Positions 1 to 64,000 of a stretch of 64,000 nucleotides of DNA are shown here, in pieces. The position numbers were made by a program, and so were the translations under genes. The notes under the pieces are model-generated. The model was not told the DNA's origin and searched no databases. It saw only the letters and a list, made by a program, of their open reading frames with translations. The DNA is from Urechidicola croceus (GTDB lineage Bacteria; Bacteroidota; Bacteroidia; Flavobacteriales; Flavobacteriaceae): positions 62,001 through 126,000 of the forward strand of contig CAJIZG010000005.1 of NCBI GenBank assembly GCA_905181865.1, read 5' to 3'. How positions within the stretch are numbered: the first letter of the stretch is position 1; each line of letters begins with the position of its first letter.

Positions 1-321
1 CCTTGAAGATGAAAGAATCACTTCTTCCAGAGATTCTGTTTTTTTATGCAAGAATAGTATACTATCATTTTCGAAAAGTTGTCTCTTTAGGGTCTCCACT
101 TCAACAAAATACATATGCTGAAAAGAAATAACTTCATTTTTTTCAAACTTCGTCAGATCCGCAATACCATATTTATCAGTATGCATCACATTGGTACTAT
201 CCTCTCCATGAACTAAACAATGTTGAATTGGAAATTTTGTATCATAGTCTAAAACTGTTACATTTTGACCAACCAAAATCACACACCAAAACATTGCTAT
301 AATCAATAAAAATCTTTGCAT
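1..321 (-). CDS. TonB-dependent receptor, N-terminal part (cut by window edge)
   Basis: An open frame runs from an ATG at 319-321 leftwards off the window, giving 107 residues. It begins with a signal peptide (MQRFLLIIAMFWCVILVGQ), followed by a short beta-rich region like the carboxypeptidase-regulatory-like domain of Bacteroidota outer-membrane receptors. It reaches ESLEEVILSSSR, which resembles the start of a TonB plug. Such receptors import siderophores or glycans across the outer membrane. It starts one base after the recO stop, so the two are probably co-transcribed. The family call rests only on the N-terminus; the barrel lies outside the window. Confidence 0.6.
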   Translation of the reverse strand, partial: MQRFLLIIAMFWCVILVGQNVTVLDYDTKFPIQHCLVHGEDSTNVMHTDKYGIADLTKFEKNEVISFQHMYFVEVETLKRQLFENDSILFLHKKTESLEEVILSSSR

Positions 322-322
322 A

Positions 323-1048
323 TTACCTAAATAATGTCTTTAAAACTTCTAACGACTTAGGGGTTCGAAACCCGGTCAAATGTAATTCAAAATATTGAAT
401 TAAAACCTTCAAAATTTCGTGTCTTTCTGAAGAGTTTAATAATATCTTTTCTAGACTATCAAAATTTATGCCTAACAACAATTTAAATTCTTTTAAGACA
501 TCTCCTGATAGTACATTCTTGCTTTGAGATAAGTCTTTTGAAAACCGCCCTTCAACGAGATCAAAGTATTCTAATTCCATATTAGATACATCTGGATAAA
601 ACCCTAAAAATTTAGATAAATTTAGCATAAAAAGTATATGAAAATTTGCCGTTTTGTCGTGAGTATCTAACCATAAAAAAGAGATTTCTAAAAACGTATA
701 CAAATCTCTGTTTTCCTCCTCTTCCTGCAACGAAACATTTAATATTTCCGCTAAAAAAAACACAATAGCTTGTTTATAAACATCAAAATATATGGAGACA
801 TAATGATGCAAAGGTTGTACGTCTTTGATACTATTTAATTTTTCATTTTTATTATGATCTCCCGTTAATTCAATTTGAGACAGCGGCTGAAAATATGACT
901 TTCTAACTTTCCCTTTTTTGGATGATAATACGCCTCGCAAAAGATAAGACTTACACCCTTCGTCCTCTGTAAAGCATTTTACAATTAAATCATTATCTCT
1001 GTATTTTATGGCATTTAGAACTATTGCTTTCGTGGTTACAATCATCAA
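323..1048 (-). CDS. recO: DNA repair protein RecO
   Basis: This 241-residue protein matches RecO in length and layout. An N-terminal OB-fold (VTTKAIVLNAIKYRDNDLIV, about residues 4-23) is followed by a helical C-terminal domain. RecO loads RecA onto SSB-coated single-stranded DNA in the RecFOR pathway. As in many Flavobacteria, the zinc-binding cysteines of some RecO proteins are not visible. Two adjacent Met codons (MMIV) leave the start uncertain by one codon. It is the first gene of a probable two-gene unit with the TonB receptor. Confidence 0.93.
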   Translation of the reverse strand: MMIVTTKAIVLNAIKYRDNDLIVKCFTEDEGCKSYLLRGVLSSKKGKVRKSYFQPLSQIELTGDHNKNEKLNSIKDVQPLHHYVSIYFDVYKQAIVFFLAEILNVSLQEEEENRDLYTFLEISFLWLDTHDKTANFHILFMLNLSKFLGFYPDVSNMELEYFDLVEGRFSKDLSQSKNVLSGDVLKEFKLLLGINFDSLEKILLNSSERHEILKVLIQYFELHLTGFRTPKSLEVLKTLFR

Positions 1049-1176
1049 ATTTCTTTCAAAAGACTATTTAAAACTCAATTCTTTTTAAGCTTATTTTTCT
1101 CTCAAATTAATATGCTAAGATATTTAATCTAATCTAGTATTAAAAAAGTATTAATTTGCAAAAAAAATCAAATCAC

Positions 1177-1650
1177 ATGTCAATTGAAATTGAACGCAAA
1201 TTTTTGGTACTTAACGATTCTTTTAAATCCGAAAGCAATAAAAAGTCCTATATTAAACAAGGTTTTCTCAATTCTAATAAAGATCGCGTCGTACGTATTA
1301 GAATTATTGATGATACTGGATTTATTACAGTTAAAGGAATTTCATCCAAAGACGGAACCTCAAGATTCGAATGGGAAAAGGAAATTTTGCTAAAAGAGGC
1401 TCAAAATCTCCTTATTCTTTGTGAGGAAGGAATTATTGAAAAAAGCAGATATTTCATTAAAATTGACAATTTCACCTATGAAATTGACGTTTTTGAAGGT
1501 ATAAATAAAGGCCTTACTGTTGCTGAAATCGAATTAAATACTGTATTTGAAAAATTTAAAAAACCCCTTTGGATTGGTAAAGAAATAACTGGATTAACTA
1601 AATATTATAATTCAGAATTAAGCAAACACCCATTTACAAAATGGTCTTAA
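1177..1650 (+). CDS. CYTH domain protein (triphosphate tunnel metalloenzyme family)
   Basis: The protein is 157 residues. It carries the family signature EIERKFL at residues 4-10, followed by alternating Lys/Arg/Glu strands (VRIRI, FITVKG, RFEWEKEI, YEIDVFEG, VAEIEL) typical of the CYTH tunnel fold. Members hydrolyse triphosphate substrates such as inorganic triphosphate or thiamine triphosphate; the exact substrate cannot be read from sequence. I chose ATG 1177 because the signature starts right after it. An in-frame TTG at 1156 would only add seven residues. It is transcribed divergently from recO and ends before a small hairpin. Confidence 0.85.
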   Translation: MSIEIERKFLVLNDSFKSESNKKSYIKQGFLNSNKDRVVRIRIIDDTGFITVKGISSKDGTSRFEWEKEILLKEAQNLLILCEEGIIEKSRYFIKIDNFTYEIDVFEGINKGLTVAEIELNTVFEKFKKPLWIGKEITGLTKYYNSELSKHPFTKWS

Positions 1651-1656
1651 AAAGAA

Positions 1657-1687
1657 AACTCGAGATGAACAATGCTCAACTCGAGTT
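1657..1687 (+). terminator. Hairpin after the CYTH gene
   Basis: AACTCGAG at 1657-1664 and CTCGAGTT at 1680-1687 form an 8-bp stem with a 15-nt loop, seven bases after the CYTH stop codon. The T-run after it is poor, so it is at best a weak terminator. Confidence 0.4.
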
Positions 1688-1852
1688 ATAAATAAATCAA
1701 CCCCAAAGACTTATTTACAATTCAAATGTAACATCATTTTAAATACAAACCTCACTAATTAAATGGTTTATAATAAAAAATATACGAATGGTTTGTTTTT
1801 CTAAACAAATGGAAATAACAACTGGAATTTAAAATAATACTTTGTTTTTATA

Positions 1853-2200
1853 ACCTGAGTTCGATTAATATTTAGGCTCAATTTTTTGGGTAAAAGATAG
1901 GCTTTTATAAAATTAAAGTGTTGAATATCAATTTATTAATCTAAAAATCCATCTATGTTAATCTACCTTAAAATTACAGAAATATTTTGTATTGTTGACG
2001 AATTCTACAAAGAATATGATAAAGTCGTTGATGCGTCTCTTTTAGGAAATCTATCAAAACGACCGTCGATAATGAGTAAAAGTGAGGCGATTACACGCTG
2101 TATTCTGTTTCGGTTAAGTGGTTTTAGAACGTTCAAACATTTCTATATTTTTTATGTTCAAAAACATATGCTTGTTGTATTGCAATGCCTTCCCCTATAA
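1853..2200 (+). pseudogene. Remnant of an IS982-family transposase gene
   Basis: The frame at 1955-2200 encodes a start resembling the IS982 transposase N-terminus: ITEIFCIVDEFYKEYDKVVD, then MSKSEAITRCILFRLSGFRTFKHFYIFYVQ. Homology seems to stop near residue 71 and the catalytic DDE region is absent. ACCTGAGTTCGATTAAT at 1853-1869 may be the old left terminal repeat, but no matching right end was found. This is a truncated, inactive copy. The family call comes from memory of the family pattern. Confidence 0.6.
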
Positions 2201-2444
2201 GCTTAATAGATCTTGCATCTTCTTTTATGTCCCTCATTATATCTCTATCTGTCTGGACAAAAAAAGAAATTATCGCCATTTTTATAATAAAATATTTATG
2301 AATTAAGCCTATTTTACGTTTAGGTTATTTGACGTTTTAGGCTATTTATATATCTCAAAGACAGCATGAATTATTCATTTAAATCTTGAATGTTAACCGC
2401 TATATTCAATTATTAAGCAAATGCTCTCAACAAATGGAATCCTC

Positions 2445-3782
2445 TTATAAAGGAATAATTGGAAACACTAATGTTACTTTTGTTCCCGATGTATCTTCGC
2501 TAGAAATATCCTTAATTTCTACCACTACATTTGACTGTCTGTGTAATAGTTTAATCCTGTTTTCTGTTGCTTGAGTTCCGAAAAATTTCCTTCTATTTAT
2601 TTGCTTATGACCCTGCTTTCTGGAACTATCAATTCCTATACCGTTGTCTAACACTTCACAACGCATGTTATCGCTCCCTTCTTTTAAGATCGTTAATTCA
2701 ACTTTCTTATCTCCTTCGATATGCATAATTCCATGCCAAATAGAATTTTCGATATATGGTTGTAAGAATAAAGGCGGTACTTTAACCTCCTCCAAATTTA
2801 AAGTAGGATCTATGCTCACTTTATATTCAAAACCTCCGTTAATCCTCATCTGCTCAAGTTTAACGTATAACGCTAAAATTTCTAATTCTTCAGCCAATGG
2901 AATGGTTACACTTGAAGAACTCTTTAATATGACTCTAATTAATCGAGAAAACTTTGTAATATAATCTGATGCTTTTTCAATCTCATTTTTTAACACAAAA
3001 TTGTTGATCGAATTCAATGAATTAAACAAAAAATGAGGGTTCATCTGACTTTGAAGTGCTGTCATTTTCAACTCTTCCATTTGTTTCTGTTTAATCGCTA
3101 GTTTAACTTCAGCGTTCTTGCTTTTTTGCTCAATCCTCTTGACACTATGGCCTAAAGTCGATGCAAAAATAATACTTTGAACAAAAGCCCCAACATACAT
3201 GAAAAAATGGGGATGAAATCCCCTTTGAAAAAAGGGTTCTTCTCCAACAATTAATTCCATAAATGAAATTGTTGTTAGTACCACAAATACCACAAATCCA
3301 AAAACAAAAAACTTAGAAGTAACACTACCTATCTTATAAACTTGGTAAAACAAAACAGATGAAAATACAATAAGCATAGAGCCTACCACAGTAAACATTT
3401 TTATTTGGAATTCATACCCTAAAGTTAATTGAATAATAACAAAGATTGGAGCTAAAGCAATTAAGACTTTTATAACCAATTCTAAGTACTTATCCCATAC
3501 TACATTGTAAATTTTGGTTTCAATTAAACTACGCGTAAAGCCAATAAATGCAGCATAAGCTAAAAGTTGGACAGAAAAATTAAGATATTTATACACGGTT
3601 TGTGCAACTTCTATTACTAAAACATGCTGATAGAAATAAACGAAAATACCGAATAGGTATAAACTATAAAATAAATAACTTTTCCTTTTATTTTGAAAAT
3701 ATATAAGGATATGATAAATTACCAAAACTAATATTCCACCTCGTATCCAAGCGTATACTTCTAGATGTAAATCTGAAAACAT
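2445..3782 (-). CDS. LytS-type sensor histidine kinase with 7TM N-terminus
   Basis: The first ~210 of 445 residues are rich in hydrophobic segments, about seven, like the 7TMR-DISM membrane module. A short coiled coil follows. Then comes the His_kinase domain with QMNPHFLFNSLNSI, whose His is the phospho-acceptor, and a C-terminal HATPase with DNGIGI and an ATENRI segment. It would sense a membrane or periplasmic signal and phosphorylate the LytTR regulator encoded five bases upstream on the same strand. The ligand is not evident. The regulator-then-kinase order implies one transcript. Confidence 0.9.
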   Translation of the reverse strand: MFSDLHLEVYAWIRGGILVLVIYHILIYFQNKRKSYLFYSLYLFGIFVYFYQHVLVIEVAQTVYKYLNFSVQLLAYAAFIGFTRSLIETKIYNVVWDKYLELVIKVLIALAPIFVIIQLTLGYEFQIKMFTVVGSMLIVFSSVLFYQVYKIGSVTSKFFVFGFVVFVVLTTISFMELIVGEEPFFQRGFHPHFFMYVGAFVQSIIFASTLGHSVKRIEQKSKNAEVKLAIKQKQMEELKMTALQSQMNPHFLFNSLNSINNFVLKNEIEKASDYITKFSRLIRVILKSSSSVTIPLAEELEILALYVKLEQMRINGGFEYKVSIDPTLNLEEVKVPPLFLQPYIENSIWHGIMHIEGDKKVELTILKEGSDNMRCEVLDNGIGIDSSRKQGHKQINRRKFFGTQATENRIKLLHRQSNVVVEIKDISSEDTSGTKVTLVFPIIPL

Positions 3783-3787
3783 ATTAA

Positions 3788-4525
3788 TTAATCGAAGTAT
3801 AATTTGCTAAACAACTCGGCTTTTTTGGTTCTGCTTATAGAGGCCGTTTCTCCATTAGTCATAATTAATTCTCCACCCAAACCTTTCAAATATTCCTTAA
3901 CGTGGTTTAAATTGATTAGATAGGAATTGTGAACTCTATAAAATTGTGAGAATTGAAACTTCTTTTCAACTTCCTTTAATGTTTTTGAAACAACGATTTC
4001 TTGATCGCTCGTCAAATAAATAGTAGTATAGCTTTTATCAGACTTTAACATAACAACTTCATCTTTATCTAATAAATAAACCTTCCCATCAGCTGAAATA
4101 TTTATTTTATCATGATTTTTATTTAGATTACCCAAAAGTAGTTCTAACTTATCCTCCAGCAAGGCATCTTTTTCTTGCATTCGAATCTTTCCAATAGCTG
4201 CAATTAATTCATCCCTATCAACTGGTTTTAATAAATAATCAATTGCAGAAACTTTAATCGCTTTTAAAGCAAATTCGTCATGTGCTGTCGTAAAAATCAG
4301 ATTAAAATTACGGTACGTTAAGTTTTCAATGAGCGTAAACCCATCCATTTCAGGCATTTGTATGTCTAAAAACACAATATCTGGTTTAAGGTTTTCTATA
4401 ACTTTAATCGCTTTTATTGGAGAATTACACTTGGTAATGGTTGCCTTTTCAATGTCATTAATTAATTTCCATTCCAGCGCCTCCAATGCATCATTTTCAT
4501 CATCAATTAAAACTATATTTAACAT
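3788..4525 (-). CDS. LytTR-family response regulator
   Basis: This 245-residue protein has an N-terminal receiver domain with acidic pocket D8-D9, phospho-acceptor D54 in FLDIQMPEMDGF and the conserved Lys in LLKPVD. A C-terminal LytTR DNA-binding domain (about residues 140-243) contains FYRVHNSYLINLNHVKEY. Proteins of this type bind direct repeats upstream of a few target genes. The downstream kinase gene starts five bases after its stop, so the pair is a two-component system. No target site could be identified here. Confidence 0.93.
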   Translation of the reverse strand: MLNIVLIDDENDALEALEWKLINDIEKATITKCNSPIKAIKVIENLKPDIVFLDIQMPEMDGFTLIENLTYRNFNLIFTTAHDEFALKAIKVSAIDYLLKPVDRDELIAAIGKIRMQEKDALLEDKLELLLGNLNKNHDKINISADGKVYLLDKDEVVMLKSDKSYTTIYLTSDQEIVVSKTLKEVEKKFQFSQFYRVHNSYLINLNHVKEYLKGLGGELIMTNGETASISRTKKAELFSKLYFD

Positions 4526-4603
4526 AAATCAGGGGGTTTTTGATTGTAAAAGGCAATATACGACTTTCTATAAAATTGACAGTAAATTTTTAATTATAAA
4601 AAT

Positions 4604-5371
4604 TTATGGCATTTTTTTAAATAATTTATTATCAGTGAACAAATCGTTATATATAGTATTAAATACGTCATCTCTTAATATCTTTCTATCGAGTAAAGAG
4701 AACCTAGAAGTCTCGACAAACTCATGAATCTGTACTCTTAACAACCCGGGACTTCCACTCAGAAAAGTATATGAAAACTTCTTTTTACAATCGTAAAATG
4801 ACATTGGAACTACAGGTATTTTATGCTCTATGGCGAGGGCAAAAGCACCATTTTTAAATTGATCTAAAATGATGTCCTCATCATCAGGAACTCCACCTTC
4901 TGGAAAAATACAAACACTATATCCGTTTTTCAATCTACGCTCAGCTTCAGCAAACACTCTCTTTCGACTAGAGATAGAACTTCTATCAACCAAAATACAC
5001 GTGCGTTTATAAAAAAATCCAAAAAGTGGAATATTACTCAATTCTGCCTTTCCAACAAATACTAATGGATTTTTAACTACACTTAACATTAACATAATAT
5101 CAATCATAGAAGTATGATTTGCACAAAACATATAACTCTTTTTCAGATCAAGCTTCTGACAAGATTTAACTTGACATCTAAATCCCATAACAAATAAAAT
5201 AGTCTTACCCCAAAACCTTGCAATCTTATAAAAATAAGGATACAAGCCCTCCTTTGATGTTACTAACAAAAGAATTGGAAAAGCGATAATTATTGTACCT
5301 ATTACCCAGCAATAAAACCAAATACGCCAAACAATTATAACTAGATATTTCAATAGTCTCATACTTCTCAA
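4604..5371 (-). CDS. plsC: 1-acyl-sn-glycerol-3-phosphate acyltransferase
   Basis: This 255-residue membrane-anchored protein has one or two hydrophobic segments in residues 9-38. It carries the acyltransferase motif H86-TSMI-D91 and the downstream FPEGG motif that binds the glycerol phosphate. PlsC adds the second acyl chain to lysophosphatidic acid to give phosphatidic acid at the inner membrane. A related lysophospholipid or ornithine-lipid acyltransferase is the main alternative. It is transcribed divergently from trpS and lies behind the LytTR system in the same direction. Confidence 0.85.
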   Translation of the reverse strand: MRSMRLLKYLVIIVWRIWFYCWVIGTIIIAFPILLLVTSKEGLYPYFYKIARFWGKTILFVMGFRCQVKSCQKLDLKKSYMFCANHTSMIDIMLMLSVVKNPLVFVGKAELSNIPLFGFFYKRTCILVDRSSISSRKRVFAEAERRLKNGYSVCIFPEGGVPDDEDIILDQFKNGAFALAIEHKIPVVPMSFYDCKKKFSYTFLSGSPGLLRVQIHEFVETSRFSLLDRKILRDDVFNTIYNDLFTDNKLFKKMP

Positions 5372-5417
5372 AAGTACTAATAAAATGATTATTTTTGTAC
5401 ATTATAAAACATATATA

Positions 5418-6386
5418 ATGTCAAGAATTCTTACTGGTGTTCAAAGTACAGGAACACCCCACCTCGGAAACATATTAGGTGCTATTCTCCCAGCAATAGA
5501 AATATCTAAAAACAAAGAAAACGAATCTTTTTTGTTTATTGCTGATATGCATTCTCTTACTCAAATTAAAGATGGGAAAAGGTTGAAGGAAAACACATAC
5601 AGTACTGCTGCTACTTGGTTGGCTTTTGGATTAGATACAGAAAAAACTGTGTTTTACCGTCAAAGTGATGTGCCCCAAGTAACTGAATTGTCGTGGTATT
5701 TAAGTTGTTACTTTCCTTATCAGCGTTTAACACTTGCGCATTCCTTTAAAGATAAATCGGATAGACTTGAAGACGTGAACTCGGGGTTGTTTTTTTATCC
5801 TATGCTTATGGCTGCAGATATATTGTTGTATGATGCTGAAATAGTTCCTGTTGGAAAAGACCAATTACAACATATAGAAATGACTCGTGATGTTGCAAAT
5901 AGATTTAACCATGTTATGGGTAAAACGTTAGTTCCTCCATTAGCCAAAATTCAAGAAGACACAATGTACGTTCCTGGTACAAATGGAGGAAAAATGAGTA
6001 AATCTCAAGGTAATATTATCGATATTTTCTTGCCTGAAAAAAAATTGAGAAAACAAATCATGAAAATTGAAACGGATTCTACTCCAATGGAAGAACCTAA
6101 AAACCCTGACACTTGTAATTTGTTTAGTCTATACAAACTAATCGCTTCAGATGATCAAGTACTAAAAATGTATTCCAATTATAAAGGTGGTAATTATGGT
6201 TATGGACATGCCAAACAAGATTTCTTTGAATTGCTGCTTGACCGTTTTTCAAAAGAGCGCGAGCGTTATGACTATTTTATGAATAATCTTAATGAAATAG
6301 ATACTGTTTTGTCTGTAGGAGCAGAAAAAGCAATGATTGTTGCAAATACTGTTTTATCACGAGTGCGTTCTAAAATAGGCTATTAA
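5418..6386 (+). CDS. trpS: Tryptophan--tRNA ligase
   Basis: This class I aminoacyl-tRNA synthetase has 322 residues from ATG 5418. The HIGH-equivalent HLGN is at residues 15-18 after GVQSTGTP, and the KMSKSQGN loop lies near residue 195. ADMHSLTQ and MAADILLYDAEIVPVGKDQ are typical of TrpS. It charges tRNA-Trp. The frame is open upstream to 5385, but family starts favour MSRILTG. A strong 11-bp hairpin overlaps its stop codon. Confidence 0.96.
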   Translation: MSRILTGVQSTGTPHLGNILGAILPAIEISKNKENESFLFIADMHSLTQIKDGKRLKENTYSTAATWLAFGLDTEKTVFYRQSDVPQVTELSWYLSCYFPYQRLTLAHSFKDKSDRLEDVNSGLFFYPMLMAADILLYDAEIVPVGKDQLQHIEMTRDVANRFNHVMGKTLVPPLAKIQEDTMYVPGTNGGKMSKSQGNIIDIFLPEKKLRKQIMKIETDSTPMEEPKNPDTCNLFSLYKLIASDDQVLKMYSNYKGGNYGYGHAKQDFFELLLDRFSKERERYDYFMNNLNEIDTVLSVGAEKAMIVANTVLSRVRSKIGY

Positions 6387-6408
6387 CAAATTCATATATT
6401 TGTTAATA
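6381..6408 (+). terminator. trpS 3' hairpin
   Basis: TATTAACAAAT at 6381-6391 pairs perfectly with ATTTGTTAATA at 6398-6408, with a 6-nt loop. It overlaps the trpS stop. The AT-only stem without a long T-run makes it an unusual terminator; a role in mRNA 3'-end stability is also possible. Confidence 0.45.
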
Positions 6409-6476
6409 ATGCTTATAATTTCGTTGTGTTTAAAAAACAAAATCCCCCGAGATATTACGTCAAGGAATTCTTTAGA

Positions 6477-7241
6477 TTAAAACTTTTCAAAAACTCCCAA
6501 ACCAAACAAGGCAAAGTCATATTTTACTGGATCCTTTGGATCTAATTTTCTTAAATTATTATCCAATTCGAATAGCCCCTTGGCGTCATTTTGTTTACGC
6601 GTTAGCATACCTAATTTTCGCGCTATATTTCCGCTATGGACGTCTAATGGACATGATAATATCGACGGTGAAATGGTTTTCCATATTCCAAAATCTACCC
6701 CTGCATTATCATCTCTAATTAACCACCTCAACATCATATTAATCCTCTTAGCCGCTGATCCTTTCATCGGATCACCAACGTGCTTCTGAGTCCTTGTGTG
6801 GTGGTTTATAGAAAAGAATATTGTCTTGAATTTATGAATAGCTGGCTGTACACTAGTCTCATCAACATGTTTTTGAAAAACCGATTCAATACCTTCATGA
6901 TTCAAATAAATATTTTTTAATGATTTAATAAAGTATTTAAAATCTTCTGAATTAAACGTACGATGAACAAAACCATCAAATTTATCTAAATCACTTGTTT
7001 TGTGATTCATAACAAAATCGTAGGGAGAATTACCTAGTAACTCCATCATTTTATTAGCGTTTTTAATGATCATTTTTCTATTACCCCATGCAATAGTGGC
7101 TGTTAAAAATGATGATATCTCTATATCTTCTTTTAGAGAATAGCGGTGTGGTATTTGAATAGGATCGGATTCAATAAACGTAGGGTTGTTATATTGTAAT
7201 ACTTTACAATCTAAAAATGCTTTAAGCTCTGATTTCGTCAA
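6477..7241 (-). CDS. TIGR02757 family protein (DUF2400)
   Basis: This 254-residue protein matches the TIGR02757/DUF2400 family found widely in Bacteroidota. Typical segments are IESDPIQIPHRY, FLTATIAWGNRK, FVHRTFNSEDF, MLRWLIR and PLDVHSGNIARKLG. Some features recall helix-hairpin-helix DNA glycosylases, but no function is established. It is monocistronic, convergent with trpS, and its upstream side borders the IS3 insertion region. Confidence 0.85.
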   Translation of the reverse strand: MTKSELKAFLDCKVLQYNNPTFIESDPIQIPHRYSLKEDIEISSFLTATIAWGNRKMIIKNANKMMELLGNSPYDFVMNHKTSDLDKFDGFVHRTFNSEDFKYFIKSLKNIYLNHEGIESVFQKHVDETSVQPAIHKFKTIFFSINHHTRTQKHVGDPMKGSAAKRINMMLRWLIRDDNAGVDFGIWKTISPSILSCPLDVHSGNIARKLGMLTRKQNDAKGLFELDNNLRKLDPKDPVKYDFALFGLGVFEKF

Positions 7242-7662
7242 TGATTATGAATTAAAATAGTACCGCTAAAAGTAAGCTTTTATAAATCAAAATACAGACG
7301 CCCGTTTCAACTGTTTGAACATGCACCTCTATATTTTAATTGATAATACTATACTACCTTAATTAAACGATTAATCATTTTTCTAGCTAGAGTTTATGCA
7401 TAAATTAACATCATATTAGAGCCACGTCCGTTGAGGTAGGACAGTAGATGGGGGTTAATTTAGGTCCGTATAAATTCTTGAATAATTGCTGAAGATCTGG
7501 CGAAACATATTATTAATGTTTCGCCAAAACAATTTGTTGTAAGTTTTCCTTTTACCAAAACTTTAGCCAACGAATCAATTACTCCTCAATACAATGCTTA
7601 TTCTATTAGAAAATAAACAATATATAGAATATGAGAGTTATTGGAAAATAAAATTAACTCGC
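7242..7662. other. Gene-poor stretch between the TIGR02757 gene and the IS3 locus
   Basis: No intact gene is visible. A short open stretch on the plus strand (7482-7616) reads IIAEDLAKHIINVSPKQFVV and continues to a stop at 7614-7616. It has protein-like composition but no start codon, so it may be the tail of a lost gene. I do not recognise the family. Confidence 0.4.
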
Positions 7663-7705
7663 TTATAAATCATTGAATTGGAATTCTTGTTTTTTAAATA
7701 AACTC
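7663..7705 (-). pseudogene. 3' fragment of disrupted GlsB/YeaQ-type membrane protein gene
   Basis: Read on the minus strand, these 43 bases encode SLFKKQEFQFNDL and a TAA stop at 7663-7665. Joined across the IS3 element to the fragment ending at 8961, they restore LVLYIASLFKKQEF in frame, the expected Lys-rich tail of a GlsB/YeaQ/YmgE-type protein. The element therefore inserted into the last codons of this gene. Flanks CTC (7703-7705) and CTA (8961-8963) are probably the 3-bp target duplication with one later change. Confidence 0.65.
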
Positions 7706-7735
7706 TGGAGTGTCTACCTTTGATGTAACGATTTT
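7706..7735 (+). repeat. IS3 left inverted repeat
   Basis: It starts TGGAGTGTCTACCTTTGATG and ends ATTTT. Compared with the reverse complement of 8931-8960 it shares TGGA, the CTAC core and the ATTTT end, 18 of 30 positions. Confidence 0.8.
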
Positions 7736-7754
7736 TTTACGCCTACAAATATTA

Positions 7755-7762
7755 TATATTTG
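7755..7762 (+). promoter_or_regulatory. -7 element upstream of IS orfA
   Basis: TATATTTG matches the Bacteroidota -7 consensus TAnnTTTG and lies four bases before the orfA ATG at 7767. Transcription from it would be almost leaderless. No clear -33 TTG at the usual spacing was found. Confidence 0.4.
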
Positions 7763-8011
7763 AATTATGGCAAAACATAGGTATGACAATGAATTCAAGG
7801 TAATGATAGTTGAACTATTAAAGTCTGACATTAAGACACGTCAAATTAGTGATGAATACGGTATAGAGATCAATATGATCAATCGTTGGCGAAGAGAATA
7901 TGAATCTAAAATGGGTGATTTTTTAAAAAGGAGGGAATTATGCATAGAAGAGCCGGAACTTAAGGCCTTAAAAAAAGAACTGCGAGATGTCAAAATGGAA
8001 CGGGACGTCTT

Positions 8012-8018
8012 AAAAAAG
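8012..8018 (+). promoter_or_regulatory. Programmed -1 frameshift heptamer of the IS3 element
   Basis: A-AAA-AAG sits in the orfA frame near its end. After a -1 slip the frame reads KKGGKHLFQERQLRYTFILG and stays open to MCK at about 8105. This gives the OrfAB junction expected for an IS3 transposase. Confidence 0.7.
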
Positions 8019-8930
<912 letters not shown>

Positions 8931-8960
8931 AAAATAGTCCCAAATTTAGTAGGTAGTCCA
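8931..8960 (-). repeat. IS3 right inverted repeat
   Basis: Its reverse complement begins TGGACTACCTACTAAATTTG and mirrors the left end imperfectly. It starts right after the transposase TAA at 8928-8930. Confidence 0.8.
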
Positions 8961-9180
8961 CTAGCTATATATAAAACTAAAGAAGCACCAATGAAACCCG
9001 TTAGTATAGCACCAATAATACCGTCAATAAAACTTATATCAAGTGTTCCAAATAACCATCCACCTACTGCACCACCAACAATAACTAATAATATTAATTA
9101 ATAGACCGAATCCATCACCCCTTCGTAAACTTTACAGTTAACAATCTAGCAATAACCGAATCAATAATGAAAGAAGACAT
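8961..9180 (-). pseudogene. 5' fragment of GlsB/YeaQ/YmgE-type membrane protein gene
   Basis: The minus strand from ATG 9178-9180 encodes VIARLLTVKFTKG, then GDGFGLLINII, then LVIVGGAVGGWLFGTLDISF and GIIGAILTGFIGASLVLYIA. The three segments lie in three frames, so there are one-base shifts near 9118 and 9075. The small Gly-rich membrane repeat pattern is that of transglycosylase-associated/GlsB stress proteins. The gene is both frameshifted and cut by the IS3 element; its tail is at 7663-7705. Confidence 0.7.
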
Positions 9181-9333
9181 ACGAAATTGAAAAAAACTCC
9201 AAGTAATAAATACAAATCCGTAGCATAAAAATTAACCTATAAATTTAACCATCTTAATAATATGAAGTAGCATAATTAAATATATCTCTTAGCCTTAACC
9301 CTTTAAAGATTCACTTTTTGCTGACACTATACA

Positions 9334-10368
9334 CTATGCTGCGGGATTCGGAATAACGGCATGAACTGCATTAACTTCAGCAATAATTTCATCTGACAAT
9401 TCAATCTCTATACTCCCTATATTTTCTTTCAACTGATTCATTTTCGTAGCTCCAATAATGTTACTTGTAACAAATGATAATTGATTTACAAATGCCAGCG
9501 ACAATTCGGCAAGAGACATTCCGTTTTTTTGAGCAATTTCTAAATATTTTCTTACTGCAATTTCACATTGCGGACTGCTATATCGGCTAAAATTCGGATA
9601 TAAAGTCATACGCGCATCTGCTGGTGATGCATCCAAATACTTTCCGCTTAACACCCCAAACGCCAAGGGAGAATAAGCTAATAACCCAATATTTTCTTGA
9701 AGAGATACCTCCGATGTTCCAACTTCATATCCTCTATGAATTAAAGAATATGAATTTTGAATGGAAACAGGTCTTGGGAGGTTTTTTGTTTTAGCCGCTT
9801 CAAGATACTTCATCATTCCCCACGGAGTTTCATTAGACAATCCAATATGTCGAATCTTTCCAGACTTTACATATCCATTTAATGTTTCTAAAACTTCAGC
9901 AAAATTATCTTCCCCTTGAGAATTCATTTGTAATGGATAATCTCGAACGCCAAAACAATTTACAGGCCTATTCGGCCAATGTAACTGGTATAAGTCTATA
10001 TAATCTGTTTGTAACCGTTTCAAACTTCCATCAATTGCTTCTGCAATTGCTTCTTTAGAAAACCCTGTTGTTCTAATATGTTTTGTGTAATCCCCAGAAC
10101 CTGCAATTTTAGTCGCCAATATGACCTTATCTCGATTGCCTGTTTTTTGAAACCAAGTTCCTGTAATTCTTTCTGTTTCCCCAAATGTTTCTGACTTTGC
10201 AGGTACAGGATATAATTCTGCAACATCGAAAAAATTAACCCCTTGATCTAAGGCATAGTCCATTTGTTCATGACCTTCTTTTTCTGTATTCTGCTCTCCC
10301 CAGGTCATGGTACCCAAACAAATTTTACTTACTTTAATGTCAGTTGTTGGAAGTGTTGTGTATTTCAT
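9334..10368 (-). CDS. NADP-dependent aldo-keto reductase, Tas-like
   Basis: This 344-residue aldo-keto reductase has the catalytic set Asp/Tyr (NFFDVAELYPVP), a Lys in VILATKIAG and His in LYQLHWPNR. The GTMTWGEQN start and PVPAKSETFGETER are close to E. coli Tas. Such enzymes reduce aldehydes or ketones with NADPH in the cytosol; the physiological substrate is unknown. It is monocistronic, between the IS3 region and pgk. The C-terminus AVHAVIPNPAA is complete. Confidence 0.88.
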   Translation of the reverse strand: MKYTTLPTTDIKVSKICLGTMTWGEQNTEKEGHEQMDYALDQGVNFFDVAELYPVPAKSETFGETERITGTWFQKTGNRDKVILATKIAGSGDYTKHIRTTGFSKEAIAEAIDGSLKRLQTDYIDLYQLHWPNRPVNCFGVRDYPLQMNSQGEDNFAEVLETLNGYVKSGKIRHIGLSNETPWGMMKYLEAAKTKNLPRPVSIQNSYSLIHRGYEVGTSEVSLQENIGLLAYSPLAFGVLSGKYLDASPADARMTLYPNFSRYSSPQCEIAVRKYLEIAQKNGMSLAELSLAFVNQLSFVTSNIIGATKMNQLKENIGSIEIELSDEIIAEVNAVHAVIPNPAA

Positions 10369-10605
10369 GTGTCTATCCTATTTATTAATTCTGTCAAAAG
10401 GTTCATCCATAGTAGCCATTCCCTTGGGTATCAACTTTTAGTTATGGGTGTTTGATGTGTTTATATCTATTGCTTCTTATTTTGTCACGTATGGTTCACT
10501 ATTAATCATTCCCTTAGATAATAAAAAATTTGAGCATACTCGTTTTATATAGTTATGCTTCGTCTTTTTTATTTAAGAAATTAAAAGTAATCATTTGAAA
10601 CCAAA

Positions 10606-10639
10606 ATAAAAAAACCTCTTTTTGATACAAAAGGAGGTT
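10606..10639 (-). terminator. pgk terminator
   Basis: On the minus strand, AACCTC (complement of 10634-10639) pairs with GAGGTT (complement of 10613-10618), with the AAAGGA/TTTTT neighbourhood between, followed by a run of seven T. It lies 24 bases downstream of the pgk stop and is a typical intrinsic terminator. Confidence 0.75.
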
Positions 10640-10662
10640 CGTAATCTTATTTAAAAGTACAC

Positions 10663-11850
10663 CTATTTTAGTATAGCCTCAATTCCTGGTAATGCTTTTC
10701 CTTCTAACATTTCTAGCATTGCACCTCCACCTGTAGAAACATAACTCACTTTATCTGCAAATCCAAATTGCTTAACAGCTGCAACAGAATCTCCTCCTCC
10801 AACAAGTGAAAAACATCCATTTGCTGTAGATTCTGCTATCGAGTTCCCTAAAGCAATCGTTCCTTTAGCAAAATTCTCCATTTCAAAAACACCCAAGGGT
10901 CCATTCCAAAGAATTGTTTTTGATTGCATTACAACGTCATAAAACTTTTTTCTTGCCTCTAAACCAGCATCTAATCCTTCCCATCCATCAGGAATGTTAA
11001 AAATATCTACAATTTGTGTGTTGGCATCATTACTAAAATCATCGGCAGCTACTACATCTAAAGGTAAATGCACCTGAACCCCTTTTTCTTCGGCTTCTTT
11101 CAAAATATTCAAAGCCAATTGTAGTTTATCATCTTCACAAATAGAATTCCCTATTTTTCCGCCTTGAGCCTTGATAAAAGTAAAACTCATTCCTCCACCA
11201 ATAATCAAATGATCAACTTTATCCAAAATATTTTCTATCACAGTAATTTTAGAAGATACCTTTGATCCTCCCAAAATAGCTGTAACTGGTTTTTGACTGT
11301 CCTCCAACACCTTTTTTATGCTTTCTATTTCTTTCGCGAGCAAAGAACCAAAACATTTTTTATCTTTAAAAAATTGCGCAATAACTGTTGTAGATGCGTG
11401 CGCTCTATGCGCTGTTCCAAAGGCGTCATTTACATAAATATCTCCCAACTTAGACAAACTCTCCGCAAACTTTACATCTCCTTTCGTTTCTTCATCATAA
11501 AAACGTAAATTTTCTAACAACAAAATTTCTCCCGCCTTTAATTGAGCCACTGCTTCCTCAGCTTTACTCCCTATACAATCTTTTACAAACTTTACCTGAA
11601 CACCTATAATTTTACTTACGGTTTCCAATATATGACTCAATGAAAACTCTGGAGAGACTCCTTTTGGTCTTCCTAAGTGAGACATTAAAACACAACTTCC
11701 GCCATCTTCTAATATTTTTATAATTGTTGGCTTCGCCGCTTCAATTCTCGTAGTATCTGTTATATTAAATTCTCCATCCAAAGGAACATTAAAATCTACT
11801 CTGATAATTGCCTTTTTATTTTCGAAATTGAAATCATTAATTGTTGCCAT
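10663..11850 (-). CDS. pgk: Phosphoglycerate kinase
   Basis: This 395-residue PGK has the N-terminal [18 protein letters not shown] and LENLRFY substrate motifs, the basic [13 protein letters not shown] loop, GGSKVSSK and the C-terminal nucleotide motif GGGDSVAAV. It interconverts 1,3-bisphosphoglycerate and 3-phosphoglycerate with ATP production in glycolysis. It is monocistronic with its own terminator and diverges from holB. Confidence 0.97.
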
Positions 11851-11922
11851 ATTCTTATGTTTACTTGATTTTTGGTTGCCAAAGATAGTGATTCTATATT
11901 CTTTTTGCTAATTCCATTTTCC

Positions 11923-11930
11923 TATATTTG
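11923..11930 (+). promoter_or_regulatory. -7 element immediately before holB
   Basis: TATATTTG fits TAnnTTTG and ends four bases before the holB ATG at 11935. If used, it would give a leaderless or nearly leaderless mRNA. Confidence 0.4.
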
Positions 11931-11934
11931 TCGG

Positions 11935-13071
11935 ATGCGTTTTTCAAATATTTTAGGGCAAGAGCATATTAAAAATCATTTGCAACAATCTGCAAACCAC
12001 GGTAGAATTCCACATGCACAATTATTTGTTGGTAAAGAAGGTTCGGGGACACTTCCAATGGCTATTGCATATGCCCAATATTTAATATGCCTAGACAATG
12101 AGAACGACGAAAGTTGTACTATTAAATGTGACAAACTTAGTCACCCAGATATGCATTTCGCTTTTCCGGTTACGACCAACGATCGGATTAAAAAGCACGC
12201 AATCAGTGATCTTTATTTAACCGAATGGAGGGCGTTTGTTAATGAGCAGCCGTATGGTAATTTATTTAACTGGTTACAATCTATTGGTGTTGAAAAGAAA
12301 CAAGGGAATATTGGTGTTGAAGAAGCCGAATCTATTGTTAAAAGATTGCAATTGAAATCCTATGAAGGAGGTTTTAAAGTAATGATTATTTGGATGGCTG
12401 AAAAAATGAATATTGCTTCTTCAAATAAATTGTTGAAACTTATTGAAGAGCCCCCTGACAAAACAGTATTCATATTAATCTGTGAGGACGAAGAACAAAT
12501 TATCGCTACTATTCGCTCGAGATGTCAGGTATTGCACTTTCCTATATTAAGCGAATTAGATATTGCAAATGGATTAGTTGTTTCTGAAAATGCAAGCGAA
12601 AATGACGCCAAAAAAATTTCACATCAAGTAGATGGGAATTTTAACAATGCCATTCACTTACTACATAATGATTCTTCTGACACTGTTTTTGAAGAATGGT
12701 TTGTTACTTGGATTCGCAGCGCTTTTAAAGCCAAAGGTAATGCTGCGGTTGTAAACGATCTTGTTCAATGGAGTGAAACCATTGCGAAGACGGGAAGAGA
12801 AAGGCAAAAAAGGTTTTTAAATTATTGCTTACAATTTTTCCGCCAAGCATTATTAATAAATTACAAGGCGCCTCAATTAACATTTTTAGAAACAAAAACT
12901 CCTGGTTTTAAATTAGAAAAATTTGCCCCTTATGTTCATGGAAACAATATTAATGCTATCAACGAAGAGTTGAACAATGCCATATATCATGTAGAAAGAA
13001 ATGGAAATCCTAAAATCATTTTACTCGATCTATCTATAAAATTAACCCGTCTTTTACACACTAAAGAATAA
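11935..13071 (+). CDS. holB: DNA polymerase III subunit delta'
   Basis: This 378-residue AAA+ clamp-loader protein starts MRFSNILGQEHIKNHLQQ and has a degenerate P-loop (VGKEGSGTL), the expected non-ATPase state of delta'. IEEPPDKTVFILICEDEEQI and IRSRCQVLHF match the sensor-1 and SRC region. It works with the DnaX and delta subunits to open the sliding clamp. The frame is open to 11872, but family starts favour ATG 11935. The DoxX-like gene follows after three bases. Confidence 0.9.
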   Translation: MRFSNILGQEHIKNHLQQSANHGRIPHAQLFVGKEGSGTLPMAIAYAQYLICLDNENDESCTIKCDKLSHPDMHFAFPVTTNDRIKKHAISDLYLTEWRAFVNEQPYGNLFNWLQSIGVEKKQGNIGVEEAESIVKRLQLKSYEGGFKVMIIWMAEKMNIASSNKLLKLIEEPPDKTVFILICEDEEQIIATIRSRCQVLHFPILSELDIANGLVVSENASENDAKKISHQVDGNFNNAIHLLHNDSSDTVFEEWFVTWIRSAFKAKGNAAVVNDLVQWSETIAKTGRERQKRFLNYCLQFFRQALLINYKAPQLTFLETKTPGFKLEKFAPYVHGNNINAINEELNNAIYHVERNGNPKIILLDLSIKLTRLLHTKE

Positions 13072-13074
13072 CTC

Positions 13075-13470
13075 ATGGAAATATTTAATAATCACCCAAC
13101 AGAAATATTAATTCTATTATTCCTAATCGTTACATTTTTACAATCAGGCATTGATAAGATAACAGATTGGAAAGGAAATTTATCTTTTATAAAAGGTCAT
13201 TTCAAAAATTCTCCTTTAAAAGATATGGTTCCTATTTTACTTGGTACTATACTCGTTATGGAAGTTTTAGCGAGTGTTTTAATGATTATTGGTGTTTATT
13301 ATTTAGGCACCTCTGGATCTAAAGGATTTGCTTTACTCGGAGCTCAACTATCGGCTATATCCTTGATATTTTTGCTTATCGGTCAAAGATTAGCCAAAGA
13401 TTATGCCGGAGCAATGACCCTCGCCGTCTATTTTATTATCACAGTTTTGGGTGTGTATTTATTACAATAA
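13075..13470 (+). CDS. DoxX-family membrane protein
   Basis: This 131-residue protein has four predicted transmembrane helices at about residues 10-28, 52-75, 85-102 and 110-130. The first ends in LQSGIDKITDWKGN, a DoxX-like start. The function of DoxX proteins is poorly defined; some act in quinone- or thiol-linked redox reactions. It is probably translated from the holB transcript and ends at a shared bidirectional terminator. Confidence 0.75.
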   Translation: MEIFNNHPTEILILLFLIVTFLQSGIDKITDWKGNLSFIKGHFKNSPLKDMVPILLGTILVMEVLASVLMIIGVYYLGTSGSKGFALLGAQLSAISLIFLLIGQRLAKDYAGAMTLAVYFIITVLGVYLLQ

Positions 13471-13471
13471 A

Positions 13472-13497
13472 AAAGCCCGTTGCGATCAACGAGCTTT
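13472..13497. terminator. Bidirectional terminator between doxX-like and ompH genes
   Basis: AAAGCCCGTTG (13472-13482) pairs with CAACGAGCTTT (13487-13497) around a CGAT loop with one mismatch. It has A-rich and T-rich flanks and serves the two convergent genes. Confidence 0.7.
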
Positions 13498-13517
13498 ATA
13501 AAATATTTCCATGAATA

Positions 13518-14051
13518 CTATTCCACTACTGGAGTCGCTGGCGCTGCCTCAAAAGAAGCATTCAAAACATCAACGACCATTTCGGTAATATTTAAACTTT
13601 CATCACCATACATTACTTGACCTGTACCTTGCGTAGCCAAAATCATTTGATAACTATTTTCAGCGGCATAATCGGCAACAGTGCTATCAACTTTTTGAGT
13701 CAACGCCTGAATTTCAGAAGCTCCTTTTTGTTGTAAATATTGTTGAAGCTGCTGTTGCTGTTGTTGTAATTGTTGATTCTCTTGCTGAAGAGCCTGTTCT
13801 GCCGCTTGTCTTTTAGAGGCCGGCATCGTCGCTTGATTCTTATAAAACTCTTGAACCTTTGCTTGAAAAGGTCCCATAAGGCTATCCAACGATTTGCTCA
13901 TCGCTTCTTGCTCTATCTTTAGAGATACTTCAATGGCTTGCGCAGCCTCATAATTTTTCATTACTTCTTGAACATCAACATACCCAATCTTTGTTTTTGA
14001 ACACGACATTACCAAAACAGTAATTACGATTAAAACTAATAGTTTTTTCAT
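13518..14051 (-). CDS. OmpH/Skp-family chaperone, predicted lipoprotein
   Basis: This 177-residue protein begins with a lipoprotein signal MKKLLVLIVITVLVMSC. It continues with GYVDVQEVMKNYEAAQAI, the Skp/OmpH start, a Gln-rich coiled coil (residues ~95-125, with long QQQ runs) and SYQMILATQGTGQVMYGDES, the conserved end. OmpH proteins hold outer-membrane proteins in the periplasm. The upstream frame is open to 14147, but the signal peptide fixes the start at 14051. The lipobox suggests membrane attachment rather than a soluble chaperone. Confidence 0.85.
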   Translation of the reverse strand: MKKLLVLIVITVLVMSCSKTKIGYVDVQEVMKNYEAAQAIEVSLKIEQEAMSKSLDSLMGPFQAKVQEFYKNQATMPASKRQAAEQALQQENQQLQQQQQQLQQYLQQKGASEIQALTQKVDSTVADYAAENSYQMILATQGTGQVMYGDESLNITEMVVDVLNASFEAAPATPVVE

Positions 14052-14271
14052 TTTTAAAATTATTTTATTGTTAGAAATTATAAGTTGCGAATATAAATAA
14101 AAACACAACAATAATGCATGATAGATTATTTTGATATTGAGATGCATTTGTATATAAAAAATTTATTTTAAACATCGCTAATAAAGACGATTTTAGCAGT
14201 TATCCTAACAACCCACGCTAGATTATATTAATAACCGCTAGAACAGCCTTAATAACCTTTTAAAAGAAGAA

Positions 14272-15123
14272 TTAGTTGTTTTTAATAATATAAATCAACG
14301 AGGAATACTCACCAGAACGCCACGCCTTCAAATTTGAAAGCAATCCAATAAAAAGTGCTTTGCGCCAATTAGATTTTCCAGTTTTATATTTTTCACTTAA
14401 AAGCGCGACATAAAAAGAATCAAATATCATTGGAAGTTGGTGATCAACTTTCATATTTATATTTGAGAACAATCTAGAAATGGCATTCATAGAAAAATGA
14501 GAAAGATGTCTAGGTACATCGAAAGCTGCCCAAAACTTTTCGTAATAAACAGCATCATAACTTTTATAATTTGGAACAGCGACAATTAATACTCCATCTT
14601 CTTTAAGCAAAGATTTTAAATGAACAACATATTCTGATAAATTAGGAATATGTTCCAATACGTGCCACATGGTGATGCAATCAAACTTCTCTTCTTCCAA
14701 TTCAGAAATATCAGTATAAATCATTGAATCTAATTTTGACTCACTCAAACTTTTTGCTCTTACATTTGGTTCGACACCAAAAACTTCGAAACCACTATTT
14801 TTACATCCGAGCAAAAAATCTCCTGTTCCACTCCCAATATCTAATACCGTCAACTTTTTTGAAGTCTTTGAAAGAAATGAATTTAATAACTTCACTTTTT
14901 TCTGAATACTAAACCTTTTTACCCCCTGGTAAAGTTTGTCCAAAAAAGAAGCATTCGAATCTGTATGCGAAATATAATCTCCGCTCTCGTAATATTTACC
15001 CAATTCGGAAATGTCAGGAATAGGCGATGTGATTAACATATCTAATTCTATATCATACAGCAATTCAAATTCCTCTCCAGAAACCGAATGATCTTTACAT
15101 CTTAAAAACAATTCTTTACTCAT
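14272..15123 (-). CDS. Class I SAM-dependent methyltransferase
   Basis: This 283-residue protein has the SAM-binding motif VLDIGSGTGDFL at about residues 93-104, acidic GVEPN ending motif II, and MWHVLEHI and LKEDGVLIVAVPN later. This is the Methyltransf_23 pattern. The N-terminal ~70 residues (KDHSVSGEEFELLYD, PIPDISELGKYYES) are typical of sugar or cell-surface methyltransferases in Bacteroidota. The substrate is unknown. It is last in the mnmG cluster and overlaps the lipoprotein gene by ATGA. Confidence 0.85.
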   Translation of the reverse strand: MSKELFLRCKDHSVSGEEFELLYDIELDMLITSPIPDISELGKYYESGDYISHTDSNASFLDKLYQGVKRFSIQKKVKLLNSFLSKTSKKLTVLDIGSGTGDFLLGCKNSGFEVFGVEPNVRAKSLSESKLDSMIYTDISELEEEKFDCITMWHVLEHIPNLSEYVVHLKSLLKEDGVLIVAVPNYKSYDAVYYEKFWAAFDVPRHLSHFSMNAISRLFSNINMKVDHQLPMIFDSFYVALLSEKYKTGKSNWRKALFIGLLSNLKAWRSGEYSSLIYIIKNN

Positions 15124-15677
15124 TGTATTTGCATATAGTTCTTTTGAAAATTAGTATACTCCACCATTAGATTTTGCAAATAAACAATAACTTCATTTCT
15201 CCTGATCGATTTCGTAGATAAATAATCTAGCTTCAACTCATCTTTTACAGCTACTTCCATAAAAAAATAAGCCTTACCGTTTAAAAGTATAGACTCTCCT
15301 TCTACACCATAACCACGATCGTATTTTGGCAAGTCTTTTCTTTGTAATCCTTTTAAAGGAGAAAGATACTTTTCTTGATCTTTTGAAAAATAAAAAATTA
15401 ATTCCTGATCAATTTTAGAAATATTCGCAACTTTAGACCTTACATAGACCTTCCCTCCAAACTCAAAAACATCGTCAAATTTTGAATTTAAAAACTTAAC
15501 CATAATCGGATAATTTCCTTGATTAGAAACCTTAAATTTTGTGAAACGCTTACGTTCTTTATTTGATTTCGGTTTTCCTACAATAATTTCATACCCATCA
15601 ATTTCCGATACATTCTTAACCGGTATGCAACTGTGCAAAAATAAATTTATGAACACTAAAACAAAAAAATATTTCAT
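15120..15677 (-). CDS. Uncharacterised lipoprotein
   Basis: This 185-residue protein starts with a lipoprotein signal MKYFFVLVFINLFLHSC. The rest is a beta-rich, Lys-rich domain (KFKVSNQGNYPIMVKFLN, YFFMEVAVKDELKLDYLST). I do not recognise the family. Its TGA overlaps the ATG of the methyltransferase, so the two are translationally coupled. It follows the membrane protein gene by 68 bases in the same direction. Confidence 0.7.
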   Translation of the reverse strand: MKYFFVLVFINLFLHSCIPVKNVSEIDGYEIIVGKPKSNKERKRFTKFKVSNQGNYPIMVKFLNSKFDDVFEFGGKVYVRSKVANISKIDQELIFYFSKDQEKYLSPLKGLQRKDLPKYDRGYGVEGESILLNGKAYFFMEVAVKDELKLDYLSTKSIRRNEVIVYLQNLMVEYTNFQKNYMQIQ

Positions 15678-15745
15678 AATATAAACACCTTCAACATGGA
15701 TTCTATCTCCTTAAAAAGCTCAAAGAATAATATTCCACTCTCAAA

Positions 15746-16213
15746 TTATTCCAACGTTTTATCGACCAATTCTACAACTAACAATTCACTTAATTCAAAT
15801 GCCAACTTACGAGTCCTGATCAAATTATTGGATCTATATATAGCAAAACTATCTTCCTTATTAAATATTCTAATTACAAACCCATCCGAATTACTTTTTG
15901 TACCTAAAGCAGAAACAGGTCCCCAATCATTAAGTTTAAAAAAACTTGAAGCATAAAAGGAAATATACCTAAGGAAAAAAATCTCCAATCTTCTTTTAAA
16001 AACAACAATTCCGAAAAAAATTAACCGATTGTAATTACAATACTCTTTAGTTGTTTTATATGAAACACTATATCCTAACAAAACTAAAGATGGGGAAAGT
16101 ACAATCACCGAAACCGTCAAATCAGAATAATTAATTAGGCCAAACACTAAAGGCAAAGAACCCAATATCATTAGAGTAATGGGGTTCCCTTGTTTAAAAC
16201 ACAATTCTCTCAT
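15746..16213 (-). CDS. Uncharacterised small membrane protein
   Basis: This 155-residue protein has two hydrophobic segments near the N-terminus (about residues 10-27 and 32-50: ITLMILGSLPLVFGLINY, VSVIVLSPSLVLLGYSVS). A cytosolic-looking domain follows, with RYISFYASSFFKLND and DGFVIRIFNKEDSFAIYRS. The layout resembles small PH-like membrane proteins, but I cannot assign a family. It begins 14 bases after one of the two parS-like palindromes, between mnmG and the lipoprotein gene. Confidence 0.65.
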   Translation of the reverse strand: MRELCFKQGNPITLMILGSLPLVFGLINYSDLTVSVIVLSPSLVLLGYSVSYKTTKEYCNYNRLIFFGIVVFKRRLEIFFLRYISFYASSFFKLNDWGPVSALGTKSNSDGFVIRIFNKEDSFAIYRSNNLIRTRKLAFELSELLVVELVDKTLE

Positions 16214-16226
16214 ATATAAAGATTAC

Positions 16227-16240
16227 GTTCCACGTGGAAC
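16227..16240. other. Candidate parS site 1 (ParB-binding palindrome)
   Basis: GTTCCACGTGGAAC is a perfect 14-bp palindrome matching the core of known chromosomal parS sites (Bacillus TGTTNCACGTGAAACA; Pseudomonas TGTTCCACGTGGAACA). It lies directly after the mnmG stop codon. An identical copy is at 18124-18137. Confidence 0.75.
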
Positions 16241-18118
16241 CTATCGCCCCATGTACACTAAAAGGACCGAAACATCGCTCGGCGAAACTCCGCTAATTCG
16301 ACTTGCTTGGGCAATTGTAACAGGACGAATTTTAGTCAGTTTTTGTTTTGCCTCTATAGATACCGCTTGCAATTTTTCATAATCAAAACCATCAGGAATC
16401 TTAACGTTTTCCAAGCGATTTAACTTATCGGCATTGTTCCTCTCCTTATTAATATAACCCGAATATTTGATAAGAATTTCTGCTTGTTCTGCAACTTCAA
16501 CATCTATGGAGTTCTCACTTATAAATTCTCTAAAAGATGCAACAGCTTCTAAATCTGCAAAAGTAATTTGTGGCCGAGAAGCTATACGAATCATTTTCAA
16601 CGGCTGTGTAATCACTGCCGTTCCCTTCGATATTAAGACGTCATTTATCTCCTCGGGTCGAATACTTGTGTCGTTCAAAAACTTTACAAAAGCATCGGTC
16701 ATCGCCTGTTTCACTCTTACACGATCTAACCTCGCTTGACTCGCTAAACCAAGTTTGAAGCCCTTTTCCGTAAGTCTTAAATCCGCATTATCTTGTCTTA
16801 ACAACGTGCGATATTCCGCTCTCGAGGTAAACATTCGATATGGCTCATCTGTACCTTTAGTAATTAAATCATCTATCAAAACACCAATATATGCTTCATT
16901 ACGCTGCAGCACAAAAGGATCTTTATTTTGAGTTTTTAACGCGGCATTAATTCCCGCCATCAACCCTTGCGCTCCTGCCTCTTCATAACCTGTTGTTCCA
17001 TTAATTTGACCTGCAAAGAATAAATTTTCAATAATTTTTGTTTCCAACGAATGCTTTAATTGTGTTGGAGGAAAATAATCATATTCTATCGCGTAACCAT
17101 ATCTAAAAAATTTTACATTTTCAAAACCTGCAACTTTACGCAATGCCATATCCTGAATGTCATCTGGCAAAGAAGTTGAAAACCCATTTACATAAATCTC
17201 ATTTGTATTCCATCCCTCAGGTTCTACAAAAATTTGATGTCTATCCTTACTCGCAAATCGATCAATCTTATCTTCGATGGACGGACAGTATCTCGGTCCT
17301 GTACTTTGAATCCTGCCATTAAACATTGGAGATCTATCAAAACCAATTCTCAATAAATCATGAACCTCTTGAGAAGTATAGGTCATATAACAAGACCGCT
17401 GTTCTTTCAAAGGCTCAATTTCCATTAAGTAAGAAAACTTTGCTGGATGCTCGTCGCCTGGTTGTTCAATCATTTTAGAATAGTCCAAAGATCTCGCATC
17501 GACTCTTGGGGGCGTTCCTGTTTTCATTCTTCCAGACTCAAATCCCCTTAGCACTAAATCCTCAGTAATTCCTGTAGAGGCACTTTCACCAGCTCTACCA
17601 CCACCAAAAGTTTTTTCGCCAATATGAATGAGTCCGTTCAAAAATGTACCCGCTGTCACAACAACTGTTTTTGATTTTATTTCAATTCCCAATGCAGTTT
17701 TGACACCAATAATTTTATTGCCTTCAAACAAAAGCGAGTTCACAGAATCTTGGAACATGTCCAAATTTTCAATCTGTTCTAATTGATGTCTCCATTCTTC
17801 AGCAAAACGCATTCGATCACTTTGAGCTCGAGGACTCCACATCGCCGGACCTTTCGACATATTCAACATCTTAAACTGAATAGCAGTCCTGTCCGTAACA
17901 ATACCGCTATAACCGCCTAAGGCGTCAATCTCTCTAACAATTTGTCCTTTTGCAATTCCACCCATTGCCGGATTACAACTCATCTGCGCAATATTTTGCA
18001 AACTCATTGTAATTAATAGTGTATGCGCGCCCAAATTAGCCGCTGCCGCAGCAGCTTCACTTCCGGCATGTCCGCCTCCGATGACGATTACGTCATATGT
18101 AGTTGAATATATACTCAT
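16241..18118 (-). CDS. mnmG: tRNA uridine-5-carboxymethylaminomethyl(34) synthesis enzyme MnmG
   Basis: This 625-residue FAD protein starts MSIYSTTYDVIVIGGGHAGSEAA, the dinucleotide-binding motif. Family blocks include GGIAKGQIVREIDALGGYSG, TAGTFLNGLIHIG, GRAGES, RMKTGTPPR and GTTGYEEAGAQGL. With MnmE it installs the aminomethyl modification at U34 of several tRNAs. The frame extends to a GTG at 18130 inside a parS-like site, but ATG 18118 fits the family. The gene is bracketed by two identical parS-like palindromes and, as in many bacteria, seems to lie near oriC. Confidence 0.97.
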   Translation of the reverse strand: MSIYSTTYDVIVIGGGHAGSEAAAAAANLGAHTLLITMSLQNIAQMSCNPAMGGIAKGQIVREIDALGGYSGIVTDRTAIQFKMLNMSKGPAMWSPRAQSDRMRFAEEWRHQLEQIENLDMFQDSVNSLLFEGNKIIGVKTALGIEIKSKTVVVTAGTFLNGLIHIGEKTFGGGRAGESASTGITEDLVLRGFESGRMKTGTPPRVDARSLDYSKMIEQPGDEHPAKFSYLMEIEPLKEQRSCYMTYTSQEVHDLLRIGFDRSPMFNGRIQSTGPRYCPSIEDKIDRFASKDRHQIFVEPEGWNTNEIYVNGFSTSLPDDIQDMALRKVAGFENVKFFRYGYAIEYDYFPPTQLKHSLETKIIENLFFAGQINGTTGYEEAGAQGLMAGINAALKTQNKDPFVLQRNEAYIGVLIDDLITKGTDEPYRMFTSRAEYRTLLRQDNADLRLTEKGFKLGLASQARLDRVRVKQAMTDAFVKFLNDTSIRPEEINDVLISKGTAVITQPLKMIRIASRPQITFADLEAVASFREFISENSIDVEVAEQAEILIKYSGYINKERNNADKLNRLENVKIPDGFDYEKLQAVSIEAKQKLTKIRPVTIAQASRISGVSPSDVSVLLVYMGR

Positions 18119-18123
18119 AATAT

Positions 18124-18137
18124 GTTCCACGTGGAAC
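18124..18137. other. Candidate parS site 2 (ParB-binding palindrome)
   Basis: GTTCCACGTGGAAC, identical to the site at 16227, is preceded by T, giving TGTTCCACGTGGAAC, which matches 15 of the 16 positions of the Pseudomonas parS consensus. It lies six bases upstream of the mnmG ATG, within the likely ribosome-binding region. Confidence 0.78.
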
Positions 18138-18145
18138 TAAATTAA

Positions 18146-18559
18146 TTAAAATTGGCGCAAAGATAGGTAATAATCTTCTTTTGAGCGCATTAACTCTTTA
18201 TCGTCTCTTTCCTTGTCCCTATAACCACAATAATGTAAAACCCCATGCACCATTACACGATGCAATTCATCTTCGAATGAAACTTTAAACGCTGCTGCAT
18301 TCTCCATCACACGTTCGATAGAAATAAATATATCTCCAGAAACCAACGAACCTATTGTGTAATCGAAACTAATTATATCAGTCAACGTATCATGTTTTAG
18401 AAACTCTATGTTTTTTTCTAACAAAAAAGCATCTGAGCAGAATATAAAACTCAACTCTCCCTCTCTATAGTTCTCTTTTTCAACTACTTCACCTATCCAT
18501 TTCACCAAAAAATCTTCGTTTTGGAATTGAAATACAACCTCCTTATTGAATACTATCAT
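18146..18559 (-). CDS. ybeY: rRNA maturation endoribonuclease YbeY
   Basis: This 137-residue metalloprotein has the signature VMVHGVLHYCGYRD near residue 105. The first two zinc-binding His are present. The third position, usually His in HGxLHxxGYDH, is Asp here (GYRDKERDD), which I recall as the common form in Bacteroidota. YbeY takes part in 16S rRNA 3' processing and ribosome quality control. Its start overlaps the 3' end of the DUF4175 gene by 17 bases, and mnmG follows 27 bases later. Confidence 0.92.
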   Translation of the reverse strand: MIVFNKEVVFQFQNEDFLVKWIGEVVEKENYREGELSFIFCSDAFLLEKNIEFLKHDTLTDIISFDYTIGSLVSGDIFISIERVMENAAAFKVSFEDELHRVMVHGVLHYCGYRDKERDDKELMRSKEDYYLSLRQF

Positions 18560-21500
18560 TTACTTTAAAGTAAAATTGAACACGTTCCCTATAATTAGAG
18601 CGCAAAGGTAGGGATTGCCTATTTAAAATTTCATTTTCATTGAACCATAATTTCTCGTTATTTAAATCTCTGATTACAGGTTTCGGATAGTATCTATTAC
18701 TATTATTTGATTCCCTTTTAACATCAACTCCTTTTTGGTATGCCGCCTCTTTTAACATTAATAACTCATATTTTAAATTAATCATACCCTGCAAAGTTTC
18801 TTTCGTAAATCCCTTTTCCAATAAATCCTGTTCAAGTTCCTCCATTTGTTTTAACGCGTTCTCCCCAGCCTTTTTCCCTTCGCCTCCTAATTTATTCTGC
18901 AAGCCATCTTCCAATTGTCTTCGTAATTCAAACTGTTGTTTGTAAATTTCAAACAAATCACCATTCATTTCTTCACCTTCACCTGAAGATTTCTCATTCT
19001 TTCCGTCCTTACCTTCTTCATCTTTCTCATCTCGTTCTCCCTCTTTACCACTTTTTCTATGCACGGCGTTCTTCTTCATTCCTTCTTCCAGCTTTTCAAT
19101 CGCATCTCCTTGCTTTTTTATTATATCTGGTAAAGAAAATGACTTCTCACCATCACCTTTTCCCTTTCCCATAGAAGCCGAAGCATTCTGCATCCCACTT
19201 AAAATTTCACTTAATAACGAAGCAATATTATTTGTCGAGGTCATTACAAACTGCTGGTCAGATAAACCAACGTTTACGACATTATCAGCAAAATGGATCA
19301 AGGCTTCCTCCATATAATAATGAACATTGGATAAATCCTTAAAAATCTCACTTCCTATTTTTGGCTGACGTAATGATAACGTATATAAACTGTCATCGAT
19401 ATGTTCAAAATACTCTCTCAATACTTGCTGCTTTTTTAAATTATTTGAGAAAGACGGATGTGCATTGGTTATTTCCGAAAAATCTTGCATCAAATCTTCT
19501 TGTTGAAAAGAAAATTCTACGAGGTTTTCTAAAACTGTCCGTAACATTTCTATATCTTCATCCATTGCCTGACCAGACATAGATTGCATCACGCTCACCA
19601 TTTTTTGGCTCATCTCTTTCAACTTTTTCGCCGCACTCTTTTGCTTCATTTTTGCAGCTTCCTTTTTTCCTTCTTTACGCTCATTGGTGTCTTTCTCAGA
19701 TTCGGTTAACCGATCTTCTGCCTCATTCATTTCCTTACTTATCTGTTTCTCCTCTTTATTGGTGTCTGGCAAACTCATAGGTGTTTTCAGTTCATTATTG
19801 TCCCTTCCTAATTTGTCTAGTTCCCCTTCTATCGATTTAAATCTTTTCGTTAGTTTTTCTTGCTTTTCGGAAGAGTTTTTGTCACTCTCAGAAAGCGTAC
19901 TTTGCGCTTCTGATAACTCATCAATTTTCTCCTTTATCTGATTTAATTTTTGCTCTACATAAAATCGCTTTGTTAATTCCAGCAACCTTTCTAAACTTCG
20001 ATCATTTTGTCTGTTTGTCTCAGCTAATTCCTTTAACTTTTCTGTTAGCTCCTCCTTATCTAATTTCTCCGCTAATTTTCGTAATTCCTTAAACAACTTT
20101 TCTTCTTTTAACAATTCCTTCGCTTCCTTAATTCGTTGTTGAATATCTCTCTTTTTATCATTAAGTTCTTTATTCTTACTATTGGGTTGCTCTTCCAGAT
20201 TTTGATGTAGTTCTTCCGTTTGTTTCTTCATCATCTGTTCATACTGTTTTTGCCGTTGTATAAAATTATCCAACTGCTTTTGTTCATTCCAGGTCATTTT
20301 TGACTTATTTCGCAACGATTCTCGCAAATTCTCAATATCCTTCTTATTGCTTTTATTCTCTTCCATCGACTCCTGAAGTTTATCAATATTTTCTTGATGC
20401 TCTTCTAATAATTTGTCTTGTAATTCGTCTTCCGTTCTGTTGTAATAACTAAAGGTTTTACTTCTTGACGATTTACTGCCAATTACACCGTCATTATCAA
20501 AAACTTCAAAATACATTTCATACGCAACACCGTCCTCCAAATCAACACTAGCGGGAAAAACATAATAAAACGTTTCAAAACTAGAAGTGTTAACAGGAAT
20601 TAAACACGTTTGAACATCAGCAGTGTCATCCCTATTATAGTATACCAACTGCAACCTACTTATTCCATAGTCATCTGAGAGTTGACCATAAAAATTTGCT
20701 GCTCCACGTGCTATAGAATCAATATTAGATCGTACTTCAATTTTTGGAAAAGCATCTTTTACTACTTTTATAGTATAACTCATTGATTCATAGTCTTTTA
20801 AAAAACTATTGGATGATGAGATCACATAGTCAAACGTTCTTAAAACCATTTCTTTATATTCATAAAGCGATTCCGTCTTAGCTGCAAATTGTAAAACAGA
20901 ATCCTTCGTGAAATTCATCGTTTTCGTATTCCTTCCTTTTAAATTCCACACAATATTCGTTCCTTCTGGAACGATAGCATTTCCCGTATTTTTAATTAAC
21001 TCATCCTCTTTATTTGTATAAAACGGATAATCCAGAAGCATTTCAAAACTAGTGATTGTAGGCGTTGGAATCATTTCTAAAAAATAATCCCTTGAATTGA
21101 CTCCATTGGAATTAAAACTAAAAGACAATGATTCTTTTACATTGTAAAATGTATATTCGTAATGACCATTTCCGCTATTTTTAACATAATAATTTTGATC
21201 CAAATAACTAATTTGAACTTCTTCTGGTAGAAACTTTCCATGTATAGAGATATCAAGAGTCATACTCTTATTTTCATAAACTTGTAATGGACTGCTATTC
21301 AAAGAAAATAAAAATGGTGCCGGCGGCTCATAAATCGCATAATGATGCACAAACCTATCATAACTAGCTGAAAACAATTCATTATTTCCAGAAATATAAA
21401 CCACCAACCAAACAATTAGAGGAATAATCACGAACTTCAAATACTTTATATTCGTATGAAAACTTATGGCCCTTTTAAAAGGAACTCGTTTTAAATTAAT

Positions 21501-21896
21501 TGATTTTTGTTCTATACTCGCCAATAGTAATTCAGATGACTCCGAACTTTTATGTAATTGTAAAACGTTAAGCAATTTATCATCAATTTCGATAAAATGT
21601 TTTCCTATTAAACGGGAGGCTTCTTCCAAACTAATCCCTTTTTGAATTCCCATTAATTTGAATGATGGAATTACTATAAAACGAACAAACAATAACAATT
21701 CAACCAAAATAAATATCCAAAATAAGATTGTTCTCGCCAAAGGCTTTAACCAAAAAAAGTACTCTATAAATAGCGTTAAAATAAAATAAAGAAACCCAAA
21801 GGCACTAAACAATATTAGACCTTTTATCAGTTCATTTACATAGTATTTCTTTATGAAATATTGAAGCTTTACATGTATGTGATCAAAGTTCTTCAT
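18543..21896 (-). CDS. DUF4175-family large membrane protein
   Basis: This 1117-residue protein has hydrophobic segments at about residues 20-45, 55-78 and 150-170, then a large extracytoplasmic beta-rich region to ~480. A long highly charged coiled-coil stretch follows (~490-740, Lys/Glu/Gln-rich with KEEKLFKELRKLAEKLDKEE). Near 950 there is a Lys/Glu/Gly-rich low-complexity segment (GEGEEMNGD). This layout matches the DUF4175 proteins of Bacteroidota, of unknown function. It heads the ybeY-mnmG cluster and diverges from gltX. Confidence 0.8.
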   Translation of the reverse strand: MKNFDHIHVKLQYFIKKYYVNELIKGLILFSAFGFLYFILTLFIEYFFWLKPLARTILFWIFILVELLLFVRFIVIPSFKLMGIQKGISLEEASRLIGKHFIEIDDKLLNVLQLHKSSESSELLLASIEQKSINLKRVPFKRAISFHTNIKYLKFVIIPLIVWLVVYISGNNELFSASYDRFVHHYAIYEPPAPFLFSLNSSPLQVYENKSMTLDISIHGKFLPEEVQISYLDQNYYVKNSGNGHYEYTFYNVKESLSFSFNSNGVNSRDYFLEMIPTPTITSFEMLLDYPFYTNKEDELIKNTGNAIVPEGTNIVWNLKGRNTKTMNFTKDSVLQFAAKTESLYEYKEMVLRTFDYVISSSNSFLKDYESMSYTIKVVKDAFPKIEVRSNIDSIARGAANFYGQLSDDYGISRLQLVYYNRDDTADVQTCLIPVNTSSFETFYYVFPASVDLEDGVAYEMYFEVFDNDGVIGSKSSRSKTFSYYNRTEDELQDKLLEEHQENIDKLQESMEENKSNKKDIENLRESLRNKSKMTWNEQKQLDNFIQRQKQYEQMMKKQTEELHQNLEEQPNSKNKELNDKKRDIQQRIKEAKELLKEEKLFKELRKLAEKLDKEELTEKLKELAETNRQNDRSLERLLELTKRFYVEQKLNQIKEKIDELSEAQSTLSESDKNSSEKQEKLTKRFKSIEGELDKLGRDNNELKTPMSLPDTNKEEKQISKEMNEAEDRLTESEKDTNERKEGKKEAAKMKQKSAAKKLKEMSQKMVSVMQSMSGQAMDEDIEMLRTVLENLVEFSFQQEDLMQDFSEITNAHPSFSNNLKKQQVLREYFEHIDDSLYTLSLRQPKIGSEIFKDLSNVHYYMEEALIHFADNVVNVGLSDQQFVMTSTNNIASLLSEILSGMQNASASMGKGKGDGEKSFSLPDIIKKQGDAIEKLEEGMKKNAVHRKSGKEGERDEKDEEGKDGKNEKSSGEGEEMNGDLFEIYKQQFELRRQLEDGLQNKLGGEGKKAGENALKQMEELEQDLLEKGFTKETLQGMINLKYELLMLKEAAYQKGVDVKRESNNSNRYYPKPVIRDLNNEKLWFNENEILNRQSLPLRSNYRERVQFYFKVNDSIQ

Positions 21897-21935
21897 TTAT
21901 TAATCTATAAAAATACAATTTCCATTGCCAAGTAG

Positions 21936-21943
21936 TATCTTTG
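21936..21943 (+). promoter_or_regulatory. -7 element upstream of gltX
   Basis: TATCTTTG matches TAnnTTTG and lies 28 bases before the gltX ATG. No good -33 TTG is seen at 17-19 bases. Confidence 0.4.
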
Positions 21944-21971
21944 CACTTTATTTTAACAAAAAAATTAAGAG

Positions 21972-23546
21972 ATGTCAAACGTACGTGTTCGCTTTGCTCC
22001 CAGTCCTACAGGACCTTTACATATCGGAGGTGTAAGAACCGCCTTATTTAATTATTTATTCGCCAAAAAAAATAACGGAACTTTTATTTTAAGAATTGAG
22101 GATACAGATCAAAATAGGCAGGTAGCTAATGCCGAAAAATATATTTTCGATGCACTTAGTTGGTGCGGTATTCCTCCTGATGAAACTATTGGAAAGAATG
22201 AGAAATTTGGACCTTATCGTCAATCAGAAAGAAAACATCTCTATAAAAAGTACGCCAACGAATTAATCAATTCTGGAAATGCATATTATGCTTTCGATAC
22301 TTCAGATGCTTTAGATCATGAACGTAAAAGTCACGAAGAAAAAGGCAAGACTTTTATTTACAATTGGCACAATAGAGAAAAAGGGCGTTTAACAAATTCC
22401 TTAGTTCTATCTAAAGAAGAAGTTCAAACACGTATTGATAAGGGGGATAAATACGTTGTTCGATTTAAAATGCACAATCCAGAAGATGGAGAAAATATCA
22501 CGATAGGAACTACAGATCTTATTCGTGGGTATGTTTCTTTTAAAAAGGACATTTTGGATGATAAAATTTTATTCAAATCTGACGGAATGCCAACCTATCA
22601 TTTAGCAAATATTGTAGACGATCACTTTATGGAAATCTCACATGTAATTCGCGGTGAAGAATGGTTGCCCTCTATTCCATTGCATATTGCATTATATAAT
22701 GCGTTTGGATGGAAGGCGCCCGAATTTGTCCATTTACCATTAATTTTAAAGCCAACAGGTAAAGGAAAATTATCGAAACGTGATGGTGATAAATTAGGGT
22801 TTCCTGTATTTCCTTTATCTTATGCCAACAATCAAACGCAAGAAATATCAAGAGGATTTAAAGAAGATGGATATTTTTCTGAAAGCGTTGTAAATTTCTT
22901 AGCATTCTTAGGATGGAATCCAGGAACCGAACAAGAAATTTTTAGTCTTGATGAATTAGTTAAAGACTTTGATTTAAGCCGTGTGAATAAAGCCGGTGCA
23001 CGCTTTGATCCGGCTAAGACGAAGTGGTATAATCAGCAATATCTACAATTAAAGCCCAATGAAGAATTGGCAACATTATATTTACCTATCCTTGCGGATA
23101 AAATGACGCAATCCAATTCTACTAATAAGATCACTCCATCGATTTCTCATTTGAGTGACAAAAACTATGTAACTAAAGTTGTGACTCTTATAAAAGAACG
23201 GGCCACTTTTGTTTCAGATTTTTGGAGTTTGAGCCACTTCTTCTTTCAAGCGCCTACTTCTTATGATGCAAAAGCGTCCAAGAAACAATGGAAGGAAGAA
23301 ACCCCCGGCCTTATAAATTCTTTAATTGACGTTCTGACATCTATGGACGATTACACTTCCAAAAGTATTGAAAATGTTGTTAAAGCTTGGCTCACAGAAA
23401 AAGAACTAGGATTTGGAAAAGTGATGCCTCCCTTTAGATTGGCATTGGTTGGCGCCATGAGTGGACCTCATTTATTTGACATTGCCGAAATGATTGGTAA
23501 AGAAGAAACTATCAACCGTTTAGAAAAAGCCATTAAAACATTATAA
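21972..23546 (+). CDS. gltX: Glutamate--tRNA ligase
   Basis: This 524-residue class I synthetase has RFAPSPTGPLHIGGVRTAL with HIGG at residues 17-20, FILRIEDTDQNR, and the KLSKRDGDKLG loop near residue 265. It charges tRNA-Glu. The insert PVFPLSYANNQTQEISRGFK after the KLSKR loop is of the type seen in Bacteroidota GltX. The gene stands alone on the plus strand, divergent from the DUF4175 cluster. Confidence 0.96.
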   Translation: MSNVRVRFAPSPTGPLHIGGVRTALFNYLFAKKNNGTFILRIEDTDQNRQVANAEKYIFDALSWCGIPPDETIGKNEKFGPYRQSERKHLYKKYANELINSGNAYYAFDTSDALDHERKSHEEKGKTFIYNWHNREKGRLTNSLVLSKEEVQTRIDKGDKYVVRFKMHNPEDGENITIGTTDLIRGYVSFKKDILDDKILFKSDGMPTYHLANIVDDHFMEISHVIRGEEWLPSIPLHIALYNAFGWKAPEFVHLPLILKPTGKGKLSKRDGDKLGFPVFPLSYANNQTQEISRGFKEDGYFSESVVNFLAFLGWNPGTEQEIFSLDELVKDFDLSRVNKAGARFDPAKTKWYNQQYLQLKPNEELATLYLPILADKMTQSNSTNKITPSISHLSDKNYVTKVVTLIKERATFVSDFWSLSHFFFQAPTSYDAKASKKQWKEETPGLINSLIDVLTSMDDYTSKSIENVVKAWLTEKELGFGKVMPPFRLALVGAMSGPHLFDIAEMIGKEETINRLEKAIKTL

Positions 23547-23612
23547 ATTGAACTACTCTTCAAATCCGAAGAAATTATCAAGTAACTAATCTAAGATTCT
23601 TTACTTGATAAT

Positions 23613-24161
23613 TTACAATGTTAACTTCACATTATATCCTTTTAGAATTTCCTCATAATTATCAGGTATAAAATTCTTTTCACTAAACTCGTTTTTACGT
23701 TCATTACGCATTTCAATATGTTTTATAGATCGCATATAGCGACGTAATTGATCCTTATTTTCAATAATCAAACCTGGAACTTTTACTATTTTTCCAGTCG
23801 TATCTTTTGCAATCATAGTAAAATAAGACGAATTACAATGCTTAACTACACCAGTTCTAATATTTTGAGATTCAACACGAATACCAACAACCATAGACGA
23901 ATTTCCTATATAATTAATTCTCGATTTTAGTGTTACCAACTCCCCTACTTCTATGGGAGACAAAAAGTCCACTCTATTTACGGAAGCTGTTACACAATAT
24001 TGTCCAGAAAACTTTGAAGCGGATGAAAACGCGGCTTTATCCATAAGAGATAATATGAATCCTCCATGAATTTTGCCGCTGAAATTAGAATGTGATGGGA
24101 GCATTAATTCTGTCAAGGTAATTTCAGAATCTTTAACCTTTTTATATTTTTTTTTCATCAT
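23613..24161 (-). CDS. Acyl-CoA thioesterase, hotdog fold
   Basis: This 182-residue protein contains NFSGKIHGGFILSLMDKAAF, the hotdog helix with the typical Gly-Gly and Asp of YciA/BACH-type thioesterases. VDFLSPIEVGELV and the SRINYIGNSSMVVGIRVE strands follow. Such enzymes hydrolyse fatty acyl-CoA in the cytosol. A C-terminal tail of about 40 charged residues follows the core. The start is one of two adjacent Met codons. It is monocistronic, between gltX and the SPFH gene. Confidence 0.85.
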   Translation of the reverse strand: MMKKKYKKVKDSEITLTELMLPSHSNFSGKIHGGFILSLMDKAAFSSASKFSGQYCVTASVNRVDFLSPIEVGELVTLKSRINYIGNSSMVVGIRVESQNIRTGVVKHCNSSYFTMIAKDTTGKIVKVPGLIIENKDQLRRYMRSIKHIEMRNERKNEFSEKNFIPDNYEEILKGYNVKLTL

Positions 24162-24293
24162 AAGAACATTTTTATTTAATTATAATCGTCAAAAATAAAT
24201 TATTCAATACAAATTATACCATATGCATTTAATAGTTGTGACAAACTAAATTTATGTGTATCTTAAAACCTCACTAATTTTAATAAAAAAAAT

Positions 24294-25205
24294 ATGAATT
24301 TCACTTTATTATGGATTCTTCCGATTCTAATTATTGCCGTCACTGCATTATTCATTGTTAGGCAACAAACTTCAGTTATCATTGAACGCTTTGGTAAATT
24401 TCAAAGTATTCGTCAGGCTGGACTAAATATTAAGATTCCATTGGTGGATAGAACTGCCGGTAGAATCAGTTTAAAAATACAACAATTAGACGTTATTGTT
24501 GAAACAAAAACAAAAGATGACGTGTTTGTACAATTAAAAATCTCCGTGCAATTTGTAATTAGTAAAGACCACGTCTATGATGCCTTCTACAAACTTCAAA
24601 ACCCTCACGAACAGATTACCGCATTTATTTTTGACGTAGTACGTGCAGAAGTTCCAAAAATGATTTTAGATGATGTATTTGAAAAGAAGGAAGAAATTGC
24701 TTTAGCAATTAAACGTGATTTAAAACAAGCAATGTTAGACTATGGTTATGATATTATAAAGGCTTTGGTTACGGATATTGATCCAGATGAAAATGTAAAA
24801 ATTGCGATGAATCGTATCAACGCAGCTGAACGTGAAAAAATTGCTGCGCAACACGAGGGCGATGCAGAGCGTATTCTTATTGTAGAGCGCGCTAAGGCTG
24901 AAGCAGAGAGTAAACGACTACAAGGTAGAGGTATTGCAGACCAACGGCGTGAAATAGCCCGAGGATTGGAAGAAAGTGTTGACGTTTTAAATAGTGCTGG
25001 GATAAATAGTCAAGAAGCTTCAGCACTAATTGTAATTACGCAACATTATGATACTTTACAAAGTATTGGGTCTAGTACCAATTCCAATTTAATTTTATTG
25101 CCTAATAACCCAAATGCTGCAAGTAGTATGTTAAATGATATGGTTACAAGTTTGGTTGCTGCCAATAAAATTAATGAATCCTCTGTCAAAAATAAGAAGG
25201 AATAA
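24294..25205 (+). CDS. SPFH/Band 7 (stomatin-like) membrane protein
   Basis: This 303-residue protein has one N-terminal transmembrane helix (residues 4-22) and a Band 7 domain starting RQQTSVIIERFGKFQSIRQA and running through LDVIVETKTKDDVFVQLKIS. An Ala/Glu-rich coiled coil (AEREKIAAQHEGDAERILI, RAKAEAESKRLQGRG) and a conserved QHYDTLQSIG tail follow. Stomatin/QmcA proteins assemble into rings that organise membrane microdomains and proteases. A good intrinsic terminator follows. Confidence 0.9.
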   Translation: MNFTLLWILPILIIAVTALFIVRQQTSVIIERFGKFQSIRQAGLNIKIPLVDRTAGRISLKIQQLDVIVETKTKDDVFVQLKISVQFVISKDHVYDAFYKLQNPHEQITAFIFDVVRAEVPKMILDDVFEKKEEIALAIKRDLKQAMLDYGYDIIKALVTDIDPDENVKIAMNRINAAEREKIAAQHEGDAERILIVERAKAEAESKRLQGRGIADQRREIARGLEESVDVLNSAGINSQEASALIVITQHYDTLQSIGSSTNSNLILLPNNPNAASSMLNDMVTSLVAANKINESSVKNKKE

Positions 25206-25222
25206 CTTCTATATCTAAATTG

Positions 25223-25255
25223 AAAAAGCCCGCTAACAAAATTTAGCAGGCTTTT
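25223..25255. terminator. Terminator between SPFH and tatA genes
   Basis: AAAAGCCCGCTAA and TTAGCAGGCTTTT form a long stem with one mismatch and a seven-base loop. It lies between convergent genes and probably works in both directions. Confidence 0.75.
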
Positions 25256-25276
25256 CCGTATATTTAACGTGGCCAA

Positions 25277-25489
25277 TTAACTTTTTTCCTTGTCAATTTT
25301 TTCTTTGCCAACTTCTTTGTCTTCTTCTTTGTCTTCTTCTTTAGAAGCGTTTTTAAATTCTTTAATTCCGCTACCCAATCCACGCATTAATTCTGGAATT
25401 TTTTTACCTCCAAACAGTAATAAAACTACTACTACAATAATTGCGATTTGTGGTCCGCTCACCATTAAAAATATGTTCAATGTGTTCAT
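25277..25489 (-). CDS. tatA: Twin-arginine translocase subunit TatA/TatE
   Basis: This 70-residue protein has a single N-terminal membrane helix (residues 10-26), the hinge [17 protein letters not shown] and an amphipathic helix. It ends in a highly charged Lys/Glu tail ([15 protein letters not shown]). TatA forms the pore for folded protein export with TatC. tatC is not in this window. The downstream GIN-domain gene begins with a signal peptide and lies upstream on the same strand. Confidence 0.9.
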
Positions 25490-25523
25490 CTATCTCAAAA
25501 TTAGATTACAAATATAGAAATAA

Positions 25524-26201
25524 TTAATCTTTAGACTTAATAGTTCCACCAATTATTTTTTTCGTGATTATATCCGTAGGATCTCCCTTGTAATAAATAG
25601 AACCTCCAAGACTTACTTTAGCATTCAAAATCTCGTTTACAAATACTTGTGCAACAGATCCTGAAGATGCTGAAACATAGCTTTGATCTGTCTCTAAATT
25701 ATATCCCATATAACTGCCACCAGTACTTAATTCCAAATTTTGATTCGTTGCCCTTCCTTTTGGTGTAATTCTTCCACCAGAAACTGCTTTAGCAATTAAA
25801 TATTTTACTTTTAAACGAATCTTAATTTCAGCACCTTCTTGCGCTCTAAGTTCTACACTTTGCTGCTTGAAAACTTCTTTAACCTGTATTATGGCTCCCT
25901 CATTTCCATCAATTATGGAAATTTTGTCAGCATAATACAACTGCACCGATACTTCATCGGAAGAAAAAGCTTCCGTCAATTTCATTGATATTTTAACAAT
26001 TCCATTGATGTTTTTTACAACAACATCGCCTCTTTTTATACCCGTAATTACAACTCTTGCATTATCAGATTTTTCTACTTTTATAAGCAGCCCATTGAAT
26101 ACTTTTAACTCAGTAAATGTTCCTAACTCTTTAACAATTTGTTCTTGTGAAAACACCATTGTTGATAACATTAATACTAATATTGTTGTTTTTTTCATCA
26201 T
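25524..26201 (-). CDS. Secreted head-GIN domain protein (DUF2807)
   Basis: This 225-residue protein has a signal peptide (MMKKTTILVLMLSTMVFSQ). It continues as a beta-helical DUF2807 domain: FTELKVFNGLLIKVEKSDNA, ELRAQEGAEIKI, AKAVSGGRITPKG, LELSTGGSYMGYNLE, SASSGSVAQVFV, KVSLGGSIYYKG. Such proteins are cell-envelope proteins of unclear role, sometimes labelled putative autotransporter adhesins. It lies between rnr and tatA on the same strand. Confidence 0.85.
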   Translation of the reverse strand: MMKKTTILVLMLSTMVFSQEQIVKELGTFTELKVFNGLLIKVEKSDNARVVITGIKRGDVVVKNINGIVKISMKLTEAFSSDEVSVQLYYADKISIIDGNEGAIIQVKEVFKQQSVELRAQEGAEIKIRLKVKYLIAKAVSGGRITPKGRATNQNLELSTGGSYMGYNLETDQSYVSASSGSVAQVFVNEILNAKVSLGGSIYYKGDPTDIITKKIIGGTIKSKD

Positions 26202-26244
26202 ATAAGTTTACACTTTCTTAACGCAAAATTTATAATATATTATA

Positions 26245-28440
26245 TTACATCAGGGTAAAATCTAAATGTTTTCTTTCTAAATCTGTATGTTTCACTTTTA
26301 CCGTTACTTGCTCACCTAATTGAATCATATTTTTTGTTGATTGACCCACGATAGCATACTGACTTTCATCAAAAATATAATAGTCGTCTTTTATATCTCT
26401 AATACGCACCATTCCTTCGCATTTATTTTCTATAATCTCAACGTAAATTCCCCATTCTGTAACTCCAGAAACGACTCCTTCAAATATTTGATCCTGGTGA
26501 GCTTGCATATATTTTACCTGCATGTATTTTATAGAATCTCTTTCTGCCTTCGCCGCTAATTGTTCTCTTTCTGATGAATGACCACATTTGTCTTCGTAAA
26601 TATCCGCCTTTGGAGATTTTCCACCATCCAAATAATATTGCAATAATCGATGTGTCATCACATCTGGATATCGACGAATTGGCGATGTAAAGTGACTATA
26701 ATAATCAAATGCCAATCCGTAATGACCAATATTATTAGTTGTATAAACTGCTTTACTCATAGAACGAATGGTTAAAGTCTCTATCATATTAGATTCTCCT
26801 TTTCCATGAACATCTTCCAACAATTGGTTCAATGTTTTTGATACCGTTTTTCTATTTTCAGTATTAATTTTATAGCCAAACTTACTTATTATTCCTTGTA
26901 GAGCTGTTAATTTATCAATATTTGGTTCATCATGAATTCTATAAATAAACGTTTTGTTGGTGGGGCTTCCTTTATCAAATCCAATAAATTCCGCTACCCG
27001 CTTATTTGCCAATAACATAAACTCCTCAATTAATTTATTCGCGTCTTTAGATTCTTTAAAGAATACACCTATTGGATTTGCGTCTTCGTCTAAATTAAAC
27101 TTCACTTCTACCCTATCAAACGTAATAGCACCTTGCTGTATTCTCTTCTTTCTTAACTTTTTTGCAAGTCGATCTAAGGTTACGGTAGCCTCCATAATTT
27201 CTAGAGCAACTTCATATGTTTCACCCGTTAAAGAAATAGCTGCTGGCATCATATTTTCAGATGGATTCTCAATCAAAAATTGCGCTTCCTCATAGGCAAA
27301 ACGAGCATCAGAATACGTAACGGTTCTTCCAAACCATTGATCAACTACTTGCGCTTTTTCATTGATTTCAAACACTGCAGAAAACGTTAACTTCTCTTCA
27401 TTAGGTCTTAAAGAGCAAACATTATTCGATAAGATTTCCGGTAACATGGGTACTACTCTATCTACCAAATAAACCGAAGTAGCTCGAGCATATGCTTCAT
27501 CATCTAAAATAGAGTCTTCTTCTAAATAGTGAGAAACATCTGCAATATGAATTCCTATTTCAAAATTTCCATTTTCCAATTTTTTAAATGATAAAGCATC
27601 ATCGAAATCCTTGGCTGTTTTTGGATCTATCGTAAACGTTGTCGTCTGACGCATATCACGTCTTTTTTTAATTTCCTCTTCTGTAATTTCAATAGGTATT
27701 TTAGAAGCATCATCCTCGACCTCTGAAGTAAATTCGTACGGTAAATCATACTCCAATAAAATGGAATGAATCTCTGTATTATGATCTCCAGGTTTTCCTA
27801 AAACAGTTTTGATTGTTCCAAATGGATTTTTTGAATTATCTGGCCAATCCACCAAACTTACTAAAACCTTATCTCCATCTTCTGCTCCATTTAATTTTTT
27901 CTCCGGTACAAAAAAGTCTACATACATTTTTGCATCGGCAGGAATTACAAACCCAAAATTCTCATTCATCTGTAATACACCTACATAATCCCTCTTTTTT
28001 CTTTCAATTACTTGAACAATATCCCCTTCTTGCTTATCACTTCTTTTACGATTGTACACATAAACTTTTACAATATCATTGTGTAATGCATGATTTAAAT
28101 TACGCGCCGGAACATAAATATCATGTTCTAGCTCTTCGCAAATTACATACGCATTACCTCTAGCAGTTACATCAATTTTCCCTTGATAATAATGATCTTT
28201 TTGAATTACTTTGTATTTGCCTCTAGTTACTTCTTCTAATTTTCCTTGACTTTTAAACTCTTCTATTTTCTCAATTATTTGTTGCTTTCCATGTGCATCT
28301 TCAATTCTTATCTTTGAAGCAATCTGCTTATAATTAAAAGATTGCGTAGCATTATTGTTAAATATTTTAAAAACATTTTCTGATAAATGTTTAATAATAT
28401 TCTCCTTTTTTTTATATATATTTTTCTTCTTTCTTGGCAT
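26245..28440 (-). CDS. rnr: Ribonuclease R
   Basis: This 731-residue exoribonuclease has an N-terminal winged-helix region, two cold-shock-type OB domains and the RNB catalytic domain with DPKTAKDFDDALSF and IGIHIADVSHYLEED. These carry the acidic metal-binding cluster. GLAFDYYSHFTSPIRRYPDV follows, and then a C-terminal S1 domain (FEGVVSGVTEWGIYVEI). It degrades structured RNA 3' to 5'. It starts at the left edge of the proposed origin region and is transcribed away from it. Confidence 0.96.
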   Translation of the reverse strand: MPRKKKNIYKKKENIIKHLSENVFKIFNNNATQSFNYKQIASKIRIEDAHGKQQIIEKIEEFKSQGKLEEVTRGKYKVIQKDHYYQGKIDVTARGNAYVICEELEHDIYVPARNLNHALHNDIVKVYVYNRKRSDKQEGDIVQVIERKKRDYVGVLQMNENFGFVIPADAKMYVDFFVPEKKLNGAEDGDKVLVSLVDWPDNSKNPFGTIKTVLGKPGDHNTEIHSILLEYDLPYEFTSEVEDDASKIPIEITEEEIKKRRDMRQTTTFTIDPKTAKDFDDALSFKKLENGNFEIGIHIADVSHYLEEDSILDDEAYARATSVYLVDRVVPMLPEILSNNVCSLRPNEEKLTFSAVFEINEKAQVVDQWFGRTVTYSDARFAYEEAQFLIENPSENMMPAAISLTGETYEVALEIMEATVTLDRLAKKLRKKRIQQGAITFDRVEVKFNLDEDANPIGVFFKESKDANKLIEEFMLLANKRVAEFIGFDKGSPTNKTFIYRIHDEPNIDKLTALQGIISKFGYKINTENRKTVSKTLNQLLEDVHGKGESNMIETLTIRSMSKAVYTTNNIGHYGLAFDYYSHFTSPIRRYPDVMTHRLLQYYLDGGKSPKADIYEDKCGHSSEREQLAAKAERDSIKYMQVKYMQAHQDQIFEGVVSGVTEWGIYVEIIENKCEGMVRIRDIKDDYYIFDESQYAIVGQSTKNMIQLGEQVTVKVKHTDLERKHLDFTLM

Positions 28441-29104
28441 AAAATTGTCTGATTTTTAAGAGGTTAAATGTACAACTAATTTAATTGCACTTAGATTAAT
28501 AAATTGTTACCTCAATAAATATTTTTAATACTTCTTAAAGTATCTTTACCTTTTCAATTATTGAAGAAATTAAGTTCTGTTATATTTTAACTTTATCAAC
28601 AACATATATATATATATCATTTTTCTTTAAAATATTTAAAAAGTAAATGATAGTTATTATAGTGTGTTAATATGTACACAAACTATTACCTCTTAAATTT
28701 TGATATATCACTTATTAAAAACTATAAACAGGTTATATATTTTTAACTACTTAAAAATCACCAATACTTCTATATTTATACACAGGTTGTTTATAAGCTA
28801 TAAACACAACTTTATTTTATAAAAAAGTGAAGCGTAAATGTTTATAAGTGTAATTTTTATGGTTGATAAATAGCCGTTAAAAAACAGTAACTAAATTTTG
28901 ATTTTAAATAATTAGTAGCGTATAATAATAATTAATTTATTGACCAAATTTAGTTATATATTTCAAGCATAATGTTACCAACAATTACTGTTTTATATAA
29001 CTACTCTGAATATTAATAGATTGTATAATAGCTATTAACATTAGGAAATTTAGTTGTTAATAACAGGTTTTTGTATTTTTGTAAAAATTTAAACACCTTA
29101 AAGG
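28441..29104. other. Candidate chromosomal replication origin (oriC)
   Basis: This 664-bp stretch has no gene and is very AT-rich. It contains DnaA-box-like 9-mers: TTATCAACA (28593-28601), TTATACACA (28776-28784, exact TTATNCACA), and the reverse form TGTTTATAA at 28788-28796 and 28839-28847. An alternating AT run at 28603-28618 could serve as an unwinding element. TTGTTTATA-AGC-TATAAACA is a near palindrome at 28787-28806. It separates divergent rnr and rpiB, and gene orientation switches here. The evidence is circumstantial. Confidence 0.6.
29054..29081 (+). promoter_or_regulatory. rpiB promoter
   Basis: TTG at 29054-29056 and TATTTTTG at 29074-29081 are 17 bases apart, fitting the Bacteroidota -33/-7 promoter. 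The rpiB ATG lies 23 bases downstream. Confidence 0.6.
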
Positions 29105-29539
29105 ATGACAATTGCAATAGGAAATGACCATGCCGGTCCAGATTATAAATTTGCTATTATGGAATATCTAAAATCTCAAAATATAGATGTAGTAAATTAT
29201 GGAACAGATTCTCTAGATAGCGTAGATTATCCGGATTTTGTTCATCCTGTTGCGAGTGCAGTAAATGATAGTAAGGTTGAATTTGGAATTTTAATTTGTG
29301 GAAGTGCCAATGGTGTAGCTATGACAGCAAATAAATATGCAAATGTGAGAGCTGGATTATGTTGGACTAAAGAAATTGTAAGTTTAATTCGTCAGCATAA
29401 CAACGCAAATATTTTATGTATTCCAGCAAGATTTACAGCGATTCCTCAAGCAATAGAGATGGTTAACACTTTTTTAAATACGGAATTTGAGGGCGGAAGA
29501 CATCAAGATAGAATTGATAAAATCCATTTGAAATGCTAG
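29105..29539 (+). CDS. rpiB: Ribose-5-phosphate isomerase B
   Basis: This 144-residue RpiB/LacA/LacB protein has IGNDHAGPDYK at the start, DYPDFVHPVASAV, LICGSANGVAMTANKY with the active-site Cys, and RAGLCW. HNNANILCIPARF follows. It interconverts ribose-5-phosphate and ribulose-5-phosphate in the pentose phosphate pathway. It is the first gene right of the proposed origin, and the CDF transporter gene follows after one base. Confidence 0.96.
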   Translation: MTIAIGNDHAGPDYKFAIMEYLKSQNIDVVNYGTDSLDSVDYPDFVHPVASAVNDSKVEFGILICGSANGVAMTANKYANVRAGLCWTKEIVSLIRQHNNANILCIPARFTAIPQAIEMVNTFLNTEFEGGRHQDRIDKIHLKC

Positions 29540-29540
29540 G

Positions 29541-30452
29541 ATGAGTAATTCGCATAATCACAATCATTCCCGTGGAGAATTAAGAGAAAGAAACCTTTTA
29601 ATATCCATTTTCTTAAATATTTTAATAACAGTCTCTCAGGTTGTTGGAGGACTGATATCTGGTAGTCTGGCTCTATTATCAGATGCCCTTCACAATTTTA
29701 GTGATGTATTATCATTGATCATAAGTTATGTAGCTAATAAACTTTCAAAAAAAAAGGCTTCTACCAATAAAACTTTTGGATACAAACGAGCTGAGATTAT
29801 TGCGGCTTTCGTAAATGCTTCAACTTTAATTGTAGTTGCTATTTTATTGATTATTGAAGCTATTAAAAGGTTTAAAAATCCACAAGAAATAGTATCTGAA
29901 CTCGTTATCTGGCTTTCTATTTTAGGTATAGTTGCAAATGGATTAAGTGTATTATTACTTAAAGAAGATGCTGAGAAAAATATGAATATGAAGTCGGCTT
30001 ACCTCCATTTATTTACGGATATGATGGCTAGTGTAGCAGTTTTGATTGGTGGGTTATTGATGAAATATGTCGAAGCATTTTGGATAGACAGTGTGCTAAC
30101 ATTTGTAATTGCATTGTACTTAATATTTATGGGGTATAGATTATTGCGAGACGCTACAAGAGTTCTTATGTTGTTTACTCCAGAGCATATACCCGTTAAA
30201 GAAATTGTAAATTTAGTTAATGAAATAGAAGGAATAAAAAGTATTCATCATGTACATATCTGGCAATTGAATGAAGAAGAGATTCACTTAGAAGCTCATA
30301 TAGATTTTGAAAACGACATTAAACTTTCTGAATTCGATATAATTTTAGAGGAAATTGAAAAAATGTTATTTAAGGCTTATCATATAAATCACATAAATAT
30401 TCAACCTGAATTTAAGAAGTGTGATGAAAAAGATATTATCGTTCAAGATTAA
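29541..30452 (+). CDS. Cation diffusion facilitator (zinc/cadmium exporter family)
   Basis: This 303-residue protein has an N-terminal His-rich stretch (SNSHNHNHS) and six predicted membrane helices. The metal-site motif SDALHNFSDV is in helix II and HLFTDMMASV in helix V. A C-terminal cytosolic ferredoxin-like domain (IHHVHIWQLNEEEIHLEAHI) completes the CzcD/ZitB pattern. It exports Zn2+ or similar ions in exchange for protons. It is probably co-transcribed with rpiB, one base upstream. Confidence 0.92.
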   Translation: MSNSHNHNHSRGELRERNLLISIFLNILITVSQVVGGLISGSLALLSDALHNFSDVLSLIISYVANKLSKKKASTNKTFGYKRAEIIAAFVNASTLIVVAILLIIEAIKRFKNPQEIVSELVIWLSILGIVANGLSVLLLKEDAEKNMNMKSAYLHLFTDMMASVAVLIGGLLMKYVEAFWIDSVLTFVIALYLIFMGYRLLRDATRVLMLFTPEHIPVKEIVNLVNEIEGIKSIHHVHIWQLNEEEIHLEAHIDFENDIKLSEFDIILEEIEKMLFKAYHINHINIQPEFKKCDEKDIIVQD

Positions 30453-30459
30453 GTGAAAT

Positions 30460-30484
30460 GTCACCCTGAACTCGATGCGGGGTC
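30460..30484. repeat. Short CACCCTGAAC-type intergenic repeat remnant
   Basis: GTCACCCTGAACTCGATGCG followed by GGGTC has ACCC facing GGGT around a short loop. It resembles the dispersed CCCTGAA...TTCAGGG hairpins I know from Flavobacteria. It lies between the CDF and acetyltransferase genes. Confidence 0.35.
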
Positions 30485-30500
30485 TTTTTATAAAACAATA

Positions 30501-30950
30501 ATGAAAAAATATCAACTCAAAATTAGAAAATTTAAAGAATTAACTACTCCAGAACTCTATGAAATTTTAAGCTTACGAAGCAAGATATTTCTAGTAGAAC
30601 AGGATTGTGTATATCAAGATTTAGATTATAAAGATCAAGAAGCTATGCATTTATTCTATTCAAGTAATGGAAAGGTAATTGCTTATACCAGATTCTTTGA
30701 ACCCGGTATTTACTTTAAAGAAGCGAGTATTGGAAGAGTAGTAGTTGACTTCAATTTTAGAAAAAAAGGTTTGGGGCATGCGTTGATACAAGAAAGCATT
30801 ACAGCCATTCAACGATTATTTAGCACTTCTAAAATTACGATTAGTGCACAAAAGTATCTGCAAAATTTTTATAAATCGCACGGGTTTAAACAATTAGGAC
30901 AAGAATATTTGGAAGATGGAATTCCGCATATTCGAATGGTTTTAATTTAA
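30501..30950 (+). CDS. ElaA-like GNAT N-acetyltransferase
   Basis: This 149-residue protein has LRSKIFLVEQDCVYQDLDYKD, the ElaA start, then IAYTRFFEPG, IGRVVVDFNFRKKGLGHALI with the acetyl-CoA-binding loop, and a C-terminal FYKSHGFKQLG. The substrate is unknown. The frame is open to 30453, but the extra residues are encoded by an intergenic repeat, so I use ATG 30501. It lies between the CDF gene and recA on the same strand. Confidence 0.88.
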   Translation: MKKYQLKIRKFKELTTPELYEILSLRSKIFLVEQDCVYQDLDYKDQEAMHLFYSSNGKVIAYTRFFEPGIYFKEASIGRVVVDFNFRKKGLGHALIQESITAIQRLFSTSKITISAQKYLQNFYKSHGFKQLGQEYLEDGIPHIRMVLI

Positions 30951-31072
30951 GAAAGACAGATAGTTGGTTTCTTATAAAATAACTTTTAGTTTCTGCTCAA
31001 TATATGAGCAATGTTTGCTTATAATTTTTTGTAATTTAGCTTTCTATATATATTAAAAATTAACAAGACAAT

Positions 31073-32077
31073 ATGGCGGCAGATAAAGAAAAGGAAGCAA
31101 AATTAAAAGCGTTACAGCTTACACTAGATAAGTTAGATAAAACCTACGGAAAAGGTTCTGTAATGAAATTAGGTGATGTGGCACATCAAGATATTGAAGC
31201 AATATCTTCTGGTTCGTTGGGATTGGATTTGGCATTGGGTGTGGGAGGTTATCCAAGAGGAAGAATCATAGAGATTTATGGGCCAGAATCTTCTGGAAAA
31301 ACAACACTAGCAATACATGCAATTGCTGAAGTGCAAAAAACGGGAGGGATTGCTGCTTTTATTGATGCAGAACATGCGTTTGATCGTTTTTATGCTGACA
31401 ATTTAGGAGTTGATATAGATAATTTAATTATTTCTCAGCCAGATTACGGAGAACAAGCGTTAGAAATTACGGAGAATTTAATTCGTTCTGGAGCCATTGA
31501 TTTGGTGGTAATTGATTCTGTTGCAGCCTTGACTCCAAAAAGCGAGATTGAAGGGGAAATGGGCGATTCTAAAATGGGATTGCACGCACGTTTAATGTCG
31601 CAAGCCTTGCGTAAATTAACAGGTACTATTAGTAAAACAAATTGTACGGTTATCTTTATTAACCAATTGCGTGAAAAAATTGGAGTGATGTTTGGAAATC
31701 CAGAAACAACAACGGGTGGTAATGCGTTGAAGTTTTATTCTTCTGTTCGATTAGATATCAGAAGAAGAACTCAAATTAAAGATGGAGACAGAGTTATCGG
31801 AAATAGTACCAAAGTAAAAGTGGTGAAAAATAAAGTAGCACCGCCTTTTCAAATAGCAGAATTCGACATTATGTATGGACTTGGAATTTCTAAAGTAGGA
31901 GAAATTTTAGATTTAGCTGTAGAGTATAGTATTGTTAAGAAAAGCGGATCTTGGTTTAGTTATGGAGAAACGAAATTAGGACAAGGTAGAGATGCAGTAA
32001 AAGAATTGATTAAAGACAATCCTGATCTAGCAGAAGAATTAGAAGAAAAAATTAAAGCGGCTATTGCCGTAAAATAA
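31073..32077 (+). CDS. recA: Recombinase RecA
   Basis: This 334-residue RecA has Walker [10 protein letters not shown] at residues 70-78, [13 protein letters not shown] (Walker B), loop L1 [19 protein letters not shown] and loop L2 [20 protein letters not shown]. It catalyses homologous pairing and LexA-type self-cleavage. The C-terminal tail is short and acidic ([13 protein letters not shown]). It has its own terminator and lies about 2 kb from the proposed origin. Confidence 0.98.
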
Positions 32078-32079
32078 TA

Positions 32080-32110
32080 AAAAAGCCTCGAAGAAATTTG
32101 AGGCTTTTTT
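32080..32110. terminator. Bidirectional terminator between recA and dut
   Basis: AAAAGCCTC at 32081-32089 and GAGGCTTTT at 32100-32108 form a perfect stem with A- and T-runs on the outer sides. It lies between two convergent genes. Confidence 0.85.
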
Positions 32111-32114
32111 TATT

Positions 32115-32546
32115 TTAAACCCCGGTGCTTCCAAATCCGCCGGCACCGCGTTCTGTGCTATCTAAAGTATCAGTCTCCTCCCATTCTGCGCGCTCGTGCT
32201 GTGCGATGACTAATTGAGCAATTCTTTCGCCGTTATTAATCACAAACTCTTCATTTGAAAGATTAACTAAAATCACTCCTATTTCTCCTCTATAATCGGC
32301 ATCAACGGTTCCTGGTGCATTTAAAACTGTAATTCCTTGTTTTGCTGCTAAACCGCTGCGTGGTCGCACTTGTGCTTCTGTTCCAATCGGTAAAGAAATA
32401 AATAAACCTGTTTTAACAAGGGTTCTTTCTAATGGTTTTAGCGTAATTGATGCTGATAAATTTGCGCGTAAATCCATTCCTGCCGACGCAATGGTTTCGT
32501 AATTTGGTAAGGCATGATTTGATTTATTTATGATTTTAATTTTCAT
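32115..32546 (-). CDS. dut: dUTP diphosphatase
   Basis: This 143-residue trimeric dUTPase has all five motifs: [44 protein letters not shown] and the C-terminal [10 protein letters not shown]. It converts dUTP to dUMP, keeping uracil out of DNA. It is followed upstream, on the same strand, by the flippase gene, with a repeat hairpin between them. Confidence 0.97.
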
Positions 32547-32560
32547 ATAGATTTTTTATT

Positions 32561-32613
32561 TTGTTCACTGACCAGCGGTTGTTGAGCGGAGTCGAAACAA
32601 GTCGAAGTGACAA
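32561..32613. repeat. Intergenic hairpin with conserved GAGCGGAGTCGA loop (copy 1)
   Basis: TTGTT (32579-32583) and AACAA (32596-32600) flank the 12-nt loop GAGCGGAGTCGA (32584-32595). Outer arms TTGTTCACT (32561-32569) and AGTGACAA (32606-32613) can also pair with one bulge. The same loop occurs at 62598-62609 in a different stem. Confidence 0.65.
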
Positions 32614-32614
32614 T

Positions 32615-34072
32615 TTATTTTTTAATAATTAGTCGTAGTTCTTTACGTTCGTTTAAATATATAATTACACCAAAAAGGATAACAAATACAGTTGAGACTA
32701 TTAAATTTCCACGAAATTTTAAAAATGAAATAGCGCAAATAATAATCGATACAATTAAATAAATAGCCATTTTTTTAAGATTATAACTTACTGGGTAATG
32801 TTTTTTTCCAACGATATATGATATAAATGCCATTGAGCTATATGCTATTAGCGTTGCCCACGCCGCGGCCATAATACCGATTGAATTTAAGAGCCATACA
32901 TTTAAGACAATTGTGATTATAGCGCCAACAATTGAAAAATACATTCCGTAGCGAGTTTTGTCCGTTAGTTTATACCAAATGGATAGATTGTAATAAATAC
33001 CTAAAAATAGATAGGCAAGTAATACAACAGGCACGATTTTTATAGCTCCCCAATATTCATTATTATGAATAAATAGTTCTTTTAAAACATCAATATAGAC
33101 CACGATCCCAACGAAAACAAATGAACCAATGATTACAAAATAATTCATGATTTTTGAATAGGTTGATTTGGCATTTTTTTTATCAGCATTATTAAAGAAA
33201 AAGGGCTCAGCCCCTAGCCTAAAGGCCATTATATATAAATTCATAAAAATGGCGAGTTTATAACAGGCCGCATATACACCCATTTCAGTATCTCCAATCA
33301 TTCTTTTGATTAAAAATTTATCAAGATTTTCATTGATTACATAGGCTAATCCCGCAACAGCAATTGGCCAACTATAAGCCAATAACTGTTTTAATAATAC
33401 AAAATCGAATTGAAATTTAAAACGCAATAAATATGGGATTAAAAATAAAAATGAAACCGTACTTCCTAAAAGATTAGCGACAAATATGTATTCTACAATT
33501 GGAATTACTGTATAGTTATTATTAATGAGTTCTGGCAACGATTTTCCTTGAGCGATAAATTCAGGTATAAACTTTAAAAATAAAAGGTTGATGACAAGAA
33601 TTACTCCAACATTTATAAGTTTTATAAGGGCATATTTTATAGGTTTATGCGAGGCTCTTAAAAAAGCAAACGGAATCATAGCAAGTGTGTCTAAAGCCAT
33701 AATTCCAATAAATAATTTTAGACGGATTGGATTATTTTCAAAGTCAAAAATAGGTAAAAACGAATCAAAAAATACAATTAAAATAGTTAGAAAAGTAGCC
33801 ACTCCAATAAGCATAGAAAAAAAGGCTGTTGAAATTAAAGCATCTTTTTTTTCTACTTTATTGTAAAATCTAAAAAAAGCGGTTTCCATTCCAAAAGTTA
33901 AGAGTACTGCGCACAACCCGGCCCAGATATAGAAATCTGTGTTTTGAGCGTATTCATTGGCAGGTAAAGCATCTGTGTGAACTGGTAACAGCAAAAAATT
34001 AATAACCCGTGGTAAAACGGCGGCTATTCCATAAATAATGGTGTCTTTAAAAAATGTTTTAAGTGCGCTCAA
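32615..34072 (-). CDS. Wzx-like polysaccharide flippase (MOP superfamily)
   Basis: This 485-residue protein has about 12-14 hydrophobic segments. The N-terminal FFKDTIIYGIAAVLPRVINF and central LAYSWPIAVAGLAYVINENL resemble O-antigen/lipid-linked oligosaccharide flippases. It would move lipid-linked glycans across the inner membrane. No glycosyltransferases lie next to it, as is common for this gene beside dut in the group. MurJ is a less likely alternative. Confidence 0.87.
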   Translation of the reverse strand: MSALKTFFKDTIIYGIAAVLPRVINFLLLPVHTDALPANEYAQNTDFYIWAGLCAVLLTFGMETAFFRFYNKVEKKDALISTAFFSMLIGVATFLTILIVFFDSFLPIFDFENNPIRLKLFIGIMALDTLAMIPFAFLRASHKPIKYALIKLINVGVILVINLLFLKFIPEFIAQGKSLPELINNNYTVIPIVEYIFVANLLGSTVSFLFLIPYLLRFKFQFDFVLLKQLLAYSWPIAVAGLAYVINENLDKFLIKRMIGDTEMGVYAACYKLAIFMNLYIMAFRLGAEPFFFNNADKKNAKSTYSKIMNYFVIIGSFVFVGIVVYIDVLKELFIHNNEYWGAIKIVPVVLLAYLFLGIYYNLSIWYKLTDKTRYGMYFSIVGAIITIVLNVWLLNSIGIMAAAWATLIAYSSMAFISYIVGKKHYPVSYNLKKMAIYLIVSIIICAISFLKFRGNLIVSTVFVILFGVIIYLNERKELRLIIKK

Positions 34073-34158
34073 AGGAATAATTTCGTTACTTACAAATATA
34101 TGAATTCGTAACTGTTTTAGTTGAAAAATACTATTTTTGAAGTTAAAAAGAATGTTAT

Positions 34159-35154
34159 ATGAGTAATAAACCTAAAATTGCAGTTTTTGGAAGCGGAAGT
34201 TGGGCAACAGCCATAGTGAAAATGTTGTGTGAGAATATGGAAACTGTTGGTTGGTACGTGAGAAACGAGCAATCGTTAGCATATATAAAAGAAAATTCAC
34301 ACAACCCTAATTATTTGAGTGGAGTAGAGTTGCATTTGAATAAATTGAAATTATCAAATGATATTAATGAGTTAATTGATTATGCAGACTACCTCATATT
34401 TGTAATTCCTTCTGCTTTTGCTCAAAAGGAATTAGACAAAATAACTACTTCATTAGAGGGTAAGGTATTGTTTTCGGCCATTAAAGGAATTATTCCGGAG
34501 TCGGGATTAATCGTTGGAGAACATTTTCATCAAAAATTAAACATCCCATTTGAAAATATTGGTGTTATAACGGGCCCTTGTCATGCTGAGGAAGTTGCGT
34601 TGGAGCGCTTATCCTATTTAACAATTGCTAGTAAAGACGAAAGTAAGGCTGCAATTATAGGCAATGCATTAGCAAGTGATTATATAAAAACTAAAATTTC
34701 AGATGATATTATTGGTACCGAATATGCGGCGATGTTAAAAAATATTTATGCTATTGCAGCAGGAATTGCGCATGGTTTAGGATACGGAGATAATTTTCAG
34801 GCTGTTTTAATGACGAATGCTATTAGAGAGATGAAGCGTTATATTAAGAAAGTTCACAAAATGAAACGCAACATTAATAACTCGGCATATTTAGGAGATT
34901 TGTTAGTTACTGGATATTCTACATTTAGTAGAAATAGAATGTTTGGGAATATGATTGGAAAAGGATATACGGTTAAATCTGCTAAATTTGAAATGGTCAT
35001 GGTTGCAGAGGGTTATTATGCCACAAAAAGCGCTTACGAACTCAATCAAAAAAACAGTCTAAAAACACCTATTATCGATACCATTTACAGAATTTTATAC
35101 GAAGGAAAAAACCCAAAAAGACAGTTTATAAAGTTAACTGACTTGATAGATTAG
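34159..35154 (+). CDS. gpsA: Glycerol-3-phosphate dehydrogenase [NAD(P)+]
   Basis: This 331-residue protein begins with the dinucleotide-binding motif VFGSGSWATAIVKML. It also has the ITGPCHAEEVALERL substrate region, the catalytic Lys region AMLKNIYAIAAGIAHGLGYGDN, and GDLLVTGYSTFSRNR. It reduces dihydroxyacetone phosphate to sn-glycerol-3-phosphate for phospholipids. A TATTTTTG -7-like box lies at 34132-34139. It is divergent from the flippase gene. Confidence 0.94.
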   Translation: MSNKPKIAVFGSGSWATAIVKMLCENMETVGWYVRNEQSLAYIKENSHNPNYLSGVELHLNKLKLSNDINELIDYADYLIFVIPSAFAQKELDKITTSLEGKVLFSAIKGIIPESGLIVGEHFHQKLNIPFENIGVITGPCHAEEVALERLSYLTIASKDESKAAIIGNALASDYIKTKISDDIIGTEYAAMLKNIYAIAAGIAHGLGYGDNFQAVLMTNAIREMKRYIKKVHKMKRNINNSAYLGDLLVTGYSTFSRNRMFGNMIGKGYTVKSAKFEMVMVAEGYYATKSAYELNQKNSLKTPIIDTIYRILYEGKNPKRQFIKLTDLID

Positions 35155-35159
35155 AGAAA

Positions 35160-35555
35160 TCACTTCTTTAAAATTCCTTTTTTATTCAATTGGGGAATCA
35201 TTTTGAGCGAAACATCGTTGATGGTATTTTGTTTAAATATAAAGGTTTTGTCTAGCAATTGATTCTTAGTGAAAAAGGAAACTTTAAACTCATTATGTAA
35301 CTTAAAAAGTTCTTGTTGTATTAATTCTACTTTTGCATAAGAATTCGCTGGCAGACGCTCAATTTTATGCCGCATTGTTGAAGTCCTATCTACAGTATCA
35401 AAACCATTAGAAACGATTAATACCATTTCTAAATCGACAGATTTATTATTGATAATATACACATTCCAATCATCAGTTCTAAAAGCGTCATTATGCTCTT
35501 TAACAACCGCCATAAAGAGATCGGTAACTTCTGGAATTTGAATATCTTTTTTCAC
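35160..35555 (-). CDS. Uncharacterised small protein upstream of pheS
   Basis: This 131-residue protein has no signal peptide or membrane segment. It shows a mixed alpha/beta pattern (DDWNVYIINNKSVDLEMVLI, RLPANSYAKVELIQQELFKL). I have seen similar genes next to pheS in Flavobacteria, sometimes mislabelled as a PheRS subunit, but it has no synthetase motif. It is convergent with gpsA. A 12-bp hairpin separates it from pheS, which is upstream-facing on the same strand. Confidence 0.65.
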   Translation of the reverse strand: MKKDIQIPEVTDLFMAVVKEHNDAFRTDDWNVYIINNKSVDLEMVLIVSNGFDTVDRTSTMRHKIERLPANSYAKVELIQQELFKLHNEFKVSFFTKNQLLDKTFIFKQNTINDVSLKMIPQLNKKGILKK

Positions 35556-35580
35556 AACTAATTTTTAGTTTTGACCGAAA

Positions 35581-35610
35581 TTATCATTCCTGCTTTTTCA
35601 GGAATGATAA
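35581..35610. repeat. ATTCCTG/CAGGAAT hairpin between pheS and its neighbour
   Basis: TTATCATTCCTG (35581-35592) and CAGGAATGATAA (35599-35610) form a perfect 12-bp stem with loop CTTTTT. It can terminate pheS transcription. The ATTCCTG arms match the outer arms of the hairpin at 62578-62629. Confidence 0.6.
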
Positions 35611-35618
35611 ATGATAAT

Positions 35619-36638
35619 TTACAATACCGATTTAAATTGTTCTAAGAAACGAACATCATTTTCGTAAAACATACGAATATCAGGTATTTGATATAAGAGC
35701 ATCGCAATTCGCTCAATTCCCATTCCAAAGGCATATCCGGTATATTTTTCTGGATCAATATCGGCATTTTTTAAGACATTTGGATCTACCATTCCGCAAC
35801 CCATAATTTCTAACCAACCAGTTCCTTTAGTAATTTTATAATCAATTTCAGTCTCTAATCCCCAATAAATATCTACTTCAGCACTAGGCTCCGTAAAAGG
35901 AAAATAAGAAGGACGTAAGCGGATCTTAGACTTTCCAAACATTTCTTTAGTAAAATAAAGAAGTGTTTGTTTTAAATCTGCAAATGACACATCAGTATCA
36001 ATATACAAACCCTCAACTTGATGAAAAATACAGTGTGCTCGTGCCGAAATATCTTCATTTCTAAATACGCGTCCTGGAGAAATTGTTCTAATAGGAGGTT
36101 CGTTATTCTCCATATATCTTACTTGCACAGAACTTGTGTGCGTTCTCAATAAGATATCTGGATCTTGCTCAATAAAGAACGTATCTTGCATATCTCTTGC
36201 CGGATGGTATTCTGGCAAGTTTAAGGCCGTAAAATTGTGCCAATCGTCTTCTATTTCTGGCCCTTCAGAAACGGTAAATCCTATTTTAGAAAAGACGTCA
36301 ATAATTCTATTTCTAACCAATGAAATAGGATGTCTTGATCCTAGTTCAATAGGTTCGGATGGGCGCGTTAAGTCGCCATATATATTTTTTGAAACTTGAT
36401 TATCTTCAATAGCTTCATTTAATTCCTGAACTTTATTCGTAGCAGCATTTCTCAAATAGTTAAGTGCCTGACCTAAATCCTTTTTTAAAGAAGCATCTAC
36501 ATTTTTAAACTCTGTAAATAATTCTTTAAGCATTCCTTTAGACCCTAAATATTTAATTCGAAACGCTTCAATTTCCTCTTTCGAAGTTGTTTTAAACGTC
36601 TGAACATCATCGATTAATTTCGTAACCTTATCTAACAT
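35619..36638 (-). CDS. pheS: Phenylalanine--tRNA ligase alpha subunit
   Basis: This 339-residue protein has an N-terminal coiled coil (residues 1-85) and then the class II core. The core includes FTALNLPEYHPARDMQDTFF, LRTHTSSVQVRYM, GRVFRNEDISARAHCIFHQVEGL, YFPFTEPSAEVDIYWG and GMGIERIAMLLYQIPDIR. With PheT it charges tRNA-Phe; pheT is not in the window, as is common in Bacteroidota. It diverges from gdhA. Confidence 0.97.
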   Translation of the reverse strand: MLDKVTKLIDDVQTFKTTSKEEIEAFRIKYLGSKGMLKELFTEFKNVDASLKKDLGQALNYLRNAATNKVQELNEAIEDNQVSKNIYGDLTRPSEPIELGSRHPISLVRNRIIDVFSKIGFTVSEGPEIEDDWHNFTALNLPEYHPARDMQDTFFIEQDPDILLRTHTSSVQVRYMENNEPPIRTISPGRVFRNEDISARAHCIFHQVEGLYIDTDVSFADLKQTLLYFTKEMFGKSKIRLRPSYFPFTEPSAEVDIYWGLETEIDYKITKGTGWLEIMGCGMVDPNVLKNADIDPEKYTGYAFGMGIERIAMLLYQIPDIRMFYENDVRFLEQFKSVL

Positions 36639-36804
36639 TTTTTTTTGAAATTAGAGGGTAAATTTAGACTATTTTGTTCAGATAAGGCAGTATTGTGATC
36701 AGGATAATTTTTATGTAATTTTAGAGATCAGAGTATGATTTAAAAAAAGCCGAGGTATTAAAATAAGAATGATTATATTTTACAAGGCTAAGAATTAATA
36801 GTAA

Positions 36805-38157
<1,353 letters not shown>

Positions 38158-38308
38158 TAGATTTACTCAATTATATTCTAATAATACTTATAGCTTTATT
38201 TAATAAAGTGGGATTGCCTTTAATGGAACTCAGAGACTTCCTTATAAGTTCAGGATTGCTTTAAGTATATTGCATCACCTTAGTTATGAATATTGGATTT
38301 TTCTTAAT

Positions 38309-38448
38309 TCATTCAAACACTTTTTTTTGGGTTTCTGAATTTTTTTTTAAATAATTGATAGTTTTTGCTGACGTGGGAGTTTTAATGGAGGGTATTTGTG
38401 AAAAAAGAACATTAGAATTACGAACAAAAACAATAGAGACTTTTTCAT
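38309..38448 (-). pseudogene. Short secreted-protein gene with a homopolymer frameshift
   Basis: ATG at 38446-38448 starts a signal-peptide-like run MKKSLLFLFVILMFF. It ends in six T bases, after which the frame continues poorly. One T fewer gives MFFSQIPSIKTPTSAKTIN and a stop at 38309-38311, with a typical FSQ cleavage site. It may be a decayed ~44-residue exported peptide or a small gene affected by one indel. No family is recognised. Confidence 0.35.
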
Positions 38449-38503
38449 ATTGAAATTGTCTGTGAATTGTAAATTAGTTAAAAAACTAAGAAGTTCTTTA
38501 TAG

Positions 38504-38511
38504 TATCTTTG
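38504..38511 (+). promoter_or_regulatory. -7 element upstream of dinB
   Basis: TATCTTTG fits TAnnTTTG. It ends five bases before the CTG proposed as the dinB start, so the mRNA would be nearly leaderless. Confidence 0.4.
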
Positions 38512-38516
38512 AGAAA

Positions 38517-39608
38517 CTGGAAAACACACCAACATACCGTAAAATCATTCATGTTGATATGGATGCATTCTATGCTTCTGTAGAGCAACTAGATAATCCA
38601 GCGTTAAAAGGAAAGCCAGTTGCTGTTGGCGGACGAGAGGAACGCGGAGTAGTTTTGGCAGCGAGTTATGAAGCGCGAAAATTTGGAGTTCGTTCTGCAA
38701 TGAGCGGAATAATAGCTAGAAAAAATTGTCTCCAGTTGATTTTTGTACCACCACGGTTTGATCGATATAAAGAAGTGTCAAAATTGATTCGCTCTGTATT
38801 TTTTGAGTATACCGATTTAGTTGAACCCCTTTCTTTAGACGAGGCTTATCTGGATGTTACCCAAAATAAAAAGGGAAACCCTTCTGCTTCTTTAATAGCG
38901 AAAGAAATAAGAGAAAAAATTTTTAATAAAACGGGATTACGAGCCTCTGCAGGAATTTCTTATAATAAGTTTATTGCTAAAATTGCCTCTGACATAAATA
39001 AACCCAACGGACAAAAAACGATTCCGCCAGAAGAAGCTTTGGTGTTTTTGGAACAATTACCAATCAATAAGTTTTATGGAGTAGGGAAGGTTACTACCAC
39101 AAAAATGTACAATATTGGAATTTTTACGGGAAAGAATTTAAAAGAAAAATCGGAAGAATTCTTACTTGAACATTTTAAGAAATCGGGAACTTATTATTAT
39201 CAAATAGTTCGTGGAGTTCATAACGGAAAGGTGATTCCGAATCGAATTCCGAAATCGATTGCTGCAGAACATACATTTAGAAATAATTTGACCTCAGAGG
39301 TATTTATGCTTGAGAAATTGGCTAAAATAGCAGATGAACTAGAGCAAAGATTGGTTCAATCAAAATTAGCAGGAAAAACGGTAACGTTGAAAATAAAGTA
39401 TAGTGATTTTACACAGCAAACCAGAAGTAGGACATTGCCATTTTTTGTGAAAGATAAAAGTGTGTTATTAGAAACAGTGAAGGAATTGCTATATCAAGAT
39501 AGAATGAAAAATTCAGTACGATTGTTAGGGATATCGGTGACGAACTTGAATGTAAATTCAAAGAAGAAAGAAGCGGTATTAGATATTCAACTAAAATTAG
39601 AATTTTAA
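38517..39608 (+). CDS. dinB: DNA polymerase IV
   Basis: This Y-family polymerase has IIHVDMDAFYASVEQ, the second metal site SLDEAYLDV, the SAGISYNKFIAKIASD motif and little-finger domain strands. It carries out error-prone translesion synthesis. The first ATG (38559) lies after the catalytic Asp of HVDMD, so it cannot be the real start. The frame is open back to 38490 without ATG, GTG or TTG. CTG at 38517 would give LENTPTYRKIIHVDMDAFY. I use it as the best guess; ATC/ATT at 38544/38547 are alternatives. Confidence 0.85.
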   Translation: MENTPTYRKIIHVDMDAFYASVEQLDNPALKGKPVAVGGREERGVVLAASYEARKFGVRSAMSGIIARKNCLQLIFVPPRFDRYKEVSKLIRSVFFEYTDLVEPLSLDEAYLDVTQNKKGNPSASLIAKEIREKIFNKTGLRASAGISYNKFIAKIASDINKPNGQKTIPPEEALVFLEQLPINKFYGVGKVTTTKMYNIGIFTGKNLKEKSEEFLLEHFKKSGTYYYQIVRGVHNGKVIPNRIPKSIAAEHTFRNNLTSEVFMLEKLAKIADELEQRLVQSKLAGKTVTLKIKYSDFTQQTRSRTLPFFVKDKSVLLETVKELLYQDRMKNSVRLLGISVTNLNVNSKKKEAVLDIQLKLEF

Positions 39609-39640
39609 TGTCACCAGTATGAAAGTAAAAGTCTAAGTAA

Positions 39641-40090
39641 ATGGATCTCAAACAAGAATTATATAAAGTGTGCAAGGCATTCGTTCAAAACAAATTTGAA
39701 ACGATTGAACAAACGATTCAATCTAATAAAAATGCGTTAAATTCTGAAACGAAAAGCAGCGCTGGAGACAAACACGAAACGGGTAGAGCAATGTTACAAC
39801 TGGAAATGGAAAAGGCTGGGCAACAATTAAAAGAAGTTCAAGAAATGCAATTACAATTGCATAAAATTAAGTTAGAATCAAATACAACGATTGTTCATAT
39901 GGGAAGTATTGTAAGAACGAACTCGGCAACTTATTTTATCGCTATTAGTAAAGGGCAAATAAAATTTAATAACGAACAGTATTTTGCAATATCGAGCCAA
40001 TCACCAATCGGTCAACTATTACTTGGAAAACGAGTAAATGATGAAACAGTATTTAGGAATCAGAAAATTAGAATAATAGAGATTCTATAA
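39641..40090 (+). CDS. GreA/GreB-like protein
   Basis: This 149-residue protein has an N-terminal coiled coil (residues 1-75, with SAGDKHETGRAMLQLEMEKA) and a C-terminal beta domain (IVHMGSIVRTNSATYFIAIS, SPIGQLLLGKRV). This two-part plan is that of Gre transcript-cleavage factors, which relieve arrested RNA polymerase. It follows dinB by 32 bases. Its 3' end overlaps the convergent ABC gene by six bases. It has been called 3-oxoacyl-ACP synthase in some annotations, which the sequence does not support. Confidence 0.75.
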   Translation: MDLKQELYKVCKAFVQNKFETIEQTIQSNKNALNSETKSSAGDKHETGRAMLQLEMEKAGQQLKEVQEMQLQLHKIKLESNTTIVHMGSIVRTNSATYFIAISKGQIKFNNEQYFAISSQSPIGQLLLGKRVNDETVFRNQKIRIIEIL

Positions 40091-41008
40091 ATTGTTTTTG
40101 ACAACAGATAAGCAAATAATTTGATCTTTATCTATGGAATGTGAATGTTCTAAGAACACGGTGTTATCTTGATATTTTGCTTCAATCAAATAAAAATTAC
40201 CTTTATAATAAGATTGAATTACAGTTGCTTGTAAAGTTGATTTTTCAGCGACTTTTAGTTGGTTAGCATAGATAATTCCATATTTTTCCAATTCATTAAA
40301 TTCGCCAAAAAAAGATGCTACTAAACGATTTTTCGGATCATTATAGAGAACGTTGGGTGTATCGTTTACCATTATTTTGGCATTATCTAGGACAATCATG
40401 GTATCGGCATACCCTAAGACGTCTTCACTGTGATGCGTAGCTACAATACACGCAATATTTTTTTCTTTTAAATATCGAAATAAACTGCGTCTTAAGGACT
40501 GTTTTTTAAAATTATCAATATGGCTGAAAGGTTCATCCATCAAAATAATTTTAGGTTGTTTAGCAATAGCTCTTGCTAAGGCAACACGTTGTTTTTGTCC
40601 GCCACTTAGGTATTTTACTTTGACTTTTGAGAACGCTGTAAGTTCAACTATGTGCAATAATTCAGCAATGCGATCCTTTTTTAAATTGGGAGCAGTATTT
40701 GACAAGTACTTCCCTACATTTTCAGCAACAGACGTATAGGGCATTAAATCAAATTCTTGGGTTACTGACTTCATAAAATCATATCCGATAATTAAATTAT
40801 GCTCAGGCCCTAATATTTCTGTTTCCTTCCAATAAATATGCCCTTGGTTTAAATTATGTTCCCCATAAATAAGTTTGAGAAGTGTGCTTTTTCCCGAGCC
40901 ACTTTCTCCGATTACAGATAGGTGTTCTCCAGGCCGTACCGAGAAGGAAATATCTTTTAAAACAGGTGTTGTTTCGTAAGAAAATGATATGTTTTTTACT
41001 TGAAGCAT
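40085..41008 (-). CDS. ABC transporter ATP-binding protein
   Basis: This 307-residue ATPase has Walker A GESGSGKST at residues 34-42, signature YLSGGQKQRVALARAI, Walker B IILMDEPF and an H-loop in VATHHSEDV. A C-terminal extension of about 80 residues could be a regulatory domain, as in polyamine or molybdate-type importers. No permease gene is adjacent, so the substrate is unknown. The frame is open to 41035, but ATG 41008 gives the family start MLQVKNISF. Confidence 0.9.
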   Translation of the reverse strand: MLQVKNISFSYETTPVLKDISFSVRPGEHLSVIGESGSGKSTLLKLIYGEHNLNQGHIYWKETEILGPEHNLIIGYDFMKSVTQEFDLMPYTSVAENVGKYLSNTAPNLKKDRIAELLHIVELTAFSKVKVKYLSGGQKQRVALARAIAKQPKIILMDEPFSHIDNFKKQSLRRSLFRYLKEKNIACIVATHHSEDVLGYADTMIVLDNAKIMVNDTPNVLYNDPKNRLVASFFGEFNELEKYGIIYANQLKVAEKSTLQATVIQSYYKGNFYLIEAKYQDNTVFLEHSHSIDKDQIICLSVVKNNL

Positions 41009-41064
41009 GGTGTAAAAATAGTATAAAAAAGACACCTAGTTGGACATAGCTTTTAGAATTATCT

Positions 41065-43221
41065 TTATCCTTTAATTTTTTCTTTAGGAGTGCTTGGTAA
41101 TTCTTCAAAACCCATATTACTCAGAGTAAAACTGAAAACATCAACATACTGTTCAATTATTTTAGAAACAGGTGTTCCTGCTCCATGGCCGGCATCCGTT
41201 TCAATTCTGATTAAAGCTGGATTACTACCCGATTGTTTAGCCTGTAATTCTGCCGCAAATTTAAAACTATGAGCAGGAACCACACGGTCATCATGATCTC
41301 CAGTGGTAATCAATGTAGCAGGGTATTGAACACCTTCTTTTACATTATGAAGAGGGGAGTACCCTTTTAGATATTCAAACATTTCTTTACTTTCTTCAGC
41401 AGTGCCATAATCATAAGCCCAACCGGCTCCAGCCGTAAAGGTGTGATAACGTAACATGTCTAAAACTCCAACAGCTGGCAATGCTACTTTCATCAAACCT
41501 GGACGTTGTGTCATGGTTGCACCTACTAATAAACCGCCATTAGAACCACCTCGAATGGCTAGAAAATCACTGGAAGTATATTTTTCTGATATTAGAAATT
41601 CTCCTGCTGCAATAAAATCGTCGAATACATTTTGTTTTTGTTGTTTTGTTCCGGCGTCATGCCATTTTTTACCATATTCTCCGCCACCTCGTAAATTTGG
41701 AACGGCATAGATTCCTCCCATTTCCATCCAAACCGCGTTGGAAATGCTAAAACTTGGATTTAGACTAATATTAAAACCTCCGTAACCATAAAGAATAGTA
41801 GGGTTTTTCCCATTTAGTTTTAAACCTTTTTTATAAGAAATAATCATAGGAACTTTGGTGCCGTCTTTAGAGGTATAAAAGACTTGTTTACTTTCGTAGT
41901 CTTCACTTTTAAAATCTATGGACGGTTGCCAATATAGTTCCGATACACCAGTGTCAACATTAAATTTATAAATATTTGAAGGTGTGCTGTAATTGGTAAA
42001 AGAATAATAATCTAGTTTAATTTCTTTTTTACCACCAAAACCACCAACGTTTCCGATACCTGGTAATTCAATATCACGAATAAACTTTCCGTTATAATCG
42101 TATTGTTTTACTTTAGAGATCGCATCAACCATATATTCGGTAAAGAAATAACCTCCACCAGTTGATGGAGACAAAACATGTGCTGTTTCTGGAATGAAAT
42201 CAACCCAATTTTCAGGAGTCGGATTTGAAGCATCTACAGTGACTATCTTTTTATTTGGAGCGTTTTGGTTAGTGACTAAATACAATTTAGAACCAACATT
42301 ATCTAGAATACCAGTATCACTATCGGTATGATTTAAAGCGGTTATAAAAGAGTTGTTCTTAGCAGATAAATCTTTGATGAATAATTTATTTCCCGAAGTA
42401 GATATGCGAGCAGATATGACCAAATATCGGTTATCTTCAGTTACACCAGCTGAAATATATCGATGCTTTTCTTTCTCAATACCACCATAGATCAAAGTGT
42501 CTTCTTTTTGCTTCGTGCCAATTTTGTGATAGTAAACTTTGTGTTGATCAGTTTTTGCTGATAACTCGCTGCCTTTTGGTTTGTCATAACTCGAATAGTA
42601 AAAACCTTCGTTTTTATACCAAGAGAGTCCGCTGAATTTTATATCAATTAAGGTGTCTTCAATTATTTTCTTCGATTCAACTTCCATGACCAAAACTTTT
42701 CTCCAATCAGATCCTCCTTCTGAAATTGAATAAGCGACGAATTTTCCATTTTTTGAAAAGGAGAGTCCAGAAAGAGAAGTTGTTCCATCATCGGAAAAAG
42801 TATTTGGGTCTAAAAAAACTTCAGGCTTTTCTTCATCCTTAAAACGGTATATGACATATTGGTTTTGAAGTCCGTCATTTTTGTATGAATAGTTGTAATC
42901 TCCTTCTTTAAAGGGTGCACCTATTTTTTCGTAATTCCATAAATTTTCCAGCCGTTGTTTTAACTTATTTCTATAGGGAATATTAGCTAAATAATCGAAG
43001 GATACTTTGTTTTGATTTACCACCCAATCTCCAGTTTCTTCAGAGAGATCATCTTCTAACCATCTATATGGGTCTTTAACTTTTGTTCCGAAATAATCGG
43101 TCACGGTATCAACTTTTTTTGTCTCGGGGTATTTCAATGTGATTATTTTTTTGTGAGTTTCTACAGAATTACATGATAGCACAAGAACGCCTAATAGGGT
43201 AATAGATACAATATTCGTCAT
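41065..43221 (-). CDS. Prolyl oligopeptidase (S9A), predicted lipoprotein
   Basis: This 718-residue serine peptidase has a lipoprotein signal ([17 protein letters not shown]). A beta-propeller starts with DPYRWLEDD, and the alpha/beta hydrolase domain contains [12 protein letters not shown] (nucleophile Ser), [15 protein letters not shown] (Asp) and [10 protein letters not shown] (His). It cleaves proline-containing peptides. The lipobox suggests a periplasmic or outer-membrane place. The frame is open to 43275; I chose 43221 for the signal peptide. Confidence 0.94.
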
Positions 43222-43316
43222 GCGAGTGAATTTTGTCCAAAAGTAAAGAAAATAGTATGATTTTATTTTTATCATAAGCGCTAATAGTTGTTACAGATTT
43301 ATATGTAAGTTCATTA

Positions 43317-43324
43317 TATCTTTG
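43317..43324 (+). promoter_or_regulatory. -7 element upstream of the thioredoxin gene
   Basis: TATCTTTG matches TAnnTTTG and lies 30 bases before ATG 43355. A -33 TTG at the normal spacing is not obvious. Confidence 0.4.
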
Positions 43325-43354
43325 CCGTCAAACAGGGTAATTAAAAATAAGGCA

Positions 43355-43714
43355 ATGACAGAACTTTTGACAGAACAAACATTTTTTGAAAAGGTATTTG
43401 ACTATAGTAAAAACAAAGATTGGAAATTTGAAGGAGACAAACCAGTAATCATTGATTTTTATGCAGATTGGTGTGGACCTTGTAAAATGGTTGCGCCTAT
43501 TTTGGAAGAACTAAGTAAAGACTATAAGGGCAAAGTTGATATCTATAAAGTAGATACAGAGGCAGAACAAGAATTGTCAGCTGCTTTTGCGATTAGAAGT
43601 ATTCCATCCATGTTATTTATTCCAATGAATGAACCACCACAAATGTCTCAAGGGGCGCTACCAAAGGTAGAATTAGAGCGTATAATCAAAGACGTTTTAG
43701 GAGTAGAAAAATAA
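43355..43714 (+). CDS. trxA: Thioredoxin
   Basis: This 119-residue thioredoxin has active site WCGPCK with Cys at residues 40 and 43, the preceding IIDFYAD strand, and a cis-Pro in RSIPSMLFIP. It reduces protein disulfides in the cytosol, since there is no signal peptide. The frame is open to 43322, but ATG 43355 fits the family. A weak, imperfect hairpin follows. It diverges from the prolyl oligopeptidase gene. Confidence 0.93.
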   Translation: MTELLTEQTFFEKVFDYSKNKDWKFEGDKPVIIDFYADWCGPCKMVAPILEELSKDYKGKVDIYKVDTEAEQELSAAFAIRSIPSMLFIPMNEPPQMSQGALPKVELERIIKDVLGVEK

Positions 43715-43930
43715 TTATATAAGTGCAAAACGCCCTCAAAATTCGAGTGTATTTTTTAGTTGTGCTTATCGGTTTATATAGGTAACATTATTAAATATTG
43801 TTGTGTTTGCTAAAATAAATGGTGAAATAATATATAGAATTCTGTTCGTTGAAGGTGTAAATTGTAATGAAGGAAACAGGACTGTTATTAATCTACTTGC
43901 GTACTTTAATATTACTGAATATAAACATAT

Positions 43931-43980
43931 AAAATCAGGAACTCCAAATAACAATTACGTATTTTGAAGTTCCTGATTTT
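43931..43980 (-). terminator. Long-loop hairpin downstream of the HU-like pseudogene
   Basis: AAAATCAGGAACT (43931-43943) and AGTTCCTGATTTT (43968-43980) form a perfect 13-bp stem with a 24-nt loop. It may be the terminator of the broken HU-like gene. Confidence 0.5.
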
Positions 43981-44061
43981 AAATGAAATAACAACTATTG
44001 ATTCACTCTTTAATAGTTTTGGTATTTCGACAAACATTTGTGGATAACCAATTGATTGACG

Positions 44062-44477
44062 ATGTGGAAGTTCGTCGGCTATTATTTTTAATTTTCTTTT
44101 AGATTTTTTAGTATTGTTTTTAATAGTTGAACCTGTTTGTGGATTTCTTCGTGCTCTTGTAGCTCTTTTTGCATCTGCTTTTGACAAACTAGCTTCACTT
44201 GTCTTTCCATTTTATATTTGAATCGGTTTCCAGTTTGTGGATTTCTACCAGTTCTGGTAGCGCTTTTAGAAATAAGTGGGTTTAATGCTTTTCCAGCATC
44301 AGCTTTTGATAAACTAGCGTCTTTTGCCATGGCGTCAATTAACTCACCTTTGTTCCTTTTTTGACTTTGGGGAAAGTCGGATGTGGCCATGTAAAAATCA
44401 TACCCCCTTTTAGAGGTTTGTGAAAAAGTAATTGATGTAATGAGTACCGCTGCGAATAATAATAATTTAGTTTTCAT
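44062..44477 (-). pseudogene. Broken signal-peptide-bearing HU-like DNA-binding protein gene
   Basis: The minus strand from 44477 encodes a signal peptide MKTKLLLFAAVLITSITFSQ, then NKGELIDAMAKDASLSKADA, the HU/IHF N-terminal helices. GKALNPLISK then joins directly to SATRTGRNPQTGN, so about 30 residues of the DNA-binding beta-arm region are missing. After this the frame shifts. In the other frame KTSEASLSKADAKRATRARR and NPQTGSTIKNNTKKSKRKLK follow, with a stop TAA just before. A longest single frame is 44088-44477. It appears inactive. Confidence 0.6.
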
Positions 44478-44640
44478 AATAGTTGTTTTATAATTTGTAA
44501 AATTTTGTTTCTATACTACTATATCAACATCAACTAAATTTTATTACCCTAAAATTTAATTTATCTGAAATTACAATTAGAATACCTGGTAGATTTTTCT
44601 AATTTTTTTACTAGCGTAATGCACGTCTAAAGTTAACAAA

Positions 44641-44685
44641 AAAAAAGGCTTTCTGAAAAGTAGATTTTTTTAGAAAGCCTTTTTT
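44641..44685. terminator. Terminator downstream of the Cys-rich protein gene
   Basis: AAAAAAGGCTTTCT (44641-44654) pairs with AGAAAGCCTTTTTT (44672-44685), a 14-bp stem with T-runs on both strands. It lies 119 bases after the stop of the minus-strand Cys-rich gene. Nothing else is seen in 44478-44803. Confidence 0.8.
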
Positions 44686-44803
44686 AATTATATCATTGTC
44701 AATTTATTTATAAAAAAATCCCATACCAAAAACAATGGTGTTGCGCATGCTTAGGCAACTATTTTATCAAATAAAAAACCGAACTGAAAATTCACAAGAG
44801 TCA

Positions 44804-45505
44804 TTAGATACCTGATTCATCCGGGACATTAAGTAAAGTCAACTCTGAACGTGAAGCACAAAGCATTGCAAAGCAAGAGCCCGTTGAACATCCACATTTT
44901 CTAATAGTTCCATCAGGACAAAGTCCACCTTCACATTTACTACCGCATACTGAAGAACTACATCCATCTATAGCGCCTGGTAACTCACCAACTCCACCCT
45001 CAGAGACATAATACCAAGTAGTGAAATAGTTATGCACAGAATCATCGTCAACCGTAGCAATAAACTCTTTAAAACTTATTCCAACAGGATGCTTTACCAG
45101 CAATAATGCGTAATATTTATTTGGTTTTAATTTTTGGGTTATTGTAAATGAATTAGTTCTCAAATTATTTTTGGTAATACCTTCTTTGCTATTTCTAAAA
45201 AGACTCTTAATTTTTGAGGGTTCATTTGTATTAATCGGTATTAACTTTAGAGAATACGTATAGTTTGATTGACTCGATTTTTTCCAAGAAATTTTATAAC
45301 CTTTTGAAATGACATTAAAAAACGCCCTTTCATTAATTTCTAAATTTATATTATCAAAATTAGTAGGTTTGTCAAGAGTTGTATTAAGGTCTATTTTACC
45401 TCCAGTAGTTTTATTACTCCTTGTGGTATTATGGTTTACTTTTGTTTGCGCTATAGCGCCAATAGTTATAAACGCGCATACTGTAAATAATAATAGTTTT
45501 TTCAT
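44804..45505 (-). CDS. Uncharacterised secreted protein with Cys-rich C-terminus
   Basis: This 233-residue protein has a signal peptide MKKLLLFTVCAFITIGAIAQ, a Thr/Asn/Lys-rich middle (residues 20-165) and a C-terminal block with eight Cys in about 35 residues. These include DGCSSSVCGSKCEGGLC and RKCGCSTGSCFAMLC. The dense cysteines suggest disulfides or metal binding outside the cytosol. I do not recognise the family. It stands alone with its own terminator. Confidence 0.65.
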   Translation of the reverse strand: MKKLLLFTVCAFITIGAIAQTKVNHNTTRSNKTTGGKIDLNTTLDKPTNFDNINLEINERAFFNVISKGYKISWKKSSQSNYTYSLKLIPINTNEPSKIKSLFRNSKEGITKNNLRTNSFTITQKLKPNKYYALLLVKHPVGISFKEFIATVDDDSVHNYFTTWYYVSEGGVGELPGAIDGCSSSVCGSKCEGGLCPDGTIRKCGCSTGSCFAMLCASRSELTLLNVPDESGI

Positions 45506-45784
45506 AGGGAATAAATTATGTAGTGTAATTTTTACAAGGATAGTGTTTTTTTTGGTTTAAAAAAAAGCTATTTGCATAAGCGTTTACTTTAACTCTGAAT
45601 ATATTATAAAGACACTCACATATTTTCTCAAATTAAATACAATTATTAGATCTGTTCGTATCACAATAGATTATATCGACTGGTAGGTCAATTTAACAGC
45701 ATCGAAACACAGAAACAAACCAAATTTAACTGCTTCCAGTATTCGTTTTTTATTCCGTACCTTTTCAGCCTTTAAGAAAGACAG

Positions 45785-47923
45785 ATGATGCATAAACTTT
45801 CAGATTGGTTACCAACAACAAACAAAGAAGTGAAAATTCGTGGTTGGGAAGAACTCGACGTTATTCTTTTTAGCGGAGATGCCTATGTAGATCATCCGTC
45901 TTTTGGACCTGCAGTAATTGGTCGAATTTTAGAAAGTTATGGATTAAGAGTAGCGATTGTTCCGCAACCAAGTGTGAATGATAATTTGCAGGATTTTGAA
46001 AAATTAGGGAAACCACGATTGTTTTTTGGAGTTACAGGTGGTTGTATGGATCCGATGGTTTCTAATTATACCGCGAGTAAAAAGCGAAGAGATAAAGATG
46101 CATATACTCCTAATGGAGATAAAGGGTTTAGACCTGATTATGCAACGTGTGTTTATTCAACTATTTTAAAGGATAAATTCCCAGATGTTCCAATTTTAAT
46201 TGGAGGTATTGAAGCTTCTCTGCGCAGAGTTACGCATTATGATTATTGGAGTGACGCCTTAAAACCATCGATTTTAGAAGATTCGAAAGCAGATATGTTG
46301 GTGTATGGAATGGGGGAGCAGCCCTTACGCGAAATTGTTGAATTGTTGCAAAAAGGGGTTCCTTTTAAAAGTATTAAAACAATTAAACAAACAGCAGTTT
46401 TCATAGATGAAAACGAAGAGATTCCAAAAAACAAGAATTGGGAAGATGTGGAAATTAATTCTCATGAAGCTTGTTTAAAGGACAAAAAAACATTTGCTTC
46501 AAACTTCAAAGTGATTGAGCAGGAGTCGAATAAATTATATGCCCGTCGTATTTTTCAGAAGATTGGAAAAAGACAATTGGTTATTAATCCTCCTTTTCCA
46601 ACAATGACGGAGGGTGAAATTGATGCTTCTTTTGAATTGCCCTATACAAGAATGCCACATCCGAAATACGATAAGCGAGGTCCAATTCCTGCTTATGAGA
46701 TGATCAAGTTTTCAATTAATATTCATCGGGGGTGTTTTGGGGGCTGTAGTTTTTGCACTATTTCGGCACATCAAGGAAAGTTTATTGCAAGTCGAAGTCA
46801 GGAGTCTATTCTAAAAGAAGTAGATACCGTAGCAAATATGCCTGATTTTAAAGGATATTTATCCGATATCGGCGGACCATCTGCCAATATGTATAAAATG
46901 AAGGGGAAGGTTCAGTCTATCTGTGATAAATGTGTGGCGCCTTCCTGTATTTCTCCTGTGATTTGTAGTAATTTGGATACGTCTCATAAGCCGTTAACCA
47001 AATTATATCAAGCTGTAGATAAGCATCCAAAAATTAAAAAATCATTTATTGGAAGTGGAATTAGACATGATATGTTGGTGCCAGAGTTCAATAAAAATGC
47101 AGATCCAAAAGAGTTAGACGACTATACTGAAGAGGTGATGACAAACCATGTCTCTGGAAGACTGAAAGTGGCACCTGAGCACACTTCAGATCCTGTTTTG
47201 AAGTTGATGCGAAAGCCTTCTTTTAAATATTTTCATATGTTTAAAGAGCGCTTTGACAGTATCAATATTAAGAAAAAATTAAACTTACAATTGATTCCAT
47301 ATTTTATATCGAATCATCCTGCTTGTGAAGTTGAGGATATGGCTAATTTGGCGGCAGAAACAAAAGATTTGGGCTTTCAGTTAGAGCAAGTGCAAGGATT
47401 TACGCCAACACCAATGACGGTTGCGACAGTGATTTATTATAGTGGATATCACCCATATACCATGAAACCAACAAGAACTCCGAAAACCAAAAAGGAAAAA
47501 GATGAGCAACATCGATTTTTCTTTTGGTATAAAAAAGAGAACAAGGGGTGGATAAAAAACACCTTAACCAAGTTGAATAGAAGTGATTTATTAAGCGTGT
47601 TACTTCCTGAAAATGATAAGTGGAAGAAAAATAAAACAGAAAAAGTAAAAAATACCTTTGACGATACGGTTACTGAGGTAAAAGTACCGAGACATAAGAA
47701 TACAGGAAAAGGAAAGAATTCTTTTGATAAAACCGTTACAGAAAAGAAAGAAGTTAGATGGAGGAGTACGGGAAAGGGAAAGAATTCTTTTGACAAAACC
47801 GTTACAGAAAAGAAAGAAGTTAGATGGAGGAGTACGGGAAAGGGAAAGAATTCTTTTGATAACACTGTTATAGAAAAGAAAGAACCGAGAAGGCAGAATA
47901 AATATAAGCGAAGAAGAAAATAA
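45785..47923 (+). CDS. YgiQ-family radical SAM protein
   Basis: This 712-residue protein has an N-terminal cobalamin-binding-like domain (WEELDVILFSGDAYVDHPSF). The radical SAM core carries HRGCFGGCSFCTISAHQGKF, whose CxxxCxxC binds a 4Fe-4S cluster, followed by LKVAPEHTSDPVLKLMRKPS. The YgiQ/UPF0313 family has no settled function. The last ~95 residues form four copies of a 22-residue Lys-rich repeat, beyond the conserved domain. Two start Met codons are adjacent. A perfect terminator follows. Confidence 0.9.
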   Translation: MMHKLSDWLPTTNKEVKIRGWEELDVILFSGDAYVDHPSFGPAVIGRILESYGLRVAIVPQPSVNDNLQDFEKLGKPRLFFGVTGGCMDPMVSNYTASKKRRDKDAYTPNGDKGFRPDYATCVYSTILKDKFPDVPILIGGIEASLRRVTHYDYWSDALKPSILEDSKADMLVYGMGEQPLREIVELLQKGVPFKSIKTIKQTAVFIDENEEIPKNKNWEDVEINSHEACLKDKKTFASNFKVIEQESNKLYARRIFQKIGKRQLVINPPFPTMTEGEIDASFELPYTRMPHPKYDKRGPIPAYEMIKFSINIHRGCFGGCSFCTISAHQGKFIASRSQESILKEVDTVANMPDFKGYLSDIGGPSANMYKMKGKVQSICDKCVAPSCISPVICSNLDTSHKPLTKLYQAVDKHPKIKKSFIGSGIRHDMLVPEFNKNADPKELDDYTEEVMTNHVSGRLKVAPEHTSDPVLKLMRKPSFKYFHMFKERFDSINIKKKLNLQLIPYFISNHPACEVEDMANLAAETKDLGFQLEQVQGFTPTPMTVATVIYYSGYHPYTMKPTRTPKTKKEKDEQHRFFFWYKKENKGWIKNTLTKLNRSDLLSVLLPENDKWKKNKTEKVKNTFDDTVTEVKVPRHKNTGKGKNSFDKTVTEKKEVRWRSTGKGKNSFDKTVTEKKEVRWRSTGKGKNSFDNTVIEKKEPRRQNKYKRRRK
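47635..47898 (+). repeat. 66-bp tandem repeat inside the YgiQ-type gene
   Basis: Four copies with 66-bp period encode TGKGKNSFDKTVTEKKEVRW-type units of 22 residues. The AGAATTCTTTTGA core recurs at 47715, 47781 and 47847; the diverged copy at 47649 has AATACCTTTGA. Copies 2 and 3 are nearly identical in DNA, showing recent duplication. Confidence 0.9.
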
Positions 47924-47953
47924 AAAAAACCCACTCAAATGAGTGGGTTTTTT
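47922..47953. terminator. Terminator between the YgiQ-type gene and asd
   Basis: AACCCACTC and GAGTGGGTT form a perfect stem with loop AAAT and long A and T flanks (47922-47953). It serves both convergent genes. Confidence 0.9.
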
Positions 47954-47960
47954 CGTCACA

Positions 47961-48986
47961 CTAAATTCGTTTCAGTGTCGCATATTTTGAAGTAGCTGAT
48001 ATCAATTTGTTCGCTACTAAATACTCAGCAATTTGAACCGTGTTTGTCGCAGCACCTTTTCTAAGGTTATCAGCTACAATCCACATATTTAACGTATTTG
48101 GTAAAGATTCATCTCTACGAATACGTCCAACAAAAACGTCATCTTTATTATGAGCATTTATTGGCATAGGATACGTGTTAGTTTCTAAGTCATCTTGAAC
48201 AATAACACCGGGGAAGTCGTTTAATAACTGACGTACATCTGCTAAATCAAAGTCATTTACAAACTCAACATTTACAGACTCAGAGTGCCCTCCTGCCGTT
48301 GGAATGCGCACCGCAGTAGCTGTTACAGCAAAAGAATCGTCACGTAAAATTTTCTTAGGTTCGGTAACCAATTTCATTTCTTCTTTCGTATATCCATTTT
48401 CTAAAAACACATCACAATGAGGTAATGCATTTCTTCCAATAGGATGAGGATAAGCCATTTCGCCTTTAATTCCAGCTTCTTCATTATCCAATTGTTGAAC
48501 CGCTTTTAAGCCGCTACCAGAAACAGACTGGTAGGTAGAAATAATCAAACGTTTCATTTTATATTTTTCATGTAGCGGAGCTAAAGCCATTACCAATTGA
48601 ATTGTTGAACAGTTCGGATTTGCAATGATTTTATCTTCTTTGGTCAATACATCTCCATTAACTTCTGGAACTACTAATTTTTTTGTTGGATTCATTCTCC
48701 AAGCAGAAGAGTTATCAACGACTGTTGTTCCTGCTTCAGCAAATTTAGGCGCCCATTCTAAAGAAGTATCTCCTCCAGCAGAAAACAAAGCAATATCAGC
48801 ATTCATTTTAACAGCATCTTCCAGCGTTACAACTGTGTATTCATTTCCTTTAAAAGATAATTTCTTGCCTGCAGATCTTGCAGAAGCCACAGGAATTAAT
48901 TCAGTTACAGGAAAATTTCTTTCTTCTAACACTTTTAACATCACAGCACCAACCATACCAGTGGCACCAACAACAGCAACTTTCAT
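47961..48986 (-). CDS. asd: Aspartate-semialdehyde dehydrogenase
   Basis: This 341-residue protein has the NADP-binding start VAVVGATGMVGAVML, active-site NPNCSTIQLVMALAP (Cys), YQSVSGSGLKAVQQL and RIPTAGGHSESVNVEF. It reduces beta-aspartyl phosphate to aspartate semialdehyde for lysine, threonine, methionine and diaminopimelate synthesis. It is monocistronic and diverges from trhO. Confidence 0.96.
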   Translation of the reverse strand: MKVAVVGATGMVGAVMLKVLEERNFPVTELIPVASARSAGKKLSFKGNEYTVVTLEDAVKMNADIALFSAGGDTSLEWAPKFAEAGTTVVDNSSAWRMNPTKKLVVPEVNGDVLTKEDKIIANPNCSTIQLVMALAPLHEKYKMKRLIISTYQSVSGSGLKAVQQLDNEEAGIKGEMAYPHPIGRNALPHCDVFLENGYTKEEMKLVTEPKKILRDDSFAVTATAVRIPTAGGHSESVNVEFVNDFDLADVRQLLNDFPGVIVQDDLETNTYPMPINAHNKDDVFVGRIRRDESLPNTLNMWIVADNLRKGAATNTVQIAEYLVANKLISATSKYATLKRI

Positions 48987-49130
48987 ACGTTTTTATTTTA
49001 ATAGATTAAGCTGCAAAGATTAGAAAAAAGGATTGTATAAAAAGGATTTGTATAAATTTTGTCAAAATATTTCATATTGTTAAATAATTAACAAAAGAAG
49101 TGTTAAGCCCTATTTTTCAGAGGTTCATAG

Positions 49131-49160
49131 TTGCTATTCTAACTATATGCTGTACTTTTG
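49131..49160 (+). promoter_or_regulatory. trhO promoter
   Basis: TTG at 49131-49133 and TACTTTTG at 49153-49160 are exactly 19 bases apart, matching the Bacteroidota -33/-7 consensus. The ATG lies 57 bases further on. Confidence 0.65.
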
Positions 49161-49217
49161 CGCAAAAATTATATTCTACGTTTAAGAATATTTATTGTTT
49201 AACTAAATTAGTATAGC

Positions 49218-50249
49218 ATGCAACTGTACAATAAGTTAAGCGCAAAAGAACGCGCTGAATTAATAGACAAAGCGGGAAAAGATCGTTTAACTATTTCTTT
49301 CTATCAATATTATAAGATAGAAAACCCACAATTATTTAGAGATAAATTGTTCCTTGAATGGGATACACTAGAAATTTTAGGTAGAACCTATGTTTCTTAT
49401 GAGGGAATAAACGCCCAAATTTCAGTACCATCGGATAGGATGTTACAACTGAAAGAACAATTAGATGCTATTTCATTTTTGAAAGACATCAGATTGAACG
49501 CAGCTGTGGAGCAAGACAACAAATCTTTTTTAAAGTTAAAGGTGAAGGTTCGGAGTAAAATTGTTGCGGATGGTTTAAATGACGCTAATTTTGATGTTAC
49601 CGACATAGGTGTGCATTTAAATGCAAATGAATTCAATAACATGTTAGAAGATCCAAATACGGTTTGTGTTGATATGCGTAATCACTACGAAAGCGAAATT
49701 GGTCATTTTGCTGGAGCTGTGACTCCAGATGTAGACACTTTTAGAGATTCATTAGATATTATTGAAGAAGATTTAAAAAATCATAAAGAGGATAAGAATT
49801 TATTGATGTATTGTACGGGTGGAATTCGTTGTGAAAAAGCGAGTGCATATTATAAGCATAAGGGGTTTAAAAATATATTTCAGTTGGAAGGCGGCATTAT
49901 TAATTATATACGTCAGGTTGAAAATCAAGAATTGGAAAATAAGTTTAAAGGAAAGAATTTCGTTTTTGACCATCGTCGTGCTGAGCGAATTTCTGATGAT
50001 GTAGTTTCTAAGTGTCATCAATGTGGCGATTCTTGTGATATTCATGTAAATTGTGATAATGAGGCATGCCATCTATTGTTTATTCAATGTACTTCTTGTT
50101 CAGAAAAAATGAATATTTGCTGTTCCGATAAATGTAAAGAGGTTGCAGCACTTCCGTTTGAAGAGCAAAAAGCGTTGAGAAAAGGGAAAGGGAATAGTAA
50201 TAAAGTTTTCAAAAAGGGGCGATCAGAAGTTTTAAAATTTAAAAACTGA
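49218..50249 (+). CDS. trhO: Oxygen-dependent tRNA uridine(34) hydroxylase TrhO (YceA-type rhodanese)
   Basis: This 343-residue protein has an N-terminal acylphosphatase-like domain (FYQYYKIENPQLFRDKLF, GINAQISVP). The rhodanese domain has DMRNHYESEIGHFAGA and LLMYCTGGIRCEKASAYYKH, with the catalytic Cys near residue 199. A C-terminal Cys-rich zinc-binding region (CHQCGDSC, CNEACH-like, CTSCSEKMNICC) follows. TrhO makes 5-hydroxyuridine at tRNA position 34 using O2. The wreck of a U32 peptidase gene follows directly. Confidence 0.94.
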   Translation: MQLYNKLSAKERAELIDKAGKDRLTISFYQYYKIENPQLFRDKLFLEWDTLEILGRTYVSYEGINAQISVPSDRMLQLKEQLDAISFLKDIRLNAAVEQDNKSFLKLKVKVRSKIVADGLNDANFDVTDIGVHLNANEFNNMLEDPNTVCVDMRNHYESEIGHFAGAVTPDVDTFRDSLDIIEEDLKNHKEDKNLLMYCTGGIRCEKASAYYKHKGFKNIFQLEGGIINYIRQVENQELENKFKGKNFVFDHRRAERISDDVVSKCHQCGDSCDIHVNCDNEACHLLFIQCTSCSEKMNICCSDKCKEVAALPFEEQKALRKGKGNSNKVFKKGRSEVLKFKN

Positions 50250-50254
50250 AAGGA

Positions 50255-50730
50255 TGTAGGAACTCTGAATCACTGCAAGCAGTTTTCCATAACGGAGCAG
50301 ATTCGGTTTATTTTGAAGTTGAACTATTAAATGTGCACGCTAGAGCCACGGTTAATTATACTTTGGCGATTTACATGGAATTGCTGAAGGATGTAAAGCC
50401 AAGAATGTTCGAACTTATTTGGTATTGAAGGCTATTATTTATTAATCGTTAAAACCTGAATTCAAAAGGAATAGATGCAGGTATTTCCGCTGATATTGTG
50501 AAGGACCAAGCAGTAATTACACCTTTAAAAGGTATTGGATTGGAAGTGTATATTTCTACTCAAGGATAGATTATGAATAGTACAGCTCTCTAGTGTTACG
50601 CTATGTTTGCCGATACAGTGGTTTTGAATAAAGTGCTGAGTTTACCTCAGGGAATCTGTATAAGATCGTCGAAATTAGAGCGGAGACTTAATGGTTGTAA
50701 TTTTTGCGTCTAATTGGCTCTAGGTCAGTT
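50255..50730 (+). pseudogene. Heavily decayed U32 peptidase gene, probably trhP
   Basis: Scattered frames match the N-terminal half of U32/YegQ-type proteins in the right order: NSESLQAVFHNGADSVYF, then ARATVNYTLA, IAEGCKAKNVRTYLVLKAII, AGISADIVKDQAVIT, IGLEVYISTQ and CYAMFADTVVLNKVLSLPQ. They lie in different frames with many stops. In E. coli TrhP is the prephenate-dependent partner of TrhO in making tRNA 5-hydroxyuridine. The remnant begins six bases after the trhO stop. The Cys-rich Fe-S part and C-terminus are not visible. Confidence 0.75.
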
Positions 50731-51015
50731 TGAGATATTAAAAAAATAGGGGAAGTCGATCATGCTTCACTTATAGAAAAGAAAGAACTTTTTACGTTTA
50801 AATGTTTCCATGAAGCAATTATTAATGATAGCCAGAAGGTAAAAGCTGCCTGTTTGGTTAAAATTATAGATGTAAAAGAGATTTAATTTTCAATACCAAA
50901 AATTATTCTTAAACTCATTTTCTTTTTCCATACCTTTACACATTAGTGATAAAACGAGTATGAATCCTATAACACCTTTTAATATAAATTATTAGGCGTT
51001 TCAAAATATATATTT
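50731..51015. other. Degenerate stretch between the U32 remnant and the RicT-like gene
   Basis: A plus-strand piece at about 50753-50886 encodes EVDHASLIEKKELFTFKCFH and ends DVKEI before a stop. It has coding-like composition but no usable start. I cannot assign it; it may be a further piece of the lost trhP locus or of a neighbour. The last 130 bases are AT-rich and probably hold the next promoter. Confidence 0.4.
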
Positions 51016-52389
51016 ATGAGCTGTACTAGTTGCTCTACAGACTCTAGTGGTGTTCCAAACGGATGCAAAAGCAATGGAAATTGCGCTACAGGGAGTTGTG
51101 ATAAATTAACCGTCTTCGATTGGCTTTCAAATATGTCGCTTCCAAGCGGACAAGCACCTTTCAATATTGTAGAGGTTCGTTTTAAAAACGGACGTAAGCA
51201 TTTTTTTAAGAATGAGAGTTTGCAATTGTGCATGGGAGAGGTCGTAACTGTAGAAGGTTCGCCAGGTCATGATGTTGGAACTGTTTCTCTTACTGGGGAA
51301 CTGGTTCGAATTCAAATGAAGAAGAAAGGGGTTAAGATTGATAGTGAGGAAGTAAAAAAAATCTACAGAAAAGCTTCACAAAGAGATGTTGATATTTGGG
51401 AAAAAGCACGAAATAAAGAAACGGAGACTCAACGACGAGGAAGAGAAATCTTAGGTCGTTTAGGGCTAAAGATGAAATTATCTGATGTAGAATACCAAGG
51501 GGATGGTAATAAGGCAACTTTTTATTATACTGCAGAAGATCGAGTAGACTTTAGACAACTAATTCGAGATTTGGCGAGTGCTTTTAGTATTCGTGTGGAG
51601 ATGAAACAAGTTGGATTACGCCAAGAGGCCGCCAGATTGGGAGGTATTGGATCCTGTGGAAGAGAACTGTGTTGCTCTACTTGGTTGACTGACTTTAGAA
51701 AAGTGAATACGGCTTCTGCACGTTATCAGCAATTATCTTTAAATCCACAAAAACTTTCTGGACAATGTGGTAAGTTAAAATGCTGTCTGAATTATGAATT
51801 GGACACCTATATGGATGCTTTGAATAAGTTTCCAAAACAAGAAACGGTGTTGAAAACAGAAAAAGGGGATGCCGTTTTTGTGAAGATGGATATTTTCAAG
51901 GAAGAATTTTGGTATACCTATAAGGGAGATTCTTTTAAGTGGTATAAACTGGATTTGGAGCAATTGAATGAAATTATTGATGCCAATAAAGGCGGAGAAG
52001 TAATTTCTTCATTAGAGGATTATGAACTAGAGTTAGAACCTGAAAAGAAAGTAAATTTTGAAGATGCTGTAGGAGAAGATAGTTTGACTCGATTCGATCA
52101 ACCGAAGCAAAATAAACGAAGAAGAAACAAAAAAAGAAAACCTTCAAATTCAAGCAATCAGCAGAAGAAAAATCCAAATCAGCAGAATCAGCAAAGTCAA
52201 GGGCCTCCTAAGAAGAAAGGAACATACCCTCAAGGGAATCAGCAAAAACAAGGTGATGGAAATAAGTCAAAACCTCAAGGTAATACGCAAGGGCAAGATT
52301 CTAATTCGAAACCGAATCCAAAAAATAACAGAAATAGAAAACCCCGACCAAAACAAAACCCAACTAAGAGTAATCAAAAAGATGCGTAG
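51016..52389 (+). CDS. PSP1-domain protein, RicT/YaaT-like
   Basis: This 457-residue protein starts with a Cys-rich segment (SCTSCSTD, CKSNGNCATGSC). The PSP1 core contains VEVRFKNGRKHFF, DRVDFRQLIRDLASAF, IGSCGRELCCSTWL and LSGQCGKLKCCLNYE, the RicT/YaaT Cys motifs. About 90 low-complexity residues follow (N/Q/K/P-rich). In Bacillus RicT forms an Fe-S complex linked to RNase Y. The function here is inferred. The 3' end overlaps gldH by eight bases. Confidence 0.85.
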   Translation: MSCTSCSTDSSGVPNGCKSNGNCATGSCDKLTVFDWLSNMSLPSGQAPFNIVEVRFKNGRKHFFKNESLQLCMGEVVTVEGSPGHDVGTVSLTGELVRIQMKKKGVKIDSEEVKKIYRKASQRDVDIWEKARNKETETQRRGREILGRLGLKMKLSDVEYQGDGNKATFYYTAEDRVDFRQLIRDLASAFSIRVEMKQVGLRQEAARLGGIGSCGRELCCSTWLTDFRKVNTASARYQQLSLNPQKLSGQCGKLKCCLNYELDTYMDALNKFPKQETVLKTEKGDAVFVKMDIFKEEFWYTYKGDSFKWYKLDLEQLNEIIDANKGGEVISSLEDYELELEPEKKVNFEDAVGEDSLTRFDQPKQNKRRRNKKRKPSNSSNQQKKNPNQQNQQSQGPPKKKGTYPQGNQQKQGDGNKSKPQGNTQGQDSNSKPNPKNNRNRKPRPKQNPTKSNQKDA

Positions 52390-52867
52390 CCGTTATTTGG
52401 TAATAATTCTTTTTATTGGATTCGTTTCTTGCGATTCAAAAAGCGTTTTTGATGAATACAAATCTTTCGATAATAGTATTTGGTTAAGAGATGATATGCT
52501 TGAATTCCAGGTTGAAGTTGAAGATACAATTTCAAAGAATAATTTGTTTTTGAATCTCAGAAATAACAGAGATTATGAATTTAGTAATCTATTTATAATC
52601 GCTCAAATAAATTTCCCCGATGGATTTAGGGTCATTGATACCTTAGAATATGAAATGACCGATAAAGAAGGTAGATTTTTAGGTGTTGGTTATACAGACA
52701 TCAAACAAAATAAATTGTTTTATAAAGAGAATGTTCGATTTAATCAAAAAGGACAGTATTCCATAAAAGTTGAACAAGCAATGCGTAAAATCGGCAATAT
52801 TCAAGCACTCGATTCGTTAAGAGGTGTTACAGACCTAGGCTTTAGAATTGAATCGATAACCCCGTAA
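52382..52867 (+). CDS. gldH: Gliding motility lipoprotein GldH
   Basis: This 161-residue lipoprotein has the signal MRSRYLVIILFIGFVSC and then SVFDEYKSFDNSIWLRDDML. The middle FSNLFIIAQINFPDG and the tail GVTDLGFRIE match GldH. GldH is required for gliding motility in Flavobacterium, probably in the type IX secretion envelope machinery. It starts inside the ricT-like gene, with the ATG eight bases before that stop, so translation is coupled. The PBP gene follows after 13 bases. Confidence 0.9.
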   Translation: MRSRYLVIILFIGFVSCDSKSVFDEYKSFDNSIWLRDDMLEFQVEVEDTISKNNLFLNLRNNRDYEFSNLFIIAQINFPDGFRVIDTLEYEMTDKEGRFLGVGYTDIKQNKLFYKENVRFNQKGQYSIKVEQAMRKIGNIQALDSLRGVTDLGFRIESITP

Positions 52868-52880
52868 TTTTTATTTTAAA

Positions 52881-55208
52881 ATGGCGAAAAATAAATCAGT
52901 TAAAACTACAGGAATTTCAAAATATTTAAAATGGTTTTGGGGACTTTTTATTGGGGGAATTATACTAGCAATACTTCCATTTTATTTTGCATCTTTAGGT
53001 GTTTTGGGTTATATGCCAACCTTTGAGGATCTAGAAAATCCTGAGAAAGATTTGGCTTCGGAGGTAATTTCTATCGATGGCAAAACATTGGGTAAATATG
53101 CTGTTGAAAATAGAACTCCAGTAAAATTTAAGGAAATTCCGGAAAATTTGGTGAATGCTCTTGTTGCTACAGAGGACGAAAGATTTTTTCAGCATTCGGG
53201 AATTGATTATAAATCTACTACAAGAGCCATTTTAAAATTGGGTAAAGGTGGAGGAGGCAGTACTTTGACTCAGCAGTTGGCAAAACAATTATTTCATGGA
53301 GAAGGATCAACTAATTTTGTGAGCCGTATTTTTCAAAAGGTTAAAGAATATGTGATTTCTGCTAGACTGGAACGGCAATATACCAAGAAGGAGATTATTA
53401 CCATGTATTTAAATCAGTACGATTTTTTAAATCTCGCTGTAGGTATTCGATCTGCTACTAGAATATATTTTGGAAAAGAACCGCCAGAATTGGATCAAGA
53501 GGAATCGGCAATGCTTGTTGGGATGTTAAAAAATTCTTCCTATTTTAATCCATTGCGAAGACCAGAAATTGTTTTAAATCGACGTAATGTAGTTTTAAAA
53601 CAAATGGAGAAAAATGAGTTTATTACTTCAGAAGTTAAGGATTCATTGCAGCGATTAGATTTAGGAATTAATTATTCTCCAGAAACGCATATAGATGGTT
53701 ATGCAACGTATTTTCGAGAGTACTTGAGAGATTATATGAAAAAATGGATTAGAAAAAATCCAAAACCAAATGGTGATAATTATAATTTGGGTAGAGATGG
53801 ATTAAAAATTTATGTAACCATTGACGCTAGAATGCAGAAACATGCTGAGGATGCTTCAAAAGAACACATGTCTAATTTACAAAGGATCTTTTTTAAAGAG
53901 CATAAAAAGAATAAAACGGCACCATTTTATGATGTTGACTTGGAAGATAGAGAGCGTATTATGCTTCAATCTATGAAACGTTCTACCCGATGGAAACGTT
54001 TAAAGTTACAAGGGAAAACAGAGAAAGAAACTAGAGCTACGTTTAGAGAAGAAACAGAAATGCGTGTATTCTCTTGGAAGGGTGATATTGATACTTTGAT
54101 GACTCCTTATGATTCCATTTTGTATTACAAGCATTTCTTACGATCTGGATTAATGTCTATTGAACCTCAAACGGGACATGTTAAAGCATGGGTTGGTGGA
54201 ATAAATTATAAGCACTTTAAATATGATGCTGTAAAACAGCAAAAAAGGCAAGTGGGTTCAACATTTAAACCCTTTGTATATGCAACTGCAATTAATCAAT
54301 TGAAATACTCGCCATGTGATAGTTTTCCAAATATACCGTATACAATTCCTAAGGCTAAATATGGCGCAGAGAAAGACTGGACACCAAAAAATTCGGGTCA
54401 TGGTAGGCCAGATGCCTATGGTGGAATGATGACTCTAAAGGATGCATTAGCAAAATCTGTAAATGTAATAACGGCAAGGATAATAGATGATGTACATCCA
54501 AAGAATGTAGTTCGGTTTGCGCATGCTTTAGGTATTGAAAGTGATATTCCAGAAGTACCAGCAATTGCTTTGGGCACGGTAGATTTAAGTTTGTTTGAAA
54601 TGGTAGGAGCCTACTCTACTTTTGCTAATAAAGGATTGCGCGTTGGACAAATGATGGTCTTAAGGATTGAAGATAAGAATGGGACTATTTTAGAACAATT
54701 TACACCTGAAACAAAGGAGGTTTTAAGTGAGGAGTCGGCCTATGTAATTTTGAATTTATTGGAAGGAGTAACTAGATCAGGGTCTGGACAAAGGTTAAGA
54801 GGGAATTGGGCTAGATATCCTGACAATATTGCAACGGGTTACCCGTATGATTTTAAAAACCCGATAGCAGGTAAAACAGGAACTACACAAAATCAATCTG
54901 ATGGATGGTTTATGGGAATGGTACCCAATTTAGTTACAGGTATTTGGGTAGGTGCAGAAGAAAGAGCCGTTCACTTTAAGAGTATTACTCAAGGTCAAGG
55001 AGCCTCAATGGCTCTACCTATTTGGGCTCTTTATTATAAGAAGTTATATGCAGATGAATCATTAAACGTGAGCGCAGGTGAGTTTGAAAAACCGGAGTTT
55101 CTTTCCATTAGAATAAATTGTTCTGATGAACCTGAAGAAGGGGAAAACGGAGAAGAAGAAATTTTAGCCCCTGTAGAGATTATAAAAGATGAAATTCCAG
55201 AATTTTAA
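52881..55208 (+). CDS. Class A penicillin-binding protein (PBP1A-type)
   Basis: This 775-residue protein has an N-terminal membrane anchor (residues 15-38) and a glycosyltransferase 51 domain with EDERFFQHSGIDYKSTTRA and GGSTLTQQLAKQLF. The transpeptidase domain has GSTFKPFVY (active Ser), SVN and KTGTT. It polymerises and cross-links peptidoglycan in the periplasm. A Glu-rich tail (EPEEGENGEEEI) ends the protein. It is in one unit with the RicT-like gene and gldH. Confidence 0.94.
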   Translation: MAKNKSVKTTGISKYLKWFWGLFIGGIILAILPFYFASLGVLGYMPTFEDLENPEKDLASEVISIDGKTLGKYAVENRTPVKFKEIPENLVNALVATEDERFFQHSGIDYKSTTRAILKLGKGGGGSTLTQQLAKQLFHGEGSTNFVSRIFQKVKEYVISARLERQYTKKEIITMYLNQYDFLNLAVGIRSATRIYFGKEPPELDQEESAMLVGMLKNSSYFNPLRRPEIVLNRRNVVLKQMEKNEFITSEVKDSLQRLDLGINYSPETHIDGYATYFREYLRDYMKKWIRKNPKPNGDNYNLGRDGLKIYVTIDARMQKHAEDASKEHMSNLQRIFFKEHKKNKTAPFYDVDLEDRERIMLQSMKRSTRWKRLKLQGKTEKETRATFREETEMRVFSWKGDIDTLMTPYDSILYYKHFLRSGLMSIEPQTGHVKAWVGGINYKHFKYDAVKQQKRQVGSTFKPFVYATAINQLKYSPCDSFPNIPYTIPKAKYGAEKDWTPKNSGHGRPDAYGGMMTLKDALAKSVNVITARIIDDVHPKNVVRFAHALGIESDIPEVPAIALGTVDLSLFEMVGAYSTFANKGLRVGQMMVLRIEDKNGTILEQFTPETKEVLSEESAYVILNLLEGVTRSGSGQRLRGNWARYPDNIATGYPYDFKNPIAGKTGTTQNQSDGWFMGMVPNLVTGIWVGAEERAVHFKSITQGQGASMALPIWALYYKKLYADESLNVSAGEFEKPEFLSIRINCSDEPEEGENGEEEILAPVEIIKDEIPEF

Positions 55209-55210
55209 TC

Positions 55211-57022
55211 ATGTTACAGGAACCGACCTGGATACCAAGCAAACAAACAATAGCAAACAGTAATATTTATAAAATGATGCAAAAGCATCGTTTTACTTCC
55301 TATGTAGATTTTTGGAATTGGAGCGTTCGTGAGAAAGCGCTGTTTTGGAGTGAAACAGTTGAGAATTTGGATATTCATTTTTCAAAAAAGTTCACGAAGA
55401 TAGTTGATGTTTCAAATGGAGTAGAAACTGCGAAATGGATGTTTGGTGCAAGGATGAACATTGTCGATTCTTGTTTTCAAAATGAGGATGATGCCATTGT
55501 ATTAAAATTTAAGACGGATTCTGGAGTCATTCAAAATGTCTCTCAAAAGAAATTAGCTTCTTTAGTAAATAACGTAGCAAATAGTTTTAATAGAATTGAT
55601 ATTGTTGCGGGAGATACCATTGCTATTGATATGCCGATGACTATGGAAGCCGTTTCCATTTATTTAGGTGCAATAAAAGCAGGAATTAAAGTTGCCACGA
55701 TCGCTGATAGTTTTACTTCTAATGAAATTACTGTCCGATTAAAAATCACAGAAGTTACGGTCGTTTTTACGCAAGATCGAATCAGTCGCATGGGAAAATA
55801 TTTACCATTGTATGACAAAGTAGTAGAAGCAGGCGCGAAAAAAATTGTGGTAATTTCTACGCAAGATGATTTAATTTCTTTGCGTCATGGCGATGTGCTT
55901 TGGAATAATTTTTTATCCAGTAATGAAGATTTTGAATCCGTAAAACAGGATCCGCAAGAAACGATAACGATATTGTTTTCTTCCGGAACTACGGGAGAAC
56001 CAAAGGCAATTCCTTGGAATCATACAACTCCTATCAAAGGGGCTTCAGACGGTCATTATCATCACGATATTCACCGAAATGACGTGGTGTGTTGGCCAAC
56101 AAGTTTGGGTTGGATGATGGGGCCTTGGTTAGTGTTTTCGACTTTAATTAATAAGGCTTGTATCGCATTGTATTATGATGCCCCTTTAACGAAAGGATTT
56201 GGTGAATTTGTTGAAAATGTAGGGGTAACCATGTTAGGTGTAGTACCAAGTATTGTAAAATATTGGAAAAACACAAGTTGTATGGAATCGTTGGATTGGA
56301 GTTCGATTAAATGTTTTAGTTCTACAGGAGAAGTATCAAATCCAGCAGAGATGGTGTATTTAATGAATTTGGCTGGTAATAAACCTGTCATTGAGTATTG
56401 CGGAGGCACCGAAATTGGAGGGGGTTATGTCGCAAGTACTTTGGTACAACCAAATATTGCTGCTACTTTTTCTACCCAAACTTTGGGAGGAGAATTTGTT
56501 TTGTTGGATGAAGATGGAAAAAAATCAGCGAAAGGAGAACTTTTTTTAATACCACCTATTATGGGCTTGTCCACAACTTTGCTTTATGGAGATCATTTAG
56601 AAGTTTACTATAAGAATACACCTGAATACTCAACAAAACTGAGAAGACATGGGGACGAATTAATTCATCTTGAAAAGGGATACTATCGAATGCTTGGTCG
56701 TATTGATGATGCAATGAATTTAGGAGGAATTAAAGTGAGCGCCACACAAATAGAGATGGTGGTTAACAAGCTATCATTTGTTCAAGAATCCGCTGCCGTT
56801 GCTGTTTCTCCAAAAAACGGAGGGCCTAGCAAATTAGTTATTTTTTATGTTGGAATGCAAAATGAACTGGATGATTCTGAACGTTTACAATGCGTAAAAA
56901 AACAGGTAATAAAAATGTTAAACCCTCTTTTTAAAGTCAGTGAATTGGTTAAAATTAATACCTTGCCACGCACTGCATCTAACAAGGTAATGAGGCGTAA
57001 ATTAAGAGAAAGCCAGAAATAA
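55211..57022 (+). CDS. AMP-forming acyl-CoA ligase (acetoacetyl-CoA synthetase-like)
   Basis: This 603-residue ANL enzyme has the P-loop ILFSSGTTGEPKAIPW, EYCGGTEIGGGYV and LEKGYYRMLGRIDDAMNLGG, with the C-terminal Lys in ASNKVMRRKLRE. The N-terminal FWNWSVREKALFWSETVENL resembles the acetyl-/acetoacetyl-CoA synthetase cap. It activates a carboxylic acid with ATP and CoA; which acid cannot be read reliably. The gene starts two bases after the PBP stop. Confidence 0.88.
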   Translation: MLQEPTWIPSKQTIANSNIYKMMQKHRFTSYVDFWNWSVREKALFWSETVENLDIHFSKKFTKIVDVSNGVETAKWMFGARMNIVDSCFQNEDDAIVLKFKTDSGVIQNVSQKKLASLVNNVANSFNRIDIVAGDTIAIDMPMTMEAVSIYLGAIKAGIKVATIADSFTSNEITVRLKITEVTVVFTQDRISRMGKYLPLYDKVVEAGAKKIVVISTQDDLISLRHGDVLWNNFLSSNEDFESVKQDPQETITILFSSGTTGEPKAIPWNHTTPIKGASDGHYHHDIHRNDVVCWPTSLGWMMGPWLVFSTLINKACIALYYDAPLTKGFGEFVENVGVTMLGVVPSIVKYWKNTSCMESLDWSSIKCFSSTGEVSNPAEMVYLMNLAGNKPVIEYCGGTEIGGGYVASTLVQPNIAATFSTQTLGGEFVLLDEDGKKSAKGELFLIPPIMGLSTTLLYGDHLEVYYKNTPEYSTKLRRHGDELIHLEKGYYRMLGRIDDAMNLGGIKVSATQIEMVVNKLSFVQESAAVAVSPKNGGPSKLVIFYVGMQNELDDSERLQCVKKQVIKMLNPLFKVSELVKINTLPRTASNKVMRRKLRESQK

Positions 57023-57108
57023 ATATAGATGAAACGAGCAGGTTCAAAATTTTATCTATCAAAGAATGGTTAATTGTATCTGATCGTTAAAAACAATAAA
57101 TATAAAGA

Positions 57109-57867
57109 ATGAAAATATTATCATATAATGTAAACGGAATAAGAGCCGCTTTAAAGAAGGGGTTTATTGATTGGTTAAAAGCAGCAAATCCAGATGTGAT
57201 TTGTTTACAAGAAACCAAAGCACATAAAGAGCAATTAGATTTAACCTTATTTGAAGAGGCAGGATACAGATATCATTATTGGTTTTCAGCACAGAAAAAG
57301 GGTTATAGTAGTGTGGCCATTTTGTGTAAAACGGAACCCAATCACGTTGAATATGGCACGGCAATAGAAACCATGGACTTTGAAGGAAGAAATCTTCGCG
57401 TAGACTATGATGATTATTCTATTATGAGTTTGTATTTACCTTCTGGAACAAACGATGCTCGTTTGGATTTTAAGTTAAATTATATGGATGAATTTCAGGA
57501 GTATGTAAATGACCTAAAAAAGACGATTCCCAATTTAGTTATTTGTGGAGATTATAATATTTGTCATGAAGATATAGATATTCACAATTCCAAAATGAAA
57601 GGCGTTTCTGGGTTTTTACCGGCAGAGCGCTCGTGGATTGGTAGTTTTATTGAAAGTGGATTTATAGATAGCTTTCGTTCTTTAAATAAAGAACCAGATA
57701 ATTACAGTTGGTGGAGTTATAGAGCGAATGCACGAAACAATAATAAAGGGTGGAGAATTGACTATTGTATGGTGAGTGAACCGCTGAAGGATACATTAAA
57801 AAGAGCCTTTATTTTGCCAGAAGCAAAACATTCTGACCATTGCCCAATTGGCGTAGAAATAACATAG
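57109..57867 (+). CDS. xth: Exodeoxyribonuclease III
   Basis: This 252-residue AP endonuclease of the exonuclease III family has SYNVNGIRAALKKG, VICLQETKAH (Glu metal ligand), VICGDYNICHEDIDIHN, WSYRANARNNNKGWRIDY and the catalytic AKHSDHCPIG. It cleaves abasic sites and removes 3' blocks in base-excision repair. The lytic transglycosylase gene starts two bases after its stop. Confidence 0.95.
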   Translation: MKILSYNVNGIRAALKKGFIDWLKAANPDVICLQETKAHKEQLDLTLFEEAGYRYHYWFSAQKKGYSSVAILCKTEPNHVEYGTAIETMDFEGRNLRVDYDDYSIMSLYLPSGTNDARLDFKLNYMDEFQEYVNDLKKTIPNLVICGDYNICHEDIDIHNSKMKGVSGFLPAERSWIGSFIESGFIDSFRSLNKEPDNYSWWSYRANARNNNKGWRIDYCMVSEPLKDTLKRAFILPEAKHSDHCPIGVEIT

Positions 57868-57868
57868 G

Positions 57869-59401
57869 ATGAGAACAAGAATTTTCATTTTAATATGTTT
57901 GTCTTTTAGCATTTTATTAAATGCTCAAAAAGGAAAAAAGGATGTCGTTAAAAGCGATACTATTCAAATTAATCCAGCTCTAAATTTGGCGGTTAACGAC
58001 ACTATTTTAGTAGATAAAATAGTTTTAAAAGAGCATAAAGAAGTTACATTAATTGATAGTTTGTGGCTAGAAGAAATGTATTTCTCACCGTTGTACGATA
58101 CCATCCAATATGTAATAGACATAGATGCTATTTCTGAAGTTGATTTGCCAGAATTACCGACAGATACTTTAAAAACAAGGTTGGCACTATTAGACAGTGA
58201 AACCCCATTTAATATTGAATACAATCAGGGGTTAGAGCGCGTAATAAGGAGTTATTTAAAAAATAGAAGAAAGACTTTTTCTATTTTAATGTCCCGCGCG
58301 CAGTATTATTTTCCAATGTTTGAAGAGTATTTAGACAAGTATGATATTCCTTTAGAAATAAAATATTTGGCCATCGTAGAATCGGCTTTAAAACCAAGAG
58401 CAAAATCTCGCGTTGGAGCAACAGGATTATGGCAATTTATGTATCAAACAGGAAAGCAATTTAAGTTAAATGTAAGTTCTTATGTTGATGAACGTCAAGA
58501 TCCAATTAGGTCTACGGAGGCGGCCTGTAAATACTTAGCGGCACTCTACAAAATTTTTGGGGATTGGGATTTGGCATTGGCAGCATATAATTCTGGGCCG
58601 GGTAATGTAAACAAAGCGATTCGTCGTTCTGGGGGGCAACGAAATTATTGGAATATTCGCAATTATTTGCCTCGTGAGACGGCAGGGTATGTACCTATTT
58701 TTTACGCTACTTTATATATTTTTAAGTATGCCGAAGAACATGGAATATACCCCGAAAAAGAAGTTATTAATAAATTTGAAACAGACACTATTCATATTAA
58801 AAAACAGGTAACCTTTGAACAGTTAAATAAATATTTGGATGTAGATATTGAAATGTTACAATTTTTAAATCCACACTATAAACTTGATATTATTCCTTAT
58901 GTGAAAGGACGAGATTATTATGTGCGATTACCCCTTTATAATATTGGGCAATTTGCAAGTAATGAGAAAGAACTATATGCCTTTATAGAGGAAGAAGAAA
59001 AAAAGAGAGAAAAAGTACTTCCAAAGTTTATTGAAGAAGAGAATCATATTCAATATAGAGTGGCCAGCGGAGATTATTTAGGAAAGATAGCCAATAAATA
59101 TGGGGTAAGTATTGGTTCTTTAAAAAGGTGGAATGGCTTGCGAAGCAATAGATTAAAAATCGGGCAACGATTGATTGTATATCCGAGAAAGTCTGATAGT
59201 TCGGCGTCTACATCGAGTGCAAGTTCAGTTAAAAAAAGTACTCCAAAAGGAAATTTTAGAATCTATGAAGTTCGAAAAGGAGACTCTCTTTGGAAAATAG
59301 CTCAAAAGTATTTGAATGTTTCGGTTCAAAATTTAAAAGAATGGAATGATATTTGGTCTGCAACCTCCCTGAAACCAGGAATGAAACTTAAAATATTCTA
59401 A
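57869..59401 (+). CDS. LysM-containing lytic transglycosylase (MltD-type)
   Basis: This 510-residue protein has a signal peptide (MRTRIFILICLSFSILLNAQ). The GH23 lytic transglycosylase domain has AIVESALKPRAKSRVGATGL, catalytic Glu, and ALAAYNSGPGNVNKAI. Two LysM domains sit at about residues 395-440 and 463-508 (IQYRVASGDYLGKIANKYGV; YEVRKGDSLWKIAQKYLNV). It cleaves glycan strands of peptidoglycan. It is followed after 13 bases by a DUF4837 lipoprotein gene, a conserved neighbour in the group. Confidence 0.93.
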   Translation: MRTRIFILICLSFSILLNAQKGKKDVVKSDTIQINPALNLAVNDTILVDKIVLKEHKEVTLIDSLWLEEMYFSPLYDTIQYVIDIDAISEVDLPELPTDTLKTRLALLDSETPFNIEYNQGLERVIRSYLKNRRKTFSILMSRAQYYFPMFEEYLDKYDIPLEIKYLAIVESALKPRAKSRVGATGLWQFMYQTGKQFKLNVSSYVDERQDPIRSTEAACKYLAALYKIFGDWDLALAAYNSGPGNVNKAIRRSGGQRNYWNIRNYLPRETAGYVPIFYATLYIFKYAEEHGIYPEKEVINKFETDTIHIKKQVTFEQLNKYLDVDIEMLQFLNPHYKLDIIPYVKGRDYYVRLPLYNIGQFASNEKELYAFIEEEEKKREKVLPKFIEEENHIQYRVASGDYLGKIANKYGVSIGSLKRWNGLRSNRLKIGQRLIVYPRKSDSSASTSSASSVKKSTPKGNFRIYEVRKGDSLWKIAQKYLNVSVQNLKEWNDIWSATSLKPGMKLKIF

Positions 59402-59414
59402 AAAAACCTACATT

Positions 59415-60392
59415 ATGAAGAATTATCTATTGAGCACGCTATTTCTATCACTCTTGTTTATTTCATGTACACCTAAGAATCCAAAGCTTGTTTTAGTCGA
59501 TTCTAATGGCAGAATGAACCAATTGTTGCTTGTTATGAATAATGATCTTTGGGAGCATAAAGAAGGGGACGAATTAAAAGTCGCTTTATATGAAGAGGTG
59601 CATGGGTTACCTCAGAAAGAACCTCAATTTAATGTTACACATGTTGAGGTAAACGGATTCGGATATTTATTCAAAAAATCTAAAAGTATTTTAATTGTAG
59701 GTTTGGGTAAGAAATCGGAGTACAGTATTCAAACCAACATATATGCAAAGCCGCAAACAATTATAAAACTTATAGAACCCACCAAAGAGGAATTGATAAA
59801 ATCCATTCAAGAAAAAAGAGCGGAGATTGTTAAAGTTTTTAAAGAGGAAGACTTAAAAGCAGTACAATACAGACTTCGAAATAAATTATTTGAAACGAAA
59901 AATTTAACAACACTTACTAAGTTAGGCGTAAGTATGGAAATTCCAGATTCTTATAAATTAGTGGATGACACGGGTGACTTCTTATGGTTAAGACAACATA
60001 TTCAAAAACAGCAAACGATGAATTTATTGGTATATGAATTGCCTATAAACTCTTCTGATGATGAAGCAGGGAAGAACATTTTATTGGCAAGAGATGCTAT
60101 CGGAGAAAAATTTATTCCAGGGGCTAAAGAGGGAATGTACATGATTACAGAAGCTGCGTATATCCCCCAAATATTACCAACAATATTAGATGGTAAAAAA
60201 GCCTATCAAACACGTGGTAAATGGGAGGTAAAAGGTGCTTTTATGGCCGGGCCATTTTTAAGTTACACCTTGGTAGATAAACCAAATAATCGCTTGGTGG
60301 TAATAGAAGGGTTTACCTACGCTCCAGCAACCAACAAACGAGATTATATGTTTGAGATTGAAGCGGTGTTAAAGACGGTGAAGATTCAATAA
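59415..60392 (+). CDS. DUF4837-family lipoprotein
   Basis: This 325-residue protein has a lipoprotein signal MKNYLLSTLFLSLLFISC. Family blocks are DSNGRMNQLLLVMNNDLW, GLPQKEPQFNVTHV, YAKPQTIIKLI, LWLRQHIQKQQTMN and TRGKWEVKGAFMAGPFLSY. DUF4837 proteins are restricted to Bacteroidota and have no known function. The link with the lytic transglycosylase suggests a cell-envelope role. It is the last gene of the block before convergent glnS. Confidence 0.9.
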   Translation: MKNYLLSTLFLSLLFISCTPKNPKLVLVDSNGRMNQLLLVMNNDLWEHKEGDELKVALYEEVHGLPQKEPQFNVTHVEVNGFGYLFKKSKSILIVGLGKKSEYSIQTNIYAKPQTIIKLIEPTKEELIKSIQEKRAEIVKVFKEEDLKAVQYRLRNKLFETKNLTTLTKLGVSMEIPDSYKLVDDTGDFLWLRQHIQKQQTMNLLVYELPINSSDDEAGKNILLARDAIGEKFIPGAKEGMYMITEAAYIPQILPTILDGKKAYQTRGKWEVKGAFMAGPFLSYTLVDKPNNRLVVIEGFTYAPATNKRDYMFEIEAVLKTVKIQ

Positions 60393-60418
60393 AACAACAG
60401 TTTAAGTTACCAAGTTCT

Positions 60419-62512
60419 TTATAATTTTTCTTCCAAGATACTTCTTACATAAGGGTTTTTATCCGCTGCTTTTAAGGTAATCAGTTCTGTATTGAATGTT
60501 GCTTTTAATAAAGGGCTGTTTAAGGTATATTTTACGGTTTCTACTTTTATAGTAGCATTGTTTGATTTCAAATTATTTGCAATAAATGCTTCAAATTTCT
60601 CGTTTTCTTGTGTTTCAATACCAGCATCTAAAACTAACAAACAAGTTAAAACCTCTTTGTTAGATTTGGCAATTTCTAATGGAACTATTAAAAAGTCAAA
60701 AGAGATGTTTTTACTCAATTCTGAAATTTCAGTTTTGATATTATTTCTTTCTTCATCATTTCTTGCTTTCAAATATTTCCCTGCCAAAGGCCCCACTTTT
60801 TCAAATGATTCGTTTCTGGCCGGTGCTGATGCTTTCTTTTCAATCTTTGCGAAAGAATCGGTCAGTCCTACTGTTTTATTGAAAACCAACTTGTCAGAAC
60901 TAGAATCTTGATCAGTACAAAAATATCCTTTTCGTTGAAATTGAAATTTATCACCTGCCACACAATTAGTAAGACTTGGTTCTACAAATGCAGTTCCAAT
61001 TGTTAAAGAGTTTGGGTTGATGAATTCTTTAAAGTCTTTGTCTTTATGATTGTCAGGAGCTTCGTCGGTAAACAATCTATCGTACAAACGAACTTCTACT
61101 TTTTGAGCGTGTTGGATAGATACCCAGTGCAAAGTTCCTTTTACTCTTCTTTTACTAGCTTCCGTTCCACTTCCACTTTTAGAATCTTCATCATACGTAC
61201 AATGAACTTCAATAATATTTCCTTCGCTGTTTTTTATAACGTCATTTGCTTTGATGATATAGGTGTTTTTCAAACGAACTTCTCCTCCTAATTTCAATCG
61301 GAAGAATTTTTTGTTTGCTTGTTCTCTAAAGTCTTCTTTTTCAATGTAAATTTCTCTTGAAAACGGCACTTCTCTGCTTCCAAAACCTTCTGCATAATCG
61401 TTATAACTAGCGTCGATAAACTCTTCTTTTTCTTCAGGATAATTTGTGATTACCAATTTCAAAGGATCTAAAACTGCCATTACGCGAGGAGCGGTTTTAT
61501 TCAGGTCATCTTTGATACAAAATTCTAACAAAGCAACATCCGTAACATTATCTCTTTTAGAAATTCCTGCCGTTTCGCTAAACTTACGGATGGCGCCAGG
61601 TGTGTAACCTCTTCTTCTCAAACCAGAAATAGTAGGCATTCTTGGATCGTCCCAACTATTTACAACCTTGCTTTCTACTAATTGCAATAATTTACGTTTA
61701 CTCATAACGGTATAACTCAAATTACGACGCGCAAACTCACGTTGTTTTGGTCTAATATTTTCTGGGACAACTAATTGATCTAAATACCAATCATACAAAT
61801 CGCGATGACTCTTGAATTCTAGTGTACAAAGAGAATGCGAAATATTTTCGATATAATCTGATTCTCCATGAGTCCAGTCATACATTGGGTAAATACACCA
61901 ATCATCGCCCGTTCTATGATGTGATTTTTTTAAGACACGATATAAAATAGGATCGCGCATATGCATATTGTTATGAGACATGTCAATTTTTGCACGTAAA
62001 ACACAAGTCCCCTCTTCAAACTCACCGTTCTTCATTTTCTCAAAAAGAGCTATATTTTCTTCAATAGACCTATTTCTATGCGGGCTGTTAGAACCGACTT
62101 CAGTCGGAGTGCCTTTTTGTGCTCTTATTTTTTCTGATGATTGCTCATCGATATAAGCTTTCCCTTCTTTTATAAGCGTAATAGCCCAATCATATAATTG
62201 CTGAAAATAATCTGAAGAATACAATTCCTTGTCCCATTGAAATCCTAACCAAGTGACATCTTTTTTAATAGCATCGACATACTCTTGCTCTTCTTTTGCA
62301 GGATTGGTATCGTCAAAACGCAAATTAACAGGAGCGTTATAGCGTTCGCCCAAACCGAAGTTTAAACAAATAGACGCTGCATGCCCAATGTGTAAATAGC
62401 CATTTGGTTCTGGTGGAAATCGAAAACGTAACTTGTTTTTATCCAACCCATTTGCCAAATCTCCTTCAACGATTTGTTCTATAAAATTTAATGATTTTGC
62501 TTCTTCACTCAT
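60419..62512 (-). CDS. glnS: Glutamine--tRNA ligase
   Basis: This 697-residue class I synthetase has RFPPEPNGYLHIGHAASICL with HIGH at residues 41-44, LRFDDTNPAKE, YDWTHGESDYIENISHSLCTLEF and the VMSKRKLLQLV loop. It charges tRNA-Gln directly. It is about 140 residues longer than the E. coli enzyme, with a C-terminal extension (FLIVPLEIAKSNKEVLTCLL) whose function is unknown. The frame opens to 62533, but MSEEAKSLNF at 62512 is the family-type start. Confidence 0.94.
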   Translation of the reverse strand: MSEEAKSLNFIEQIVEGDLANGLDKNKLRFRFPPEPNGYLHIGHAASICLNFGLGERYNAPVNLRFDDTNPAKEEQEYVDAIKKDVTWLGFQWDKELYSSDYFQQLYDWAITLIKEGKAYIDEQSSEKIRAQKGTPTEVGSNSPHRNRSIEENIALFEKMKNGEFEEGTCVLRAKIDMSHNNMHMRDPILYRVLKKSHHRTGDDWCIYPMYDWTHGESDYIENISHSLCTLEFKSHRDLYDWYLDQLVVPENIRPKQREFARRNLSYTVMSKRKLLQLVESKVVNSWDDPRMPTISGLRRRGYTPGAIRKFSETAGISKRDNVTDVALLEFCIKDDLNKTAPRVMAVLDPLKLVITNYPEEKEEFIDASYNDYAEGFGSREVPFSREIYIEKEDFREQANKKFFRLKLGGEVRLKNTYIIKANDVIKNSEGNIIEVHCTYDEDSKSGSGTEASKRRVKGTLHWVSIQHAQKVEVRLYDRLFTDEAPDNHKDKDFKEFINPNSLTIGTAFVEPSLTNCVAGDKFQFQRKGYFCTDQDSSSDKLVFNKTVGLTDSFAKIEKKASAPARNESFEKVGPLAGKYLKARNDEERNNIKTEISELSKNISFDFLIVPLEIAKSNKEVLTCLLVLDAGIETQENEKFEAFIANNLKSNNATIKVETVKYTLNSPLLKATFNTELITLKAADKNPYVRSILEEKL

Positions 62513-62577
62513 ACTTTCAAAAATGAAGTGCAAAATTATGAATTTCCAATGGAATAATTATAGAATATAGGGTTATT

Positions 62578-62629
62578 GTCATTCCTGCTCGGTCATTGAG
62601 CGGAGTCGAAATGACCGAGCAGGAATGAC
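62578..62629. repeat. Perfect 20-bp intergenic hairpin with GAGCGGAGTCGA loop (copy 2)
   Basis: Arms at 62578-62597 (GTCATTCCTGCTCGGTCATT) and 62610-62629 are perfectly complementary over 20 bp. The 12-nt loop GAGCGGAGTCGA (62598-62609) is identical to that at 32584-32595. It lies between divergent glnS and folB, so it is not a terminator for either. It belongs to a dispersed repeat family. Confidence 0.85.
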
Positions 62630-62667
62630 AGGTCATCTTTAATTAGAATAGATTCAAAATCTAGAAG

Positions 62668-62675
62668 TATATTTG
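62668..62675 (+). promoter_or_regulatory. -7 element upstream of folB
   Basis: TATATTTG matches TAnnTTTG and ends 14 bases before the folB ATG. No clear -33 TTG is seen; the repeat hairpin lies just upstream. Confidence 0.4.
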
Positions 62676-62689
62676 CAAAAAGAAATTTA

Positions 62690-63052
62690 ATGGGAATCAT
62701 AAAAGTAGAAAATATTCGGCTATTTGCATATCACGGCTGTTTGGTAGAAGAAGGAAAGATTGGGTCTGATTATCGAGTAGATTTGAAGGTGAAAGCAGAT
62801 CTAGCAAAATCGACGCAATCAGATGACCTTAATGATACGGTGGATTACGTACATCTAAATCTTATAGTTAAAGAGGAAATGGCCGTAAGAGCCAAACTCT
62901 TAGAGCATGTGGCCGATCGAATTATTCGTAGGATATTTATTGAAATTCCTATGGTGACGACAGCGAACGTAGATGTTTCTAAAATAAATCCACCGATAGG
63001 AGGAAATGTTGAAATGGTAACTGTTTCATTAAGTAGAAAAAGGAAAGTTTAA
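62690..63052 (+). CDS. folB: Dihydroneopterin aldolase
   Basis: This 120-residue protein has IRLFAYHGCLVEEGKIGSDY, NDTVDYVHLNLIV and LLEHVADRIIRRI, the FolB pattern with catalytic Tyr, Glu and Lys region. It converts dihydroneopterin to 6-hydroxymethyldihydropterin in folate synthesis. It is divergent from glnS and precedes the tRNA-Cys gene, which has its own promoter. Confidence 0.92.
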   Translation: MGIIKVENIRLFAYHGCLVEEGKIGSDYRVDLKVKADLAKSTQSDDLNDTVDYVHLNLIVKEEMAVRAKLLEHVADRIIRRIFIEIPMVTTANVDVSKINPPIGGNVEMVTVSLSRKRKV

Positions 63053-63058
63053 AAATAC

Positions 63059-63088
63059 TTGTCTGCAAATTAAAAATACTTAAATTTG
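63059..63088 (+). promoter_or_regulatory. tRNA-Cys promoter
   Basis: TTG at 63059-63061 and TAAATTTG at 63081-63088 are 19 bases apart, a full -33/-7 promoter. The mature tRNA starts ten bases after it. Confidence 0.65.
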
Positions 63089-63098
63089 CAGCCTTAAT

Positions 63099-63169
63099 GG
63101 CGTCGTGGCCGAGTGGCTAGGCAGAGCTCTGCAAAAGCTTGTACATCGGTTCGAATCCGTTCGACGCCT
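63099..63169 (+). tRNA. tRNA-Cys (anticodon GCA)
   Basis: The acceptor stem GGCGTCG (63099-63105) pairs with CGACGCC (63162-63168). The anticodon stem GAGCT/AGCTT encloses the loop CTGCAAA with anticodon GCA. The T-arm holds GGTTCGAATCC with one mismatch in its stem. CCA is not encoded. The 71-nt length is normal for tRNA-Cys. Confidence 0.93.
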
Positions 63170-63170
63170 C

Positions 63171-63205
63171 AAAAACCGTTTCTGTAAAAGGAGACGGTTT
63201 TTTAT
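63171..63205 (+). terminator. tRNA-Cys terminator
   Basis: AAAAACCGT (63171-63179) pairs with ACGGTTTTT (63194-63202), then a T-run follows. It starts two bases after the tRNA. Confidence 0.75.
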
Positions 63206-63259
63206 TTTCTTTAGCTTTTTAATTTATTTAATTTTAGCACCTTTACGCAAATTATCAAA

Positions 63260-64000
63260 ATGAAAATATACCCCATAGAAACTGGCAACTTTAAACTAGA
63301 TGGAGGAGCAATGTTTGGTGTTGTCCCTAAGGTTCTTTGGCAAAAAACAAATCCAGCCGATAAAAATAACTTGATCGATTTAAGCATGCGGTGTATGTTG
63401 ATTGAAGATGGAGATCGACTGATATTGATTGATACCGGCATGGGGAATAAGCAATCTGAAAAGTTTTTTGGATATTATTATTTATTTGGAGATTTTACGC
63501 TGGATAGTTCGTTGGCCAAATTGGGTTTTCATAGAGATGATATTACCGATGTTTTTTTAACCCATTTACATTTTGATCATTGCGGAGGTTCGATTCAATT
63601 AAATTCCACTAAAACAGGGTTTGAATCTGCTTTTAAAAACGCAAAATTTTGGTCGAATGAAAATCATTGGAATTGGGCGTTAGATCCAAATAGTAGAGAA
63701 AAAGCATCCTTTTTAACAGAAAATATTCAACCAATAGAAGAAAGTGGACAATTGAATTTTGTAAAGTTGTCTCAAAATAGTCGGTTGCAAAATACAGCCT
63801 TGGGATTTGATGTTTATTTGGCGGATGGCCATACGGAAAAGCAGATGATTCCTATGCTAAATTATCAAGGTAAAAAGGTCGTCTTTATGGCCGATTTACT
63901 ACCTACAACGGGTCATATTCCGCTTCCATTTGTTATGGGATATGATACGCGTCCGTTGCGTACGATGGATGAAAAACAACAATTTTTGAACAAAGCAGCA
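63260..64000 (+). CDS. MBL-fold metallo-hydrolase (cut by window edge)
   Basis: The open frame from ATG 63260 runs off the right edge, giving 247 residues. It has LIDTGMGNKQSEKFFGYYY, the metal-binding motif THLHFDHCGG (HxHxDH near residue 99), LADGHTEKQMIPML with a further His, and VVFMADLLPT with the bridging Asp. This is a lactonase or hydrolase-type MBL protein; the substrate is unknown. There is no signal peptide. Confidence 0.85.
   Translation, partial: MKIYPIETGNFKLDGGAMFGVVPKVLWQKTNPADKNNLIDLSMRCMLIEDGDRLILIDTGMGNKQSEKFFGYYYLFGDFTLDSSLAKLGFHRDDITDVFLTHLHFDHCGGSIQLNSTKTGFESAFKNAKFWSNENHWNWALDPNSREKASFLTENIQPIEESGQLNFVKLSQNSRLQNTALGFDVYLADGHTEKQMIPMLNYQGKKVVFMADLLPTTGHIPLPFVMGYDTRPLRTMDEKQQFLNKAA

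Follow-up and report, generated by a model that had tools for sequence, protein, structure and literature searches.

The gene-free, AT-rich stretch lying between rnr and rpiB at positions 28441 to 29104 of the window (the whole 64,000-nucleotide piece of DNA analysed here) is very probably a DnaA-dependent chromosomal origin of replication (oriC), according to the computational prediction presented in this work. The candidate is an object of an ordinary kind, a chromosomal origin, located well away from dnaA, in a slot that is kept in much of the family, and its boxes have a distinct spelling. A preliminary description of this DNA had suggested a probable chromosomal origin between these two genes, and the position of the skew minimum, the enrichment of DnaA boxes and the conservation of the slot in relatives are in agreement with that suggestion.

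Results

The window corresponds to C5:62001-126000 of a 3.42-Mb draft genome in six contigs (G000, Flavobacteriaceae), which places the stretch at C5:90441-91104. Its left neighbour is rnr, encoding ribonuclease R (26245-28440, minus strand; TIGR02063, 724 bits, above its cut-off), and its right neighbour is rpiB, encoding ribose-5-phosphate isomerase B (29105-29539, plus strand; NF004051 and TIGR01120, above their cut-offs), which serves as the anchor of the slot. The four closest relatives by rnr, at 82-86% identity, are genomes from metagenomes that carry the labels Flavobacteriaceae, Bacteroidetes and Lutibacter. The 664 bp between the two genes are without genes and have a GC content of 0.198 (bases 28442-29104), as the preliminary description of a gene-free and very AT-rich stretch had stated. 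Rfam gave no match in the stretch up to an E value of 1. Simple promoter patterns were no more frequent in the stretch than in shuffles and were set aside, and one terminator-like match lies inside the start of rpiB.

When the window was joined to its neighbouring stretches, the cumulative GC skew over the resulting 104 contiguous kb had its minimum at window position 28783, inside the stretch, which is the outcome that the preliminary description had named as support for an origin. A genome-wide skew sample consisted of 56 stretches and the window, covering approximately 34% of the assembly of six unordered contigs, which limits the case for the origin. In this sample, only the candidate on C5 marks a lasting change from minus to plus inside a contig: the skew there is negative in all four pieces to the left and positive in 10 of the 11 pieces to the right. 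The skew is negative throughout C3 (13/13 pieces) and in 11 of 13 pieces of C1, the contig that carries dnaA; it is positive in 8/9 pieces of C4 and 6/7 pieces of C2, and approximately zero in the one piece of C6. Gene orientation also switches at the stretch. A mechanical count placed 17 of 24 ORFs on the minus strand to the left and 18 of 28 on the plus strand to the right, upholding the switch previously reported from 19 of 25 and 20 of 29 genes. In ORFs directed away from the stretch, the third-codon-position skew over the 104 kb is +0.35 (left, minus strand, n = 26) and +0.33 (right, plus strand, n = 25), compared to −0.04 (left, n = 6) and −0.05 (right, n = 11) for ORFs pointing towards it; on the coding strand, the third-position skew is thus symmetric to the left and right of the stretch. 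In an earlier small hand count, plus-strand coding sequence was rich in G over C on the right (gdhA) and about balanced on the left (holB).

Five putative DnaA boxes are present in the stretch. The first, TTATCAACA at 28593-28601 (plus strand), occupies a conserved slot at about −512 from the rpiB start; the second, TTATACACA at 28776-28784 (plus strand), lies where relatives (at about −330) usually have TTATNAACA. Two copies of TTATAAACA follow on the minus strand at 28788-28796 and 28839-28847, the latter in a conserved slot at about −245 to −275, and TTATTAACA at 29055-29063 (minus strand) takes up a conserved slot at about −50 to −70. The preliminary description had recorded the first four of these boxes and had missed TTATTAACA. 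The box that it singled out as exact, TTATACACA, is indeed present at 28776; however, since the box of the clade is spelled TTATNAACA, this single TTATNCACA box is the odd one out. TTATNCACA is the consensus box given in PMC5742627. When the stretch itself was shuffled with its dinucleotides preserved, TTATNAACA proved to be enriched, so that the comparison with shuffled DNA proposed earlier as a refuting test comes out in favour of the origin: four copies are seen in the 664 bp, the shuffle mean is 0.30 and 3 of 5000 shuffles reach four. With the TTATNCACA box added, five are seen (reached in 1 of 5000 shuffles), and TTATNCACA alone is seen once (reached in 343 of 5000). Of the nine TTATNAACA copies in the window, four are inside the stretch, and TTATNNACA is at chance across the whole window (20 seen, 21.97 expected). 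The conservation of TTATNAACA suggests that it is the box of the DnaA of this genome. Because the lineage has this spelling, a search with TTATNCACA finds almost nothing, and TTATNCACA as the sole search spelling was discarded, its four copies in the window being at chance level (3.88 expected). Genome-wide, TTATNAACA occurs 342 times, compared to 547 for the pattern read backwards, as if it were avoided outside the origin.

A gap next to rpiB is likewise present in 66 of the 80 relatives, which were ranked by rnr similarity and are therefore not an unbiased draw. The remaining 14 are without rpiB in the locus DNA examined; of these, L057 and L079 had a full 10-kb flank. The longest run free of ORFs extends up to rpiB in each of the 66 that were measured. 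The over-represented 9-mers of the 67 regions formed by these relatives and the window include TTATCAACA (53 regions, 2.2 expected), TTATTAACA (59 regions, 7.8 expected) and TTATAAACA (50 regions, 8.5 expected). TTATNAACA recurs at approximately −515, −335, −245 to −275 and −50 to −70 from rpiB, and at least four copies are found in 57 of the 67 regions; TTATNCACA has only 22 copies over all 67. In the 66 relatives, the density of TTATNAACA is 5.69 per kb inside the slot, compared to 0.22 per kb in the flanking DNA, a 26-fold difference; for TTATNCACA, the two values are 0.39 and 0.06 per kb. A flank of 4 kb or more on either side was available for 56 relatives. In every one of these, the skew is lower to the left than to the right of the slot, and in 41 it passes from negative to positive across the slot. 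In many relatives (L004-L083), rnr is separated from the AT-rich stretch by an ORF of about 300 codons.

The slot is not uniform across the family. Neither box spelling occurs within 900 bp upstream of rpiB in 10 of 27 family genomes (24 of the 30 ranked highest by DnaA C-terminal score, together with G254, G354 and G362), which counts against the origin reading; these genomes may have a relocated origin or an insertion of DNA. Beyond the family, we considered 23 loci of the same order and 22 of the class or phylum, as best matches only and with at most 1.5 kb upstream. At least three TTATNAACA in an ORF-free gap were found in one locus only (G013), and the rpiB slot as an origin beyond the family was rejected. 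Outside Flavobacteriaceae the slot is mostly not recognisable, and we do not extend the origin claim to the phylum.

Other elements accompany the boxes. An AT run at 28604-28617, directly after the first box, may be the unwinding element; the region is also AT-rich in the aligned relatives inspected. A TA-repeat unwinding candidate had been noted previously in the stretch. The alignment of the 67 regions, of which 22 rows were inspected, contains a conserved element of the type TTATNATAGNNTGTTAATA at 28654-28672. Its right end overlaps a one-mismatch box, exact boxes do not explain it, and it is a second candidate, beside the AT run, for a part in the mechanism. Inverted repeats are present in the stretch, for which a near palindrome had been described earlier. 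DnaA-trios were scored as at least three trios within 16 bp of a box, with the letters taken from PMC7561715 and the number and distance from PMC8287927. There is no DnaA-trio beside the exact TTATNAACA boxes of the window (the published rule allows inexact boxes); over the 67 regions, trios are beside 39 of 311 boxes, compared to 27.15 at random positions. There is no clear excess of DnaA-trios, which counts against the origin reading.

Evidence independent of skew and boxes comes from two palindromes, CGTTCCACGTGGAACC at 16226-16241 and TGTTCCACGTGGAACT at 18123-18138, both with the core GTTCCACGTGGAAC. They sit at the two ends of mnmG, approximately 10 and 12 kb from the stretch (within 12.5 kb), where two parS-like sites and mnmG had been described. 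With at most one mismatch, GTTCCACGTGGAAC occurs at two places genome-wide, both in the window, and the control of GTTCCACGTGGAAC read backwards has no match in the genome. We call the palindromes parS-like from their resemblance to the parS consensus; the GTTCCACGTGGAAC palindrome differs from Bacillus subtilis parS at 3 of 16 positions. TTCCACGTGGAA was found in 13 and TTTCACGTGAAA in 10 of the 80 relatives' loci, in the locus DNA examined.

The spelling of the box may be related to a residue of DnaA. The DnaA of this genome reads RDHATV where the Escherichia coli domain of 1J1V reads RDHTTV, with Ala at the position of Thr435 in the recognition helix. Thr435 is described as contacting the DnaA box (PMC5742627, PMC7561715), and T435 in the contact-residue list of PMC7561715 is the aligned third residue after RD. 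We tabulated 45 genomes and left out 12 with fewer than three boxes and three in which no DnaA was read (G324, G354 and G362; RDHATV was read for G324 in a separate search). Among the 30 remaining genomes (29 of the family and one of the order), each with three or more boxes within 900 bp, TTATNCACA outnumbers TTATNAACA in 3 of 3 RDHSTV genomes and in 0 of 27 RDHATV genomes (Fisher p 0.00025, kinship ignored). Upstream of rpiB, the Ser-type loci L196, L322 and L329 have 5, 5 and 3 TTATNCACA, compared to 0, 2 and 1 TTATNAACA. The presence of 2 and 1 TTATNAACA in the Ser-type genomes G230 and G163 speaks against covariation, and so do two Ala-type genomes: G323, left out of the Fisher count, has no TTATNAACA and two TTATNCACA in 411 bp, and G151, sister of the Ser-type clade, is mixed (three TTATNAACA, two TTATNCACA). 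Outside the family, where the slot is not established as the origin of the genomes concerned, the pattern is blurred: the Ala-type G106 and G052 have one TTATNAACA and two TTATNCACA, and in family f5 four genomes of Ser type carry 0-2 TTATNAACA and 0-1 TTATNCACA.

In a tree of 47 DnaA proteins, in which two long Ser-type branches may be falsely joined and the column of the residue itself was kept, the three Ser-type proteins fall in one clade (support 99/95). The shift of residue and box may therefore be a single event, and covariation as several independent events is not supported. In L265 and L267 (G372 and G268), which share a long branch of the tree, DnaA deviates (RNHATV), and the 900 bp upstream of rpiB contain no boxes. 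We tentatively suggest, leaning slightly towards doubt, a co-evolution of DnaA with its box in Flavobacteriaceae, Ala at the Thr435 position going with A, not C, at box position 6 (TTATNAACA), and the RDHSTV clade having mostly TTATNCACA. If true, Ala or Ser against a box letter would be a natural recognition code for a replication initiator. The apparent joint shift of residue and box letter permits a direct binding test.

Discussion

We propose the following mechanism for the stretch. DnaA, encoded far off, would bind the approximately five boxes between rnr and rpiB, most of them TTATNAACA, and would melt the AT-rich DNA adjoining them, for which our best guess is the AT run beside the first box. 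Two forks would then depart in opposite directions, and ParB, on the parS-like sites 10-12 kb away, might segregate the new origins.

An alternative, which we consider highly improbable, places the origin at dnaA and takes the stretch to be no more than a long AT-rich region with the promoters of rnr and rpiB. The gap between these genes must hold divergent promoters, records of the family often start their numbering at dnaA (in at least 11 one-contig genomes, a DnaA domain is in the first 1.5 kb), and two TTATNAACA, among the matches listed, are found downstream of dnaA at a distance of up to 2.1 kb (C1:469143 and 469512). However, dnaA (C1:471138-472562) is located deep within contig C1, where the skew is mostly negative, the pieces sampled at dnaA and to either side all have a negative skew, and the skew minimum and the parS-like sites are at the candidate and not at dnaA. 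Among the matches listed, and for the TTATNAACA spelling only, there is no box within 5 kb upstream of dnaA, the next being at C1:478398. The earlier proposal of an origin away from dnaA, which is not in the window, is supported: dnaA is on C1, and the sampled skew shows no switch there. A one-contig genome of the same genus (G254) also argues against an origin at dnaA. Its rpiB is at 2.369 Mb, with four TTATNAACA at −511, −328, −316 and −51. Between 0.85 and 2.23 Mb, 8 of 9 stretches have a negative skew, and between 2.38 and 3.25 Mb, 5 of 6 have a positive one. Its dnaA is near base 1, about 1.06 Mb from the rpiB slot; the skew is positive both there and in the last sampled stretch before it (3.23 Mb), with no switch at dnaA among the sampled stretches. 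Four stretches between 0.17 and 0.70 Mb have almost no skew, and by arithmetic the point opposite the origin would be at about 0.66 Mb. In Polaribacter BM10, the slot at 2.464 Mb lies between a negative arm (11/11 stretches, 0.85-2.40 Mb) and a positive arm (4/4, 2.55-3.08 Mb), dnaA at 1.276 Mb is within the negative arm, and the skew is mixed over the first 0.70 Mb (five stretches). Another three-box cluster was seen in this genome at about 1.21 Mb, in a sampled stretch. Tenacibaculum AHE14PA counts against the rpiB slot as the origin: its skew is noisy and, to the left of its own slot, is +0.03 and not negative.

The boxes could also form a DnaA titration or regulatory cluster like E. coli datA, that lies by chance near the true origin; this too we regard as very unlikely. 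Box clusters alone are no proof of initiation, and a second three-box cluster exists far from the candidate, with three TTATNAACA in 143 bp at C1:178613-178755 (among the matches listed, for C1 and part of C2). This second cluster counts against the origin reading of the stretch and is itself possibly a titration or regulatory site, or chance; no 600-bp span with three TTATNAACA was found in the 1.11 Mb sampled elsewhere in the genome. Against titration at the stretch, the skew minimum is inside the box cluster itself, and the skew rises across the slot in all 56 relatives with enough flank. We therefore favour the reading of the stretch as a chromosomal origin. An origin elsewhere than at dnaA affects coverage-based growth-rate estimates, strand-bias studies and shuttle vectors.

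The literature searched contained nothing on rpiB with oriC in flavobacteria and nothing that links the Bacteroidetes to Ori-Finder, to DnaA-trios or to the species-specific boxes of DoriC; most subscription papers were outside the search, so novelty is unproven. The main texts of PMC6323995 and PMC8287927, which use or describe DoriC, have no word starting with 'bacteroid'. TTATCAACA occurs as a word in the literature, including a paper on Cyanothece origins (PMC4674748). The origins predicted in DoriC and by Ori-Finder rest on evidence of the same kind as ours, i.e. skew, boxes and neighbouring genes. Blattabacterium Bge belongs to the same phylum as the host of the candidate. Its origin is like the candidate in being set by GC skew and in not being at dnaA (PMC2768785), and its genome is reported to have no dnaA and no DnaA boxes, the skew switch being in dapB (PMC2768785). 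Although the candidate differs from an oriC of the E. coli or B. subtilis type in having TTATNAACA in place of TTATNCACA, a distant dnaA and no clear DnaA-trio, it resembles that type in its cluster of boxes, its AT-rich stretch, its skew minimum and the parS-like sites nearby.
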